Shown: positions 1 to 64,000 of the stretch, piece after piece
Layout of the letters: each line of letters starts with the position of its first letter
Numbering within the stretch: position 1 is the first letter of the stretch
Assembly: GCF_900292015.1 (NCBI RefSeq)
Contig: NZ_LR130759.1
Span: forward strand, 5,208,001 to 5,272,000
From: Mycobacterium basiliense
Lineage (GTDB): Bacteria > Actinomycetota > Actinomycetes > Mycobacteriales > Mycobacteriaceae
Direction of reading: 5' to 3'
Length of the DNA stretch: 64,000 nucleotides
Notes under the pieces: generated by a model
Databases searched by the model: none
What the model was told of the DNA's origin: nothing
The model's input: the letters and a program-made list of their open reading frames with translations, nothing else
Made by a program: the position numbers and the translations under genes

Positions 1-298
1 CGACGGCTATCAGCTGGTGATGGCCGGCCACACCCATGGTGGACAACTGTGCCTGCCGATTTATGGTGCCCTGGTCACCAATTGCGGGCTGGATCGCTCC
101 CGGGCCAAGGGCGCATCCCGGTGGGGCGCAAACACGCAACTGCATGTCTCTGCCGGGATAGGCACTTCACCGTTTGCCCCGGCGCGATTCTGCTGCCGAC
201 CCGAGGCCACTCTGCTCACGTTGATCGCCACCCCAATGGGCGGCCGAGACTCGAGTAGCAACCTGGGCCGTTCCCAGCCGACCGCCTCCGTGCGTTGA
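1..298 (+). CDS. Metallophosphoesterase, C-terminal end (partial)
   Basis: This is the 3' end of a gene that enters from upstream; the reading frame begins at base 2. It carries the motif GHTHGGQ near residues 10-16 of the visible part. That is the last metal-binding signature (GH-x-H) of the calcineurin-like metallophosphoesterase superfamily, in which the two histidines bind one of the two active-site metals. The visible tail ends with a low-complexity Ser-rich stretch and TGA at 296-298. By position it matches M. tuberculosis Rv3683. The substrate cannot be told from this fragment. The next gene starts inside its stop codon region, so the two are probably cotranscribed. Confidence 0.85.
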
Positions 299-1443
299 GC
301 GCGCGGACCCGTGTCGCGGGCCGCAGCCTGTCCCGAACCTGGACAGACAATGCGGTCCGCCTGATCGAGGCGGATGCGCGCCGCAGCGCCGACACCCACT
401 TGCTGCGTTACCCCCTGCCATCGGCGTGGTGTAACGATGCCAAGGTCGACCTGTACCTCAAGGACGAGACGACGCACATCACCGGCAGCCTCAAACACCG
501 GCTGGCGCGCTCGCTGTTCCTGTATGCGCTGTGTAACGGCTGGATCGGCGAGGGCACGACCGTGGTGGAGGCGTCATCGGGTTCCACCGCCGTGTCCGAG
601 GCGTACTTTGCGGCCCTGCTGGGGCTGCCGTTCGTCGCGGTGATGCCGGCCGCCACCAGCACCTCCAAGATCGCGCTGATCGAGGCGCAAGGCGGGCGTT
701 GCCATTTCGTGGAGAGCTCGAGTCAGGTCTACGCCGAAGCCGAACGGGTCGCGAACGAGACCGGCGGCCACTACCTGGATCAGTTCACCAATGCAGAACG
801 GGCCACCGACTGGCGCGGCAACAACAACATCGCCGAGTCGATCTACGTCCAAATGCGCGAGGAGAAGCACCCCATTCCAGACTGGATCGTGGTGGGGGCG
901 GGAACTGGCGGCACCAGCGCCACGATCGGGCGCTACATCCGCTACCGACGACACGCAACCCGGCTGTGCGTTGTCGACCCGGAGAATTCCGCGTTCTATC
1001 CCGCCTACGCCGACGCCAAATACGACATCGTCATGCCCAAATCGTCGCGGATCGAAGGCATCGGTCGGCCACGGGTCGAGCCGTCTTTTCTGCCCGGCGT
1101 GGTGGACCGCATGGTCTCGGTCCCCGACGCCGCCTCGATCGCCGCCGCCCGTCATGTCAGTACCGTTCTCGGACGGCGCGTGGGGCCGTCCACGGGCACC
1201 AACCTGTGGGGAGCTTTCGGTCTGCTGGCCGAGATGGTCGCAGAAGGCCGCAGCGGCTCGGTGGTCACCCTGCTCGCCGACAGTGGCGACCGCTACGCCG
1301 ACACCTACTTCAACGACGACTGGGTGAGCGCCCAGGGGATCGATCCGACCGGTCCCGCCCAGGCGCTGGTTGAGTTCGAACGCTCCTGCACTTGGGACGA
1401 TCCCCAACCTGCGGTTTGGCGAGCGGACCGACCGGTGCGATAG
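295..1443 (+). CDS. cds1: PLP-dependent L-cysteine desulfhydrase Cds1 (cysteine synthase family)
   Basis: Fold type II PLP enzyme of the cysteine synthase/cystathionine beta-synthase family, 382 residues from a TTG that overlaps the preceding stop (TTGA). The PLP lysine is in TGSLKHR (K67 in this numbering), the substrate-binding loop is SSGSTAV (about 95-101), and the glycine-rich phosphate-binding loop is GAGTGGT (about 202-208). By synteny it is Rv3684, which has been reported in M. tuberculosis as Cds1, releasing H2S, ammonia and pyruvate from cysteine and affecting respiration. The TTG start is only the longest option; a later start would still keep K67. A tRNA follows 17 bases downstream. 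Confidence 0.88.
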
Positions 1444-1460
1444 GCTGTCGTGGCTTCAAG

Positions 1461-1537
<77 letters not shown>

Positions 1538-1550
1538 GTGGATGTCGCAG

Positions 1551-1802
1551 CTAGATGACATGCCAGTGGGTCAGCACGAATAGCACCGAAACCCAACCGG
1601 CGGAGATGACCAGGCCGGCGATCGCCTCGCCGCGGCCGTCATCGGATGTCCTGGATTGAGCCAGCGCGGCGATGGCGCAGATGACACTCAGGACCACCGC
1701 GCCGACCATGCCGAAGGCCAGCGCGGCCGCGGCATAGACGTTCGTGCAACGGGCCGGCGCTGCCTGCGCAGCGGCCCCGGGCTGGTACGAGGTGGCGGCC
1801 AT
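1551..1802 (-). CDS. Small DUF4190-like membrane protein
   Basis: An 83-residue protein starting MAATSYQPG, with a Pro/Ala-rich N-terminus and two hydrophobic segments (about residues 22-47 and 62-80) separated by a short polar stretch ([11 protein letters not shown]). This layout, with [10 protein letters not shown] between the segments, is typical of DUF4190-type two-helix membrane proteins. The ATG at 1800-1802 is chosen because AAGGGA lies about nine bases upstream; another in-frame ATG at 1820 has no Shine-Dalgarno sequence. It lies convergent with the tRNA and downstream of cyp137. Function is unknown. Confidence 0.7.
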
Positions 1803-1872
1803 ATCGGCAGTTCCCTTCATGGTGGACGGTCCGGTCACTGCGATGAGGATCGGAGTAGGCCCTTTGAAGGTT

Positions 1873-3243
1873 CTAAAAGGATTCTTGAAGTCGGGGCCGA
1901 AACCGCACTCGGGTGCCGTGGCGGGGGGCCAGCATGATGGAACGCCGCACGATGCGTTCCGGACTTTCCTCGACGGCGCTGAACTCACCCTCGCGTAACA
2001 GCACGTGCAATACGGTGACCAGCTCCCGCATCGAAAAGGCCGCGCCCAGGCAACGTTTGACGCCCCCTCCGAACGGAACCCAGGCATAGGTTTGGGGGCG
2101 AGCGCCCAGGAACCGCTCGGGACGGAACGCATTGGGATGCTGGTAGATCGCCGGGTTGCGGTTAATGGCGATGATGTGGACGACGATTCGGGTTCCCGCG
2201 TCGACCAGGTAGCCGCCAATTGGGAACGGTTGCGCGGCGACACGGGCGGTAAATGGCGCGGGGGGCCGGACCCGCAACGTCTCGTTGATCACCGCCGTGG
2301 TGAAGGCTTCCGCCCCCACCGCGGCCTCCTGCTGCACCCGCCGCAGCGCATCGGGGTGATGCAGCAACAAGTCGAAGGCCCAGGCCAGCGTGGTTGCGGT
2401 GGTTTCATGCCCCGCCAGTATCAACGTGATCAGATCATCGCGAATCTCGTTATCCGACAACCGTTCACCGTTGTCGCCCCGCCCTTGCAGGAGCAACGCG
2501 AGAATGTCGCGTTGCTCGCCCAGGCACGGGTCGTTGCGCCGGAGCGCAATCAGCGGCATCACCACGTCGTTGATCGCCTTGTTGGCCCGCGCCCGTTGTG
2601 GCCATACCCGCAACGCGCCCGCCCGGCGCAACGCATACCGGACGGTCAATTGCTCGGAAACGCCGAGGTTCAGTAGACGTTCGAAAGGTCGACCCAGTTG
2701 CCGCACCTCGTCGGGATCTTCGACACCAAAGATGACCTTGACGATCACGTCCAACATCAGTGCCCGCGCCGCCTGCAGTAATTCGAACGGACGGTCCACG
2801 GGCCAACCGCGCATGGCCGCGCGGGTGGACTCCTCGATCACCGGCACATAACCGCTGAGTGCTGGGCCGTGCAAGGGCGGTGTGAGTAATTTGCGTCGCC
2901 GAAGATGCTCCGGCTCCTCTTGGACGAACATCGATCCGGATCCGTAGATCGCCGCCGCGGGTCCCACCCCCTCCCCACCGAGCAGTACGTCAACCGGTGC
3001 GGTGAAAACCTCCTTTGCCAGTGCGGGGTCGGAAACGATTGCGACATCACCCAAACTGAGGATCGGCATGGTCATGATCGGCCCATAACGTCGGATCAAC
3101 CGCAGCATTCGCCGCTCGCCACCCACCAGATAGCCAAGCGCGTACGCCGCGGCAAAGGCCGTGCGGAGCCGGCGGGGGGCGGGTAGGCCGGGAGGTCGGC
3201 CCCCGCTGTGCCGTGCGCGTGCCGAAGGCTCGGATACAGCCAC
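1873..3243 (-). CDS. cyp137: Cytochrome P450 CYP137
   Basis: A 456-residue cytochrome P450. The visible signatures are the I-helix AGHETT (277-282, oxygen activation), the ExxR pair in ETLR (E321/R324), and the haem-thiolate loop FGGGVKRCLG with the axial cysteine at residue 398. The length and the hydrophobic N-terminus resemble the CYP135/137/138 group of mycobacteria. Gene order places it as Rv3685c (cyp137). The start is GTG at 3241-3243. The substrate of CYP137 is unknown; family members oxidise hydrophobic substrates with electrons from ferredoxin or reductase partners. No ferredoxin gene is adjacent. Confidence 0.93.
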   Translation of the reverse strand: MAVSEPSARARHSGGRPPGLPAPRRLRTAFAAAYALGYLVGGERRMLRLIRRYGPIMTMPILSLGDVAIVSDPALAKEVFTAPVDVLLGGEGVGPAAAIYGSGSMFVQEEPEHLRRRKLLTPPLHGPALSGYVPVIEESTRAAMRGWPVDRPFELLQAARALMLDVIVKVIFGVEDPDEVRQLGRPFERLLNLGVSEQLTVRYALRRAGALRVWPQRARANKAINDVVMPLIALRRNDPCLGEQRDILALLLQGRGDNGERLSDNEIRDDLITLILAGHETTATTLAWAFDLLLHHPDALRRVQQEAAVGAEAFTTAVINETLRVRPPAPFTARVAAQPFPIGGYLVDAGTRIVVHIIAINRNPAIYQHPNAFRPERFLGARPQTYAWVPFGGGVKRCLGAAFSMRELVTVLHVLLREGEFSAVEESPERIVRRSIMLAPRHGTRVRFRPRLQESF

Positions 3244-3330
3244 ACCGACGACACAACACGGCCCTCCCGGTTAGGTCAAGGCCGCCACCGCGCCGCCGGC
3301 GGGTCACAGAGATCCGAACCAGTAGCGTGC

Positions 3331-3624
3331 TTACGCGCAGTCTGCGCAGACCAACCGCTTGCCATTGGCGTGGCGCAAACGGCTGCGATGCTGCACCAAA
3401 AAGCAACAAGAGCAGGTGAACTCATCGGCGCGCTGCGGAATCACGCTCGCCGACAGTTCTTCTCCGGATAGATCTGCGCCGGGCAGCTCGAAGTAGGAGG
3501 CATCGTTGGGATCGTCGTCGACGACCGTGGCAGATTTGGACATCGATGGGGCCAACTCGCGCAGGGGCGTCCCAGAAGAGTCGTCGGAAACACGGCGCGC
3601 GTCGTAGTCGCTGGCGGTGGACAT
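3331..3624 (-). CDS. DUF4193 zinc-binding protein (Rv3686c-like)
   Basis: A 97-residue acidic protein, MSTASDYDARR..., of the actinobacterial DUF4193 family. Diagnostic elements are FELPGADLSGEEL in the middle and a C-terminal treble-clef-like zinc site built from CSCC and CADC, with HRSRL between them. The start at 3622-3624 is preceded by AGGAGA eight bases upstream, whereas the longer reading frame has no such site. Family members are small, soluble and conserved in mycobacteria; their role is unknown. It lies upstream of cyp137 on the same strand, separated by 87 bases. Confidence 0.88.
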   Translation of the reverse strand: MSTASDYDARRVSDDSSGTPLRELAPSMSKSATVVDDDPNDASYFELPGADLSGEELSASVIPQRADEFTCSCCFLVQHRSRLRHANGKRLVCADCA

Positions 3625-3700
3625 GAGCACTTTCTCCTGACTGTGGTCCCCGGGCCCCACGACTCAACCGCGATCACCCGTGGGTCAGGCAGTACCCCGA

Positions 3701-3979
3701 TCAGAGACCGGCCACACCCATTGCGGCCGCGGAACCGCTGCGGCCGGACTTCCGCACTGGGCCACGCGACTTCCAGACCAAGCCGATCCACGGCGAAATA
3801 ACGGCAAGTACCAGGGCCGCGACGGCCACCGACGCATGGCCGGTGGCCAGTCCAACAAGCCCTATCAGCAGCCCGAGTGCCCAGGTAGCCGCCACTATCA
3901 TGCCGGGAACACTGAAACTGTCTTCGGCCAGTTTGCCGGGGCCTGCGGGGCCGGCCGTTGCCCGGACGCGGTAAACCAT
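3701..3979 (-). CDS. Small two-helix membrane protein, hypothetical
   Basis: A 92-residue protein beginning MVYRVRATAGPAG with two closely spaced hydrophobic segments (about residues 25-47 and 50-68) and a basic tail (KSRGPVRKSGRSG) that should face the cytoplasm. The ATG at 3977-3979 has GGGAGT just upstream; the longer reading frame has no better start. I do not recognise a family. It is on the same strand as the DUF4193 gene, with 76 bases between them, and is divergent from the isochorismatase-type gene. Confidence 0.6.
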   Translation of the reverse strand: MVYRVRATAGPAGPGKLAEDSFSVPGMIVAATWALGLLIGLVGLATGHASVAVAALVLAVISPWIGLVWKSRGPVRKSGRSGSAAAMGVAGL

Positions 3980-4207
3980 GCGCACTCCCGATATCGATTG
4001 CGGACCGCCACGATCTGGCACTGGCCAGCCGACCTCACACGCGCGCATACCCGCACGTCCTTACCTCAAACCTGTATACATTCGCAACCGGCGTGGCGCC
4101 TACCAAGTTGCTGTGAAATCGCTACTGACCTGCGTCCTGCTGTCACTGCTCCCAACATCGCTTGCGGATCCGCGGTTGTCGGCCACCGGGTGGGGTATTA
4201 CTCGTCA

Positions 4208-4747
4208 ATGAGCGATACCGCGCTGCTGGTCATCGACATGTTCAATGACTATCGACACCCCGATGCTGAACAGCTTGCGACCAACGTCGCCGCCATCATC
4301 GATCCGCTGGTCTCCCTGATCGGCAACGCCGAACACCACGGAGGCGTGGATCTCATCTACGTCAACGACAACCGCGGCGACTTCACCGCCGATCATCATG
4401 CGATCATTTCAGCGGCGCTGGACGGCGAACGTCCCGACTTGGTCCGGCCGCTGATCCCTAAATCCGGCTGCCCGACAATCACCAAGGTCCGCCACAGCGT
4501 TTTCTATTCCACCGCACTGGAGTACCTGCTGCATCGCTTGAACACGCGGCGCGTCATACTGACCGGCCAAGTCACCGAGCAATGCATTCTGTACAGCGCA
4601 CTCGACGGCTACATCCGCCACTATGACGTGATAGTTCCCCCCGATGCGGTTGCCCACATCGACAACGAATTGGGTGCCGCGGCACTAAAGATGATGCAGC
4701 GCAACATGCGCGCCGAGCTGTTGGCCGCGAATCGCTGTCTGCTGTGA
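4208..4747 (+). CDS. Isochorismatase-family cysteine hydrolase
   Basis: A 179-residue alpha/beta hydrolase of the isochorismatase/nicotinamidase superfamily. The catalytic triad is visible: D10 in LLVIDMFND, K93 in TITKVRHSVF and the nucleophile C126 in VTEQCILYS. The oxyanion cis-peptide lies just before the cysteine (TGQVTEQ). Length is typical for a single-domain member. The family cleaves amide or ether bonds of small molecules such as nicotinamide or N-carbamoyl compounds; the substrate here cannot be assigned. There is no clear Shine-Dalgarno sequence before the ATG. The gene faces the phosphoesterase gene at 4770 tail to tail. Confidence 0.9.
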   Translation: MSDTALLVIDMFNDYRHPDAEQLATNVAAIIDPLVSLIGNAEHHGGVDLIYVNDNRGDFTADHHAIISAALDGERPDLVRPLIPKSGCPTITKVRHSVFYSTALEYLLHRLNTRRVILTGQVTEQCILYSALDGYIRHYDVIVPPDAVAHIDNELGAAALKMMQRNMRAELLAANRCLL

Positions 4748-4769
4748 GAGGACCGGTGCCGCTGCCGCG

Positions 4770-5534
4770 CTAGACGCGATCTAGGTCGACGACGAGCGCC
4801 CTGTGATCGGAGATCGGCTGCCGCTCGGCGACCGCAGCCTGGGCACAAAGACCGTCGTCGTCGGTCACGATGTGGTCGAGTTGCCGGTCGGGGATCGAGG
4901 CCGGAAATGTTGCCGCCGTCGCCAACGGCCGCATCCGTGTGTAGCGATGTACGGCACCCGGGGTGAGGTTGAGGTCCCCGGTGAGCAACCGCGGTCCGGG
5001 CAGGGCGCGCAGATCGTGAATCAGCCGCCGCAACTGCCACCGGTTCCATCCGGGCACAAACGATAGGTGGGTATTAGCCACCGTCATCCAACCCAACGGG
5101 GTGTCCAACCGCGCAATGACCGCCGCCCGTGGCTCCTCGTCGATCATCTTCACCTTGTTGGGCCCAGGCAAATACATCGGAAACCGAGCCCGGATTCGAG
5201 GCAACCGCACCACCTGCCAGCTGGCAGCCCAGTAGCGGGACAGCAGCGCAATGCCATAGGCCGCCGTCCCGGGTTGTTCCCGGCCGGTAACGGCCATCCA
5301 GGTCGCTCCCGGTGTCCCCGAAATCGCGGCGACGAACCGGTGGTCCACCGCGCTCATCGCCTCGGCAGCGGCAGCGGTGAGATCGGCATTGCCGGAACGA
5401 GGTTGGTCGACGTCGACTTCCTGCAGCGCCAGCACGTCGGGGTCGAGCCGTCGCACACTGTCGCGCAGCCGCCGCAGATCCACCCCGTCGTCGACGGTGC
5501 GGCCGTGCAGAATGTTGAACGTCGCCACCCGCAC
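4770..5534 (-). CDS. Endonuclease/exonuclease/phosphatase (EEP) family phosphoesterase
   Basis: A 254-residue EEP-fold protein, the last gene of the five-gene minus-strand operon. Motifs in order: TFNIL (residue 5), LQEVD with the metal-binding Glu (about 38-41), LSRY, NTHLS (about 154-158), GDLNL (about 181-185, Asp/Asn pair) and SDHRAL with the catalytic His near the C-terminus. The fold covers DNA-repair nucleases, inositol-polyphosphate phosphatases and sphingomyelinases. There is no signal peptide. The GTG start lies two bases after the stop of the methyltransferase gene, so translation is probably coupled. Context argues for a phosphodiesterase acting on the product of the pathway rather than on DNA, but this is inference. 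Confidence 0.88.
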   Translation of the reverse strand: MRVATFNILHGRTVDDGVDLRRLRDSVRRLDPDVLALQEVDVDQPRSGNADLTAAAAEAMSAVDHRFVAAISGTPGATWMAVTGREQPGTAAYGIALLSRYWAASWQVVRLPRIRARFPMYLPGPNKVKMIDEEPRAAVIARLDTPLGWMTVANTHLSFVPGWNRWQLRRLIHDLRALPGPRLLTGDLNLTPGAVHRYTRMRPLATAATFPASIPDRQLDHIVTDDDGLCAQAAVAERQPISDHRALVVDLDRV

Positions 5535-5536
5535 GG

Positions 5537-6166
5537 CTAGTCCTGCGCCCCGGGCACCCGCTCGCGGGCCGCCACGGACCGAGCGGCACCCGTGTCGAAC
5601 ACTTCCACGATCACGTCACTGTCGCGGTAGCGACCGAGCGATTTCAGGCCGGGTGTGGCGGCGATGATCGCGTGGGCCACATCCCCGGTCAGCGGATAGT
5701 CGGCCACCCGGTGGCGCCAGTGCGCGGCGAGGACGGCGGCACCGGCGGGCAGTCGAGCGCATTCCCGCCGCAGCACCATGGCCAGCGCGTCGGCCGTCAA
5801 GTAGTAGGCGATCTCACTGAGCACGAGCAGATCGAACGGACCGGCCGGCCAGGCATCGTCCAGCGACGCGCACAGCAGTGTCACCCGCTCCCGGCAGCTG
5901 GCGTGCCGAAGCCGCGCGTCGGCCGTTCGGAGGGCGGCGTCAGCCACGTCTATCGCGGTGACGTGATCGCAGCGCAGCGCCAGCAGCTCGGTCAATGCGC
6001 CGATGGAGCATCCGGGTTCGAACGCATGGCGATACCGCCGATCGGGCAGCAGGGCCAGGGTGATCGCGTACTTGCGTTGGTCATACCACCGTGACGAGAG
6101 CAACCACGGATCCTCAGCATGGGCATACATTCGATCAAAATACGCATCAGGCAGCCGCGTGGTCAT
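5537..6166 (-). CDS. NodS-like SAM-dependent methyltransferase
   Basis: A 209-residue class I methyltransferase. The N-terminal pattern FDRMYAHAEDPW...RWYDQRKYAITLALLP followed by FEPGCSIGALT (SAM motif I) is that of the NodS family, whose founding member N-methylates the deacetylated end of rhizobial chitooligosaccharides. The motif II acidic residue is in VTAIDVAD and the post-motif is LSEIAYYL. The ATG at 6164-6166 overlaps the stop of the upstream PIG-L gene (ATGA). A longer reading frame exists but would run into that gene. The likely substrate is an amino group exposed by the neighbouring deacetylase (inference). Confidence 0.9.
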   Translation of the reverse strand: MTTRLPDAYFDRMYAHAEDPWLLSSRWYDQRKYAITLALLPDRRYRHAFEPGCSIGALTELLALRCDHVTAIDVADAALRTADARLRHASCRERVTLLCASLDDAWPAGPFDLLVLSEIAYYLTADALAMVLRRECARLPAGAAVLAAHWRHRVADYPLTGDVAHAIIAATPGLKSLGRYRDSDVIVEVFDTGAARSVAARERVPGAQD

Positions 6167-6882
6167 CGAAAGACCATCTCCCCCACCGCGATCAGCCGAT
6201 CCAGCACGAACGCCGGCAGCACCGGCCCGGCACCCTCCGCCGGTTCGAACTGGCTGCCGAAGCAGCGTGCGGCCTCCCGCTTGCGCGCAATCGCCCAGCG
6301 GGACAAAGCTATCGAGAAGCCATCGCTCCACGGAACCACCGGCTCCGCGGGAATCGCCCAGTGCCACATCCATACCGGATACTCCAGCAGCACGACACCC
6401 GTGCGTCGGCAGGCCCGGTCGGCGGCGCGTCCCACCGCTTCATGGTCGGGATGCCCGTCACCACGCCAGGTCGCCGCGCACCATGTCCCGGGTCCGACAT
6501 TCTCGAGCAACCGCGTAAGCCGATCGGTAAGCCGATGCTCGTGCTCGGCCAGTTGCCCGTCGGGCAGACTCAACGAAATGATCGACGAGACTCCCAGGAT
6601 AGCGGCGGCCCTGCGCAGTTCCCGTCGACGCACCGCTTCCAGACGGATTCGCGCCGGCGCGGGCGCGCCGGGGCGGGCGGCACCGCCGTCACTCGCCGAG
6701 ACCAGCTGAACATCGATACCCGATGCGGACAGTTGCGCGATGGTGGCGCCCAGGCCCAGCGTCTCGTCGTCCGGGTGGGGTGCCACCACGACGAGCCTCG
6801 TGCACTCCCCCAGATCCAGCGTCGGCAGCGTCTCGGCCGACAGCCACTCCCGCATCGATGTTCCGCCGTCGACCAACGGCAT
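6163..6882 (-). CDS. PIG-L (LmbE) family zinc deacetylase
   Basis: A 239-residue member of the PIG-L/LmbE family. The zinc and catalytic signature APHPDDE is at residues 34-40, and the third zinc ligand is in GDGHPDHEA. Relatives are MshB (GlcNAc-Ins deacetylase), Mca (mycothiol amidase) and eukaryotic GlcNAc-PI deacetylase, all of which remove N-acyl groups from sugars. The start is uncertain: ATG at 6882 is used here, a TTG at 6924 would overlap the acyl-CoA dehydrogenase gene, and a third ATG lies at 6855. The gene is sandwiched between the acyl-CoA-dehydrogenase-like and methyltransferase genes, with ATGA overlap to the latter. Confidence 0.9.
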   Translation of the reverse strand: MPLVDGGTSMREWLSAETLPTLDLGECTRLVVVAPHPDDETLGLGATIAQLSASGIDVQLVSASDGGAARPGAPAPARIRLEAVRRRELRRAAAILGVSSIISLSLPDGQLAEHEHRLTDRLTRLLENVGPGTWCAATWRGDGHPDHEAVGRAADRACRRTGVVLLEYPVWMWHWAIPAEPVVPWSDGFSIALSRWAIARKREAARCFGSQFEPAEGAGPVLPAFVLDRLIAVGEMVFR

Positions 6883-6901
6883 GGCCGCGAGCCGAGCAGC
6901 A

Positions 6902-7876
6902 TTAGTAGGCGGTGGGGGTCTCAACGTGTCCTCGTCCCGGCCGCCCGGCTAGACGTCCGAGTTCAGCTAGGTCCCGCTCGGCGTGGCTTTGCCGGATATA
7001 GATGGTGAGATCGGCCACCCGCTGGGCGTGGCGGCCATCTTGGCACAGTGGGCCCGGCCCCAGGGCCCGGCCAGTCCGGGTGATGGCCTCGTCGACGGCA
7101 TGTTCGACGATGGCGCGGGTCCGCCGGGCCAACAACTGGGCGGTGCCGGCACGATCGAATGGATCGCAGTCGATTTGCTCTGCGGCTCTGGCCAGCATCG
7201 CGTCACCGGCGGCAAGCGCGGCATCCACGGCGCCCAGGTGGGCCAACGCATACGCGTCGGCGGACTGACTGCCGGCACACCGATAGAGCGGGTCGGCAAC
7301 GCGACGCGCACCGCCCAGCCAGCATGCGGCCACCCCGATGGCGCCATGCCAGAACCCGGGTCGGTCCAGATAAGCGTCGGGCTCGCCCACTGCGACCGCG
7401 TGCACATTGGTGAACTGCACCGACCGTGTGTCGCTACCGGCCATCCCCGGGTTCCACCACGTGCTGGGCAAGGGTTTGACGGCGGGATCGGTGACCGTTA
7501 CCGCGAACAAGCCCCGTTTGCCCTCCTCGACATGCGCGGTAACCAGCGCATTGGTGCAGAAGCCGGCGCCCGAGCACCACACCTTGGTGCCCGTGAGAAG
7601 GAACTCGTCCCCGGCGATATGACCCGCTGTCAGAGTCGTGTCCGCCGCTTCGGCGGCCCATACCCCCCACAATTGACCGGGCTGCGGCGGCTTTCCGCCC
7701 AGCTCGTTGAGTATTGCGCATGCATCGGCGTGGGCTTCGGCGATGCGGGCCGCCGCGATGTCCTCCTCGGCCAGGTGCACTAGCTGGTGCCAGCGATCCC
7801 CCGTGCGCCCCGATGCCGGCAGCGGCAACTCCAGCCGCCCCGATTCCAGCCAGTGCTGAACCAACCCGGCCGTCAC
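6902..7876 (-). CDS. Acyl-CoA dehydrogenase-like flavoprotein (short form)
   Basis: A 324-residue protein with the core of the acyl-CoA dehydrogenase fold: a beta-domain with LTGTKVWCSGAG (about 94-105, flavin contact) and FTNVHA, then a helical C-terminal domain. It is shorter than the usual 380-400 residues and lacks most of the N-terminal helical domain. It may act on a carrier- or sugar-bound acyl chain, or have lost dehydrogenation. The GTG start overlaps the glycosyltransferase stop (GTGA). It lies between the glycosyltransferase and deacetylase genes in the same operon. The catalytic base could not be placed with certainty by eye. Confidence 0.85.
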   Translation of the reverse strand: MTAGLVQHWLESGRLELPLPASGRTGDRWHQLVHLAEEDIAAARIAEAHADACAILNELGGKPPQPGQLWGVWAAEAADTTLTAGHIAGDEFLLTGTKVWCSGAGFCTNALVTAHVEEGKRGLFAVTVTDPAVKPLPSTWWNPGMAGSDTRSVQFTNVHAVAVGEPDAYLDRPGFWHGAIGVAACWLGGARRVADPLYRCAGSQSADAYALAHLGAVDAALAAGDAMLARAAEQIDCDPFDRAGTAQLLARRTRAIVEHAVDEAITRTGRALGPGPLCQDGRHAQRVADLTIYIRQSHAERDLAELGRLAGRPGRGHVETPTAY

Positions 7877-8586
7877 GCGACGTCTCCCGATCTGCTGGCA
7901 AGTCGGCGCAGGTGATCGGCGAACCCGCGCGGCGCCCGGCCGCGAGCGCGAGCCGACGTGACGACCGACAGCCTCGGGTCGCGATGAATGCGGTAGCCGG
8001 CACGTTCGAATCGCGCAACCAAGTCGACGTCCTCGCCGGTGGGTAGCGCGCGAAAGCCTCCGACCCGCCAGTATGCATGGGCGCTGAAACCCATGTTGGC
8101 ACCGTGAATATGGTCGTGCTCACCGTCGCCACGCGTGTCGTATGCCCGCAGGTAGCGGAGTACCACGTGCGGCGGGCGCCGCCGCCAATCGACCACCCGA
8201 ACCACGCCCAGCGTCATGTCGGCGCCGGCGGCCAGTTGCCGGGCCAGCCAGTCGGGGTCCACCCGGCTGTCAGCATCGGTGGTGGCATACCAGATCTTGT
8301 CCACGCCCCCACACAACGAGCTGGCGTAGTTGAATCCGGCCGCACGCGCCGCGCCGACATTGCGCGCCTCGACGCAAACAAAGTGCACATCGGAGCCGTA
8401 CCTCCCGGCCAACTGCGCACTGCCGTCCGCACTCGCGTCGAGCACCACCACGATGTGCACCGGAATCTGGACACACAGCGCGGCGGTGACGACGCAGCGC
8501 AGGCAGGACGGCAAGTGCGCCTGCTCGTTGTGGGCGGGAATCACCACGGCAGCCCGATGATAACTACGCGGCGCTGCTGCTGACAT
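7873..8586 (-). CDS. Family 2 glycosyltransferase
   Basis: A 237-residue GT-A fold glycosyltransferase, first gene of the operon. It shows VVIPAHNEQAHL at 14-25, the substrate loop RNVGAARAAGF, the metal/nucleotide DxD in TTDADSRVD (D104, D106) and an acceptor-side GEDVDL motif near residue 190. No membrane helices are present, so it is probably cytosolic or peripheral. It is followed without a gap by the acyl-CoA-dehydrogenase-like, PIG-L, NodS-like and EEP genes. Together they suggest transfer of an N-acetylated sugar that is then deacetylated and methylated. Donor and acceptor are unknown. Confidence 0.92.
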   Translation of the reverse strand: MSAAAPRSYHRAAVVIPAHNEQAHLPSCLRCVVTAALCVQIPVHIVVVLDASADGSAQLAGRYGSDVHFVCVEARNVGAARAAGFNYASSLCGGVDKIWYATTDADSRVDPDWLARQLAAGADMTLGVVRVVDWRRRPPHVVLRYLRAYDTRGDGEHDHIHGANMGFSAHAYWRVGGFRALPTGEDVDLVARFERAGYRIHRDPRLSVVTSARARGRAPRGFADHLRRLASRSGDVA

Positions 8587-8708
8587 GGCTTGCTAATTGC
8601 CCGTTTTCGTCGCACTTGAAACGGCGTCCCTCGCTTGTGTCGAGGCAGCAGGTTGCCATCACCTGTCGCGGGGTATGCCTTAATCCACTATGACTGTGCT
8701 GATCCGCT

Positions 8709-9311
8709 ATGACTGTGCCGCCAAACCCGAGTTTCAGCGTGGCCACGGGCACCGGCAATAGGGACGACGCCCACCGCCGACAACTGCGCGAAGCGCTGCG
8801 TTGTGCCGCCTCGGCTCTCAAGGAGCACGGTCCGCGTTTCGCCCTTGCCGGTAGCTACGCGTTGTGGGCGTACGGCGCCCCAGAACCTACCCATGACGTC
8901 GACATCGTGGTTGCCGAAGCGGACGCGCCGGCCGCCGCGACAACGCTCGCCAAGGCCGGATTCGGTATCGAACATCCACCAGAGGATTGGCTGTTTAAGG
9001 CACACAATGGCGCTGCCGTGGTCGATGTGCTGCACCGGCTCAACGGGGTGCCCGTAGCGCCGGATATTATGGACACCGCGAAAGATCTTGTCGTGTTGGC
9101 CATTACGATGCCAGTCCTGCGGCCTACCAACGTATTCATCCAGAAACTACGCGCCCTTGACGAACGCAACTGCAATTTCGCGACGCTGCTGCCCGCCGCC
9201 CGCGCCATCCGCGAGCAGTTGGATTGGGACCACATCGAGGCACAGACCTCCGGTAACGATTTTGCGGCCGCGTTTCTGACGCTGGCCAAGCGGCTACGCC
9301 TGCCCGCCTAG
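8709..9311 (+). CDS. Nucleotidyltransferase-fold protein (AbiEii/MNT-like)
   Basis: A 200-residue protein with the minimal nucleotidyltransferase signature: AGSYALWAYG (about 47-56) followed by HDVDIVV, where the two Asp residues are the metal ligands of the pol-beta fold. It resembles the single-gene DUF6036/AbiEii-type proteins. No HEPN or AbiEi partner lies beside it, so a toxin role is not supported by context. The start lies in a short direct repeat: CTATGACTGTGC occurs twice 19 bases apart (around 8690 and 8707), and each copy contains an ATG. The second is in frame. Confidence 0.75.
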   Translation: MTVPPNPSFSVATGTGNRDDAHRRQLREALRCAASALKEHGPRFALAGSYALWAYGAPEPTHDVDIVVAEADAPAAATTLAKAGFGIEHPPEDWLFKAHNGAAVVDVLHRLNGVPVAPDIMDTAKDLVVLAITMPVLRPTNVFIQKLRALDERNCNFATLLPAARAIREQLDWDHIEAQTSGNDFAAAFLTLAKRLRLPA

Positions 9312-9337
9312 TTTGTCCCTACAGGCGACGTGACCAA

Positions 9338-9595
9338 TCAGTGGTTGCGCAGCTTGTTGATCAGTTTGTCTTTGGTCAGGCTCGAATATCCCGACATACC
9401 CAGCTCTTTGGCACGCTGTTTGAGCTGTGGCACAGTCCAGTCGGCGTAGGAACCGGACCTGCCGCCCTTGCGGCCAATCTTGGACTTGCCCTGACCCGCC
9501 GCCGCATTGGAGATTCGCGCGGCCTTCTCCTTGGAATCACCTTGCTCGCGCAAATCCTGGTAAAGCTTCTCGTTCTTGATCGAGGTGTTGGGCAC
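9338..9595 (-). CDS. Rho-termination-factor-N-like small protein (DUF7218-type)
   Basis: An 85-residue highly basic protein. The N-terminal half carries IKNEKLYQDLREQGDSKEKAARISNAA in pieces typical of plasmid-stabilisation-like DUF7218 proteins. The C-terminal half (WTVPQLKQRAKELGMSGYSSLTKDKLI in pieces) is a SAP/Rho-N motif that usually binds nucleic acid. The GTG at 9593-9595 is preceded by a strong AAGGAGG site seven to eight bases upstream, which decides the start. It is a single gene, convergent with the nucleotidyltransferase gene. A role in nucleoid or stress physiology is possible but not shown. Confidence 0.82.
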   Translation of the reverse strand: MPNTSIKNEKLYQDLREQGDSKEKAARISNAAAGQGKSKIGRKGGRSGSYADWTVPQLKQRAKELGMSGYSSLTKDKLINKLRNH

Positions 9596-9846
9596 GAAGG
9601 CCACCTCCTTGGGTTGATGCAATGGCGAGTTTCGGATTGCCGGGCGCGACCTTCGCCAAACCCCATGAACGAAATCTCGGGTCCTCATCAGGTGCCGGTG
9701 CGGATGTCCTCACAACTACCCCAACACAGCCGGTTGCGCTGATCTCAAAATGGGTATCCGAGGAAGGACCCGGACACCAAGGTTTTCGCGGAATGGCCGA
9801 AACGCACGAAGCGAATGAAGGGGGTCGGCCTCATCGGGGGAAACCC

Positions 9847-10311
9847 GTGAGGATCGCCATTGTTAGCGGCGATGACATCGCCGCAGGTGACTGCGCCGAC
9901 GTCGTTTGCGACGTCGGCGCTGTTGTGCTCCACGATCTACCCGCACTGCTGCGATCCGCCGACGTCGTCGCGTGCACACCCCGGCAGGCGCCGCGTGCGA
10001 CCCCGGCACTGCAGGCCACGGCCAGCGGGGTGGCCGTGGTTGCGGTATCCACCGGAGCTCTCAAAGACACGGTGGTACACGCGGTTACCGGACTGCTGGT
10101 ACCCCCCAAGAAGTCCCACGATCTGGCTCTCGCCCTGAAATGCCTCCAAAAACAGAGCTTTCAGTGCGCCGGCATGGGAGCGGCGGGGCGGATGCACGCG
10201 CAACCGCGCTTTTCCTGGGACCGCATCGCACTCGACACGAACAGTATCTACGCCCAAATCCACGGCCAAATAGGCGCGTTGAGCCGAACACAGACGGCGA
10301 GTGCTAGCTAG
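9847..10311 (+). pseudogene. Truncated GT4-type glycosyltransferase, C-terminal domain only
   Basis: The reading frame from GTG 9847 encodes about 154 residues that match only the second Rossmann domain of a GT-B glycosyltransferase. Recognisable parts are the pattern LPALLRSADVVACTP, then ASGVAVVAVSTGALKD, TGLLVPP and FSWDRIA. The acceptor-binding domain is absent. The EX7E catalytic motif, usually EPFG-x4-E, has become APRATPALQ, so both glutamates are gone. The frame stays open upstream to 9622, but that part has no family features. I read this as a decayed gene rather than an enzyme. It runs into the AraC regulator gene downstream with a possible 11-base overlap. Confidence 0.65.
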
Positions 10312-10345
10312 TGGCGCGACAAGTCGACTACGATCATTGGCAACC

Positions 10346-11404
10346 ATGGCAAGTGTGACCGACGGCACGCGCCGCCACCTCAACCCGAAGTTGCCCCAGG
10401 CGGTCCGGACAGACGTCGACGTCACAAATTGCCAGGTCGAGACGCGGAACCAGGCAGTAATTCAAACCGCCCAGTTCCACACCGCCGATCCGGAAGCCGC
10501 CGCACGATTTTTTGCCAATGCCTATCTACCGAGCTGGCGAATAAGCGGACTCAGCAAAGGATCTACCGTGACGCACCGGCGTTGCACAACGGATTTGGTC
10601 ACCATTGACGATGTCTTGATCGATGGCCAAGCCGACTGCGAGATCCGTACCGGAGACGAAGTCGTTGTCATCCAACCGCGCTCGGGCGCGTTGAAAGTAG
10701 CCGGTGACCCCTGCGCGCAAACGGAGGCTCCGCTGCTGACCGCGGACGGGGTGCCTCGCGTGCTGCAGTTGAACACGGCGCGATTTCACGTTGTGAGCGT
10801 CGAAGCGAAACTGCTGCATCAGGTCGCCTCAAACCGGCATGCCGCGCTGCCACAGCAAATCCAGTTTCTTGACTCGCGGCCGAATTCTCCTGCGGCTGCC
10901 GGCACCTGGCGCGACGCGTTGACTTACGTAACCACGAGTTTCGCTGCCGCAGACACCGTGCAACGCCCGTTGGTCATCGCCGGGGCGACCCAATTGTTGG
11001 CCGCCGCGATACTTGATTGCTTTGCCTCCACGGTGACCACTGGGCAGCACCTGCTCAACGACCCGGCGGTCCCCAAGACATTGCAAACGGCCGTGTCATT
11101 CATCCATCAACACGCCGGAAGCCATATCACCATTAACGATGTTGCAGCAGAAGTACATCTGACTCCCAGAGCGGTGCAATACCTGTTCCGCCAACAACTC
11201 AACACCACACCCACCGAGTATCTGCGTCGCCTCCGGCTGCACCGAGCCCACCAAGACCTGCTTGCGGGTGACGGATCCGAAACCACCGTTACCGAAATCG
11301 CACAGCGTTGGGGTTTCGCTCATACCGGCCGCTTCGCCGTGCTCTATCGGCAAACATACGGCGAAAGTCCGCACACCACACTCAAACACGACTCCGACCG
11401 CTAG
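10346..11404 (+). CDS. AraC-family transcriptional regulator
   Basis: A 352-residue regulator with an N-terminal AraC_binding_2-like sensing domain (about 40-180) and a C-terminal double helix-turn-helix. The first HTH is in ITINDVAAEVHLTPRAVQYLF and the second in TVTEIAQRWGF followed by GRFAVLYRQTYGESP, the canonical AraC/XylS tail. The ATG at 10346 is used; a GTG at 10301 overlapping the upstream fragment would add 15 residues. Neither has a clear Shine-Dalgarno sequence. Its target is not evident. It could control the neighbouring genes, but no operon partner is present downstream, where the PAS-ANTAR gene is convergent. Confidence 0.9.
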   Translation: MASVTDGTRRHLNPKLPQAVRTDVDVTNCQVETRNQAVIQTAQFHTADPEAAARFFANAYLPSWRISGLSKGSTVTHRRCTTDLVTIDDVLIDGQADCEIRTGDEVVVIQPRSGALKVAGDPCAQTEAPLLTADGVPRVLQLNTARFHVVSVEAKLLHQVASNRHAALPQQIQFLDSRPNSPAAAGTWRDALTYVTTSFAAADTVQRPLVIAGATQLLAAAILDCFASTVTTGQHLLNDPAVPKTLQTAVSFIHQHAGSHITINDVAAEVHLTPRAVQYLFRQQLNTTPTEYLRRLRLHRAHQDLLAGDGSETTVTEIAQRWGFAHTGRFAVLYRQTYGESPHTTLKHDSDR

Positions 11405-11410
11405 GCGCGG

Positions 11411-12052
11411 CTATTTGCTCCCCTCCCGCGCGGTACGCAGCAGTTTGGCCACGGTGTCCGCCGCGTCGTTGAGCAGCGCATCACGTGCGCCCGGATCACC
11501 GGTAACGCGCTCCGCGAGCAGCCGCAACTTAGTATTGGATTCCTGAGACCATTTCGCCAGCAGTTGGAATGCGGAGTCGGCGTCTAGCCGGTACTCGTGC
11601 ATCAGCACGCCGATGGCCTGATTGATCAAGGCACGTCGGGAATTGACCGCCGCCACGGATTCAGTCAGTCGCTTTTGTACGTCTGATTCGAATTGCTCGG
11701 TGATGTCGACGTAGAACCCGGCAGTGCCGGCCAGCGCACCTTTGCCATCGTAGAGCGGGTTTGCAACGACAACCACAACGTGCGTGTCGCCATGGGTATC
11801 GATGATTCGAAGCTGATTGCTGCACGCCATCCCGTAGCGGCAGACGCGCTCCACCATCTCGGCTACCACGGCCTTGTCGTCGGGATGCTTGTGCGCGATC
11901 AGTAGATCGGCGGTCGGCCGGACGCGACCCGGCTGATAGCCATAAATGCGGGCCAGCTCGTCCGACCATTCCCAGCGATCATCGCGCGAGATGTAGCGGA
12001 AGCGTCCCACCCGCGGCCACCGATTTCGTCGTAGCGACGAACCCTCAGGCAC
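11411..12052 (-). CDS. PAS-ANTAR antiterminator-type regulator
   Basis: A 213-residue protein. The N-terminal half is a PAS domain (WSDELARIYGYQPG; HPDDKAVV; GFYVDITEQFE). The C-terminal half is an ANTAR RNA-binding module beginning at RALINQAIGVLMHEY, with the conserved Ala/Ile/Gly pattern and hydrophobic periodicity. ANTAR proteins bind paired hairpins in nascent mRNA and prevent termination, usually when dimerised by a sensory domain. The start is a GTG at 12050-12052. No cognate two-hairpin target was recognised nearby. Several PAS-ANTAR paralogues exist in NTM genomes. Confidence 0.9.
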   Translation of the reverse strand: MPEGSSLRRNRWPRVGRFRYISRDDRWEWSDELARIYGYQPGRVRPTADLLIAHKHPDDKAVVAEMVERVCRYGMACSNQLRIIDTHGDTHVVVVVANPLYDGKGALAGTAGFYVDITEQFESDVQKRLTESVAAVNSRRALINQAIGVLMHEYRLDADSAFQLLAKWSQESNTKLRLLAERVTGDPGARDALLNDAADTVAKLLRTAREGSK

Positions 12053-12292
12053 TAGCGCGGCCTGTTCGAGTGCACAGCACGGGCCCTCGCGTTGCTAAGG
12101 TTCTGGCGCCGACTTTGCCAGGGCCTATGACCCAGATAGTCTCTCCCCCTTCAACTAAGCCGCTCAACACGGCCTGCACTGCTCCCACGGTTTGGCGGCG
12201 CCGCGCGCCGCGGCACGATCCCCCCTCCTCGTCCCCCGCCGGTTCAACCGACAATTACCCACGCGGTGAGCCGCTCACACCGGCTCCATCGA

Positions 12293-12802
12293 TTAGTAGT
12301 GTGGCAGCGCCACGTCGCGGGTGCGCAGCAACAGCGGAACCGCCACCCAGAAAACCGCAAAGATCGCCAGCGCGCAGGCCCCCGCGATGATGCCCGCAAC
12401 ATACCCGGACACCGCGTCGAAGATGATGACGGTTACCCCGGTCAACGCGAGGCCAAGCAGCACCAAACCGGCGTAGGCGCACCGGTGCGCCGCCGATACC
12501 AGCACCACCAGGCGATGCCGCCGGAACAGCAGCCGGTGCATGCCCACCGGCGCGATCAGCAGCACCGTCGCACCCACCGAACAGGCCACCGTCGCCAAGT
12601 ACACCCAGTGCAGCGTCAAGACGTCGAAGCGCTGCTGAAACGGGAGGGTCAACAAGAACCCAGTGAGCAGCTGTACCCCGGTCTGCACCACCCGCAGCTC
12701 CTGCAACAGGCTGCTCCAATTGCGGTCGAGCCGTTCCAGTTCGGTTTCCCCACGACTTTCGTGGTTCCACCGCTGGTCGCGTTCGGGATGATCGACATCC
12801 AT
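12293..12802 (-). CDS. DUF6328 family four-helix membrane protein
   Basis: A 169-residue protein starting MDVDHPERDQRW, with a charged N-terminal part containing ETELERLDRNWSSLLQELRV, typical of DUF6328, and four hydrophobic segments (about residues 50-70, 77-97, 113-133, 139-160). There is no enzymatic motif. The ATG start at 12800-12802 lacks a strong Shine-Dalgarno sequence; the longer frame is unlikely because it would run through the terminator hairpin at 12856-12887. The gene is separated from the upstream haemophore gene by that hairpin. Function is unknown. Confidence 0.8.
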   Translation of the reverse strand: MDVDHPERDQRWNHESRGETELERLDRNWSSLLQELRVVQTGVQLLTGFLLTLPFQQRFDVLTLHWVYLATVACSVGATVLLIAPVGMHRLLFRRHRLVVLVSAAHRCAYAGLVLLGLALTGVTVIIFDAVSGYVAGIIAGACALAIFAVFWVAVPLLLRTRDVALPHY

Positions 12803-12855
12803 GCTGTGATCATCGCACTTGTGCACGACCCCGACGGGGTTTCCCCTGCATGCCG

Positions 12856-12887
12856 AACGGCCCGCCACAGCATCGTGGCGGGCCGTT
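12856..12887 (-). terminator. Perfect 13-bp hairpin downstream of the haemophore gene
   Basis: AACGGCCCGCCAC (12856-12868) is exactly complementary to GTGGCGGGCCGTT (12875-12887) around a 6-base loop. It sits 17 bases after the stop of the secreted haem-binding protein and before the DUF6328 gene, both on the minus strand. There is no U-tract, which is usual for mycobacterial hairpin terminators. Confidence 0.75.
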
Positions 12888-12903
12888 GCGGATACAGGCC
12901 GGA

Positions 12904-13302
12904 TTAGCCGGACATGAACTCGTGGTAGGCCGCTTCCAGATTCGGCGGCAGCGCGGTCACCTGGCACTGCCGTTCGGTGTCACCGATCGGCGCCAGGATC
13001 CCGCGCAGGTCGTAGTACTCCTGGGGATGCGCGGTGAAGTAACCGCGAATGTTCGCCGCGGCCTCTCCGCGCGGCTGGCCGTAGGCGGCCGAAACCACCT
13101 GGCCGGCGCCCGGGTGTGCGGCAAGGTACTGTTGTGCCGCGCCGGTCACCGCCGAAACGGTGGCGTCGATACCCGCTGGACTACAGTCGGGCGTCGCCGC
13201 CGCCGAGGGTGCTACGACGACGCCGAGAACGATCCCCCCGAGCAGAAGCCCGACGCTAGCGCCGCCGACTCCTCGGCGCATGCCAATACTGCTGATTTTC
13301 AT
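12904..13302 (-). CDS. Secreted haemophore-type haem-binding protein
   Basis: A 132-residue protein with a classical signal peptide: MKISSIGMRRG, a hydrophobic core, and cleavage near APSAAA-TPDC. The mature part starts TPDCSPAGIDATVSAVTGAA, carries HPGAGQVVSAAYGQPR and YFTAHPQEYYDLRGI, and ends with a second Cys (RQCQVT). This pattern is that of the mycobacterial haemophore family (Rv0203-like), small helical proteins with one disulfide that bind haem outside the cytoplasm. The ATG at 13300-13302 has AAGGA about ten bases upstream. It lies head to tail after rsfB and ends at a strong hairpin. No MmpL3/11 partner is adjacent. Confidence 0.88.
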   Translation of the reverse strand: MKISSIGMRRGVGGASVGLLLGGIVLGVVVAPSAAATPDCSPAGIDATVSAVTGAAQQYLAAHPGAGQVVSAAYGQPRGEAAANIRGYFTAHPQEYYDLRGILAPIGDTERQCQVTALPPNLEAAYHEFMSG

Positions 13303-13463
13303 AGTGATGTGTTCCTTCAAACGAGCGAACAATTTGGGTCCCCGAATCCCTGAAACCCAACGTAGCCATTCAAAAGCAACCTGCCCACAACGTTCGCGCA
13401 TAACGAACATCCGCATCGCGGGCCAAACGGCGCGTACCCTACGCACCGTAGATCCGCTAGGAG

Positions 13464-13832
13464 CTAGCGGTTGAGTTCGCCGTCCCGCACGCCGGTCAAC
13501 GCGTCATCGAGGGTGGGATACAGCGGAAACGTTTTGTCCAGACCGGTCAGGTGAATCGGGCGCCTAGTCGCCGGGCCACGCGCGACCACCCCAAACCCCG
13601 CGTTGCCGCCGAGCGTCTCGTAGGTCGAAGCGAGGATCTTGAGCCCCACCGAACCGAGAAACTCCACCCCCGACAAATCGATGACTAACGCCGCCGGATT
13701 CTCGGCGAGCACCTCGCCGATGGCTTCTTCGAGGGCCGGAGCTGTGACCAAATCAATTTCGCCGCCGACACTGAGCACGGCAACCCCGTCGTGGTCGGTG
13801 ACCACAGCGGTGATCGAATCAGGAGCTGACAC
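13464..13832 (-). CDS. rsfB: Anti-anti-sigma factor RsfB
   Basis: A 122-residue single STAS domain. The phosphorylatable serine is S61 in VEFLGSVGLKIL, matching the S61 described for M. tuberculosis RsfB (Rv3687c), which binds the anti-sigma factor UsfX/RsbW when unphosphorylated and so frees SigF. The N-terminus MSAPDSITAVVTDHDGVAVL and the IDLVTAPALEEAI strand-helix are typical. GTG at 13830-13832 is preferred because AGGA is positioned correctly. The gene is divergent from the rsbR-led stressosome operon, so two layers of partner-switching control share one promoter region. Confidence 0.95.
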   Translation of the reverse strand: MSAPDSITAVVTDHDGVAVLSVGGEIDLVTAPALEEAIGEVLAENPAALVIDLSGVEFLGSVGLKILASTYETLGGNAGFGVVARGPATRRPIHLTGLDKTFPLYPTLDDALTGVRDGELNR

Positions 13833-13991
13833 TGGTGGTCCTTTGTCTGAGCCTTCGGTGTGCTGCAAGCCTAGCCTGCCTCGCTAACCGCGAGAAGGAG
13901 AAGACCTCAAAGCGTCACACGACGTCCCCCACGCTAGTCTCGCCATATGATCAGCGCCCCGCGGAGCGCGACGCGGCACTTGGGAGGCCAG

Positions 13992-14885
13992 ATGTCAGAT
14001 TCGCCGTCCGACCTGAGCAGCTCCAGCGTCATCGCAGCACCGGTGGGGGCATCGAGCGACGGTTTGCTGCCGCAGCTGGTCCAACATCTCCGACAGAATC
14101 GAACCGGTTTACGCGAGAAGTGGGCGCGCAGCATCACCGAGGCGCGGCTGCTCACCTCCATGACGCCCGAGGAGATCTTCTCCGAAGCGACCGCGGTATA
14201 TGACAACTACGTCGGTGTGCTCGAGACCGGAAGCGTCGAAGCGCTGCAGGCCTACGCGCAAGACCTGTCGGAACGCATCATTCCCCGGGGTGTGGAAACG
14301 GACGAGGTCGTCGGCATCGTCTTGTTGCTGCGCGACGTGCTGGCGCGCTCGCTGTTCGAGAAGTACCAGACCGACTTCAAGATGCTCAACCAGGTCCTCG
14401 ATGCCTACGAGCCGGCGGCCAACCGCATCGCCAATACCGTGGCTGTCAGCTTCGTCCAGGAGCGTGAGCGCGTCATCCGCCAGCAGCAGGAGGCAATCCG
14501 CGAACTTTCCACGCCGGTGCTGCAGGTGCGCGAGCAGTTGCTGATTCTGCCGATCATCGGGGTGTTAGACAGTCAACGCGCCCGGCAGGTCACCGAGCAG
14601 CTGTTACGAGCAATTCGGGCCAACCGGGCAAAGCTAGTGGTTATCGACGTCACCGGGGTACCCACTATCGATTCCACGGTGGCAAACCATCTGGTCCAGA
14701 CGGTGGACGCATCACGGTTGATGGGTGCCAGTGTGATCATCACCGGCCTGTCCTCCGACATTGCCTTGACACTGGTGACCATCGGCCTGGACCTGTCGAA
14801 GATGAATGCCGTCGGCGATTTGCAGGGCGGAATCGAGGAAGCCGAGCGTTTGCTGGGCTATGCCGTCACCCGCACCGGCGATTAG
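13992..14885 (+). CDS. rsbR: Stressosome sensor protein RsbR
   Basis: A 297-residue RsbR-type protein. The N-terminal helical sensor domain (about 20-165, RsbRD_N-like) has no haem or cofactor signature that I can recognise. A linker helix (QERERVIRQQQEAIRELSTPV) leads to a STAS domain from about 178. The phosphoacceptor is S228 in VPTIDSTVANHL, at the place of Thr171 in B. subtilis RsbR. The start at 13992 is supported by GGGAGG just upstream; an ATG at 13947 would add 15 residues. It is first gene of the rsbR-S-T-X-like operon. RsbR and RsbS are expected to form the stressosome core that sequesters RsbT. Confidence 0.93.
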   Translation: MSDSPSDLSSSSVIAAPVGASSDGLLPQLVQHLRQNRTGLREKWARSITEARLLTSMTPEEIFSEATAVYDNYVGVLETGSVEALQAYAQDLSERIIPRGVETDEVVGIVLLLRDVLARSLFEKYQTDFKMLNQVLDAYEPAANRIANTVAVSFVQERERVIRQQQEAIRELSTPVLQVREQLLILPIIGVLDSQRARQVTEQLLRAIRANRAKLVVIDVTGVPTIDSTVANHLVQTVDASRLMGASVIITGLSSDIALTLVTIGLDLSKMNAVGDLQGGIEEAERLLGYAVTRTGD

Positions 14886-14915
14886 TCGGGTACGGACAAC
14901 CATCGAGGGCTGCCG

Positions 14916-15308
14916 ATGCCAGTACCGATCTTGAAACAGGGCCCGATCCTGATCGCGACAGTTCAGGCGGCGCTGACCGACTCCGACACCGAGCGGCTTA
15001 GGTACGACCTCATGGAGCAGGTCAGCCGGTTCCGGGCGCAGGGAATCGTCGTCGACGTCACCGCTATCGACGTAATGGATTCGTTTGCGGCCCGGTCATT
15101 TCGGACGATCGCTCACATGACCCGGTTGCGGGGTGCGACCACGGTAATCGTGGGGCTGCAGCCTGAAGTCGCGTTTTCGATGGTGCAACTGGGTCTGACC
15201 TTTGACGATATGGCCACTGCGCTGGACCTCGAAGAAGGGATAGCGCTGCTGAACAAGCAGCTGGGATTGCGACAGTCGACGATCGGGCGGCGCGACGGTG
15301 CTGGGTGA
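14916..15308 (+). CDS. rsbS: Stressosome scaffold protein RsbS
   Basis: A 130-residue single STAS domain beginning MPVPILKQGPILIATVQAAL, a hallmark of RsbS. The phosphorylation site is S56 in IDVMDSFAARSF, equivalent to S59 of B. subtilis RsbS. RsbT phosphorylates it under stress and this releases the kinase. Compared with the archetype there is a slightly longer Arg-rich C-terminal tail. It lies 30 bases after rsbR, and its end overlaps the rsbT start. Confidence 0.94.
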   Translation: MPVPILKQGPILIATVQAALTDSDTERLRYDLMEQVSRFRAQGIVVDVTAIDVMDSFAARSFRTIAHMTRLRGATTVIVGLQPEVAFSMVQLGLTFDDMATALDLEEGIALLNKQLGLRQSTIGRRDGAG

Positions 15309-15708
15309 GACCGTGGTGAACATCAACGACTCCGACGACATCGTCGCCGCCCGCAAGGCGGGCCACCAACTCGCTCTCGACCTCGGATTCTCACTCACCG
15401 ACGTGACCATGATCGCCACCGCGATTTCCGAAATTGCCCGCAATATCACCAGCTACGCCGGCCGCGGCGTGGTGCGGGTGACGGTACAGGACCGGGAGGG
15501 CCGCAAGGCCCTGCTGGTGCGCGCCGAAGACGACGGTCCCGGCATCGCCGACATCGAGCGCGCGATGGAGGACGGCTATTCCACCGGGCGCGGCCTCGGC
15601 ATGGGCCTACCGGGTGCGCGCCGCCTGATGGATCGGTTGATCGTGAAATCGACCCCTGGCCGCGGAACAATCGTCGAGATGTGGAAATGGGTCCCGCCGC
15701 GTGCGTGA
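15298..15708 (+). CDS. rsbT: Stressosome serine kinase RsbT
   Basis: A 136-residue GHKL-fold kinase. The N-box SEIARNI contains the Mg-binding Asn. The G1 box is EDDGPGIADIE and the G2 box is GRGLGMGLPGARRLMD, both characteristic of RsbT rather than RsbW. It should phosphorylate RsbR and RsbS in the stressosome and, when released, activate the RsbU-type phosphatase encoded two genes downstream. The GTG at 15298 overlaps the rsbS stop by 11 bases. Its end overlaps the next gene by eight bases, so translational coupling runs through the operon. Confidence 0.94.
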   Translation: MLGETVVNINDSDDIVAARKAGHQLALDLGFSLTDVTMIATAISEIARNITSYAGRGVVRVTVQDREGRKALLVRAEDDGPGIADIERAMEDGYSTGRGLGMGLPGARRLMDRLIVKSTPGRGTIVEMWKWVPPRA

Positions 15709-16339
15709 CCACAGCAGATCGGGGGGCCGGTTCGGGCCAATCGAGTGGGCGACGACGGGTCGTCCACGGCCGGGCGAGCAGGCTTGCGGTGATCAGACGA
15801 TCGCGGTGCAGATCGAACACGACGGCGCCCTATTCGGCGTGATGGACGGCCTCGGACACGGACCGGCCGCCGAAACGGCGGCACTCACCGCCCTGCACGT
15901 GCTCAGCGACGCCCGCGACGAGCGTCTTGAGGTCTTGATCCAGCTGTGTCATCGCGTGTTGGCCGGTACCAGAGGGGTCGCGATGACCCTGGCCAGGATT
16001 GATTTCCCGGCCAGCAAGCTGACCTGGACCGGGGTGGGTAACGTCACCGCCAACCTGGTCGCCAAGGCGATCGGCGGTGCCCAGATCCGGTCCAGTTTGC
16101 GCCTGACAGCCGGCATCGTCGGCTATCGGATTCCGGAGATCACGCCGGCCAAGCTTGTCACCACCCGTGCCGGTGATCTGCTGGTGATCGCCAGCGACGG
16201 GATTGCCGACGACCACCTGGATCACATCGATTTCTCCGCCTCCGCTGCCACCATCGCCGAGCAAATATTGGTCAAGCACGCCAAGAACACCGACGATGCC
16301 ATGGTGCTTGCCGCACGTCACCGGGGCATCTCGACATGA
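15701..16339 (+). CDS. RsbX-type PP2C serine phosphatase
   Basis: A 212-residue SpoIIE/PP2C-type phosphatase domain with no sensory extension. Metal-binding motifs are VMDGLGHG (about 47-54), ASDGIADDHL (about 167-176) and NTDDAMVL near the end. The size and position directly after rsbT match RsbX, which in B. subtilis dephosphorylates RsbR and RsbS to reset the stressosome. The start is a GTG overlapping the rsbT stop; an in-frame start further in is possible because the first residues are unstructured. The final codons overlap the next gene (ATGA). Confidence 0.88.
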   Translation: MRDHSRSGGRFGPIEWATTGRPRPGEQACGDQTIAVQIEHDGALFGVMDGLGHGPAAETAALTALHVLSDARDERLEVLIQLCHRVLAGTRGVAMTLARIDFPASKLTWTGVGNVTANLVAKAIGGAQIRSSLRLTAGIVGYRIPEITPAKLVTTRAGDLLVIASDGIADDHLDHIDFSASAATIAEQILVKHAKNTDDAMVLAARHRGIST

Positions 16340-18576
16340 CACCCCCCCACGACTTCCACGACGACTATGCCGCCGCACTGGTTGCCTACCTGGAAACACG
16401 CGACGAGGAGAGCCTCGCCGTCGGGCATGAGCTCGGGCGCCGGGCGCTACAGGAACAGATCAGCATGCTCGACATTCTTGAGAATCATTTCGGGCTGCTC
16501 GACGAGCTTGCGCGCAGATCAGACGGGGACCGCCCGGACGCGCTGCAGTTTCTGCTACAGACACTGGCACCGCTGGATGTAGCGACACGCGGATTTCTAG
16601 ACCGGACAAGGCTTTACGCACAGCAGCGAGCGCGTGCCGAAGATCTCGAACATCGTGACAAATTCCGTACCGCATTGGTGAACTCTTTGCAGGAAGGGTT
16701 CTTCGTCGCCGACCACGACGGTGCGGTGATCGATATGAACAACGCGTTTGCCGAGATCCTCGGCTATCCCCCAGAGGGTTTGCCGTACCGCTGGCCGCAC
16801 CCGTGGCTGGTTGACCGGAATGCAGCCGCACAGCAACAAGAGCGGGTTCGAAGCGAGGGCTGCGCGGAGTACGAGACGCCAATCCGGCACCAAGACGGCC
16901 ATCTGGCGTGGGTGACGGTGAGCATCAATGCGGTTCTCGGGTCCGGGACCGATCGCGATGTTTATGTTGGCACTGTCCGCGACATCACTGCGGAACGTGC
17001 GTTTGCCGCCCGGGAAAGCGCGGTGCTTCGGCTGGCCACTTCGGTGGGTGTGGCCAAGAGCCTGGACGACGTGCTCTCGTTCACCCTCGACGAGTGCCGG
17101 ACGGCGGTTGACGTCCAACGCGTGGTCGCGGTCATGTGGCCACCCGGCGACGGCGAGCCCACCGTCCGGATGGCCGGAGAGCCGTCCGAATTATCTTGGC
17201 GTGCAATGGATCCTATGTTACGACAGACATTTCAGGATGCCCGCCAACAGTTGCCGCTGACGGCGAGGACAATCGAGTGGCCGGACTCACCGGGTAAAGC
17301 GCGGGGTCTGGTCGCGGTGCTCTCCGGTGCCGCGGACGTCGCGCTGTGGTTGGAGTTGGCAGCGCCCCGCTGGGTCACCGCCGAGGACCGGTTGCTGGTT
17401 ACCGTGCTCGTCGGTCACCTGAGTCTGGCCATCCAGCATGTCCGGCAGTTCGAAACTGCCCGGGACACATCGCTGACTTTGCAGCGGGCCATGCTGCCGT
17501 CGGTGGAGCCACCGCCGGGGTTTGCCGTGCGCTACGAACCCGCGGTGCCACCACTTGAGATCGGCGGTGACTGGTATGACGTGCTGCCGATCGGCGAACA
17601 CCGCATCGGCATTGTGGTCGGTGACTGCGTGGGCCGTGGCCTACCGGCCGCCGCCATCATGGGTCAGCTGCGCAGTTCGGCGCGCGCACTGCTGTTGACC
17701 GGGGCGCAGCCGGCGCTGTTGCTCGAACAACTGGACGCGGCGGCGGCGCTCATCCCGGACGCCTACTGCACAACGGTCTTCCTGGCGATCCTGGACACCG
17801 AATCCGGGATCCTCGACTACAGCAATGCCGGACACATGCCCGCCGCGCTTGCGGACCCGAAGTCGGGAACAACGATGTTGACCGATGCCCGGTCGGTGCC
17901 GCTCGCGGTCCGCCGAGTGGAGCCTCGCCCGGAGGCGTCCCAGATATTGCCGCCCGGGTCGACGCTGATGCTTTTCACCGACGGCCTGGTCGAGCGCAAA
18001 CATGAGTCGATCGATGACGGTTTGGGACGCGTCGCCGACGTCCTGGCGGACTCGATGATGTTGCCGGTCGACGCCGTCGCTGATGCGGTGCTGCGCCAGT
18101 TAGCTCCGGAGACCGGGTACGACGATGACGTCGCGATGGTGATGTACCGCCACCAGCATGGCCCCCTTCGAATTGAAACCAGGGCTACCCCAGATCAATT
18201 GGCCGGTATCCGGCGTCAGCTGGCGTCGTGGCTACGGGCCGCCAACGTCGAAGACGACGAAGCCGGTGACATCGTGCTGGTAATCAGCGAGGCCTGCACC
18301 AACTGCATCGAGCATGCGTATCGCGGAAACGGCGTCGGAACGATGCTGGTGGACATAGAAGCCGTTGACGGGACGATACACGCCCGTGTGGTCGACTCCG
18401 GTTCGTGGAAGGAACCGACGACCGCTGTGGGCGGGGGTGGTCGTGGCCTGCTGCTCATCAGGGCCATCTGCGATTCGGTCGAAATCGACAACACCCCCGG
18501 CGGAACCGCGCTCGACATGACGTTTCGACTGCCGTCTGCGGCAGACTCAGACGAGCAGTCAAGCGGTGCAGTTTGA
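16336..18576 (+). CDS. RsbU-type PAS-GAF-PP2C phosphatase fused to an RsbW-like HATPase
   Basis: A 746-residue multidomain protein. An RsbU N-terminal-like helical domain (about 10-95, with RALQEQISMLDILENHF) is expected to bind RsbT. It is followed by a PAS domain (about 110-220), a GAF-like domain (about 225-370) and a SpoIIE/PP2C phosphatase (about 375-600; GGDWYD with D412, GDCVGRG with D430, TDGLVE, DDDVAM). A C-terminal GHKL ATPase (about 605-735; N-box SEACTNCIEHAY, VVDSGSW, GGRGLLLIR) resembles RsbW-type anti-sigma kinases. One chain therefore combines a predicted phosphatase and a kinase of the same partner-switching circuit. ATG overlaps the previous stop. It may act on RsfB-like STAS proteins (inference). 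Confidence 0.92.
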   Translation: MTPPHDFHDDYAAALVAYLETRDEESLAVGHELGRRALQEQISMLDILENHFGLLDELARRSDGDRPDALQFLLQTLAPLDVATRGFLDRTRLYAQQRARAEDLEHRDKFRTALVNSLQEGFFVADHDGAVIDMNNAFAEILGYPPEGLPYRWPHPWLVDRNAAAQQQERVRSEGCAEYETPIRHQDGHLAWVTVSINAVLGSGTDRDVYVGTVRDITAERAFAARESAVLRLATSVGVAKSLDDVLSFTLDECRTAVDVQRVVAVMWPPGDGEPTVRMAGEPSELSWRAMDPMLRQTFQDARQQLPLTARTIEWPDSPGKARGLVAVLSGAADVALWLELAAPRWVTAEDRLLVTVLVGHLSLAIQHVRQFETARDTSLTLQRAMLPSVEPPPGFAVRYEPAVPPLEIGGDWYDVLPIGEHRIGIVVGDCVGRGLPAAAIMGQLRSSARALLLTGAQPALLLEQLDAAAALIPDAYCTTVFLAILDTESGILDYSNAGHMPAALADPKSGTTMLTDARSVPLAVRRVEPRPEASQILPPGSTLMLFTDGLVERKHESIDDGLGRVADVLADSMMLPVDAVADAVLRQLAPETGYDDDVAMVMYRHQHGPLRIETRATPDQLAGIRRQLASWLRAANVEDDEAGDIVLVISEACTNCIEHAYRGNGVGTMLVDIEAVDGTIHARVVDSGSWKEPTTAVGGGGRGLLLIRAICDSVEIDNTPGGTALDMTFRLPSAADSDEQSSGAV

Positions 18577-18603
18577 GCGATTGAGTACGGGGTATCCATC
18601 GAT

Positions 18604-19668
18604 GTGACTCGTACATCGCTCCCACATCGGATAATCGGAGATCCTCGGATAAACGCAGATCTAGCCGACATTGAACCTTCCTTGCCGGCGGGTTGCGGCC
18701 CGCTATCGATCGCCGTGCGTCGTGCCCTGACCGGCCCTGCCCCACGCGACCCGTTCGCCCACGTCAGCGCCTCGGTGCGCGATGTCGATCCGGGCAGCCT
18801 TGATCTGCAACTGGCCTTGTACATGTGCTACGAGCTGCACTACCGGGGCTTTGCCGGGGTCGATCCGACCTGGGAGTGGAACCCCGCGCTGCTCCATTTG
18901 CGCGCGGAATTGGAGCGGGCTTTTTTGGCAGGCATTCGCCGCGACGTTGGCCGCGTCGAACCGGGCGACACGGCGTTGGTCGAAATGGAAAAGATATCAA
19001 TTGAACCCGTCGACGGAACCGGGCCGTCGTACCACCTGCGCGACACAGGGACGTGGCAGCAAATGCGCGAATACTTCGTGCATCGGTCCCTTTACCACCT
19101 CAAAGAGGGGGATCCGCACGCCTGGGCCATCCCCCGCCTGACGGGCGGCGCCAAGGCGGCATTTGTCGCGATTGAGTTCGACGAGTACGGCGCTGGCCAC
19201 GGGCCCCGCCTGCATCAGCAGCTATTCGCCGATCTGATGGAGGCGGCCGAGCTGGATTCGACGTATCTCGGCTACCTCGATGCGGTGCCCGCCGAATCCC
19301 TGGCGGCAGTCAACGTTATGTCGTTGTTCGGGCTGCACCGACGGCTGCGCGGGGCGGCGATCGGACACTTCGCGGCCACGGAGATCACCTCCCCGCCGGG
19401 ATCTCGGCGAATGCTAGAGGCATTGTGCCGGATGGAGGCGCCCCAGGAATGCCGCACCTTCTATCGCGAACACGTGGAGGCCGACGCGGTGCACGAGCAA
19501 GTGGTCCGCATCAACGTCGTGGGTGATCTCATCGCTCGCGAACCCCAACTGGAACGTGATGTTGTATTCGGGATCCGTGCACATGCGCTCTTCGAAAACC
19601 GCTTGGCCAACTCCATCATGGAGCCGTGGCTGGCCCGTCAAACGTCACTGCGACGATCGGTGACATAA
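18604..19668 (+). CDS. Iron-containing redox enzyme, haem-oxygenase-like fold
   Basis: A 354-residue all-helical protein of the iron-containing redox enzyme (haem-oxygenase-like di-iron) family. Signature segments are YFVHRSLYHLKEGDPHAWAIPRL, AIEFDEYGAGHGPRLH, GHFAATE and FYREHVEADAVHEQV. Within these, Glu/Asp and His residues are spaced as metal ligands of helices 1, 4 and 5 in such enzymes. Characterised relatives oxidise fatty acids or amino compounds with O2; the substrate here is unknown. The start is a GTG 27 bases after the phosphatase gene, so it may be read through from the stressosome operon. The next genes (CDGSH, methyltransferase) are convergent. Confidence 0.82.
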   Translation: MTRTSLPHRIIGDPRINADLADIEPSLPAGCGPLSIAVRRALTGPAPRDPFAHVSASVRDVDPGSLDLQLALYMCYELHYRGFAGVDPTWEWNPALLHLRAELERAFLAGIRRDVGRVEPGDTALVEMEKISIEPVDGTGPSYHLRDTGTWQQMREYFVHRSLYHLKEGDPHAWAIPRLTGGAKAAFVAIEFDEYGAGHGPRLHQQLFADLMEAAELDSTYLGYLDAVPAESLAAVNVMSLFGLHRRLRGAAIGHFAATEITSPPGSRRMLEALCRMEAPQECRTFYREHVEADAVHEQVVRINVVGDLIAREPQLERDVVFGIRAHALFENRLANSIMEPWLARQTSLRRSVT

Positions 19669-19716
19669 CGTCGTCCGGGCGTCAAAACCACGGTCAAAAC
19701 CCGGGTGGATGGTCGC

Positions 19717-19914
19717 TCACTTCGGGTCAGGCTTCGGCCGGCACCGCCGGTGGCTGGTATCACACAGCGGATATTGCTTGCTGCGCAGACAAGTGCAGAT
19801 CGCGACCATGAATCGGTCGGATTCCACGACTCTGCCGCCGGGCGTCTCGATTCGTACGGGTCCGGACACCAATACCGGTCCCTTTGGTACCACCTGCACG
19901 CGGGTGGTGGTCAT
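19717..19914 (-). CDS. CDGSH-type iron-sulfur protein (variant CDTSH motif)
   Basis: A 65-residue protein containing one CDGSH-type [2Fe-2S] site: CTCLRSKQYPLCDTSH with ligands Cys, Cys, Cys and His. The canonical Gly of C-D-G-S-H is Thr here. The remaining sequence (PKGPVLVSGPVRIETPGG) is the usual lead-in strand. There is no membrane helix, so it is soluble. Proteins of this type bind a labile cluster and are thought to carry electrons or clusters. The ATG overlaps the methyltransferase stop (ATGA), so the two are translationally coupled. The iron-containing redox enzyme gene is immediately convergent. Confidence 0.9.
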   Translation of the reverse strand: MTTTRVQVVPKGPVLVSGPVRIETPGGRVVESDRFMVAICTCLRSKQYPLCDTSHRRCRPKPDPK

Positions 19915-20591
19915 GATTTGTCGGCCCGGATCACCACGATTTCCTCCTCTTGGCAGCCATCCGGCAGCAGACCCTCCGCCCGTAGCCACGACGCTCGCGC
20001 GGACAGCACCGGACCCAGCGGAATCCGCTGCGAGGCAATAACTGAAGCCTCCATTCCGGTTTCCCGCAGAGTGACAAGCGACCGCTGTACGTCGGCCAGT
20101 GCTGATTGCACCAGCAGTAGGGATCCGCCGCGACACAACAGCTTTGACACCGATTCGCACAGCGGATCCAGCACTAGCCGTCCACCGACCCCGGCGTCCC
20201 ATGCCCACGACGGACCGGCCGACCTCGGGATCATTTCGCATGCCGGCGGAGTCGGCACATACGGCGGATTGGACACCACCACCTCGAATGGTGCACAAGC
20301 GAATGCCCTTGTCCACGAACCATGTCGAATGTCGACATGCACCCCGGCATCCACGGCATTATCGCGAGTGCAGCGCACCGCATGCGGACAAATGTCAAAG
20401 GCAGTGACGCTGGCACAACCCATGACAGCGGCGGAGATTGCCACGAAACCGCTGCCCGTGCACAGGTCGAGCACCCTTCGCCGGGGAATCAGACCCGTCC
20501 GTCGCATGGCTTCGACAAGCAGATGTGAATCATGTTGCGGCTGGTAAACAGCAGCTCCGGGCAAGGTGGAATCCGGGGCGGTGATCGTCAA
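19911..20591 (-). CDS. HemK2/MTQ2-type protein methyltransferase
   Basis: A 226-residue class I methyltransferase. SAM motif I is LDLCTGSGFVAIS (about 41-53), the acidic motif II is in VTAFDI, and the catalytic NPPYVPTP (about 108-115) is the signature of enzymes that methylate Gln/Asn side chains or adenine N6. Size and the absence of the PrmC N-terminal domain fit the HemK2/MTQ2 subgroup, which methylates Gln in release factors in eukaryotes. The start is a TTG with AAGG six bases upstream. It is operonic with the CDGSH gene. The bacterial substrate is unknown. Confidence 0.88.
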   Translation of the reverse strand: MTITAPDSTLPGAAVYQPQHDSHLLVEAMRRTGLIPRRRVLDLCTGSGFVAISAAVMGCASVTAFDICPHAVRCTRDNAVDAGVHVDIRHGSWTRAFACAPFEVVVSNPPYVPTPPACEMIPRSAGPSWAWDAGVGGRLVLDPLCESVSKLLCRGGSLLLVQSALADVQRSLVTLRETGMEASVIASQRIPLGPVLSARASWLRAEGLLPDGCQEEEIVVIRADKS

Positions 20592-20675
20592 CGCAAGCCT
20601 TTCGTGGCGCCGCCGCGGCGGTCACGGCTTGACATAACTAATGCCCGCGATGGACCGCTTCGAAACCGAAAGCGC

Positions 20676-21245
20676 CTAATTCGCCACATCGCTAACGACG
20701 GACACCTGTCCGAGTTGCTTGACGAGCGCCGCACAGAACGCGGGAAGGTCGGCCGGTGACCGACTGGTGATCAGATTGCGGTCCACCACCACCTCCTCGT
20801 CGACCACGTCGGCACCGGCGTTGCGCAAGTCGGTGCGAATACTCGGGTAAGAGGTCAACGTCCGCCCTTGGGCCACATCGGCCTCCACCAGCGTCCAGGG
20901 CCCGTGGCAGATGGCGGCGACCGGCTTTCCGGACTGGACAAAGTCGCGAACGAACGCGACCGCGGTGCTGTCCAAACGCAGCTTGTCCGGGTTCACGGTG
21001 CCACCGGGCAGTACCAGTCCATCGAACTCAGCCACCGATGCATCCGCAACCGCGCGATCCACCGAAAATCTCCCGGCCGGTTCGAGATCGTGTTCGCGCG
21101 CTTGGATTTCACCGGGGGACAGCGATATCACCTCGACCCGGGCCCCGGCCTGAAGCAGCACCGCCCGGGGTTGCTCCAGCTCGATCTTCTCCACTCCGTC
21201 AGCAGCCAGGATGGCGATCCTCCTGCCTTCCAAGTTGTTTGACAT
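20676..21245 (-). CDS. DJ-1/PfpI family protein (YhbO/type-1 glutamine amidotransferase fold)
   Basis: A 189-residue DJ-1/PfpI protein. It shows IAILAADGVEKIELEQPR with the conserved Glu of the active-site pocket (about E19), the strand LVLPGG-TVNPDKLR, and the nucleophile elbow AICHGPWTLVEA with Cys about 113 followed by His. This is the pattern of PfpI/YhbO/YraA proteins, proposed to be glyoxalases, deglycases or chaperones under stress. The ATG at 21243-21245 is chosen because AAAGGAG lies seven bases upstream; a longer frame starts at 21422. It is a single gene in a small minus-strand group with the F420 oxidoreductase gene. Confidence 0.92.
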   Translation of the reverse strand: MSNNLEGRRIAILAADGVEKIELEQPRAVLLQAGARVEVISLSPGEIQAREHDLEPAGRFSVDRAVADASVAEFDGLVLPGGTVNPDKLRLDSTAVAFVRDFVQSGKPVAAICHGPWTLVEADVAQGRTLTSYPSIRTDLRNAGADVVDEEVVVDRNLITSRSPADLPAFCAALVKQLGQVSVVSDVAN

Positions 21246-21345
21246 CACTATGCTCCTTTGGCAATTCCAGTTGTCACGCGATCCGGATAGGCCCGCCGGT
21301 GCGGATACCCAGGTGGCAAAACTCCAAACGTCATGGCCGCCAGCA

Positions 21346-22338
21346 CTACTCGCAGGCCGTCCGAAGCGCCTGCAGCAGCGGTTCAGCGGCCTGTTCGAAG
21401 AAAGCGTCCTGGTGCTGACCACCGATCTGGACGAGGGCTATATGGGTGAACCCGGCCTGCCAATATGGCCTGACCGTCTCCACGATGGTGTCCAGATCCG
21501 GCCCGCACGGAATGCTCGCGGCGACATCTTCGGGACGCACGAACTGCGTCGCGGCGGCGAAACCGGCCGGCGTCGGCAAATCGGCATTGACCCCCCATCC
21601 GCCGGCGAACCACCGGAACTGGTCGTGGGCACGCTCGATGGCAGCGTCACGGTCGGGGTCCCAGCACACCGGTATCTGTCCGACCACCCGCCCCGCCCCG
21701 GCCCCAGTCGAGGCTTGGCGCGTTGCGTGCCAGGCGTCGACGAGTTCGGCGTTGGGCTCCACCGCGATTAGATGGTCGCCCAGTTTGGCGAATTTTTCGA
21801 TGGCCTTCGAGCCCCCGACGGCGACTCCGATGCCAACCGGGACGTCGGGTAAGTCCCATAGTCGCGCCGAGTCCACTTGGAAGTAGTCGCCGCGCCAACT
21901 CACCAATCGGCCGCCGAAGAGTTCGCGGATCACCTTGATCGCCTCCCGCAGCATGTCTTGTCGCCGCTCAACCGCGGGCCAGCCCCTACCTACGACGTGC
22001 TCGTTGAGATTCTCGCCACTGCCCAACCCAAGCGTGAAGCGACCATCGGAAAGGATCTGCACGGTAGCGGCCTGCTGCGCCACGATCGCCGGGTGATAAC
22101 GCATCGTCGGACACGTCACATAGGAGTAGAGGTCGACCCGCCGAGTCGCGTATGCCACCGCCCCCAGCACCGCCCAGGCATTGGGCGCATGCCCTTGCGC
22201 CGTCAGCCACGGGGAAAAGTGGTCGCTGCAGACCAGAAAGTCAAAACCCCGATCTTCGGCCGAAACAGCATGTCGAACAAGGTCTTTGGGCCCGCTTTGC
22301 TCGGTCATCAGCGTGTAGCCAAAATGCGTCACACCCAT
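21346..22338 (-). CDS. F420-dependent luciferase-like oxidoreductase (G6PDH-type)
   Basis: A 330-residue LLM-class flavin/F420 oxidoreductase. The N-terminus MGVTHFGYTLMTEQ, SDHFSPWLTAQGHAPNAW, RFTLGLGSGENLNEHV and GDYFQVDSARLWDLP match the TIGR03557/F420-dependent glucose-6-phosphate dehydrogenase-like subgroup. The conserved His/Trp of the active-site region lie at about residues 39-43. Whether glucose-6-phosphate is the substrate is uncertain, since this subgroup includes many uncharacterised mycobacterial enzymes. The ATG at 22336-22338 gives the usual start MGV. It is not part of the M. tuberculosis backbone at this position as I recall it. Confidence 0.88.
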   Translation of the reverse strand: MGVTHFGYTLMTEQSGPKDLVRHAVSAEDRGFDFLVCSDHFSPWLTAQGHAPNAWAVLGAVAYATRRVDLYSYVTCPTMRYHPAIVAQQAATVQILSDGRFTLGLGSGENLNEHVVGRGWPAVERRQDMLREAIKVIRELFGGRLVSWRGDYFQVDSARLWDLPDVPVGIGVAVGGSKAIEKFAKLGDHLIAVEPNAELVDAWHATRQASTGAGAGRVVGQIPVCWDPDRDAAIERAHDQFRWFAGGWGVNADLPTPAGFAAATQFVRPEDVAASIPCGPDLDTIVETVRPYWQAGFTHIALVQIGGQHQDAFFEQAAEPLLQALRTACE

Positions 22339-22378
22339 CGGGGTACCCGGCTGGGTCGGACACAAACGACCGGGTTGG

Positions 22379-22843
22379 CTACAGCCGCTCTTTGACCGCC
22401 GTGGACAACCGGGCACCGTCCGCCTTACCCTCGGCGATTACGGTGGCGGCCTTCATCACCAGCCCCATCTGCTTCATGCTGGGCCGTTGTCCTATTTGCT
22501 CAGCCACCTGAGCAATCGCGGTGTCGGCCACATCGGCCAACTCTGCGTCGGTGAGCGGAGTCGGCAAATACTCATCGATGACTCGAGCCTCTGCGTGCTC
22601 GTTAGCGGCCAGATCGCCACGCCCGTTCTGGGTGTAGATCTCGGCGGACTCGCCACGCTTGCGAGCCTCCCTGGCCAGCACCTTGAGCACCTCGTCATCG
22701 GAGAGTTCCCGGGACTGCTTGCCGGACACTTCCTCGGTCTGGATCGCGGCGAGCAGCATGCGCAGGGTCGCGGTGCGCAATTTATCCTGCGTCTTCATCG
22801 CCTCAGTCAGGTCCGACCGAAGCCGGGATTTGAGTTCCGCCAT
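22379..22843 (-). CDS. GatB/YqeY domain protein
   Basis: A 154-residue YqeY protein, counterpart of Rv3688c. It starts MAELKSRLRSDLTEAMKTQDK, and has EEVSGKQ followed by ELSDDEVLKVLAREARKR and the C-terminal GQRPSMKQMGLVMKA. These are the helical tail domain elements shared with the GatB subunit of tRNA-dependent amidotransferase. Stand-alone YqeY proteins are thought to bind tRNA or tRNA-like partners, but their role is not settled. It is divergent from the Rv3689 membrane protein gene. Confidence 0.93.
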   Translation of the reverse strand: MAELKSRLRSDLTEAMKTQDKLRTATLRMLLAAIQTEEVSGKQSRELSDDEVLKVLAREARKRGESAEIYTQNGRGDLAANEHAEARVIDEYLPTPLTDAELADVADTAIAQVAEQIGQRPSMKQMGLVMKAATVIAEGKADGARLSTAVKERL

Positions 22844-22932
22844 GACAGAGACGCTACGCGCCGGAACGCTTTGGAACCCAACACCAGACCAAGATGCTGC
22901 CTACATTGAGAAATACACCGACCGCCGACAGG

Positions 22933-22974
22933 ATGGAGCCCATGACGAACGACGACAGTCGCTGCCCTCGATGA
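22933..22974 (+). other. Possible 13-codon leader ORF overlapping the next start
   Basis: ATG at 22933 (with a second in-frame ATG at 22942) opens a frame MEPMTNDDSRCPR that stops at TGA 22972-22974. The stop overlaps the ATG of the Rv3689-type gene (ATGA at 22971). It could be a translated leader that couples translation, or simply chance. Confidence 0.25.
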
Positions 22975-24266
22975 GCACGCTGCCGCCGGATTATCCGCCG
23001 TCAGGGGCCGACGATCCGCCACCAGGTTACGAAACACAGCCGGCGTACGGTCCGCCGCCGGCATACGGGAATCCGCCACCGGGCTACGGCGGTTTGCCAC
23101 CCGGATACGGCCCCCCACCGGGCTGTGGCGCCCCACCGGGCTATGGTGCCCCGCCTGGCTATGGCGCCCCGAGCTACGGCCCACCACCCGGGTACGGCCC
23201 ACCACCCGGGTACGGCCCACCACCCGGGTACGGCCCACCACCCGGGTACGGCCCGCCGCCCGGATACGGCCCCCCGCTGCCTCCCGCGGCCGTCAAGCCC
23301 GGGATCATCCCGCTGCGCCCGCTGACCTTGAGCGACATCTTCAACGGCGCGGTCGGCTACATCCGGGCCAATCCGAAGACAACGCTGGGAATGACCGCCA
23401 TCGTGGTGGTGGTCATCCAAGTCATCACCTTGATCGCCACCATCGGACCGTTGGAGGCCATCAATCGGCTCAATACCCACCCCTCGGCCCACCTGGGTCT
23501 GGGTGTACTGGGCGCGTGGACCGGTTCGATCGCGGCCAGCGCGCTGATCAGCTGGCTCGGTGGCATGTTGCTCAGCGGAATACTGACCGTCGTCGTCGGG
23601 CGGGCGGTGTTCGGCGCCTCGATCACCATCGGCGAAGCATGGACCAGGGTCCGCGGGCGCCTACTGACGTTGATCGGCCTGGCGCTGCTGGAAGCCGCCG
23701 GTGTCACGGCGCTGCTCGGCTTGGTGGTCGTCATCCTGGTCGGGGTCGCGGCCGCCGCCAACGGAGCGGCGGCGGTCTTGCTGGGTTTCCCGCTGCTGCT
23801 GCTGGTCGCGTTGCTGCTGGGCTACCTGTACACCGTGTTGATGTTCGCACCCGTGCTGATCGTGCTAGAGAGGCTGCCCCTAGTCGATGCGATCACCCGA
23901 TCTTTTGCGCTGGTCACCGGCGGGTTCTGGCGGGTGCTGGGCATCCGCTTGCTCGCGATGCTGGTGGTGGGCCTAGTCGGCGGCGCCATCTCGGCACCGT
24001 TCAGCATCGTCGGCCAGATATTGCTGGGCGCCACGGCCAGCAGCGACTCCATCACCATGTTGCTCGTCGGCGCGACGCTGTCCGCAATCGGTTCGGCGAT
24101 CAGCCAGATCATCACCGCGCCCTTTACCGCCGGTGTTGTGGTGCTGCTGTATACCGACCGGCGCATGCGGGCCGAGGCCTTTGACCTAGTCCTGCAGACA
24201 GGGGCGGCCGGTGGGCCCACCGCCGTCGAGTCCACGGATAACCTGTGGCTCACCCGGGCGTTCTGA
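22971..24266 (+). CDS. Pro/Gly/Tyr-rich N-terminus plus multi-helix membrane protein (Rv3689-like)
   Basis: A 431-residue protein starting MSTLPPDYPPSG. Residues about 10-100 are a cytosolic low-complexity region of PPGYGPP-type repeats. The rest (from about 108, VKPGIIPLRPLTLSDIFNGA) is a membrane domain with six or more hydrophobic segments, including two very Leu/Val-rich ones, and TDRRMRAEAFDLVLQ near the end. The fold resembles the glycerophosphoryl-diester phosphodiesterase membrane-domain/DUF7847-type proteins that precede DUF4129 genes in actinobacteria. It is the first gene of the cluster leading to moxR2. No Shine-Dalgarno sequence is obvious; the overlapping mini-ORF may feed ribosomes. 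Confidence 0.88.
   Translation: MSTLPPDYPPSGADDPPPGYETQPAYGPPPAYGNPPPGYGGLPPGYGPPPGCGAPPGYGAPPGYGAPSYGPPPGYGPPPGYGPPPGYGPPPGYGPPPGYGPPLPPAAVKPGIIPLRPLTLSDIFNGAVGYIRANPKTTLGMTAIVVVVIQVITLIATIGPLEAINRLNTHPSAHLGLGVLGAWTGSIAASALISWLGGMLLSGILTVVVGRAVFGASITIGEAWTRVRGRLLTLIGLALLEAAGVTALLGLVVVILVGVAAAANGAAAVLLGFPLLLLVALLLGYLYTVLMFAPVLIVLERLPLVDAITRSFALVTGGFWRVLGIRLLAMLVVGLVGGAISAPFSIVGQILLGATASSDSITMLLVGATLSAIGSAISQIITAPFTAGVVVLLYTDRRMRAEAFDLVLQTGAAGGPTAVESTDNLWLTRAF
23178..23267 (+). repeat. 18-bp coding minisatellite (PPGYGP repeats)
   Basis: GGCCCACCACCCGGGTAC is present as four perfect tandem copies (23178-23249), followed by a diverged fifth (23250-23267). Each copy encodes G-P-P-P-G-Y. Further imperfect copies extend on both sides, roughly 23030-23285. 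Perfect identity suggests recent slippage and probable copy-number variation among strains. Confidence 0.95.
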
Positions 24267-24289
24267 GGACAAGTGAGGACTGACTGACG

Positions 24290-24943
24290 GTGCCCTCTAT
24301 CGACATTGATCGTGACGCTGCGCACGAACTCGCACAGCGCGAACTCGACAAGGCCATCTACCCCAGGGATTCCCTGTCGAAACAGCTCAACGATTGGGTC
24401 AACGAGCTGCTGTACCGGCTGTTGACGAAGGCCTCCACGGTATCGGGAGGGTGGTTCACCATCACCGTGCTGCTTATCCTGCTGGCAATAGCGGTGCTGG
24501 TCGCCGTCCACATCGCCCGCCGCACCATCCGCACCAAACGTGGTGGCGATTACCAACTTTTCGAGGCCGGCCAGCTCACCGCGGCGCAACATCGCAGCAC
24601 GGCCGAACGCTTTGCCGCCGAAGCCAATTGGGCCGCTGCGATCCGGCATCGGCTGCGCGCGGTCGCGCGGCAACTGGAGGAGACCGGCGTGCTCAATCCC
24701 GCGCCCGGGCGTACCGCCAACGAGTTGGCGACCGACGCGGGTGCTGCGCTACCTCATCTATCCGGGGAATTGACGCAGGCGGCAACGGCGTTCAACGACG
24801 TCACCTACGGCGAGCGGCCCGGAACTCAGACCGCCTACCAGCTGGTCGCAGACCTTGACGACCACCTGCGATCACGTTCCACCTCCGCATCGACGGTGCA
24901 CCAACAGCCCGCCGCGCTTGAGTCGTGGGCGCAGGTCCGGTGA
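24290..24943 (+). CDS. DUF4129 membrane protein (Rv3690-like)
   Basis: A 217-residue protein with a short cytosolic or periplasmic N-terminal part (DIDRDAAHELAQRELDKAIY), one transmembrane helix (about 52-76, FTITVLLILLAIAVLVAVHIA) and a C-terminal DUF4129 domain (about 90-190; RHRLRAVARQLEETGV, GRTANELA, YGERPGT). DUF4129 often occurs fused to transglutaminase-like or beside MoxR/DUF58 genes and is thought to take part in envelope assembly. The start is a GTG at 24290. It ends with a GTGA overlap to the next gene. Confidence 0.9.
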   Translation: MPSIDIDRDAAHELAQRELDKAIYPRDSLSKQLNDWVNELLYRLLTKASTVSGGWFTITVLLILLAIAVLVAVHIARRTIRTKRGGDYQLFEAGQLTAAQHRSTAERFAAEANWAAAIRHRLRAVARQLEETGVLNPAPGRTANELATDAGAALPHLSGELTQAATAFNDVTYGERPGTQTAYQLVADLDDHLRSRSTSASTVHQQPAALESWAQVR

Positions 24944-26082
24944 CGACGCAAAGCGCCGAATCGGCGCCCGGACCCACCCGACGGCGGCGGCCGTGGCGTG
25001 GGATATTGCTCACCCTGGTGGCCGTTGCCCTGGTCGCCTCGATCGGTACCTATCTGACAGCCCCGCGACCCGGGGGCACGATGGACCCCGACGGCACCAA
25101 CCCATCGGGCGCTCACGCCCTAGTCACGTTGCTGCGCAATGGCGGAGTGGAGGTCGTGGTCGCCCACACCACTGCCGATGTTGAACGGGTCGCACGTGCC
25201 GATTCGCTGCTGCTGGTGGCACAGACGCAGTATCTGTCCGACTACGCGCTGCTGCATCGGCTGGCAGACACTCCCAGCGATCTCCTACTGGTCGAACCCA
25301 CCGCCAGGACCCGCAGGGTGCTAACCCCCAAGCTGCGCATCGGGAGCGCCCACGATTTCGCCAACCAGCCGGATTGTCCACTGCGAGCGGCTAATCGCGC
25401 CGGCCGAGTCCACTTCGGACCCAGCGATGCGTATCTACCCAAGGGGGATCTCACGCCGATGAGTTGCTATGGCGGGGCATTGGTTCGCTATCGCGACGCC
25501 GGTCGAACCATCACGGTGGTGGGCAGTAGCCATTTCATGACCAACGACGGATTGTTAGAGGAGGGCAATGCCGCGCTGGCGATGAACCTCGCTGGTGACC
25601 GACCCCGCGTCGTCTGGTTCGCGCCTGACCGCGTCGAGGGTGAAACAACTTCTCCTGGATCGATTTTCGATCTGATCCCGGCCAACGTGACGTGGATCGT
25701 CTGGCAGCTGTGGCTGGTCGTGATCCTGGTGGCACTGTGGAAGGGCCGACGGACGGGCCCGCTGGTGGCCGAGGACATACCCGTCGTCGTCCGCGCATCG
25801 GAAACCGTCGAGGGCCGCGGGCGGCTGTACCGATCGCGCCGAGCCCGGGACCGCGCCGCGAACGCACTGCGCACCGCCACATTGCAGCGCCTGCTGCCCC
25901 GGCTCGGTATCGGCTCCAGCGCGGATCCGCAAGCGGTAGCGCTGACGGTGGCGCAGCGTAGCGGCGCCAATCCGGGATTCGTTTGGTATCACCTGTTCGG
26001 TCCACCCCCAACCACCGACCATGAGCTGGTACAACTTGCCCGTGCACTCGACGACATCGAAAGGCAGGTCACACACTCGTGA
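24940..26082 (+). CDS. DUF4350 membrane protein (Rv3691-like)
   Basis: A 380-residue protein starting MTTQSAESAPGPTRRRRPW at a GTG that overlaps the previous stop. An N-terminal signal-anchor helix (about 22-42) precedes an extracytoplasmic DUF4350 domain with TNPSGAHALVTLLRNGGVEVVVA and SHFMTNDGLLEEGNAALAMNL. This is a Rossmann-like fold related to type-1 GATases but without a recognisable nucleophile. A second helix (about 250-270, WIVWQLWLVVILVALW) leads to a cytosolic tail of about 110 residues. In MoxR/DUF58 clusters it is a standard component of unknown mechanism. Its stop overlaps moxR2. Confidence 0.9.
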   Translation: MTTQSAESAPGPTRRRRPWRGILLTLVAVALVASIGTYLTAPRPGGTMDPDGTNPSGAHALVTLLRNGGVEVVVAHTTADVERVARADSLLLVAQTQYLSDYALLHRLADTPSDLLLVEPTARTRRVLTPKLRIGSAHDFANQPDCPLRAANRAGRVHFGPSDAYLPKGDLTPMSCYGGALVRYRDAGRTITVVGSSHFMTNDGLLEEGNAALAMNLAGDRPRVVWFAPDRVEGETTSPGSIFDLIPANVTWIVWQLWLVVILVALWKGRRTGPLVAEDIPVVVRASETVEGRGRLYRSRRARDRAANALRTATLQRLLPRLGIGSSADPQAVALTVAQRSGANPGFVWYHLFGPPPTTDHELVQLARALDDIERQVTHS

Positions 26083-27056
26083 CACATCCGGCTCCCACCC
26101 AGTCCCCGATCGCGGATTCGGCACGTGAGGCGTTGCTGGGATTACGCGCCGAGATCGCTAAAGCCGTTGTCGGCCAGGACGGAGTGATCAGCGGGTTGGT
26201 CATCGCGCTGCTATGTCGGGGCCACGTCCTTTTGGAAGGTGTTCCCGGAGTGGCCAAGACGCTGATGATCCGAGCCATGTCCGCCGCGCTGCAGCTGGAG
26301 TTCAAGCGGGTGCAGTTCACCCCCGACCTGATGCCCGGCGATGTCACCGGTTCGCTCGTCTACGACTCCCACACCGCTGAATTCGTATTCCGACCGGGCC
26401 CGGTGTTCACCAATCTATTGCTCGCCGACGAGATCAACCGAACCCCACCGAAAACGCAGGCCGCGCTGCTCGAAGCGATGGAGGAGCGGCAGGTCAGCGT
26501 GGAAGGCGAGGCAAAGCCGCTGCCGAATCCGTTCATCGTCGCGGCGACGCAGAACCCCATCGAATACGAGGGCACCTATCAGCTGCCCGAGGCCCAGCTC
26601 GACCGTTTTCTGCTCAAACTGAACGTGACGCTGCCCACACGCGACTCCGAGATCGCAATTCTCGGCCGGCATGCCCATGGCTTCGATCCCCGCGATCTGT
26701 CGGCGATCAAGCCGGTGGCCGGACCGGCCGACCTGGCCGCCGGTCGTGAGGCGGTGCGTCAGGTACTCATCGGCGACGAGGTGCTGGGCTACATCGTCGA
26801 TATCGTTGGGGCCACTCGCGGCTCCCCGGCATTGCAGCTGGGTGTTTCGCCGCGCGGGGCGACCGCGCTGCTGGCAACCGCCCGGTCCTGGGCGTGGCTG
26901 TCCGGGCGCAACTACGTAACTCCCGACGATGTAAAGGCCATGGCCCGCCCCACCCTGCGGCACCGGATCATGCTGCGCCCGGAGGCCGAGCTGGAGGGCG
27001 CCACGCCCGACGGCGTACTGGACGGCATACTGGCCTCCGTCGCGGTGCCCCGCTAG
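26079..27056 (+). CDS. moxR2: MoxR-type AAA+ ATPase MoxR2
   Basis: A 325-residue MoxR AAA+ ATPase, counterpart of Rv3692. Walker A is EGVPGVAKT (53-61). Walker B is LLADEINR with the ATP-hydrolysis Glu. Sensor 1 is in AATQNP, the arginine-finger region is LDRF, and the C-terminal lid contains SPRGATALLATARSWA. MoxR proteins assist maturation or activation of membrane and cell-wall complexes, commonly with a DUF58/VWA partner, which is the next gene here. GTG start overlaps the upstream stop (GTGA), and its own stop TAG overlaps the next GTG. Confidence 0.96.
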   Translation: MTHPAPTQSPIADSAREALLGLRAEIAKAVVGQDGVISGLVIALLCRGHVLLEGVPGVAKTLMIRAMSAALQLEFKRVQFTPDLMPGDVTGSLVYDSHTAEFVFRPGPVFTNLLLADEINRTPPKTQAALLEAMEERQVSVEGEAKPLPNPFIVAATQNPIEYEGTYQLPEAQLDRFLLKLNVTLPTRDSEIAILGRHAHGFDPRDLSAIKPVAGPADLAAGREAVRQVLIGDEVLGYIVDIVGATRGSPALQLGVSPRGATALLATARSWAWLSGRNYVTPDDVKAMARPTLRHRIMLRPEAELEGATPDGVLDGILASVAVPR

Positions 27057-28378
27057 TGGTCCTGACCGGACGAACCGGCCTGCTGGCGCTCGTCTGCGTC
27101 CTGCCGATCGCGGTGTCGCCCTGGCCGGCGAGAGCCTTCGCAATACTGCTGGCGGCGCTGGCGATCGCGGTGGCCACCGATATCGTGCTGGCGGCCAGCA
27201 CGCGACGGATGCGTTTTACCCGTTCGCCGGACGGTTCGGCCCGGTTGGGCCAGCCGGTGGATGCCGGCCTGCTGATCCAAAACGACGGCCGGCGCCGCTT
27301 CCGGGGCCTGGTTCGCGACGCCTGGCCGCCCAGTGCACGCGCTGAACCACGCACCCACCGGGTCAACATCGCGGCCGGAGACCGCCAGCGCGTGGACACC
27401 CAGCTGCGGCCCGTCCGCCGCGGCGACCAACGCGCGGCCCTGGTCACGGCGCGATCGATCGGCCCCCTTGGCTTGGCTGGACGACAGAGTTCGCAGTCGG
27501 TGCCGGGACAGGTCCGGGTGCTGCCGCCATTCCTATCCCGCAAACACCTGCCGTCACGACTGGCCAAGCTGCGAGAAATCGACGGGCTATTGCCCACCCT
27601 GATACGAGGGCAGGGCACCGAATTCGACTCGCTTCGTGAGTACGTCGTCGGCGACGATGTCCGCTCGATCGACTGGCGCGCGAGCGCACGCCGGGCCGAT
27701 GTGATGGTCCGCACGTGGCGCCCCGAGCGCGACCGGCGCGTTGTCATCGTGCTCGACACCGGGCGTATGGCGGCAGGACGGGTCGGTGTCGATCCCACCG
27801 CCGCCGATCCGGCCGGGTGGCCCCGGCTGGACTGGTCGATGGACGCCGCGCTGCTGCTGGCAGCGCTGGCGTCGCGGGCCGGCGATCACGTCGATTTCCT
27901 GGCCCACGACCGGGTGAGCCGAGCGGCGGTGTTCGGCGCGTCGCGCACCGAACTGCTGGCCCAGCTCGTGGCGGCGATGGCGCCGCTGCAGCCGGCGCTC
28001 GTTGAATCCGATTGGCGGACAATGGTTGCCACCATTACCCGGCGCACCCGCCGGCGCTCGCTGGTGGTTCTGCTGACGGACCTCAACGCCACCGCCCTCG
28101 ACGAGGGACTCTTACCGGTACTGCCGCAGTTGTCGGCAAAACATCACGTAGTGGTCGCCGCGGTGGCAGACCCCCGCGTCGACCAGCTGGCCATCGCACG
28201 CTCCGACGCGGCGGCCGTGTACGACGCGGCGGCCGCAGAGCGCTCCCGCACTGAGCGCCGAACAATCGCGTCGCGCTTGCACCAGAAGGGAGTGGAGGTC
28301 GTCGATGCGCCCCCGACCGACATCGCACCCGCGCTCGCGGACCGGTACCTGGCGATGAAGGCGACGGGCCGGCTCTAG
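27056..28378 (+). CDS. DUF58 (VWA-like) membrane protein, MoxR partner
   Basis: A 440-residue protein, counterpart of Rv3693. Two N-terminal helices (about 5-25 and 30-50) anchor it, followed by a beta-sandwich segment and the DUF58 core. The latter has RGQGTEFDSLREYVVGDD and IDWRASAR (about 185-210), then VVIVLDTGRM, a VWA-like strand with an incomplete MIDAS motif, and VVLLTDLNA. DUF58 proteins are encoded next to MoxR ATPases and are thought to be their substrates or adaptors in envelope biogenesis. The GTG start at 27056 shares a base with the moxR2 stop. It ends before a strong bidirectional hairpin. Confidence 0.92.
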   Translation: MVLTGRTGLLALVCVLPIAVSPWPARAFAILLAALAIAVATDIVLAASTRRMRFTRSPDGSARLGQPVDAGLLIQNDGRRRFRGLVRDAWPPSARAEPRTHRVNIAAGDRQRVDTQLRPVRRGDQRAALVTARSIGPLGLAGRQSSQSVPGQVRVLPPFLSRKHLPSRLAKLREIDGLLPTLIRGQGTEFDSLREYVVGDDVRSIDWRASARRADVMVRTWRPERDRRVVIVLDTGRMAAGRVGVDPTAADPAGWPRLDWSMDAALLLAALASRAGDHVDFLAHDRVSRAAVFGASRTELLAQLVAAMAPLQPALVESDWRTMVATITRRTRRRSLVVLLTDLNATALDEGLLPVLPQLSAKHHVVVAAVADPRVDQLAIARSDAAAVYDAAAAERSRTERRTIASRLHQKGVEVVDAPPTDIAPALADRYLAMKATGRL

Positions 28379-28394
28379 CCGTCGCCGGCGGCCG

Positions 28395-28450
28395 CGAGTG
28401 CGAACGACGCGACGCTCCCACGGCGTGTCGCGTCGTGGCATTCACACTCG
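28395..28450. terminator. Bidirectional hairpin between convergent genes
   Basis: CGAGTG (28395-28400) and ACGACGCGAC (28404-28413) pair with GTCGCGTCGT (28427-28436) and CACTCG (28445-28450). The inner 10-bp stem is perfect and the outer 6-bp stem is separated by small internal loops. It lies between the DUF58 gene and the SpoIIM-like gene, whose 3' ends face each other, so it can terminate both. Confidence 0.8.
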
Positions 28451-28457
28451 TTGAGCG

Positions 28458-29450
28458 TCAGCCGGTGGGGACCACGTCGGGTGCGTCCTCGATGTCGCCG
28501 GTCTCACCGGCTTGGGCCGCGCGCCGTCCGAAGTAGACGATGTAGAACAAGAACGCCGCCTCAGCACTGGCGCCAATGGCGATCCTGACGAATGTCGGCA
28601 CCGGCGATGGTGTCACCAACGCTTCGATCAACCCGGAAACTAGCAGCACCCCCACCAGACCCACGGCAACCGACACCACCCCGCGACCTTGTTCGGCCAG
28701 CACCTGTCCACGTGGCCGGTCGCCCGGCGAGATGACCGACCACCCCAGCCGCATTCCGGTTGCGGCCGCTAGGAAGACCGCTGTCAGCTCGAGCAGCCCA
28801 TGTGGAATGAGCAGCCCGAGCAGCAGGCCGCCCTTGCCGGCGTGGAACATCAGCCCGGCGATCACTCCCACGTTTGCCGCGTTCTGGAAGAGCACCAGCG
28901 GTATCGGCAGCCCCAGCACCACCGACATCGCGATGCACTTGGCCGCAACCCAGGAATTGTTCACCCAGACCTGCAGTGCAAACGACGTTGCGGGGTGCGC
29001 GCTGTAATACGACTCGACGTCATGACTGACCAATTCGTCGATCTCAGTGGGGGTTCCGATGATGGATTGCACCTCGGCGCTGCCCGCTACCCAGAAAGCG
29101 ATGAGTGCCGCGACAGCGAAGAAGGCCACCGCGGTTGCCAGCCACCAGCGCCAGGTGCGGTAGGCCACCACGGGGAAGGAAACCGTCCAGAAGCGAACGA
29201 ACGTACTCGTCAGCGGGGCATGCGCACCGGTAACCGCGGCACGCGCGCGGGCGACCAGGCTCGAAAGTCGGCCGGTGACCGCCGAATCCGACGACACCGA
29301 CCGCAGCATCGACAGATGGGTGGATACCCGCTGGTAGAGCTCGACGAGCTCGTCGATTTCGACACCGGTCAGCGAGCGACGCTTCTTGACCAACTGATCA
29401 AGCCGATCCCAGGTAGGGCGGTGGGTCAGCAAGAACGCGTCGACATCCAC
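28458..29450 (-). CDS. SpoIIM-like (stage II sporulation protein M family) membrane protein
   Basis: A 330-residue integral membrane protein, counterpart of Rv3694c. A cytosolic N-terminal helical region (MDVDAFLLTHRPTWDRLDQLVKKRRSLTG) precedes about six transmembrane segments. LQVWVNNSWVAAKCIAM and GLMFHAGKGGLLLGLLIPHGLLEL are the conserved SpoIIM motifs. SpoIIM in Bacillus helps localise peptidoglycan hydrolases in engulfment. Non-sporulating actinobacteria keep this homologue beside RDD and MoxR/DUF58 genes, suggesting a general envelope function. The GTG start lies 63 bases from the divergent RDD gene. Confidence 0.92.
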   Translation of the reverse strand: MDVDAFLLTHRPTWDRLDQLVKKRRSLTGVEIDELVELYQRVSTHLSMLRSVSSDSAVTGRLSSLVARARAAVTGAHAPLTSTFVRFWTVSFPVVAYRTWRWWLATAVAFFAVAALIAFWVAGSAEVQSIIGTPTEIDELVSHDVESYYSAHPATSFALQVWVNNSWVAAKCIAMSVVLGLPIPLVLFQNAANVGVIAGLMFHAGKGGLLLGLLIPHGLLELTAVFLAAATGMRLGWSVISPGDRPRGQVLAEQGRGVVSVAVGLVGVLLVSGLIEALVTPSPVPTFVRIAIGASAEAAFLFYIVYFGRRAAQAGETGDIEDAPDVVPTG

Positions 29451-29499
29451 CTGCGCAGCCTACCCAACCGAGCCCGGCGGATAACCGTTCGCAAGCCTG

Positions 29500-29513
29500 T
29501 ACCGTTCCCTGTT
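29500..29513 (+). promoter_or_regulatory. Putative -10 element for a leaderless RDD-gene mRNA
   Basis: TACCGT at 29500-29505 matches the TANNNT -10 consensus and ends eight bases before the ATG at 29514. Transcription would therefore start at or next to the start codon, giving a leaderless message. There is no Shine-Dalgarno sequence, which agrees with this. Confidence 0.45.
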
Positions 29514-30380
29514 ATGTCGGAGGTGGTAACCGGGGACGCCGTAGTGCTCGACGTCCAGGTCGCGCAGCTACCGGTGCGCGCGGTCGGCGCGATCATTGAC
29601 ATCGTTGTGATGCTCACCGGCTACATCCTCGGCATGACGTTGTGGGCGGCAACCCTGAGTGAGTTCGATGACGCGTTGACCGTCGCGTTTCTCATCATCT
29701 TCACGGTACTGGTGCTGGTCGGTTATCCAGTGGCCATAGAAACCGCCACCCGGGGCCGCTCGGTGGGCAAGCTTGCGATGGGTCTGCGCGTGGTGTCCGA
29801 CGACGGCGGTCCAGAACGCTTCCGCCAAGCGCTGTTTCGCGCGCTGTCGTCGATCGTCGAGATCTGGATGCTGCTGGGCAGCCCTGCCGTGATCTGCAGC
29901 ATGCTTTCGTCGAAGGCCAAACGCGTCGGCGACATATTCGCCGGCACCATCGTCGTGAGCGAGCGCGGTCCCCGGTTGGCGCCAACACCGGCGATGCCGC
30001 CGGCGCTGGCCTGGTGGGCGTCGTCGTTGCAACTCGCCGGGCTCACTCCCGGCCAGGCCGAGGTTGCACGCCAATTCCTTTCCCGTGCCACACAACTCGA
30101 TCCCAGGTTGCGGGATCAGATGGCGTATCGGATCGCCGGCGATGTGCTGTCCCAGATCGCTCCACCACCCCCGCCGGGCACACCGCCGCAGCTGGTTCTC
30201 GCGGCCGTACTCGCCGAACGGCACCGCCGAGAACTGGCACGTCTGCGCCCCATGGGACCCCCCACGATGCCGCACACGGCACCGGCGCCCTGGACACCGA
30301 CCGCCCCGCAATACCCGGGCTGGCCGCCCGCCCCGCGACAGCAGAATGCCGATCCCGGCGGCTTCTCGCCCCCGACCTAG
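29514..30380 (+). CDS. RDD family membrane protein (Rv3695-like)
   Basis: A 288-residue protein with an RDD domain: LPVRAVGAIIDIVVM (first helix, Arg-Asp pair as R...D), TRGRSVGKLAMGLRVV between helices 2 and 3, and AKRVGDIFAGTIVV. Three to four transmembrane segments occupy residues 20-150. The C-terminal half is cytosolic and ends in a Pro-rich tail (PPPPPGTPP; PAPWTPTAPQYPGWPPAP). It is divergent from the SpoIIM-like gene; in M. tuberculosis the same arrangement is Rv3694c-Rv3695. Function is unknown. The ATG appears leaderless. Confidence 0.92.
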   Translation: MSEVVTGDAVVLDVQVAQLPVRAVGAIIDIVVMLTGYILGMTLWAATLSEFDDALTVAFLIIFTVLVLVGYPVAIETATRGRSVGKLAMGLRVVSDDGGPERFRQALFRALSSIVEIWMLLGSPAVICSMLSSKAKRVGDIFAGTIVVSERGPRLAPTPAMPPALAWWASSLQLAGLTPGQAEVARQFLSRATQLDPRLRDQMAYRIAGDVLSQIAPPPPPGTPPQLVLAAVLAERHRRELARLRPMGPPTMPHTAPAPWTPTAPQYPGWPPAPRQQNADPGGFSPPT

Positions 30381-30722
30381 CTACTGCGCCACGGCCACCG
30401 CAAGCAGCACCACGTCGGCAACCAACAGCGCGATCCCGATCAGCGGAACCGCAATGCCGCCACGGCGCTTGGCGGTGAACGCCGAGACGGCTATCGCCAC
30501 CACGGCCACCACGGGTGCGCCATAGAACAAGAAGCCGAAGTCGATACCAACGCCCAGGTTGGAGCACCCGCTGGCACCGCAGGATGCGGTACTCATCACC
30601 GCGCCCAGCGCGAACAGCATCACGATCGTCGCACCCGGCACAGTGGCTACCGCCAGCACCCAGTTGACCCGCGACCGGGCCCTGCCGTCGCCCCGACCGC
30701 CGCGTCGACCATTGCTCGTCAT
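30381..30722 (-). CDS. Small membrane protein, hypothetical
   Basis: A 113-residue protein with a basic N-terminus (SNGRRGGRGDGRARSRVNW) and three hydrophobic segments (about 20-42, 58-80, 88-110). A short loop between the first two contains two cysteines in SCGASGCSNLG that could form a disulfide outside. The ATG at 30720-30722 follows AGGTGA. I do not recognise the family. It is convergent with the RDD gene and divergent from padR, so it shares the operator region at about 30790-30810. Confidence 0.65.
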   Translation of the reverse strand: MTSNGRRGGRGDGRARSRVNWVLAVATVPGATIVMLFALGAVMSTASCGASGCSNLGVGIDFGFLFYGAPVVAVVAIAVSAFTAKRRGGIAVPLIGIALLVADVVLLAVAVAQ

Positions 30723-30795
30723 CACTCACCTGCTACCCGACCCTTGCCAGGCACAAACGGGACGAAGCTGGCCAATCGTTGCATCGCGATCGTTA

Positions 30796-30811
30796 ACGAT
30801 ATATCGTGATA
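30796..30811. promoter_or_regulatory. Overlapping palindromes upstream of padR (putative PadR operator)
   Basis: ACGATATATCGT (30796-30807) is a perfect 12-bp palindrome, and TATCGTGATA (30802-30811) is a second overlapping one. AT-rich ATATC/GATAT dyads are common in PadR operators. The site lies 60 bases before padR and 75 bases from the divergent small membrane protein gene, in an unusually AT-rich stretch. Confidence 0.55.
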
Positions 30812-30868
30812 TTCACTTGATACATCGGAGGCACGACTGGTGCCCCGCAGACCTCTAGGAATATCGAC

Positions 30869-31561
30869 ATGAACAACCTCTTCACCCCTCCCGGCGGGCC
30901 GTTCGGTGCCCGTCCGGGATTCGGCTTCGGTCCCGGGCCGGCACAGCGGCGCGCGCTGCACAGCGCTCGACGGCATGCCCGGCGTGAATTCTTCGAACAC
31001 CTCCGCGACCACGACGGCGGCCACGACGGACCCTTGGGGTTCGGCCCGGGCTTTGCTCCGGGCTTCGGCTTCGGCTTCGGCCCCGGCAGCCCACGAGGCG
31101 GCTGGCGCCGTGGTGGACCAGGCCGGGGACGACGCGGCGATGTCCGGGCGGCCATCCTGGTGCTGCTGAGCGAACAACCGATGCACGGCTACGAGATGAT
31201 CCAGCAGATCGCCGAACGCAGCAACGGGTTGTGGCGGCCCAGCCCCGGTTCGGTCTATCCCACGCTGCAGCTACTCGATGACGAGGGACTGATCACCGCC
31301 AGCGCGCCCGACGGCAGCAAAAAGCTTTTCGAACTGACCGATGACGGCCGTGCGGCCGCCGATAAGGTGCAGACGCCACCGTGGGATGAGATCGCCGAAG
31401 GCGTCGACCCCGGTCACATCAACTTGCGGACGGCCATGCGCCAGCTGATCGGCGCGGTCATGCAATCGGCCCACACCGCAAGCGCCGAGCAACAGCAGCG
31501 CATTGTCGACATCATCAACAACGCCCGACGCGAGATCTACGGCATCCTGGGCGAGGACTGA
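30869..31561 (+). CDS. PadR-family transcriptional regulator with Gly/Phe-rich N-terminus
   Basis: A 230-residue protein. Residues about 1-90 are low complexity: runs of Gly, Pro, Phe and Arg (GFGFGPG, GFAPGFGFGFGPG, GGWRRGGPGRGRRG). Residues about 92-170 are the PadR winged helix: AAILVLLSEQPMHGYEMIQQI, SPGSVYPTLQLLDDEGLI and KLFELTDDGRAAA. The remaining helices are the dimerisation tail. PadR repressors usually control a neighbouring transporter or detoxification gene and themselves. The low-complexity extension is unusual and may be disordered or bind nucleic acid. It is convergent with glpK. Confidence 0.92.
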   Translation: MNNLFTPPGGPFGARPGFGFGPGPAQRRALHSARRHARREFFEHLRDHDGGHDGPLGFGPGFAPGFGFGFGPGSPRGGWRRGGPGRGRRGDVRAAILVLLSEQPMHGYEMIQQIAERSNGLWRPSPGSVYPTLQLLDDEGLITASAPDGSKKLFELTDDGRAAADKVQTPPWDEIAEGVDPGHINLRTAMRQLIGAVMQSAHTASAEQQQRIVDIINNARREIYGILGED

Positions 31562-31587
31562 ACTCCGGTCGCCGGCCGGCACGTTCA

Positions 31588-33105
31588 TTACGACACGTCA
31601 ACCCAATCCAGGGTCCGCTGCACCGCCTTGCGCCAGCCCGCATACCCCGTGGCGCGTTCCTCGTCGGTCCACTGCGGCGTCCAGCGTTTGTCCTCTTGCC
31701 AATTGGCCCGCAGGTCAGACGGGTCCGCCCAGAAGCCGACGGCCAAACCCGCGGCATAGGCCGCACCCAGGGCGGTGGTTTCGGCAACCACCGGCCGCAC
31801 CACGTCCACACCCAGCACGTCGGCCTGGATTTGCATGCACAGGTCATTGGTGGTGATGCCGCCGTCGACCTTCAACACCTCAAGGCGCACTCCGGAATCG
31901 GCTTCCATGGCGTCCACCACATCGCGGCTTTGGTAGCAGATGGCTTCCAGCGTCGCCCGGGCCAGATGTGCGTTGGTGTTGAATCGGGACAGTCCCACGA
32001 TCGCGCCGCGCGCATCGGAGCGCCAATACGGGGCGAACAACCCCGAAAACGCTGGCACGAAATACACCCCACCGTTGTCGGCGACCTGCCGTGCCAGAGC
32101 CTCGCTTTGCGAGGCACCACTGATGATGCCCAGCTGGTCACGCAACCACTGCACGGCCGAACCGGTCACCGCGATCGAACCCTCAAGGGCGTATACGGGT
32201 TTGGCATCCCCGAACTGGTAGCACACGGTGGTCAGCAAGCCGTTGTTCGATCGCACGATCGTCTCACCGGTGTTCAGCAACAGAAAGTTGCCGGTGCCAT
32301 AGGTATTCTTTGCTTCCCCAGCGCTCAGACACACCTGGCCAACCATCGCCGCGTGCTGATCGCCGACCACTCCGGTGACTGGCACCTCGCCCCCGAGCGG
32401 CCCGGAATCCAGCGTGACACCGTAGGGCTGCAGCGGTGAGGACGGCTCGATCGTGGGCAGCATCGCGCGGGGGATGGCGAAGAACGACAGCAGCTCGTCG
32501 TCCCAGTCCAGCGTTTCCAAATCCATCAGCATGGTCCGGCTGGCGTTGGTCACGTCGGTCGCGTGTACGCCACCACGCGGCCCGCCGGTCAGATTCCACA
32601 ACACCCAGGTGTCCGGCGTCCCGAACAGCGCATCGCCGCGTTCGGCGGCGGCACGTACCCCGTCGACGTTCTCCAGGATCCACTGCAACTTCCCACCGGA
32701 GAAGTAGGTGGCCGGGGGCAACCCCGCCTTGCGTCGGATCACGTCCCCGCGGCCATCGCGGTCCAGGGCCGACGCGATACGGTCGGTGCGAGTGTCCTGC
32801 CAGACGATCGCGTTGTAGTAGGGCCGGCCGGTCTTCTTGTTCCATACCAGGGTGGTCTCGCGCTGGTTGGTAATGCCTAGCGCAGCAAGGTCTTTCGGCG
32901 ACAAATCGGTCGCGTTGAGCACCGACATCAATACGGACGCGGTACGCTCCCAGATCTCCACCGGATTGTGTTCGACCCAGCCGGCGCGGGGCAGGATCTG
33001 TTCATGCTCGAGCTGGTGGCGGGCCACCTCGGCGCCTTGGTGATCGAAGATCATGCAGCGGGTGCTGGTGGTGCCCTGATCGATGGAGGCTACGAAGTCG
33101 GCCAA
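31588..33105 (-). CDS. glpK: Glycerol kinase
   Basis: A 505-residue FGGY-family kinase that phosphorylates glycerol to sn-glycerol 3-phosphate. Visible motifs: [15 protein letters not shown] (phosphate 1 loop at the N-terminus), [51 protein letters not shown] and [11 protein letters not shown] (adenosine motif). These give a near-complete match to the M. tuberculosis Rv3696c sequence as recalled. The start is set at a TTG (33103-33105) preceded by GAGGAG; no ATG or GTG is available near the expected N-terminus. It is monocistronic, divergent from the GCS2-like gene. Confidence 0.95.
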
Positions 33106-33193
33106 CTGCTCTCCTCGGGTGACATCGAAGACTGGATGTAATCGTCCATGATGGTCTATGCGGGTCGGCGCTTGGGCGGTACCGGGGTGATAC

Positions 33194-34714
33194 TTGCGCA
33201 CCGGCCGGCAAACCGGTTGCATCGGCGTTGTGGGCGAAGAGGTCGAGCGCACTACGTATGACCGCGCACACCGGCGGGAATACCGGCGCAAAGTCCAACT
33301 TTGTGTGGACGTCTTCGAAACGATGCTGCATCGGTGCCGCTTCGATTCCGACCGCCCGCTCACCGGCATGGAGATCGAATGCAACCTGGTCGACGGCCAG
33401 TACCAGCCCGCCATGTCGAATCGCTCCGTGTTGGACGCGATCGCGGATCCGGCCTACCAGACCGAATTGGGCGCGTTCAACATCGAACTCAACGTCCCGC
33501 CCCGCCCGCTCCCCGGCCACACCGGCCTGGACCTGGAAAAAGAGGTGCGAGCCAGCCTCAACGATGCCGAGCAGAAGGCCAGCTCCGGTGGCGCCCACAT
33601 CGTCATGATCGGCATCCTGCCCACCCTGATGCCCGAACACCTAGCCGATGGCTGGATGAGCGAATCGACGCGCTACAGCGCGCTGAATGACTCGATCTTC
33701 GACGCCCGCGGCGAGGACATCCCGATCAACATTTCAGGTCCGGAGCCATTGCGCTGGCAAGCCGCCTCCATTGCACCCGAATCAGCTTGCACCAGTATGC
33801 AATTGCATCTGCAAGTCGCACCGGCAGATTTTGCCGCCAACTGGAACGCGGCCCAGATGCTGGCCGGCCCACAGCTCGCGTTGGGCGCCAATTCGCCCTA
33901 CTTCTTTGGCCACCGACTCTGGCCGGAGACTCGGATCGAACTGTTCACCCAATCCACCGACACCCGCCCCGAAGAGCTGAAGACCCAGGGGGTGCGACCC
34001 CGGGTGTGGTTCGGTGAGCAGTGGATCACCTCCATCCTCGACCTGTTCAAGGAGAACATCCGCTACTTTCCGTCGCTGCTTCCCGAAGTGTCCGAGGAGG
34101 ACCCGGTCGCCGAGCTTGCCGCTGGGAAAATCCCCGAACTCGCCGAACTGCGGTTGCACAACGGCACGGTGTACCGGTGGAACCGGCCGGTGTACGACAT
34201 CGTGGACGTGGACGGGGTCCGGCGGCCGCATCTCCGGTTGGAGAACCGCGTGCTGCCTGCCGGACCCACCGTCATCGACATGTTGGCGAATTCCGCCTTC
34301 TACTACGGCACGCTCCGGAGTCTGTCCGAAGCGGATCGGCCGCTGTGGTCGACGATGGCATTCTCTGCGGCACAATCGAATTTCCTCGCAGCGGCCCGAC
34401 AAGGCCTCGACGCCCGGCTGCACTGGCCGGGCCTGGGCGAGGTGACCGCACCGGAGTTGGTGTTGGATACCTTGCTGCCGATGGCCCACGAGGGCCTGCG
34501 ACGGTGGGGTGTCGACGCTGTCGTGCGTGAGCGGTTCCTGGGTGTTATCGAGGGCCGTGCCAAGACCGGCCGCAACGGCGCTAGCTGGCAGGTGACGACC
34601 GTTGACGCGTTGCAGGGCCAGGGGATGAGTCGCCGCGAGGCATTGGCCGAGATGCTGCGCCGATACTGCAAACACATGCACGCCAACGAGCCGGTCCATA
34701 CCTGGCCTCAGTAA
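33194..34714 (+). CDS. Glutamate-cysteine ligase-like (GCS2 family) protein (Rv3698-like)
   Basis: A 506-residue protein of the GCS2 carboxylate-amine ligase family. Typical elements: [12 protein letters not shown] (about 56-67, Mg/ATP-binding Glu pair), [14 protein letters not shown], a central SMQLHLQV strand, [52 protein letters not shown] and the helical tail. It corresponds to Rv3698. It is distinct from EgtA encoded 5 kb downstream, so this region holds two GCS2 enzymes. The substrate is unknown; gamma-glutamyl or other amino-acid ligation is likely. The start is uncertain: TTG 33194 is used, and GTG 33230 is an alternative. Confidence 0.87.
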
Positions 34715-34721
34715 CCACGCG

Positions 34722-34734
34722 TAGGTTGGAAGCC
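34722..34734 (+). promoter_or_regulatory. Putative -10 element for a leaderless methyltransferase mRNA
   Basis: TAGGTT at 34722-34727 lies seven bases before the ATG at 34735, the spacing expected for leaderless initiation in mycobacteria. It lies eight bases after the stop of the GCS2-like gene, so the methyltransferase may have its own promoter. Confidence 0.35.
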
Positions 34735-35418
34735 ATGACTTCAGGCTTGATCGACTGGGAGGGCGCCTACCGCGAGCAGGGAGCGTTCGACGGCCCACCG
34801 CCCTGGAATATCGGTGAGCCGCAGCCGGAGCTGGCGGCGTTGATCGCGTCCGGAAAGGTGCGCAGCGACGTGCTCGACGCCGGATGCGGGTATGCCGAAC
34901 TATCGTTGACGCTGGCCGCCGAGGGTTACACGGTGGTCGGCATCGATATCACACAGGCGGCCATCGAGGCCGCCACCAAGGCGGCCCAGGAACGCGAGTT
35001 GACCACGGCGAGCTTCCAACAAGCCGACATCACGTCGTTCACCGGCTATGACGGCCGCTTTTCGACGGTGATCGACAGCACGCTATTTCACTCGTTGCCA
35101 GTAGAGGGCCGCGACGGCTACCTAAGCGCGATACACCGTGCGGCGGCCCCGGGAGCCGACTACTACGTGTTGGTATTCGCCAGGGGCGCCTTTCCGGCCG
35201 AATTGGAGACCAAGCCCAACGAAGTCGACGAGGGTGAGTTGCGGGCCGCGGTCAGCAAGTACTGGGAGATCGACGAGATCCGGCCCGCGTACATCCATGC
35301 CAATGTCCCCCCGATGCCGCAGCTGCCCGCACCACCGATCGAGTTTCCGCCGCATGACCGCGACGAGAAGGGCCGGGTAAAGTTCCCCGCCTACCTACTC
35401 ACCGCGCACAAGGCCTAG
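34735..35418 (+). CDS. SAM-dependent methyltransferase (Rv3699-like)
   Basis: A 227-residue class I methyltransferase. The N-terminus has PPPWNIGEPQPELAALI, typical of thiopurine/TehB-like small-molecule methyltransferases. SAM motif I is VLDAGCGYAELSLTLA (about 47-62), motif II is VVGIDIT, and motif IV is VIDSTLFHSLP. The C-terminal part with PAYIHANVPPMPQLPAPP is a family-specific tail. It matches Rv3699 by position. The substrate is unknown; proximity to the ergothioneine operon is suggestive only. It is convergent with egtE, with 18 bases between stops. Confidence 0.92.
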   Translation: MTSGLIDWEGAYREQGAFDGPPPWNIGEPQPELAALIASGKVRSDVLDAGCGYAELSLTLAAEGYTVVGIDITQAAIEAATKAAQERELTTASFQQADITSFTGYDGRFSTVIDSTLFHSLPVEGRDGYLSAIHRAAAPGADYYVLVFARGAFPAELETKPNEVDEGELRAAVSKYWEIDEIRPAYIHANVPPMPQLPAPPIEFPPHDRDEKGRVKFPAYLLTAHKA

Positions 35419-35436
35419 CGGCACTCGGCGTTGATG

Positions 35437-36576
35437 TCAGCTCGCGGCGGTCGCGGCGATCAGCGCCTCGGCGAATACCTCCAACTCTTCGGCGGTGGTA
35501 TCGACGTGCGGTGAAATCCGCAGCACCGGCGCCGCCAACTCGTGCGGAGCACGCTCCACACTGGCGTAGGTCGTTACGATTCGACGCTCCGTGAGCAACC
35601 AGGCCCGCACCGCCGCGGCGTCGACGCCGTCGGCCGCGACCAGCGTCGTGATGGCGCTGGGCTCGTCTACCTCTTCGGCGACGAACCAGCCATCGACATC
35701 GGCCAGCAGGGTCCGGGTGATGCCGCCCAACTCCGCCAGGCGGGCCCGGATCAGTTTCGGCCCACACGCCAAATGCTCCCCCACGGCCAGTGAAAAACCC
35801 ACGCGCGCAGCAATATTGGCCTCCCCGAACTGTAGCCGTTCAGCCACCGACAGCGTCGGCGCCCAGCCCGGCGGCGGCAGCCGCGGTGTCAGCCGTTCCA
35901 TCAGCTCGGGCCGCACGGCCAACACCCCGACACCGCGTGGTCCCGCGATCCATTTGCGCGACGACGAATAGGTGACGTCGGCAGCTACGGCGCAGTCCAC
36001 CTGCCCAAGCGCCTGAGCGGCATCAACAACCAGCGGCAGCCCCAGCTCAGCGCACAGCTTCGCCATCATTGGCAGCGGCTGCACGGTGCCCCGGTGGCTG
36101 GCCACGGGAGTCAGGTGAACCAAGTCGGGCGGGTCCTCCTCCAGCTGGAACGCCGCATCGTCCAGCGCCAGCCTGCCGTCATCCAGAGTCGGCAGCAGAC
36201 GCACGTCGAATCCATGCGCGGCCATCACAGCCAGATTCGGGCCGTACTCACCGGGCAGGCAGGCCAGCCTCCGACGCTCGCCCGGCCAACTGCCCAACAG
36301 CAAATCCAAGGCGTGCAGGGAACCGGTAGTGAACACCACCTCGGCGTCAGGCGAGCCGCACAATGTCGCGACGGCGGCGCGACCCGCATCAAGCACCGGC
36401 GCGGCGGCTTCGGCCGCAACGTAGCCGCCGACCTCAGCCTCGTGTAGCGCGTGCTGGGCGGCGGCCTGAAGCACCGCGAAACTTTGGCGTGAGCAGGCCG
36501 CATTGTCCAAATGCAGTCCGGCAACCGGGGGGCGGGCCGCCCGCCACCGGTCGGCCAGAGGAGTCGCTTCGCTCAC
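35437..36576 (-). CDS. egtE: Ergothioneine biosynthesis PLP C-S lyase EgtE
   Basis: A 379-residue fold type I PLP enzyme (class V aminotransferase/NifS-like) that cleaves hercynyl-cysteine sulfoxide to ergothioneine. The Schiff-base lysine is K208 in [17 protein letters not shown], the PLP-binding Asp is in [10 protein letters not shown], and the N-terminus [11 protein letters not shown] is typical. It is the last gene of the egtABCDE operon, and its ATG/stop arrangement overlaps egtD by four bases. It corresponds to Rv3700c. Confidence 0.96.
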
Positions 36577-37538
36577 TTGTGGGCCAGTGACATGCCGAAG
36601 TCATTGGCGTGGTCGGTCCACCACTGGGTGCGACGCAAGCCCACCGCGGCCAGTTCAGCGCGGACCCCATCTGGCCGAAACTTGCACGATACTTCGGTGA
36701 GCATCTCCTCACCGGGACTGAAGTCGACGGTCAACTCCAAGGCACCCACTCGCACTCGCTGCCGGCGATCGGACCGCAACCACATCTCGATCCGTTCCTC
36801 CGCACTGTTCCACCGGGCGACGTGCTGGTAGGCCTCCACCTCGAAATCCGCGTCGAGTTCGCGGTTGATCACCGCGAGCACGTTTCGGTTGAACCGTGCG
36901 GTTACCCCTGAGGCATCGTCGTAGGCGCGAATCAAGCGATCAGTGTCTTTGACCAGGTCGGTGCCCAGCAGGAGGCTGTCGCCCCGCCTCATCACCCCGG
37001 CCAACGCGGCGAGGAATTCCGCCCGCGGCTCCGGTGTGAGGTTGCCGATCGTCGATCCCAGAAACACGAACAGCCGTCGGCCTCCGCCAGGGATTTCGGA
37101 CAGGTGCTCCTCGAAATCGCCACAGACCGCTTGGATCTCGATTCCCTGATATTCACCTCGGATGGCGTTCGCCGCCGCAGATAGCACGCTGGCGTCAACG
37201 TCGAACGGCACGAATCTGCGCAGCAGTCCGCGGTCCCGCAACGCGTTCAACAGCAGCCGCGTTTTCTCCGAAGTCCCGCTGCCCAGTTCGACCAGGGTGT
37301 CGGCCCTGCTGTCGGCCGCGATTTCGGCCGCGCGGCGGCGCAGGATGCCCGCCTCAGCACGGGTCGGGTAATACTCCGGCAACCGAGTGATCTGATCAAA
37401 CAGCTCACTACCGATCGAATCATAGAACCACTTGGGCGGCAACGATTTCGGCGACCTCTGCAAGCCGTCGAAAACGTCTCGGCGCAATGCAAGGTAGGCC
37501 GAGTCCTCGGCTAGATGGTTCGACAGCGACAGTGTCAT
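36573..37538 (-). CDS. egtD: Histidine N-alpha-methyltransferase EgtD
   Basis: A 321-residue enzyme, the same length as M. tuberculosis EgtD (Rv3701c). It trimethylates histidine to hercynine with SAM. Visible features: [27 protein letters not shown] in parts near the N-terminus (histidine pocket), [14 protein letters not shown] (SAM motif I), [19 protein letters not shown] and the C-terminal [12 protein letters not shown]. It starts at ATG 37536-37538, which shares one base with the egtC stop (TGATG). The short reading frame upstream is not needed. Confidence 0.97.
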
Positions 37539-38248
37539 CAAGGCCCCTCCGTTGCATCCAATGCTGTCAACGTGACCCGATCCGCGGTGACCTCCACCAG
37601 GTGATGATCTGGCACGTCTTCCCAATCGGAGTCGTTGTCATAAGGTTCGCTGGCCAGCACCACCCCATCGGGCCGGCGCAGAATGGACAGAGTGTCGTGC
37701 CAGGTCGTGGCCAGCAAACGAGACCCGTTGGCGGCTAATATATTCAGCCGGGCCTTCGGGTCAGCCGCGCCGATCTCTTGGATTGTGTCACCAAGTGCGT
37801 CCAGCCCGCGTTCGAAAATCATCGCCGCGAGTATGGCGCTGTCACAGACCGATTCGGCCTTCGCGCTGAGAGGCAACACGGCTCGGTCAACGATCCCGTT
37901 GTGCGACAACAGCCACCGGCCGTCGGTGAACGGTGCTGTCGCGCTGACGTCAATCGGCATGCCCACGGTTGCCGAGCGCACCGCGGCAACCACACAATTG
38001 CTGCGCAGCGCGGGTGCGACCGAATCGAACGAGGTGTCCCCCCACAGCGGGGCCGGACTACGCCAGCGCCGGGGGGTACCGTCCTGCGAAGCGCTATCGA
38101 AAAAGCCAACGCCCCAACCATCGGCGTTCAGCAGGCAATGCTTTTGCCGGCGCGGCGCATAGGACTGCACCCGCAGCCCGTACGGCGGATCCAACACCAA
38201 CGAGGACAACGTGACCTGCCCGCCGAGCCAACCCAGATGACGACACAT
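37538..38248 (-). CDS. egtC: Ergothioneine amidohydrolase EgtC
   Basis: A 236-residue class II glutamine amidotransferase-like hydrolase. The N-terminal nucleophile is Cys2 in [10 protein letters not shown], exposed after Met removal. Other elements are [24 protein letters not shown] and LLSHNGIVD. It removes the gamma-glutamyl group from gamma-glutamyl-hercynyl-cysteine sulfoxide. The ATG at 38246-38248 shares one base with the egtB stop (TGATG), giving tight translational coupling. It corresponds to Rv3702c. Confidence 0.96.
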
Positions 38249-39546
38249 CAGGCCGGATCCTCGATCGACCACGCCAGCCGAACCCCACTGAAGATCTGGC
38301 GACGGTACGGGTGATCCCAGTTGCGGAAACTGGGCCGCAGGATCGCCGGATCGACCGCCCACGAGCCACCGCGCAGCACCCGATAGTCGCCGTCGAAAAA
38401 CGGCTGGGAGTAGCGCTCATAGATCATCGGAACGAAACCCGGCCAGGGATGCAGGGCAGAGGAGGTCCACTCCCAGACATCACCGAGCAGCTGCTCGGCC
38501 CCGTACGCCGAAGCGCCAGCCGGGTAGGCACCGGCGGGAGCTGGGCGCAGCGCCGCCGCCCCCAGGTTGGCGTGCCCATCCGACGGCTCCTCGTTACCCC
38601 ACGGGAATCGGCGGCGCGAGTTCGTCGCCGGATCCCACGCGCAGGCCTTCTCCCACTCGATTTCGGTGGGGAGGCGGGCGCCGGCCCATGCCGCGTACGC
38701 CTCCGCTTCGAAGTAGGAGACATGTTGCACCGGCTCATCGGCCCGAATGTCTTCCACGTAGCCGAATCTGGTGTGCGCGGTATCGGAATTCCAGAAGCGT
38801 GGCGCGGTCAGATCGGCGCGCTGCCGATGCTGCCAGCCACGGGCGGACCAGAACCGAGGTTCCGCATAGCCACCATCGTCGATGAAGTGTTGCCATTCAC
38901 CGTTGGTCACCGGAACCCGCCCGATCCGAAACGCCGGCACGTCGACGACGTGCGCCGGGCGCTCGTTGTCCAACGAGTAAGGCTCGCTGGCGCCGTCCAC
39001 CCCCAGCACAAAGGGGCCGCCCGGGACAAGCACCGACGTTCCTGCCACCCCCGGCCGACCCGGAGGCAGCCGGGCAGGCTCGCCCAGAAGGGGCGCGCCG
39101 GTGCGCAGATTCAACGCCTGCAGCATGGTTTCGGTGTGCTGATACTCGTGGCTGAGCACCAGCCCGAACGCGAAACTGGCCGGGTCGTCGGGACGATCGT
39201 CGGGCAGCGCATCGAGGGCATCCAGCGCGGCCGACCGAACCGTGCGGCAAAACGATCGCGCCTGCTGCGGGGACAATAGCGGGAGATCGACACGGCTGGC
39301 GCGCGAGTGCTCGAATGCGTCGTAGAGTCTCTCGATGGCCGCCGGCAACATCCCGGGCCGATCCGGGTTACCGCCGCGCAGCAGCCACAACTCCTCCTGC
39401 TGACCGATATGTGCCAAATCCCACACCAGCGGGCTCATCAACGGGTCGTACTGCCGACACAGCTCGGCGTCATCGAAATCGACCAGCCGCAGCGTACGCG
39501 TCCGGGCCCGTTCCAGGTCGCCGGCCAGTCTTTCCCGTGAGGTCAC
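38248..39546 (-). CDS. egtB: Iron-dependent sulfoxide synthase EgtB
   Basis: A 432-residue enzyme with an N-terminal DinB-like helical domain and a C-terminal formylglycine-generating-enzyme-like domain. The non-haem iron histidines are in [12 protein letters not shown] and [11 protein letters not shown] (HxxxH). The C-type lectin part contains [32 protein letters not shown] and [10 protein letters not shown]. It joins gamma-glutamylcysteine and hercynine using O2. The GTG start overlaps the egtA stop (GTGA). Longer frames upstream lie inside egtA. It corresponds to Rv3703c. Confidence 0.96.
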
Positions 39547-40832
39547 AATTCCCCTCGTGCCAACCGCGCCACCGTCGGCGCGATACCGTGCTCGATCACC
39601 AGGTCGCCGAAGTCGTCGCCGGGACAGCGACCCCGCTCCACGTTGGACATCAATGCCTGCATCGTGGGAACCAAATCGGCCGGTGCTCGTTCGGCAGCGA
39701 CGGCCAGACATCGGTTGGCCGCCGCATGCAGCCTGGGATCGGCGAGACCGTCGCGCGCGGCCGCGTCCCACTCGGTGGCGACCGGCTCGACGATCTCGGC
39801 CGCCATATCCGCCGCGGCCGGGTCATCGAGCAACGTCACCAGCGTGAACACCACGGCGGGCCAGAATGCATCGGGGACGCTGTCCAGGTACCGAATTTCC
39901 AGCCACTGCCGGGGGCGCACCGGCGGGAACAGCGTGGTGAGGTGGTAATCGAGATCGGCGATGGTCGGGCGCCGATCGCCCAGCAGGACCCGACCGTCCG
40001 CCCAATCCATGAAAGGCACGTGGTGGGTAACCGCCACCGCGTCCGGATTGTGCACCAGCATTACCGGGGCTTTCAGCGCGTAGCGCGCCCAATCGGTGAC
40101 GGGGTCCTCAGCACTGGCCCCCAGGATTGGCCCACACCGAGCGTCATCCATCTGTCCCCAGACCCGCTGCCGGGTGCACCGCCACCCGGAGAAGCTGCCC
40201 TCCAACATTGGGGAATTGGCGGCGATGGCAATCATCGTGGGCCCCAGGGCGTGCGCCAGTCGTACCCGGGCCACCCAGCCCGCCTGCGGCCCGGCGTCGA
40301 CATTGACCTGTATCGAGGCGGTCGACGTCATCATCGCCGCGCCGGCCATCCCGTTCTGGCTGGCGGTGAAGAACTGTTCCATGGCTCGATAACGCGCGCC
40401 CGGGTTGATCCGCATGGTCGGTCGTATCGGGTCGGCGCCGAGAAAGACCAAGCCCAGCTCGGCGTCGGCGAACGTGGACCGCAGCACGGTCTGATCGCGG
40501 GCCATCGCGTCGATGGCGGCCGCGATCCCATCGCACGGCGGGCCGGACAGTTCCACCGCGCCACCAGGCTCCACACTGACCGCGCTCCCGCCGGGCAGCG
40601 GGCCCAGCAACTGCAGAACACCGCTGATCTCGTCCCAACTCGGCCGGCGAAGAGGATCCGACGGGTCGTAGCAATGCGCTTCGATCTCCAGACCAACCCG
40701 GCCCAACGGTCCGTCGGTGAGGCAGCCGTCTGCGATATATCCGGCGGCAACCTCCGAGCCGGCGATCTCGATGGCTGCCGTGCGGGCGTTATTCAGCTGC
40801 GACGCCGCCGCAGTACTGGGGGCGAACGTCAT
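39543..40832 (-). CDS. egtA: Gamma-glutamylcysteine synthetase EgtA (GshA-like)
   Basis: A 429-residue GCS2-family ligase making gamma-glutamylcysteine for ergothioneine. Elements: [14 protein letters not shown] (Mg/ATP Glu residues, about 45-58), [42 protein letters not shown] and [13 protein letters not shown]. The ATG at 40830-40832 is preceded by GGAGGGA, a strong site, fitting its place as first gene of the operon. The following genes egtB-E have overlaps in place of independent ribosome sites. It corresponds to Rv3704c. Confidence 0.96.
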
Positions 40833-40980
40833 ATCACGATCCCTCCGGGGCCGGACCTTGCGCAGCTACCGGCAACGATAGCCGCCACATGTCATCTTCC
40901 AGGTCATCTACCAGACCGTCCCGACATATTCCCGCCAGTCTTGGTTGCACAGGTCAGACAAGTACCCACATTTCTGAGCG

Positions 40981-41628
40981 TTACTGGCCGAGCGTGTTCT
41001 CCATCGCGCCAACCAGCACATTAACGGCGGGGCCGCCGTTGCCAGACTGGCAGACCTTGGCCTGCAGCAACACATTTTCACGCAGCCGGGTTTGATTGAA
41101 ACACCGCCGATCGGTGCCCGCTTCCTGCTTGGTCCACGCAGCATCACGTGCGCCGGGTGGACCGCCGTCGAATGACCATACCTGCGTGGTTCCGTTTTCC
41201 AAATGCATCGCGGTGGTCTGTCCCGAGCAACCCACGGTGCGGTCAACCAATCGATGGAAGGCCCGATCCGCGGCGTCGTTGGTCGCGAACACCCCGACCG
41301 CCTGCTTGACGTAGTGCGTTTGGTCGGTGGCAGAGGTCTGCGTGGTGGCGCCGTTGAACGAGGCCAGATCGGGGTCGTCGTACACCTCGGGTAGCCCGAT
41401 GTCGGCCCAGTTGTTGCAGGCCGGAAGGTCGACCGAGTATGCCTGGAACGGCTGGGTGAACACCGACTCCCAACCCATCGGCGCGCCGACGATATTTCCG
41501 ACCGACCCCTTGCCGAGGACCGCGTAGGACACCACCCCCGGCTCCGACGGATGCGCCTCCGCAGCGGGGGCCGCCAACGGACCGGCGATGCCCAGCCCGA
41601 GGCTCACCGCCGCAACGGCGACCCGCAT
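40981..41628 (-). CDS. Secreted PknH-sensor-like protein (Rv3705c-like)
   Basis: A 215-residue exported protein. Signal peptide: MRVAVAAVSLGLGIAGPLAAPAAEA-HPS. The mature domain contains LPACNNWADIG, VFATNDAADRAFHRLV, DRTVGCSGQT, TQVWSFDGG and two further cysteines in RRCFNQ and AKVCQSG. This four-Cys pattern is the PknH-like extracellular domain, a cleft-bearing sensor fold also found in LpqA/LpqQ-type lipoproteins. Here there is no lipobox cysteine, so the protein is secreted rather than lipidated. It follows ohr on the same strand. Confidence 0.9.
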   Translation of the reverse strand: MRVAVAAVSLGLGIAGPLAAPAAEAHPSEPGVVSYAVLGKGSVGNIVGAPMGWESVFTQPFQAYSVDLPACNNWADIGLPEVYDDPDLASFNGATTQTSATDQTHYVKQAVGVFATNDAADRAFHRLVDRTVGCSGQTTAMHLENGTTQVWSFDGGPPGARDAAWTKQEAGTDRRCFNQTRLRENVLLQAKVCQSGNGGPAVNVLVGAMENTLGQ

Positions 41629-41633
41629 GCCGG

Positions 41634-42062
41634 CTAGACCTTGGCCGATACGTCGACGTCGATATCGCCGCGGGTGGCCTTGGAGTACGGGCACACCTGG
41701 TGCGCCTGCTGCACCAAACCGTCGGCGATGCCTTGCTCCACACCCGGCAGGTAGCTAACGATCTTGGCGGTGAGCCCGAATCCGCCCGCCGAGTCCTTGC
41801 CGAAACCGATCCGGGCCCTCAGCGTGGTTACGTCGTCGAGGACGACCTCTGACTTACCCCCCACCAGCCGCAGAGCACCCAGGAAGCAGGCGGCGTAGCC
41901 GGCCGCGAACAGCTGCTCGGGGTTGGTCCCCCCACCATTGCCGCCCATCGCCGTGGGTGGGCTGGTTTCCAGGTCGACCCGGCCATCGTCGGATTTCACA
42001 TGCCCGTCGCGTCCACCACCGGTTGCCGTGGACTCCGCGGTGCAAACGACTTCAATGGTCAT
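41634..42062 (-). CDS. ohr: Organic hydroperoxide resistance protein Ohr/OsmC family
   Basis: A 142-residue OsmC/Ohr peroxidase. The start MTIEVVCTAESTATGGGRDG is typical of Ohr. The two catalytic cysteines are in YAACFLGALRLV and AHQVCPYSKATRGDIDV, which is the Ohr subgroup signature. NPEQLFAAGY lies before the first Cys. Ohr reduces fatty-acid and other organic hydroperoxides using lipoylated partners. ATG 42060-42062 is used; an ATG four codons upstream is possible. It lies downstream of the catalase gene across a perfect hairpin. Not part of the M. tuberculosis H37Rv order as recalled. Confidence 0.93.
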   Translation of the reverse strand: MTIEVVCTAESTATGGGRDGHVKSDDGRVDLETSPPTAMGGNGGGTNPEQLFAAGYAACFLGALRLVGGKSEVVLDDVTTLRARIGFGKDSAGGFGLTAKIVSYLPGVEQGIADGLVQQAHQVCPYSKATRGDIDVDVSAKV

Positions 42063-42088
42063 GGTGCCGATCATGCCAGGCCCGGCCA

Positions 42089-42137
42089 ACGTCGAGGTGT
42101 CGGGCCGAAACGGGAGAAAAACCCGACACCTCGACGT
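42089..42137 (-). terminator. Perfect 16-bp hairpin after the catalase gene
   Basis: ACGTCGAGGTGTCGGG (42089-42104) is exactly complementary to CCCGACACCTCGACGT (42122-42137), with a 17-base loop. It begins eight bases after the catalase stop codon on the minus strand and precedes ohr. It should terminate the catalase mRNA or stabilise its 3' end. Confidence 0.82.
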
Positions 42138-42144
42138 CGGATGC

Positions 42145-43593
42145 CTAGCTAGCGTTGGCGCGCACGCCCTCTTCCACGGCCTTGCCGAGATCGGGGTCCA
42201 CGTTGCGCCAGTAATCGAACACCCGCGACAACACTGGCTCCCGCACACCCTTGCTGACATGGCCAATGATGTTGTGGGCCAGCCGTTCCCGAGCGGCATC
42301 GTCGAGAACATCGCGGACCATGGTGCCGGCCTGACCCCAGTCGTCATCCTCCGGGTGCAGGGTGTAGGCCGCGCGGATCATCTGCCCGTCGGCGTGCCAG
42401 CGCACTTCGGCGGCGCGTGCCGGATCGGCCCGGGGCCCGCCGTAGGAATTGGGCGCATACACCGGATCCGATGCGTTCTGCACGCGCATCGCGCCATCCT
42501 TGGAGTAGCTATTGACGTCAACTTTCGGTGAATTGACGGGAATCTGCCGGTAGTTGGTGCCCAACCGGGCACGGTGCGCATCGGCGTAGGAGAACCCGCG
42601 GGCCAACAGCATTTTGTCCGGGCTCAACCCGGTGCCGGGCACGATGTTGTTTGGCTCGAAAGCGGCCTGCTCGATCTCGGTGTGGTAGTCGGTGACGTTG
42701 CGGTCCAGCGTCATCGTGCCGACGTCGATCAACGGGTAGTCCCCGTGCGGCCACACCTTGGTCAGGTCGAACGGGTTGAACCGATAGGTCTTGGCGTCCT
42801 CGAACGGCATGATCTGCATCTTCAGCGTCCAGCTGGGGTACTCGCCGCGCTCGATCGCCTCGTACAGATCGCGCTGGTGGTAGTCGCCGTCTTCACCAGC
42901 CAGCCGGTCGGCGTCCTCCTGGGTGAGGAAATCGATGCCCTGGTCGGTGACAAAGTGGTACTTCACCCAAAAGATCTCGCCGGCGGCGTTGATCCAGCTG
43001 TAGGTGTGGCTGCTGTAGCCGTTCATCTGCCGCCAGCTCTTGGGAATCCCGCGATCGCCCATCAGCCAGGTCACTTGATGCGCCGACTCCGGCGAGAGAC
43101 TCCAGAAGTCCCACTGCATGTTGTGATCGCGCACGTTGCTGGCCTGCAGCCGCTTTTGCGATCGGATGAAGTGCTGGAACTTCAGCGGGTCACGCATGAA
43201 GAAGATCGGCGTGTTGTTGCCGACCATGTCAAAGTTGCCCTCGGTCGTGTAGAACTTCAGCGCGAACCCGCGCGGATCACGCCAGGTGTCTGGGCTGCCA
43301 CGCTCGCCGGCGACGGTGGAGAACCGGGCCAGCATGTCGGTCTTGGTCCCGGGCTGGAACACCGCCGCCCTGGTGTACTCGCTGACATCATTAGTCACCT
43401 CGAAATGACCGAAGGCGCCGCCCCCCTTGGCGTGTGGCTGGCGTTCCGGGATACGTTCGCGGTTAAACATCGCCATTTGTTCGATCAGATAGTGATCCTG
43501 CAGCAGGATCGGGCCGTCGGGTCCGACGGTCAACGACTGCTCGTCACTGGGCGCGGGATTGCCGGCGTCGGTGGTGGTGTAGCGCTTTGTCAT
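42145..43593 (-). CDS. katA: Monofunctional haem catalase
   Basis: A 482-residue small-subunit (clade 3-type) catalase that dismutates H2O2. The catalytic His is H54 in [13 protein letters not shown], the distal Asn is in [11 protein letters not shown] (about N128), and the proximal haem region is in [17 protein letters not shown]. The sequence has no KatG-like peroxidase domain. M. tuberculosis has only KatG, so a separate catalase at this locus is an NTM feature. It lies upstream of ohr, and both are oxidative-defence genes next to the ergothioneine operon. The ATG start is at 43591-43593 with GAGGAG upstream. Confidence 0.96.
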
Positions 43594-43867
43594 TTCGCTA
43601 TCTCCTCGCTAACTGGGCTGACTCTTTCGAAAACCCCTGTACCACAGGGTAATTCGGCCTCATCACGTGCCGCCGCAGAATGGCCGAGGCTCGAGCTTGG
43701 CCGCCGAAAGATAGTGGACGCAAAGGACTTTCATCCTGCCGCGGCTCAGCCTGACGTCCCGCGACGAGATGTCAGGCTGGTAGGCACGCGACACAGCGAC
43801 CACGAATCCCAGTATGCGCTTTTCCGCGAGACGGGTTAATGCGACAAAAGGTGGATTCGGCCGACCG
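43594..43867. other. Intergenic region upstream of katA
   Basis: This 274-base stretch holds no convincing gene. It contains the presumed katA promoter (not resolved by eye) and the hairpin at 43747-43779, which lies downstream of the Rv3705A-like gene. No Fur-type or OxyR-type box was recognised with confidence. Confidence 0.5.
43747..43779 (-). terminator. Hairpin downstream of the Rv3705A-like gene
   Basis: CAGCCTGAC (43747-43755) and GTCAGGCTG (43771-43779) form a perfect 9-bp stem with a 15-base loop. It is located about 90 bases after the end of the His/Pro-rich membrane protein gene on the minus strand and before the katA promoter. Confidence 0.55.
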
Positions 43868-44272
43868 CTAGGGCCGCGCCGGCGCAGTACCGGGAGACGG
43901 AGCGCTCGGTGTCTGCGACGGGCCGGCACCAGGCGGACCACCCATCGGGCCGCCGGGCACTCCGGGACCCACACCGGGTGGAGGCGCCCCGGGGAACCTG
44001 AACTGCCAACCCGGCCCGGGACCGGCGGGCCCACCCGGGCCGGGCATGAACACGCCGTGGTGGTGATGTCGATGGTGATGGCACCTGCCGTGCCCCAAAA
44101 CCAGGGCACCGGCAAAGAAGATGGTCGACGCGATGAAAATGACTCCGGCGACGATCACCACCCACGCCGCCGCCCGGTACAGCTTCGGCGTCTTGTCCTG
44201 CGGCGGGGGCGGCGGTAGCGGCGCGGTCGCGACGACGGGCGGCGGGGTTGCGGGTTCGGGTGTTTCGCTCAT
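43868..44272 (-). CDS. Pro/His-rich single-helix membrane protein (Rv3705A-like)
   Basis: A 134-residue protein beginning MSETPEPATPPP. It has a short Pro-rich cytosolic part, one transmembrane helix (about 34-57, AAAWVVIVAGVIFIASTIFFAGA), then a His cluster (HGRCHHHRHHHH, about 60-71) and a Gly/Pro-rich extracytoplasmic tail (PGGPMGGPPGAGP). The layout is identical to its upstream neighbour at 44387, so the two are paralogues from a tandem duplication. By position it is Rv3705A. A metal-binding role for the His cluster is plausible but unproven. Confidence 0.85.
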   Translation of the reverse strand: MSETPEPATPPPVVATAPLPPPPPQDKTPKLYRAAAWVVIVAGVIFIASTIFFAGALVLGHGRCHHHRHHHHGVFMPGPGGPAGPGPGWQFRFPGAPPPGVGPGVPGGPMGGPPGAGPSQTPSAPSPGTAPARP

Positions 44273-44342
44273 GCTTCGAATATTGCTCGGAGCTGCAGCA
44301 ACCGTAAAGAGTTGCGGCCACAAACTTGTAATGAATTGACGT

Positions 44343-44370
44343 AGCCCGGCGCTCGGGTAAGCGCCGGGCT
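44343..44370 (-). terminator. 11-bp hairpin between the paralogous Pro/His-rich genes
   Basis: AGCCCGGCGCT (44343-44353) pairs perfectly with AGCGCCGGGCT (44360-44370) around a 6-base loop. It follows the stop of the Rv3706c-like gene and precedes the start of its paralogue, so the two genes are probably separate transcription units. Confidence 0.75.
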
Positions 44371-44386
44371 GACTGGAGTGGGCGTG

Positions 44387-44731
44387 TTATCGGCCGGGTG
44401 TCGTGCTGGGAGCGACCGAGCTGGGTACCTGGCTGGGCCCGCCGGGGCCGGTGCCCGGGCTCACCGCCGGGGCGCCGCCGTTGGGCATGGCCGGACGGAT
44501 CATCATCGCGGGGTGTTTATGGTGATGACGGTGGTGGTAGCCGCCGTGACCACTGTGCATACCTAGGCGGAACCCGGTGAAGAAAATGACCGAGACGATG
44601 AACACAATGCCGGCGACGATGGCCACCCATGCCGCGGCCTTGAAGACCTTGGGGGTCTGGTGTGGCGGTGGGGGCGGCGGTGCCACTGCGGTAGCAGTCG
44701 GCGCTGTTGGGGTTGCAGACGTTTCACTCAT
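44387..44731 (-). CDS. Pro/His-rich single-helix membrane protein (Rv3706c-like)
   Basis: A 114-residue protein beginning MSETSATPTAP. The order is the same as in the 43868 paralogue: PPPPPPHQTPKVFKAAAW, one transmembrane helix (about 31-52), a His-rich segment (MHSGHGGYHHRHHHKHPAMM) and a Gly/Pro/Ser tail. The shared core KxxKAAAWVxIVAGxxFIxSxIFF shows common origin. No enzyme motif is present. The exposed His/Met-rich segment resembles metal-sequestering tails. It corresponds to Rv3706c. Confidence 0.85.
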   Translation of the reverse strand: MSETSATPTAPTATAVAPPPPPPHQTPKVFKAAAWVAIVAGIVFIVSVIFFTGFRLGMHSGHGGYHHRHHHKHPAMMIRPAMPNGGAPAVSPGTGPGGPSQVPSSVAPSTTPGR

Positions 44732-44801
44732 GAGACGAATAATGCCTAAGGAAACAGTAGTGCCGGCTATGCGCCACTTATGTAGCAGCTATGAGCCGCC
44801 C

Positions 44802-48278
<3,477 letters not shown>

Positions 48279-48558
48279 GTCTTCCCTTCCCCGTTCCCTT
48301 TCCCCGCTGGGTATAAGTCCACAACAGGATACGTGCCGGCGCATCTCGATTAATTTCGATGCCAGGAGCGCACTGAACAGAATCGATGTCCGTGGATGTC
48401 CCCGGAATCGAGTGCATGTCCGACGACCCAGAACCGGGCCGCCGGGGCGCTGGCCCCCGATGACCAAGGGCCGGTTTGGCCGCCCAGGCGGACAAGATCG
48501 TGGCCAGCGCCGATCGTGATGCGCTGCGTCGCCGCGCGACCGACGTTTTGGCGGCTTT
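48279..48558. other. Intergenic region between ask and the leuA leader
   Basis: About 280 bases without a gene, containing the ask promoter on the minus strand (position not resolved) and, next to the leuA promoter, a T-rich tract. Around 48379-48424 there are imperfect direct repeats of a GAATCGA...TGTCC type (two GAATCGA copies about 30 bases apart). I see no RNA gene here. Confidence 0.4.
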
Positions 48559-48586
48559 TTGTTCGAAGCGCCGATCGCGGTAGAGT
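48559..48586 (+). promoter_or_regulatory. Putative leuA promoter (leaderless for the leader peptide)
   Basis: TTGTTC (48559-48564) and TAGAGT (48581-48586) are separated by 16 bases and match mycobacterial -35 and TANNNT -10 patterns. The -10 box ends seven bases before the GTG of the leader peptide, so the transcript would begin at or next to that GTG. Confidence 0.55.
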
Positions 48587-48593
48587 TCAAGAC

Positions 48594-48619
48594 GTGCAGC
48601 GGGTGCTCCTCCTCGGACG

Positions 48620-48635
<16 letters not shown>
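48594..48635 (+). CDS. leuA leader peptide (Leu-codon attenuator peptide)
   Basis: A 13-codon [16 protein letters not shown], with three consecutive CTC leucine codons, starting at GTG and ending at TGA 48633-48635 inside the attenuator stem. Ribosome stalling at the Leu codons under leucine starvation would keep the downstream hairpin from forming. Leu leader peptides upstream of leuA are known in actinobacteria. Here the leader seems to be translated from a leaderless 5' end. Confidence 0.8.
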
Positions 48636-51084
<2,449 letters not shown>

Positions 51085-51085
<1 letters not shown>

Positions 51086-51537
51086 CAGCTTTGGTAGCGC
51101 AGCCGCCAGAACATCGTCAGAAACGCCGGATATATCACGATCAGCAACAGGTAGCTGAACCACATCGGAAACCAGGTGATGACCGCAGACAGGTCCATGA
51201 CCAGGTACGACAGGTAAATGTGGAGCGGCACGCTGGCGGCGATGTAGACGACCGATGCGGTGAACAGGACCCGGTGCCGCGTGTTGGCGAAACGTACGCG
51301 ATGCCAGACCAGGATGCCGGTAATGGCCGAATACGTCATGGGAACGAGCAGGATCCGGTCCGTGGTCACGGTCGCGACGTAATGCAGGGTCAGGTCGTCG
51401 CCGAAGATCACCCGGTACAGGTGCAAGAGGACGCCGAGTGCAATGGTGAGCATGGCAGCCGGCCGGAAATAGTAGCCGTGCCGGCGGTAGGCATTCCACC
51501 AAATGGTGCGGTGTACTACATCCGTAGTGGTACTCAT
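51085..51537 (-). CDS. Four-helix membrane protein co-operonic with TetR
   Basis: A 150-residue protein starting MSTTTDVVHRTIWWNAYRR. Four hydrophobic segments lie at about 25-45, 58-78, 88-110 and 120-145. Conserved-looking polar residues include HLYRV, HYVATV and HIYLSY. The pattern of His residues inside helices is reminiscent of a haem- or quinone-binding bundle, but I do not recognise a family. The first codons themselves form a degenerate copy of the operator found upstream. It is cotranscribed with the TetR gene. Confidence 0.8.
51513..51534 (-). promoter_or_regulatory. Second TetR operator-like site inside the 5' coding sequence
   Basis: Read on the plus strand, this region contains ACTAC-ATCC-GTAGT (51515-51528), an imperfect copy of the upstream operator, extended by GGTAC on one side. 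It covers codons 2-8 of the membrane protein gene, 36 bases from the first site. Binding here would block elongation or act cooperatively. Confidence 0.5.
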
Positions 51538-51548
51538 GCCGACGAGGC

Positions 51549-51570
51549 TACCACTACGGACGTAGTGGTA
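51549..51570 (-). promoter_or_regulatory. TetR operator palindrome
   Basis: TACCACTAC-GGAC-GTAGTGGTA is a 22-base palindrome with perfect 9-bp arms, 12 bases upstream of the membrane protein start codon. Length and symmetry are typical for a TetR dimer-pair site. Confidence 0.75.
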
Positions 51571-51582
51571 CAAGGTGGCCGA

Positions 51583-52572
51583 CTAGAAGAGCGCGAACTG
51601 CTCGTTTACCGCGGTGTAGTCGGCGAATTCCTCCATGCTGGTGCCGCCGATGACGGAATCAACGCCGCGCATGAACTGCGCGTCGGAGATCACCGGGACC
51701 CCTAACTGCTGGGCGTGGTAGCCCTTGCCCTGCTGGGGAACCGATTCATTGCAGACCACCAACGACGTCTCCCGATCCACGTCGTCGCTGTAGGCCAACC
51801 CGGCATGCAGTATGCGCTCGACCAGCTCCTCGTGGGTCCGTCCGACCTCGGCCGCCAACGCCACCCGCATGCCCTGGATCATCGGCCGACCGGTGACGTA
51901 ACGACCCGGATTGAGATACGGGCAGGGCATCCGGGAGGCCAACGCCTTAAGCGGTCGTAGCTCATCGTGAGTCACCCGGCCGTTGGGCCAGCGGCGCCGG
52001 GTCACCGGATGGACCGGTAGCCAGACGTCTCGTTCACGCGCCCGGCCCAGTGCGGCGGCCAACACGCCGGTTAACACCCGGGCATCGTCGAAAGCGTCGT
52101 GCGGCCGTTCCTGGATCACCCCCCAGTGCGCGGCGAGCGTCTCCAACCGAAGATTGTCGATGCCAAGATCCAGGCGCCGGGCCAGCTCCACCGTGCACAT
52201 CACGGTGTCGACGGGAAGCTCCACCGCAGCCATCTCGGCCTCGGCGGCCAGGAAGGCATAGTCGAACGCGACATTATGCGCTACCAGCGTGCGGCCTCGC
52301 AGCACCTGCACCACGTCACCGATAATGTCCGCAAATTGCGGCTGGTCTTCGAGCATCGCGGCAGTCAGCCCGTGGATGTGGGTGGGTCCCGGGTCCACTC
52401 CGGGATTGAGCAGGCTGACCACAGATTGCTCCAACGTGCCGGTGGCGTCGACGCCGAGCGCAGCGATGCTGATGATCCGGGCCAGCCCCGGACGAAAGCC
52501 TGAGGTCTCGACGTCGATGACGGCCCAGCCCCCAATCGGGTGGCTGGCCGGCCGTCCCCAGGTGTGGCTCAC
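51583..52572 (-). CDS. DnaQ-like 3'-5' exonuclease with BRCT domain
   Basis: A 329-residue protein, counterpart of Rv3711c. DEDDh exonuclease motifs: ExoI in VIDVETSG (D20, E22), ExoII in LVAHNVAFDYAFL, and ExoIII in RPHDAFDDARVL (His and Asp). The C-terminal region (from about 235, PMIQGMRVALAAEV, ETSLVVCNES, GVPVISDAQFMRGV) is a BRCT domain. This is the layout of stand-alone epsilon-like proteins; the replicative proofreading in mycobacteria is mainly in the DnaE1 PHP domain, so a repair role is more likely. The start is a GTG. It is divergent from murT. Confidence 0.93.
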   Translation of the reverse strand: MSHTWGRPASHPIGGWAVIDVETSGFRPGLARIISIAALGVDATGTLEQSVVSLLNPGVDPGPTHIHGLTAAMLEDQPQFADIIGDVVQVLRGRTLVAHNVAFDYAFLAAEAEMAAVELPVDTVMCTVELARRLDLGIDNLRLETLAAHWGVIQERPHDAFDDARVLTGVLAAALGRARERDVWLPVHPVTRRRWPNGRVTHDELRPLKALASRMPCPYLNPGRYVTGRPMIQGMRVALAAEVGRTHEELVERILHAGLAYSDDVDRETSLVVCNESVPQQGKGYHAQQLGVPVISDAQFMRGVDSVIGGTSMEEFADYTAVNEQFALF

Positions 52573-52658
52573 ACGTTGAGGATGGCACGTTAGACCGACA
52601 TCGCCGGGCGACTGGGAGTCGTGTCGGCACTGAAAAGCAACCGGAAAGCAATCAACCT

Positions 52659-52670
52659 TAAACTGCCCGG
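52659..52670 (+). promoter_or_regulatory. Putative -10 element for leaderless murT mRNA
   Basis: TAAACT at 52659-52664 ends six bases before the GTG at 52671, consistent with a leaderless transcript of murT-gatD. No Shine-Dalgarno sequence is present. Confidence 0.5.
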
Positions 52671-53912
52671 GTGGTCACTACCCGGGCACGCCTAGCCCTC
52701 GCCGCCGGCGCGAGCGCGCGGTGGGCGTCGCGGGTGACCGGACGCGGGGCCGGTGCGATGATCGGCGGCCTGGTGGCGATGACCCTGGACCGCTCGGTGC
52801 TGCGACAGCTCGCCGTGGGTCGGCGCACAGTCGTCATCACCGGTACCAATGGCAAATCGACGACCACCCGGATGACCGCGGCCGCGCTGGGCACCCTCGG
52901 TGTGGTCGCCACCAATGCCGAGGGCGCCAACATGGACGCCGGCTTGGTGGCCGCCCTGGCCGCGGACCGCCATGCCGGACTGGCGGCGCTCGAGGTCGAC
53001 GAGATGCACGTGCCGCACGTGTCCGACGCCGTCGAGCCGGCCGTTATCGTCCTGCTCAACCTCTCGCGCGATCAGCTGGACCGCGTCGGGGAGATCAACG
53101 TGATCGAGCGCACGCTACGGGCCGGCCTGGCGCGACACCCCAATGCCGTCGTGGTCGCAAACTGTGACGACGTGCTGATGACCTCGGCCGCCTATGACAG
53201 CAGAAACGTCGTGTGGGTGGCCGCAGGCGGCTCCTGGTCGAACGACTCGGTCAGCTGCCCTCGTAGCGGGGAGATCATCGTCCGCGAACAGGGGCACTGG
53301 TACTCCACCGGCGCCGAATTCAAGCGCCCCACCCCACACTGGTGGTTCGACGACAATTCCCTGTTCAGCACCCTCTACGGGCCGGACCGGCTGACGCTGC
53401 CGATGCAACTGGCGCTGCCCGGCGCGGTGAACCGCGGCAACGCCGCCCAGGCCGTCGCCGCCGCCGCCGCGTTGGGCGCCGACCCGGCGTTGGCCGTTGC
53501 CGCCGTGTCCGGGGTCGATGAGGTCGCCGGACGTTACCGGACCATCGATGTCGGCCGCCACCAAGCTCGGATCCTGCTGGCCAAGAACCCGGCCGGCTGG
53601 CAGGAAGCGCTGTCAATGGTGGATAAGCACGCGGCCGGCGTGGTCATCTCGGTCAACGGACAGGTGCCCGACGGTGAAGACCTGTCTTGGCTATGGGACG
53701 TGCGCTTCGAGCACTTCGAGTGCACCCCGGTAGTAGCGGCCGGCGAACGCGGCACCGACCTGGCGGTGCGCCTGGGATACGCGGGCGTGCCGCATAGCCT
53801 GGTGCACGACACCGTCGCGGCGATCGCGTCATGCCCACCCGGGCGGGTAGAGGTCGTCGCCAACTACACCGCGTTCCTTGCGTTGCAGCGAGCATTGGCA
53901 CGTCATGGCTGA
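52671..53912 (+). CDS. murT: Lipid II isoglutaminyl synthase subunit MurT
   Basis: A 413-residue Mur-ligase-like subunit, counterpart of Rv3712. With GatD it amidates the D-Glu alpha-carboxylate of lipid II. The P-loop is GTNGKSTTT (58-66), the middle domain has EVDEMHVPHV and LLNLSRDQLDRVGEI, and the C-terminal DUF1727 region has ILLAKNPAGWQEAL and VWDVRFEHF-like sequence (LWDVRFEHFE). The Cys4 zinc ribbon described in Staphylococcus and Streptococcus MurT is reduced here to a single Cys in SVSCPRSGE. The GTG start is apparently leaderless. Its stop overlaps gatD by eight bases. Confidence 0.95.
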   Translation: MVTTRARLALAAGASARWASRVTGRGAGAMIGGLVAMTLDRSVLRQLAVGRRTVVITGTNGKSTTTRMTAAALGTLGVVATNAEGANMDAGLVAALAADRHAGLAALEVDEMHVPHVSDAVEPAVIVLLNLSRDQLDRVGEINVIERTLRAGLARHPNAVVVANCDDVLMTSAAYDSRNVVWVAAGGSWSNDSVSCPRSGEIIVREQGHWYSTGAEFKRPTPHWWFDDNSLFSTLYGPDRLTLPMQLALPGAVNRGNAAQAVAAAAALGADPALAVAAVSGVDEVAGRYRTIDVGRHQARILLAKNPAGWQEALSMVDKHAAGVVISVNGQVPDGEDLSWLWDVRFEHFECTPVVAAGERGTDLAVRLGYAGVPHSLVHDTVAAIASCPPGRVEVVANYTAFLALQRALARHG

Positions 53913-54624
53913 TACGGCATCGGCTTCAACAGTGCGGATCGGTCTGGTGCTGCCCGACGTGATGGGTACCTACGGTGACGGCGGCAACGCCGTGGTCTTG
54001 CGGCAGCGGTTGCTGTTGCGGGGCATCGCCGCCGAAATCGTCGAGATCACGCTGGCAGATCCGGTGCCGGAGTCCTTGGACCTATACACGCTGGGCGGGG
54101 CCGAAGACTACGCGCAGCGACTGGCCACCAGGCACCTGCTGCGGTACCCGGGTCTGCAACGCGCGGCCGATCGGGGCGCACCCGTGTTGGCGATCTGCGC
54201 CGCCGTTCAGGTGTTGGGGCATTGGTATGAAACCTCGTCGGGGGAACGAGTCGACGGTGTCGGCCTGCTGGATGCGACCACCTCGCCGCAACCTAGCCGC
54301 ACCATCGGCGAGCTGGTAACCAAGCCCTCGTTGGCCGGGTTGACCCAGCGGCTCACCGGTTTCGAAAACCACCGTGGCGGCACCCTGCTGGGACCCGCGG
54401 CGTCGCCGTTGGGTGCGGTCGTCAAGGGCGCCGGCAACCGGGTCGGCGACGGTCGTGACGGCGCGGTTCAGGGCAGCGTGATTGCCACCTACATGCACGG
54501 GCCGTGTCTGGCCCGCAACCCCGAGCTGGCCGACCTGCTGTTGAGCAAGGTGGTCGGCGAGCTGGCGCCGTTGGAACTGCCCGAGGTAGACCTGCTCCGT
54601 CGCGAGCGTCTAGCGGCCCGCTAG
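53905..54624 (+). CDS. gatD: Glutamine amidotransferase subunit GatD
   Basis: A 239-residue class I-type (CobB/CobQ-like) glutaminase that feeds ammonia to MurT. The nucleophile is C98 in VLAICAAVQVLG and the catalytic His is H198 in TYMHGPCLARNPELAD. The N-terminus RIGLVLPDVMGTYGDGGNAVVL is typical of GatD. Older annotations call it CobQ2 (Rv3713), but the operonic MurT argues for peptidoglycan amidation. The ATG overlaps the murT stop. The end of the gene overlaps the convergent Rv3714c-like gene by four bases. Confidence 0.95.
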   Translation: MADTASASTVRIGLVLPDVMGTYGDGGNAVVLRQRLLLRGIAAEIVEITLADPVPESLDLYTLGGAEDYAQRLATRHLLRYPGLQRAADRGAPVLAICAAVQVLGHWYETSSGERVDGVGLLDATTSPQPSRTIGELVTKPSLAGLTQRLTGFENHRGGTLLGPAASPLGAVVKGAGNRVGDGRDGAVQGSVIATYMHGPCLARNPELADLLLSKVVGELAPLELPEVDLLRRERLAAR

Positions 54625-55496
54625 GGTCGCCATCCCCGGGCGCACAACGCATCCCGCACGCGGGCCAGCACTTCGTCGGGCCGATCCTCGGAGATCACCC
54701 GAATGACGATCCAGCCCAGGTCCGCGAGCCGGCGAAGCCGCCACTGATCCCGTACATACTGGCCGCGATTGCTGCGATGGTGATCACCGTCGTACTCGAC
54801 AGCCACCTGATACGTTTCCCAGCCCATGTCGAGCACGGCCAGGGTGCGCCACCGGTGGACCACCGGGATCTGCGTGGTGGGCGCCGGCAACCCCGCGTCC
54901 ACCAGTTGCAGCCGCAGCCAGCTCTCCTTGGGCGACGCCGCGCCGGCATCGACCAGGGGCAACACCTCCCGCAGGCGCCGTAGGCCGCGCGCACCCGCGT
55001 ACCGCTTTGCGAGCAGCAGCACCTCCTCGGTGGAGAAAGGGTTTGCCCGCATCAGCGCGTCCAGGCGCATCACGGCGTGCCCGCGCGGTAGTCGCCGAGC
55101 CAGGTCATACGCGGTGCGGGCCGTCGTGGTCACCGGCAGACCTGCGACGCGGGTGATCTCGTCATCGCCCAAGGTTTCATGACGCACGACAAGCCCGCGC
55201 TGCGGCCGGCCGGCGGGTGAAATCAGCTCGACCACCGCGTCGTCGTCCACCCACTGCGCACCATGCAGCGCAGCGGCGGCAACACCAGCTATGACCGCCT
55301 GACGACGCGAGGCCAGCCACGCGCCGACCGTGCGATCACGCAGTGTCGGTGGCGCACCCTTCGGCAGGTACACACCTCGATAGATCGGCCGATACCAACG
55401 GCGCAGCTCGTGTCTGGTCAGCCGACCGGCGGCCACCGCCGCACTACCGACGAAGACGTCCGCCATGCCCGACATGCTGACACCGGCCACCGACAT
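54621..55496 (-). CDS. AbiEi-like winged-helix plus DUF559 nuclease-fold protein (Rv3714c-like)
   Basis: A roughly 291-residue protein. The N-terminal part (LTRHELRRWYRPIYRGVYLP, then VISGVAAAALHG-like AVIAGVAAAALHGAQW) is the AbiEi_4/type IV antitoxin fold. The C-terminal DUF559 part is a Vsr-like PD-(D/E)XK fold with SPKESWLRLQLVDAG (Glu), LDMGWETYQVAVEYDG (Asp and Glu) and HHRSNRGQYVRDQWR, then GWIVIRV. The active-site residues seem intact. It corresponds to Rv3714c. The start is ambiguous among ATGs at 55496, 55475 and 55466. A 19-bp inverted repeat lies immediately upstream. Confidence 0.85.
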   Translation of the reverse strand: MSVAGVSMSGMADVFVGSAAVAAGRLTRHELRRWYRPIYRGVYLPKGAPPTLRDRTVGAWLASRRQAVIAGVAAAALHGAQWVDDDAVVELISPAGRPQRGLVVRHETLGDDEITRVAGLPVTTTARTAYDLARRLPRGHAVMRLDALMRANPFSTEEVLLLAKRYAGARGLRRLREVLPLVDAGAASPKESWLRLQLVDAGLPAPTTQIPVVHRWRTLAVLDMGWETYQVAVEYDGDHHRSNRGQYVRDQWRLRRLADLGWIVIRVISEDRPDEVLARVRDALCARGWRP

Positions 55497-55499
55497 CCG

Positions 55500-55556
55500 C
55501 GAGATCAACGTTTTGCAGAAAAAGTACGAGAGGCGACCTGCAAAACGTCGATCTCG
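55500..55556. repeat. Long inverted repeat upstream of the AbiEi/DUF559 gene
   Basis: CGAGATCAACGTTTTGCAG (55500-55518) and its near-perfect inverse complement (55538-55556) match at 18 of 19 positions around a 19-base spacer. It fills the gap between recR and the AbiEi/DUF559 gene. It may be an operator, a terminator for recR, or a small palindromic repeat element. Confidence 0.85.
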
Positions 55557-55561
55557 GTGAA

Positions 55562-56173
55562 TCAGACCATTGCGCGACGGCCGGTGAGCGCGCGGCCGAG
55601 GGTCAGCTCGTCGGCGAACTCCAGATCCCCACCCATCGGCAACCCCGACGCGATTCGGGTCACCGTCAGACCAGGGATGTCGCGCAACATCCGCACCAGG
55701 TAAGTGGCCGTCGCCTCGCCTTCGGTGTTGGGGTCGGTGGCGATGATCACCTCGGTGATATCGACGTCATCAACCCGCTCACCGATGCGGGTCAGCAGCT
55801 CACGGATCCGCAACTGTTCAGGACCGATCCCAGAAAGCGGGTCCAACGCACCGCCCAGAACGTGGTAGCGGCCGCGGAATTCCCGGGTACGTTCCACGGC
55901 TTGGATGTCCTTGGGCTCCTCAACGACACACACCAGCGAGCCATCCCGACGGGGGTCGGAACAGATCCGGCAGCGCTCCTCATCGGAGACGTTGCCGCAG
56001 ACGGCACAAAACCGCACGCCGTCCCGGACCCTGGCCAGCACCGCAGTCAGCCGGTCGATATCCGGCGGCTCGACTGACAAGAGGTGAAACGCAATGCGTT
56101 GCGCGCTCTTGGGGCCGATGCCCGGCAACCTGCCGAGCTCGTCGATCAGATCCTGGACGGGTCCTTCAAACAT
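55562..56173 (-). CDS. recR: Recombination mediator RecR
   Basis: A 203-residue RecR (Rv3715c). Helix-hairpin-helix: [24 protein letters not shown] (in parts, residues 6-30). The C4 zinc finger is [16 protein letters not shown] (about 57-72). The Toprim domain has [14 protein letters not shown] and [17 protein letters not shown], and the C-terminal Walker-like ring interface is [22 protein letters not shown]. It acts with RecO/RecF in gap repair. It follows the ebfC-type gene by 12 bases, the common ybaB-recR pair. Confidence 0.97.
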
Positions 56174-56185
56174 GTCCGTGCAGGG

Positions 56186-56608
56186 TCAGACCCCTGGCGC
56201 ACCCGGTGCGCCCGGCATACCGGGTGCTCCTGGCGCTCCCGGCATACCCGGCGCTCCTGGCATACCCGGTGCTCCGGGTGCTCCTGGCGGGGCCGGCGGG
56301 CGCATCGCACCGGCCAACGCTCCCAGCCGCTCCTGCGCCATCTTGGTCACCTGCTGGGACGCGTCACGCATGGCGCCGACGATCAAGTCCTGCAAGGTTT
56401 CGACGTCACCGGGGTCAACAACCTTGGGGTCGATCGTCACTCCGATCACCTCGCCGCTGCCCTTGACGCGAACCTTGACCAAGCCCCCACCGGCCTGACC
56501 GTGCACCTCAGAGTTGGCCAGCTGCTGTTGGGCCTCCAGTAGCTTCTGCTGCATCTGCTGCGCCTGGGCGAGCAGTGCCGACATATCGCCTCCGGGTCCG
56601 GGTTGCAT
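56186..56608 (-). CDS. YbaB/EbfC nucleoid-associated protein with collagen-like tail
   Basis: A 140-residue YbaB/EbfC-family DNA-binding protein (Rv3716c position). The core from [23 protein letters not shown] to [20 protein letters not shown] is typical, with the [12 protein letters not shown] loop. The last about 38 residues are a run of [12 protein letters not shown] triplets, like collagen Gly-X-Y repeats, encoded by imperfect DNA repeats at about 56190-56300. Most bacterial YbaB proteins end before this point. The upstream Met (MQPGPGGD) is used as start. Confidence 0.92.
56196..56290 (-). repeat. Coding repeats for the Gly-Ala-Pro/Gly-Met-Pro tail
   Basis: Imperfect 9- to 18-base tandem units of the type GGCGCTCCTGGCATACCC (plus strand) encode Gly-X-Y triplets at the end of the YbaB-type protein. 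Unit order is irregular, which points to repeated slippage and possible length variation between strains. Confidence 0.8.
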
Positions 56609-56694
56609 GACAGTCCCCTCGCATCTTGGTCTCGAGTTGGTTTCGCCTGCGGTTGTCCGGCGATTCGAAATACCCAGCGTAGACCGCGCCGCGT

Positions 56695-56706
56695 TACCTT
56701 GGCGCA
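56695..56706 (+). promoter_or_regulatory. Putative -10 element for leaderless ami1 mRNA
   Basis: TACCTT at 56695-56700 ends six bases before the GTG start at 56707, the geometry of a leaderless promoter. There is no Shine-Dalgarno sequence. Confidence 0.45.
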
Positions 56707-57468
56707 GTGGACGTACGAGTTGGCCTGCGTGTCGGGATCACCGTGGTCATCGGGGCGCTCGTCGCTACCTCTGCGCCGCTGATCCCGACCGCGACCGCAA
56801 CCCCGTCCAATATCGCGGGCATGGTCGTATTCATCGACCCTGGCCACAACGGGGCCAACGACTCGTCCATCGGACGCCAGGTGCCCACCGGTCGCGGCGG
56901 CACCAAGAACTGCCAAGCCAGCGGAACCTCGAGCAACAGCGGCTACCCGGAACACACCTTCACTTGGGACACCGCGCTGCGGCTGCGCGCAGCGCTCAAC
57001 GCGCTGGGAGTGCGAACCGCGCTGTCCCGCGGCAACGACAACGCGCTGGGACCGTGCATCGATGAACGCGCCAACATGGCCAACGCGTTGCACCCCAACG
57101 CGGTGGTCAGCCTGCACGCGGACGGCGGACCAGCCACCGGCCGCGGCTTTCATGTCAACTACTCCTCGCCACCGCTCAACGCGGCCCAGGCCGGCCCGTC
57201 GGTGCAGTTCGCGCGCGTCATGCGGGACCAACTACGGGCGTCGGGCATTCCGCCGGCCAACTACATCGGCCAGGACGGCCTGTACGGGCGTTCGGATCTC
57301 GCGGGCCTCAACCTGGCGCAGTATCCGTCGATCCTGGTCGAGCTGGGCAACATGAAAAATCCCGCGGACTGCTCGCTGATCGAGTCCGCGGAGGGCAGGC
57401 AGAAATACGCCAACGCACTGGTACGTGGCGTCGCCGGCTTCCTGGCCACCCAGGGCCAGGTTAGGTAG
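56707..57468 (+). CDS. ami1: N-acetylmuramoyl-L-alanine amidase Ami1 (Rv3717-like)
   Basis: A 253-residue Amidase_3 enzyme that cleaves the MurNAc-L-Ala bond. A signal peptide (cleavage near PTATA-TPS) exports it. Zinc ligands are H47 (DPGHNG), E82 (PEHTF) and H137 (VSLHADG), and the catalytic Glu is E212 (LVELGNM). These correspond to H35, E70, H125 and E200 reported for Rv3717, with a constant offset of 12. The two cysteines (KNCQ, GPCID) match a known disulfide. It lacks a cell-wall-binding domain. The start is a GTG and apparently leaderless. Confidence 0.96.
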
Positions 57469-57904
57469 CGCTTTCCAGCTCGTTTTTGAGGTTGGCCAAC
57501 ACCTCACCCTGAATCCTCTTCAGGCCCAGCGGCGCAAACGTCTTCTCGAAGAACCCTTTGACACCACCGGCGCCGTTCCACGTGGTCTTGACGGTGACGC
57601 TGCAACCGGGTCCGGCGGGAGCGACCGTCCAGTTGACGATCATGGACGAATTGGCGTCCTTCTCGATCACCGTGTGGCCGGCGACATCCACGGTGACCTC
57701 CAACTGGCGCACCCGTGACTTGGTCGCCTGCAACCGCCATTTGGCCACGGTGCCCTGCCCCTGGCCGCCCTCGAGCACCTGGTATTCGCTGTATTGAGGG
57801 GAAAGGATCTTCGGACGGATGTTCTGGTAGTCGGCCACCGCATCGAATGCGGTCGCGGGGTCGACATTGATCAAGATCGTGCTGGCTGCGCTCACCTGTG
57901 CCAT
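57461..57904 (-). CDS. SRPBCC/START-like fold protein (Rv3718c-like)
   Basis: A 147-residue protein of the polyketide-cyclase/SRPBCC superfamily. Elements: INVDPATAFDAVADYQNIRPKIL, the strand series YQVLEGG, GTVAKWRL, and the C-terminal helix KGFFEKTFAPLGLKRIQGEVLANL. The fold encloses a hydrophobic pocket. The length equals that of Rv3718c. ATG 57902-57904 is preferred over an ATG six codons upstream, because GGAGGAG, the usual ribosome site, lies between them. Its 3' end overlaps ami1 convergently by eight bases. The ligand is unknown. Confidence 0.92.
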   Translation of the reverse strand: MAQVSAASTILINVDPATAFDAVADYQNIRPKILSPQYSEYQVLEGGQGQGTVAKWRLQATKSRVRQLEVTVDVAGHTVIEKDANSSMIVNWTVAPAGPGCSVTVKTTWNGAGGVKGFFEKTFAPLGLKRIQGEVLANLKNELESAT

Positions 57905-57972
57905 CAGGCGCAACTCCTCCATTGTGATTGCGGTGCAGCCCGCACGCGGATGCAGGGGCTGTGGTCGGTGAC

Positions 57973-57985
57973 TACGATATAGGTG
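57973..57985 (+). promoter_or_regulatory. Putative -10 element for leaderless FAD-oxidoreductase mRNA
   Basis: TACGAT at 57973-57978 precedes the ATG at 57986 by seven bases. This suits a leaderless transcript for the two-gene operon that follows. The divergent SRPBCC gene starts 80 bases away. Confidence 0.45.
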
Positions 57986-59362
57986 ATGTCCGTCTCCGGA
58001 TCTGCACTATCAACCCACACAGCGGGCGTCGAGCGCTTGCTGGCCAGCTACCGATCCATTCCCGCGACCGCAACCGTGCGGTTAGCCAAGCCCACCTCAA
58101 ACTTGTTCCGCGCACGGACCAAACGCGATGCTCCGGGTTTGGACACATCCGGGCTGACCGGAGTCATCAGCGTCGATCCCGACGCCCGCACCGCCGACGT
58201 TGCCGGCATGTGCACCTACGAGGAGCTGGTAGCAACCACATTGCGTTACGGCCTGTCGCCACTGGTGGTTCCGCAACTGAAGACCATCACCCTCGGCGGC
58301 GCGGTCACCGGCTTGGGCATCGAATCGGCGTCGTTTCGTAACGGCCTGCCACACGAGTCGGTGCTGGAGATGGACATTCTCACCGGCTCCGGCGAATTGC
58401 TCACCGCGACGCCAGAGCAGCATGCCGACCTTTACCGAGCCTTCCCGAATTCATATGGGACGTTGGGATATTCGACTAGACTGCGAATTCAGCTTGAGCC
58501 GGTACACCCGTTTGTAGCGTTGCGGCACATCAGATTTCACTCGTTGAGCGAGATGATCGCGGCGATGGAACGCATCATCGACACCGCGGGACTGGACGGG
58601 GCCGCGGTGGATTACCTCGACGGAGTGGTGTTCAGCGCCGAAGAGAGTTATCTGTGCGTGGGCACCAGAACCACAACTCCGGGGCCCGTCAGCGACTACA
58701 CCGGAAACGACATCTACTACCGGTCCATCCAACATGAGAGCGGCATCAAGGACGACCGCTTGACCATCCACGACTACTTCTGGCGCTGGGACACCGACTG
58801 GTTCTGGTGTTCGCGCGCCTTTGGCGCGCAGAACCCGCGGCTGCGGCGCTGGTGGCCGCGGCGCTACCGACGTAGCAGTTTCTACTGGAAGCTGGTGGGG
58901 CTCGATCAGCGCTTTGGCGTTGCCGATCGGATCGAAAAGCACAATGGGCGTCCGGCTCGCGAACGCGTGGTCCAGGATGTCGAGCTGCCCATCGAGCGGA
59001 CCCGCGAGTTTTTGGAGTGGTTTCTGGACAATGTACCCATTTCCCCAATTTGGTTGTGCCCGTTAAGATTACGTGACCACCACGGCTGGCCACTCTACCC
59101 GATCCGGCCGGATCGCAGCTACGTCAACATCGGGTTCTGGTCGTCGGTGCCTGCGGGCCACACCGAGGGCGCAACCAACCGGGCGATCGAGGCTAAGGTG
59201 AGCGCGCTCTTTGGTCACAAGTCGCTGTATTCGGACAGCTATTACGGCCGCGAGGAGTTTGACGGGCTCTACGGTGGGGAGTCTTACAACACGGTGAAGA
59301 AGATCTATGATCCCGACTCGCGTCTGCTAGATCTCTACGCAAAGGCGGTACAACGACGATGA
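57986..59362 (+). CDS. FAD-binding oxidoreductase (DHCR24/BfaA-like; Rv3719)
   Basis: A 458-residue protein of the PCMH-type FAD-linked oxidase family. FAD-binding elements are GVISVDPDARTADVAGMCTYEELV, PLVVPQLKTITLGGAVTGLGIESASFRNGLPHESV (in parts) and NSYGTLGYSTRLRI. The C-terminal half contains many Trp/Tyr/Arg residues. It resembles the oxidoreductase that reduces the methylene intermediate in tuberculostearic acid synthesis, and DHCR24 sterol reductases. The next gene encodes a CFA-type methyltransferase with ATGA overlap, which supports methylation-reduction of a double bond. It corresponds to Rv3719. Confidence 0.9.
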   Translation: MSVSGSALSTHTAGVERLLASYRSIPATATVRLAKPTSNLFRARTKRDAPGLDTSGLTGVISVDPDARTADVAGMCTYEELVATTLRYGLSPLVVPQLKTITLGGAVTGLGIESASFRNGLPHESVLEMDILTGSGELLTATPEQHADLYRAFPNSYGTLGYSTRLRIQLEPVHPFVALRHIRFHSLSEMIAAMERIIDTAGLDGAAVDYLDGVVFSAEESYLCVGTRTTTPGPVSDYTGNDIYYRSIQHESGIKDDRLTIHDYFWRWDTDWFWCSRAFGAQNPRLRRWWPRRYRRSSFYWKLVGLDQRFGVADRIEKHNGRPARERVVQDVELPIERTREFLEWFLDNVPISPIWLCPLRLRDHHGWPLYPIRPDRSYVNIGFWSSVPAGHTEGATNRAIEAKVSALFGHKSLYSDSYYGREEFDGLYGGESYNTVKKIYDPDSRLLDLYAKAVQRR

Positions 59363-60678
59363 CAGCGACCAAGGAAACCAACCCGCCCACCCGCCTACCA
59401 GCGGGCAAACTGAGCATGGCCGAAATCCTGGCCATTTTTGCGGCAAGCGGGCGGCAGCCGTTGAAGTTCATTGCCTACGACGGCAGCACTGCCGGCAGTG
59501 ACGACGCGGAAATGGGCTTGGAACTCACCTCACCACGCGGCGCGACCTACCTGGCCACGGCTCCTGGCGAATTGGGTCTGGCTCGCGCGTACGTCTCGGG
59601 TGACCTGCAGACCCACGGCGTACATCCCGGCGATCCATACGAGCTGCTCATCACGCTAACCGACCGGGTCAAGTTCAAACGGCCGTCCGCGCGGGTGCTG
59701 GCCAATGTGGTGCGCTCGATCGGCGTGGAGAATCTGCTACCCGTCGCACCGCCCCCGCAGGAAACGCCACCCCGCTGGCGCCGCATCGCCGAGGGCCTCA
59801 TGCACAGCAAAGCCCGCGATGCCGAGGCCATCCACCACCACTACGACGTTTCCAACACCTTCTACGAATGGGTGCTGGGGCCGTCGATGACCTACACCTG
59901 CGCGGTCTATCCGAACGCCGATGCGACTCTGGAAGAAGCTCAGGAAAACAAGTACCGGCTCATCTTCGAGAAGCTGCGGCTACAACCGGGCGATCGCCTG
60001 CTCGACGTCGGCTGCGGCTGGGGCGGCATGGTGCGTTACGCCGCCCGACATGGGGTCCGGGTCATCGGCGCAACGCTGTCAGCCGAACAAGCCAGCTGGG
60101 CGCAACGGGCGATCGCGGACGAAGGGCTGGCTGACCTGGCCGAGGTGCGCCACTCCGACTACCGCGATGTGACCGAGACGGGGTTCGACGCGGTCTCCTC
60201 GATCGGTCTCACCGAGCACATCGGCGTCAAGAATTACCCCGCTTACTTCGGGTTCCTCAAATCCAAGTTGCGGACCGGTGGACTGCTGCTCAATCACTGC
60301 ATTACCCGACACGACAACCGGTCGACATCCTTTGCGGGCGGATTCACCGATCGCTACGTCTTCCCGGACGGTGAGCTGACCGGCTCGGGGCGCATCATCA
60401 CCGAGATGCAAGAGGTCGGTCTCGAGGTGTTGCACGAGGAAAATCTCCGACACCACTACGCGATGACCCTGCGCGACTGGTGCCGCAACCTGGTCGACCA
60501 TTGGGATGAAGCGGTCGAAGAGGTCGGACTGCCCGTCGCCAAAGTGTGGGGGCTATACATGGCCGCATCCCGAGTGGCCTTCGAACGCAACAACATCCAG
60601 TTACATCACGTGCTGGCCGCCAACGTCGACACCTGGGGAGACGACGACCTGCCGCTGCGGCCGTGGTGGGCGGGCTAA
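59359..60678 (+). CDS. Cyclopropane-fatty-acyl-phospholipid synthase-type methyltransferase (Rv3720-like)
   Basis: A 439-residue SAM-dependent lipid methyltransferase. The N-terminal domain (about 1-135) is the lipid-binding region of CFA synthases, with LGLARAYVSGDL. The catalytic domain shows HHHYDVSNTFYEWVLGPSMTYTCAVY, LLDVGCGWGGMVRYAA (SAM motif I), VIGATLSAEQ and SIGLTEHIG with the bicarbonate-site Glu/His. It adds a methyl or methylene to unsaturated acyl chains. It is translationally coupled to the FAD oxidoreductase. It corresponds to Rv3720. A tuberculostearate-type mid-chain branch is a likely product (inference). Confidence 0.92.
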   Translation: MTATKETNPPTRLPAGKLSMAEILAIFAASGRQPLKFIAYDGSTAGSDDAEMGLELTSPRGATYLATAPGELGLARAYVSGDLQTHGVHPGDPYELLITLTDRVKFKRPSARVLANVVRSIGVENLLPVAPPPQETPPRWRRIAEGLMHSKARDAEAIHHHYDVSNTFYEWVLGPSMTYTCAVYPNADATLEEAQENKYRLIFEKLRLQPGDRLLDVGCGWGGMVRYAARHGVRVIGATLSAEQASWAQRAIADEGLADLAEVRHSDYRDVTETGFDAVSSIGLTEHIGVKNYPAYFGFLKSKLRTGGLLLNHCITRHDNRSTSFAGGFTDRYVFPDGELTGSGRIITEMQEVGLEVLHEENLRHHYAMTLRDWCRNLVDHWDEAVEEVGLPVAKVWGLYMAASRVAFERNNIQLHHVLAANVDTWGDDDLPLRPWWAG

Positions 60679-60705
60679 AAGCCGGATCCACCCCACTTCA
60701 ACGCC

Positions 60706-62520
60706 TCACGCGTTGTCGATGCGCCGGGCCCCCAGCTCGCTGCGCAGCAGCTCCAGCGCGACCTCCTCGGGGTCGCGTCGCGGAGCCGACGGGTCGGTGC
60801 GGCCGGCTTCGGCCAGCATGCTTTCCTCTTCCTCACGCTGAGCGGAATCCACCACGACGGGGTCGGCCGCCGGGGCGGGCGTTTTAGCTACCGCCGCATT
60901 GCTTCTGGCAGGTTCCACAGCGCCAACCTCGCACCGCACCCGCCAGTTGACCCCCAACGCGTCTTTGAGCGCCTCGGCGATGACATCGGCGTTGCGTTGC
61001 TCGCACAACCGCCGGGCCAGTGGCGCCGAATCGTGGGTAAGGATCAGCGTGTTGTCTTCCAACCCGCGAACGGTGGCGCCCGCCAGCATCACCTCGGTGG
61101 TCCGGCTGCGCTGGCGTACCTTGTCGCGCACGGTCGGCCACATGGTGCGAACCGCCGCCGCATTGAGTTCACCCGGAGGCGAGCCGGGTTCGGATGCGGG
61201 GACCGATTCGGGTACCGAGGCCGATTCGGGGACCGGGGCGGGCTCGGGTGCCGGAGCGGGCTCGGGTGCCGACGCCGGCTTGTCCGCCGGCCGAGTTTCC
61301 GACCGCACGGGAGTCACCCGCGGCGGTGCCTCACCCGCCGGCGCCTGCCCGGCAGTGGGGATCGACATGGCCAGGCGGGTCTCGATTCGCTCGACACGTT
61401 GCAGCAACGCCGATTCGGCGTCACTGGCCGAGGGCAACAGCAGCCGGGCACACACCACTTCCAGCAGCAAGCGGGGCGCCGTTGCACCGCGCATCTCGCC
61501 CAGCCCGGCCTGAACGACCTCGGCGTAGCGGGTCAGGGTCCCCGACCCCAGATGCGCCGCTTGCTCACGCATCCGCTCCAGCACGTCCTCGGGGCCATCC
61601 ACCACTCCACGAGACACCGCGTCCGGAACCGCCTGCAAGACGATGAGATCGCGGAATCGTTCCAGCAGATCGGTCGCGAAACGCCGTGGATCGTGCCCTG
61701 CGTCGATCACCGATTCGACCGCCCCGAACAAAGCCGCGGCATCCCCAGCACCGAGCGCGTCGACTGCGTCATCGATCAATGCCACGTCGGTGGCGCCCAG
61801 CAGACCCAGCGCGCGCTGGTAGGTCACGTGATTGCCTTCGGCTCCAGCGACCAGCTGGTCCAGCACCGATAGTGTGTCGCGGGGCGAACCGCCGCCAGCG
61901 CGGATCACCAATGGATACACCGCGTCGTCAACGACGACGCCCTCCTGCTCACAGATCCGCCCGATCAACCCTCGCATGGTGCGCGGCGGCAACAGCCGAA
62001 ATGGGTAGTGATGGGTGCGCGACCGAATCGTGGGCAGCACCTTTTCCGGTTCGGTGGTGGCAAAGATAAAGATGAGATGTTCGGGCGGTTCTTCGACGAT
62101 CTTGAGCAACGCGTTGAAGCCGGCGGTGGTCACCATGTGCGCCTCGTCGATGATGAACACCCGGTAGCGTGATTGCGCGGGCGCGTAGAACGCGCGATCC
62201 CGCAGTTCGCGGGTATCGTCCACGCCACCGTGGCTGGCGGCATCCAGCTCCACCACGTCGATGCTGCCGGGCGCATTGGGCGCCAGCGCCGTGCACGATT
62301 CACATTCCCCACACGGCGCGGCCGTGGGGCCCTGCACGCAGTTCAACGACCGCGCCAAAATGCGCGCCGACGACGTCTTCCCGCAGCCGCGGGGCCCGGA
62401 GAACAGGTACGCATGGTTGATCCGGCCCGATTCCAGGGCGACGGACAGCGGCTCGGTGACGTGCTCCTGTCCCACCACCTCCGCGAAGGTTGCCGGACGA
62501 TATTTGCGGTAGAGGGCCAC
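60706..62520 (-). CDS. dnaX: DNA polymerase III subunit gamma/tau
   Basis: A 604-residue clamp-loader ATPase (Rv3721c, dnaZX). Walker A is GPRGCGKTS (42-50), the zinc module has CVQGPTAAPCGECESC (about 63-78), Walker B is FIIDEAHM and the SRC motif is TIRSRTHHYPF. Domain III ends near residue 370. A Pro/Glu/Ala/Ser-rich linker follows (PEPAPAPEPAPVPES, about 412-440), then the tau C-terminal domain. No A-rich slippage site of the E. coli dnaX type was seen, so a frameshifted gamma form is not predicted. It starts at ATG 62518-62520. Confidence 0.96.
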   Translation of the reverse strand: MALYRKYRPATFAEVVGQEHVTEPLSVALESGRINHAYLFSGPRGCGKTSSARILARSLNCVQGPTAAPCGECESCTALAPNAPGSIDVVELDAASHGGVDDTRELRDRAFYAPAQSRYRVFIIDEAHMVTTAGFNALLKIVEEPPEHLIFIFATTEPEKVLPTIRSRTHHYPFRLLPPRTMRGLIGRICEQEGVVVDDAVYPLVIRAGGGSPRDTLSVLDQLVAGAEGNHVTYQRALGLLGATDVALIDDAVDALGAGDAAALFGAVESVIDAGHDPRRFATDLLERFRDLIVLQAVPDAVSRGVVDGPEDVLERMREQAAHLGSGTLTRYAEVVQAGLGEMRGATAPRLLLEVVCARLLLPSASDAESALLQRVERIETRLAMSIPTAGQAPAGEAPPRVTPVRSETRPADKPASAPEPAPAPEPAPVPESASVPESVPASEPGSPPGELNAAAVRTMWPTVRDKVRQRSRTTEVMLAGATVRGLEDNTLILTHDSAPLARRLCEQRNADVIAEALKDALGVNWRVRCEVGAVEPARSNAAVAKTPAPAADPVVVDSAQREEEESMLAEAGRTDPSAPRRDPEEVALELLRSELGARRIDNA

Positions 62521-62586
62521 GGTCAGCAGGCTACTCAGGCTGGCGGACTAGTGCGGAACCCAGTGCTCCGCGAACCACCGAAGCCA

Positions 62587-63876
<1,290 letters not shown>

Positions 63877-63904
63877 TCACCGTCGAACACCAATGGATCA
63901 CGCG

Positions 63905-64000
63905 TATGGGGCTCGAGCGGTTGCGCTGCCCCTGACCGAAGGGGACCCCGCGCACCCGACAGAGCCCATTGACCCTTGCTGCCTTCCGGCCCTGGGGGAG
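63905..64000 (-). ncRNA. ffs: 4.5S signal recognition particle RNA (partial)
   Basis: Read on the minus strand, the window edge gives CCCCCAGGGCCGGAAGGCAG followed by CAAGGGTCAATGGG. This contains the invariant SRP domain IV elements: the GGAA tetraloop in CCGGAAGG, and the asymmetric loop with GCAG/CAAGG. The RNA continues with TCTGTCGGGTGCG and a CCCCTTCGGTCAGGGG-like stem. The 5' part lies outside the window, and the 3' end (about 63905-63915) is approximate. It binds Ffh in co-translational targeting. Confidence 0.92.

What the first reader, a model, noticed from the sequence alone, without database searches (positions are those of the whole stretch)
4770..8586. Five-gene operon resembling a Nod-factor-like sugar modification pathway (GT2, acyl-CoA-dehydrogenase-like, PIG-L, NodS-like, EEP)
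Seen: five minus-strand genes with GTGA/ATGA overlaps or gaps of about 20 bases or less. They encode a GT2 glycosyltransferase (DxD at D104/D106), a shortened acyl-CoA dehydrogenase, a PIG-L deacetylase (HPDDE), a NodS-like N-methyltransferase and an EEP phosphoesterase. Known: NodC (GT2), NodB (deacetylase) and NodS (N-methyltransferase) act in sequence on chitooligosaccharides. Here NodB is replaced by the unrelated zinc deacetylase PIG-L. Inference: the operon makes or modifies an N-methylated, possibly N-acylated amino-sugar lipid, with the acyl-CoA-dehydrogenase-like protein tailoring the chain and EEP removing a phosphate. I do not associate this block with M. tuberculosis at this locus.
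Basis: partly seen in the sequence, partly recalled or inferred. Interest (0 to 1): 0.7.

Follow-up and report, generated by a model that had tools for sequence, protein, structure and literature searches.

The report
Nod-like amino-sugar cassette shared widely
Four of the five genes form a set that recurs side by side in unrelated bacteria and is predicted to build a small N-methylated amino-sugar compound, somewhat as rhizobia make Nod factors; the fifth gene is a separate neighbour.

Summary
The five minus-strand ORFs are real and tightly packed. Four (GT2, ACAD-fold protein, PIG-L, NodS-like methyltransferase) form a cassette that recurs in mycobacteria, Rhodococcus, Nocardia, Gordonia, Streptomyces, proteobacteria and Deinococcus. 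EEP is a neighbour: it occurs without the cassette, or far from it, in other genomes. In 13 of 13 Rubrobacter-like loci a NodB-type polysaccharide deacetylase stands where PIG-L would, and one Sulfitobacter protein fuses GT2, NodS-like and NodB-type domains; both support a glycosyl transfer, de-N-acetylation, N-methylation logic. The ACAD-fold protein has an invariant Gln (168 of 168 rows) where 11 of 25 ordinary ACADs of this genome have the catalytic Glu and none has Gln; the other 14 lack Glu there too, so this argues against beta-oxidation chemistry without excluding it. Against a simple pathway, mycobacteria repeatedly lost the methyltransferase and PIG-L while keeping the ACAD-fold gene under purifying selection. 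A few proteobacterial copies sit in or beside otsA/otsB trehalose loci (4 of 19 loci opened). Substrate unknown. Ten paper searches listed no paper on the cassette.

The parts
7873..8586 (-). GT2 glycosyltransferase, 237 aa, DxD D104/D106; first gene of the cassette
   Evidence: Pfam PF00535 52.0 bits; far below the NodC equivalog cut-off, 15.7 vs 550; linked in 11 of 11 non-mycobacterial Actinomycetota loci
6902..7876 (-). ACAD-fold protein, 324 aa, invariant Gln296 at the site of the MCAD-type catalytic Glu; predicted flavoprotein
   Evidence: AF2 model pLDDT 93.8; Foldseek/VIA matches to DszC, MsuC, nitrososynthase and ACADs; Gln296 in 168 of 168 rows; control with ordinary ACADs
6163..6882 (-). 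PIG-L/LmbE-type zinc de-N-acetylase (metal use inferred from family); ATG start at 6882 taken here, TTG at 6924 also possible
   Evidence: PF02585 103.1 bits; PDB relatives include diacetylchitobiose deacetylases, BshB1, MshB and glycopeptide deacetylases
5537..6166 (-). NodS-like SAM methyltransferase, 209 aa
   Evidence: PF05401 52.4 bits; PDB 4isc E 1.3e-29, NodS 3ofj E 6.2e-9; below the NodS equivalog cut-off, 59 vs 300
4770..5534 (-). EEP-family protein: neighbour, judged NOT part of the cassette
   Evidence: PF03372 71.5 bits; found without the cassette in 4 genomes and far from it in 2; linked in 0 of 21 mycobacterial loci that I listed as fast-grower-type and in 40 of 46 listed as slow-grower-type

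Best explanation
The GT2, ACAD-fold, PIG-L and NodS-like genes form a conserved four-gene cassette that is predicted to make a small N-methylated amino-sugar glycoside: the GT2 would transfer an N-acetylhexosamine, PIG-L would remove the acetyl group, and the NodS-like enzyme would methylate the freed amine. The ACAD-fold protein is most likely a flavin-dependent oxidase or monooxygenase acting on the same or a precursor molecule, rather than a beta-oxidation enzyme. The product may serve in stress or osmotic protection, because a few copies lie in or beside trehalose operons. SHOWN: gene order and its recurrence across phyla; a NodB-type deacetylase in PIG-L's place in one group; invariant Gln at the MCAD-type Glu site; independence of EEP. 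INFERRED: substrate, order of steps, flavin use, physiological role.
For: (1) Recurrence: all four genes together in 11 of 11 non-mycobacterial Actinomycetota loci (those loci were found by their ACAD gene); ACAD, PIG-L and MT in one run of neighbouring genes in 15 of the 19 Pseudomonadota plasmid-collection loci that I opened for an ACAD match (scans in 69 and 104). (2) Genus screen of 148 genomes: ACAD in 84, MT in 61, both in 58; the 3 MT matches without ACAD are partial (G013 with an internal stop, G403, G426). (3) Deacetylase exchange: 13 of 13 Rubrobacter-like loci carry a NodB-type deacetylase (PF01522 92 bits for L144) beside ACAD and NodS-like MT. (4) Fusion: one Sulfitobacter protein with PF00535, PF05401 and PF01522. 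(5) Gln296 in 168 of 168 rows, redundant loci included, and in 0 of 25 ordinary ACADs of this genome, 11 of which have Glu there; Foldseek ranks DszC 1st and MsuC 5th. (6) Trehalose: two Comamonas species with otsA-ACAD-PIGL-MT-GT2-otsB; 16 Acinetobacter plasmid records with otsA 3.7-4.0 kb from ACAD; Legionella otsB and GH65.
Confidence: 0.47

Rival explanations
1. The ACAD-fold gene has its own function and PIG-L, MT and GT2 are optional decorators that add steps to its product; ACAD would act first, on a common metabolite.
For: Of 84 genus genomes with ACAD, 26 lack MT, while MT without ACAD is seen only as 3 partial genes. ACAD stays under purifying selection after PIG-L and MT loss, in sister pairs L063/L065 (dN/dS 0.043) and L076/L092 (0.176), each pair a starred clade. 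States ACAD+PIG-L and ACAD without both occur.
Against: Outside mycobacteria ACAD is rarely alone (one Methylobacterium locus among 19 Pseudomonadota loci). In some lineages the loss may be too recent for selection to have relaxed.
Confidence: 0.3
2. A Nod-factor-like N-acylated lipo-oligosaccharide pathway of five genes, with ACAD tailoring the chain and EEP removing phosphate.
For: GT2 + deacetylase + NodS-like set; the missing Glu does not by itself exclude dehydrogenase chemistry, since 14 of 25 ordinary ACADs lack it at that site.
Against: EEP is independent; invariant Gln in the ACAD-like protein; GT2 and MT score far below the NodC and NodS equivalog cut-offs; no acyltransferase hit among the five proteins.
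Confidence: 0.08
3. The ACAD-fold protein works as an amino-sugar N-oxygenase like KijD3, DnmZ or ORF36 nitrososynthase, giving an N-hydroxy or nitro sugar (a special case of the best explanation).
For: Nitrososynthase 3mxl, KijD3 and DnmZ are among the Foldseek hits (ranks 15, 28 and 46); 3mxl and DnmZ are also profile hits; the neighbours are amino-sugar enzymes; Rubrobacter adds a pyridine-nucleotide-dependent flavin oxidoreductase (PF07992).
Against: The best-ranked fold hits are S-oxygenating DszC and true ACADs rank among them at similar Z; no flavin reductase family among the five window proteins.
Confidence: 0.2

Closest known systems
nodBCS(A) Nod-factor biosynthesis of rhizobia
   Same: GT2, de-N-acetylase and NodS-type N-methyltransferase encoded together; in the tree the NodS clade lies on one side of a branch with cassette methyltransferases of most alphaproteobacteria sampled, Deinococcus, Legionella and Rubrobacter-like bacteria (93/96, not starred)
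   Different: PIG-L in place of NodB, except in the Rubrobacter-like group; small GT2 is not NodC; no NodA among the five genes; an ACAD-fold protein is added
ACAD-fold flavin monooxygenases (DszC, MsuC/SfnB, KijD3, DnmZ)
   Same: fold; best NCBIfam hit is SfnB
   Different: SfnB score is far below its cut-off (17 vs 430.9 bits); invariant Gln296 motif; shorter N-terminus
PIG-L deacetylases of mycothiol, bacillithiol and glycopeptide pathways (MshB, BshB, Dbv21)
   Same: PF02585 and HPDDE motif
   Different: well below MshB and BshB equivalog cut-offs; linked to ACAD and usually to a NodS-like MT
Trifunctional GT/MT/polysaccharide deacetylase of Sulfitobacter
   Same: GT2 + NodS-like + deacetylase logic
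   Different: one fused protein, NodB-type deacetylase, no ACAD gene annotated or matched within the 12.4 kb stretch viewed

Membership tests
Nod factor pathway (nodABCS) | NodC chitooligosaccharide synthase | tested here: not met
   GT2 vs TIGR04242: 15.7 bits, cut-off 550
Nod factor pathway (nodABCS) | NodB-type polysaccharide deacetylase (PF01522) | tested here: not met
   the window cassette has PF02585 only; met instead in Rubrobacter-like loci
Nod factor pathway (nodABCS) | NodS equivalog | tested here: not met
   59 bits vs cut-off 300; Pfam's NodS family itself is met, 52.4 vs 24
Nod factor pathway (nodABCS) | NodA N-acyltransferase | not tested
   none among the five proteins; the rest of the genome was not searched for it
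Acyl-CoA dehydrogenase | ACAD fold | tested here: met
Acyl-CoA dehydrogenase | catalytic Glu at the MCAD-type C-terminal site | tested here: not met
   Gln296 in 168 of 168 rows; 11 of 25 ordinary ACADs of this genome have Glu at that column, 0 have Gln, 14 have other residues; the single reference ACAD was shifted by one column
Acyl-CoA dehydrogenase | catalytic acid at an alternative (isovaleryl-type) site | not tested
Acyl-CoA dehydrogenase | Pfam middle-domain cut-off | tested here: not met
   PF02770 28.0 vs 33.3 bits
ACAD-fold flavin monooxygenase (SfnB/DszC/KijD3) | family profile score (SfnB) | tested here: not met
   SfnB 17.0 bits (window) and 45.3 (Bradyrhizobium L139) vs 430.9
ACAD-fold flavin monooxygenase (SfnB/DszC/KijD3) | fold closer to monooxygenases than to ACADs | tested here: inconclusive
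   DszC first in Foldseek, but VIA Z within 1 of true ACADs
ACAD-fold flavin monooxygenase (SfnB/DszC/KijD3) | reduced-flavin and O2 dependence | not testable with these tools
   needs purified protein
PIG-L/LmbE deacetylase | PF02585 with HPDDE/HPDH motifs | tested here: met
   103.1 vs 28.2 bits; motifs visible in the translation

The most novel reading that the evidence does not exclude
An undescribed, horizontally spread pathway for a stress-protective N-methylated and flavin-oxidised amino-sugar glycoside, possibly a trehalose relative, in which PIG-L and NodB-type deacetylases are interchangeable, and from whose methyltransferase family rhizobial NodS was recruited.
Probability: 0.18. 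Interest if true: 0.8.

Novelty: new variant of a known kind. Interest (0 to 1): 0.5.

Why it matters
A gene set shared by mycobacteria, streptomycetes, proteobacteria and Deinococcus, for which my searches found no assigned product, is a good target for finding a new class of bacterial glycoside. If the NodS link holds, it would show where one Nod-factor enzyme came from, and the PIG-L/NodB-type exchange would be a clean case of two unrelated deacetylases filling the same slot.

Tried and rejected
EEP as a fifth member: rejected. ACAD as a beta-oxidation enzyme: judged unlikely, not excluded; my first alignment control used three ordinary ACADs of which only one has Glu at the site, so I repeated it with 25 (Glu 11, Asp 3, Gln 0, other residues 11; 5 of the 30 fetched were dropped for length, 66 matches in the genome). 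Trehalose link as a general rule: rejected; no hits in the 11 non-mycobacterial actinobacterial loci. Catalase, Ku and ferritin neighbours in proteobacteria were noted but no background rate was measured. Conserved neighbours of 22 actinobacterial and one Cupriavidus-containing locus set, found with a crude ORF caller: the widest non-cassette cluster is SDR-type dehydrogenases in 11 of 22 loci at scattered distances, a very large family; GAF-ANTAR proteins in 4 and STAS proteins in 5. The N-terminal 397 residues of the Deinococcus L153 ACAD protein gave no PDB match. Paper searches listed no paper that appeared to describe the cassette, judged from titles and starts of abstracts; no paper was opened. 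That an E-to-Q change inactivates MCAD is recalled, comes from no call, and is not used as evidence. VIA ranking gave no decision between ACAD and monooxygenase; families not listed there are not excluded.
Full report
OBSERVATION. Five minus-strand ORFs lie at 4770-8586 as described. Gene junctions: GTGA overlap (GT2/ACAD), 19-base gap (ACAD/PIG-L if the ATG at 6882 is used), ATGA overlap (PIG-L/MT), 2-base gap (MT/EEP). Family calls are above Pfam cut-offs for four proteins; the ACAD-like one matches only the ACAD middle domain, below cut-off. The genome is 5.6 Mb in one contig; among named proteins in the listing, the best ACAD relatives are from M. simiae, M. pseudokansasii and M. asiaticum at 84-86%.

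THE CASSETTE OUTSIDE THE WINDOW. Because the loci were found with ACAD, this says nothing about ACAD's own frequency. In the plasmid collection I opened 19 Pseudomonadota loci with an ACAD match; in 15 ACAD, PIG-L and MT lie in one run of neighbouring genes (Acinetobacter, Comamonas, Pandoraea, Legionella, Bradyrhizobium, Sphingomonas, Novosphingobium, Jiella, Paracoccus, Limimaricola; in Legionella the order is PIG-L, MT, GT2, ACAD). The other four are three Cupriavidus loci (in L052 PIG-L is about 3 kb away on the other strand, in L146 and L180 none was matched within 9 kb) and one Methylobacterium locus with ACAD alone. Two Deinococcus loci have PIG-L next to a longer ACAD protein and a NodS-like MT; in L138 a helicase gene lies between, and only L153 has a glycosyltransferase next to the MT. 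Alphaproteobacterial copies use longer glycosyltransferases than the window's.

EEP. In 21 genomes searched EEP matched 16. Four of these (G011, G013, G014, G002; 69-74% identity) had no ACAD of this family, two (G012 65%, G050 53%) had both genes hundreds of kb apart, and G020 has ACAD and MT but no EEP match. Orthology at 53-65% is assumed. In one search EEP is within the locus in 40 of 46 loci of my slow-grower list and 0 of 21 of my fast-grower list. These lists are my own assignment by locus number, which follows the ACAD ranking; L114 and L125 were in neither; of the six slow-list loci without EEP (L077, L081, L083, L085, L097, L098) at least L077, L083, L097 and L098 are contigs under 10 kb that may end first. 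EEP is therefore best read as a neighbour.

DEACETYLASE EXCHANGE. In 13 Actinomycetota loci with a distant ACAD match (L036-L047 of family f32 and L049 of family f23; L037 has the Rubrobacter indicoceani plasmid sequence of L144), a polysaccharide deacetylase stands beside ACAD and the NodS-like MT in 13 of 13, with a pyridine-nucleotide flavin oxidoreductase in 12 of 13 (L040 has none in its stretch); no PIG-L match was printed in these short flanks (Pfam check of the L144 genes). Two unrelated deacetylases in one slot argue that the slot's job is de-N-acetylation. A Sulfitobacter protein that joins GT2, NodS and polysaccharide-deacetylase domains points the same way.

EROSION IN MYCOBACTERIA. 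In 148 genus genomes, ACAD was found in 84, MT in 61 and both in 58; the three MT-only genomes hold partial matches (Fisher p 8e-17, relatedness not corrected). In two of the 58 (G030, G404) the MT is a 34-38% match on another contig. On the ACAD tree of 63 mycobacterial loci the MT state needs at least 11 changes and PIG-L 7. Two sister pairs lacking both PIG-L and MT show ACAD dN/dS of 0.043 and 0.176, and three pairs of another such group (94/90, not starred; one member keeps GT2) 0.094-0.106; eight full-cassette pairs range from 0.047 to 0.246, one of them with the split L090 MT. PIG-L in seven MT-less pairs shows 0.13-0.26. This is the main result against a strictly linear pathway and supports the rival in which ACAD acts on its own or first.

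TREHALOSE AND STRESS CONTEXT. Comamonas endophytica and C. antarctica: otsA-ACAD-PIGL-MT-GT2-otsB (Pfam check of the C. endophytica genes). Sixteen small Acinetobacter plasmid records carry both ACAD (partial in one) and otsA 3.7-4.0 kb apart; they are near-copies (otsA 95-100% identical), so one event. One further record (CP068175) has an 18% ACAD fragment and is not among the 21 Acinetobacter otsA records; the three A. baumannii chromosome-sized records have otsA far away. OtsA matches occur in 361 of 72,556 plasmid records overall. Legionella lytica: otsB and GH65. That is 4 of 19 Pseudomonadota loci. Cupriavidus basilensis also has a gene annotated as a GlgE-type maltosyltransferase, whose visible part gave no Pfam match. 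Large catalases were annotated or matched in 6 of 19 loci and Ku in 2 of 19; no background was measured for these. The 11 non-mycobacterial actinobacterial loci show none of these. So a stress role is only a lead.

NodS. In a 43-row tree NodS (4 rows) is one clade (100/100) within a 19-row side of a branch (93/96, not starred) that also holds cassette MTs of six of eight alphaproteobacterial rows, Deinococcus, Legionella, Rubrobacter-like bacteria and the Sulfitobacter fusion; the two Sphingomonas rows fall elsewhere; NodS, Legionella and the outgroup have long branches and the root is a midpoint. NodS as an offshoot of the cassette MT family is possible, not shown.

VERDICT. A real, widely shared four-gene cassette that likely works like, but is not, a Nod pathway. 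Product unknown. Ten paper searches (listings and abstract starts only) did not bring up a description of it; most subscription papers are not in that library.

Noticed in passing
L090 11720-16324: The methyltransferase match of M. parascrofulaceum is in two pieces about 4 kb apart; G414 shows the same pattern. Described only.
   Followed up: no
L138 145-2484 and L153 5850-8213: Deinococcus ACAD proteins of about 780 aa carry roughly 400 N-terminal residues with no Pfam match; for L153 no PDB match either.
   Followed up: partly
window 13464-14885: Two STAS-domain proteins (PF01740), a domain I recall from stress-sigma regulation, lie about 5-6 kb from the cassette; STAS relatives lie within 10 kb of the cassette in L078, L115, L118, L120 and L121.
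   Followed up: partly
L126 8278-9045, L136 12385-13149, L120, L121; window 11411-12052: A GAF-ANTAR regulator (checked by Pfam for L120) lies directly beside the cassette in Rhodococcus and Gordonia and about 2-3 kb away in two mycobacteria; the window has a PAS-ANTAR protein about 3 kb off.
   Followed up: partly
L142, L149, L151, L152: Alphaproteobacterial copies sit with large catalases, extra glycosyltransferases and in some cases Crp/Fnr regulators, ferritin-like proteins or Ku.
   Followed up: partly
L147 16437-17249: In an A. baumannii record a predicted aph(3')-Ia resistance gene lies about 4.5 kb from the cassette's last gene.
   Followed up: no
window 8709-9311 and 4196-4747: Flanking plus-strand genes: a nucleotidyltransferase-like protein (PF09970 over its cut-off) and an isochorismatase-domain protein; look-alikes of both recur in L058, L078 and L099.
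   Followed up: no
window 295-3243 and 12904-13446: PALP-type PLP enzyme, cytochrome P450 and a haemophore-type haem-binding protein nearby.
   Followed up: no
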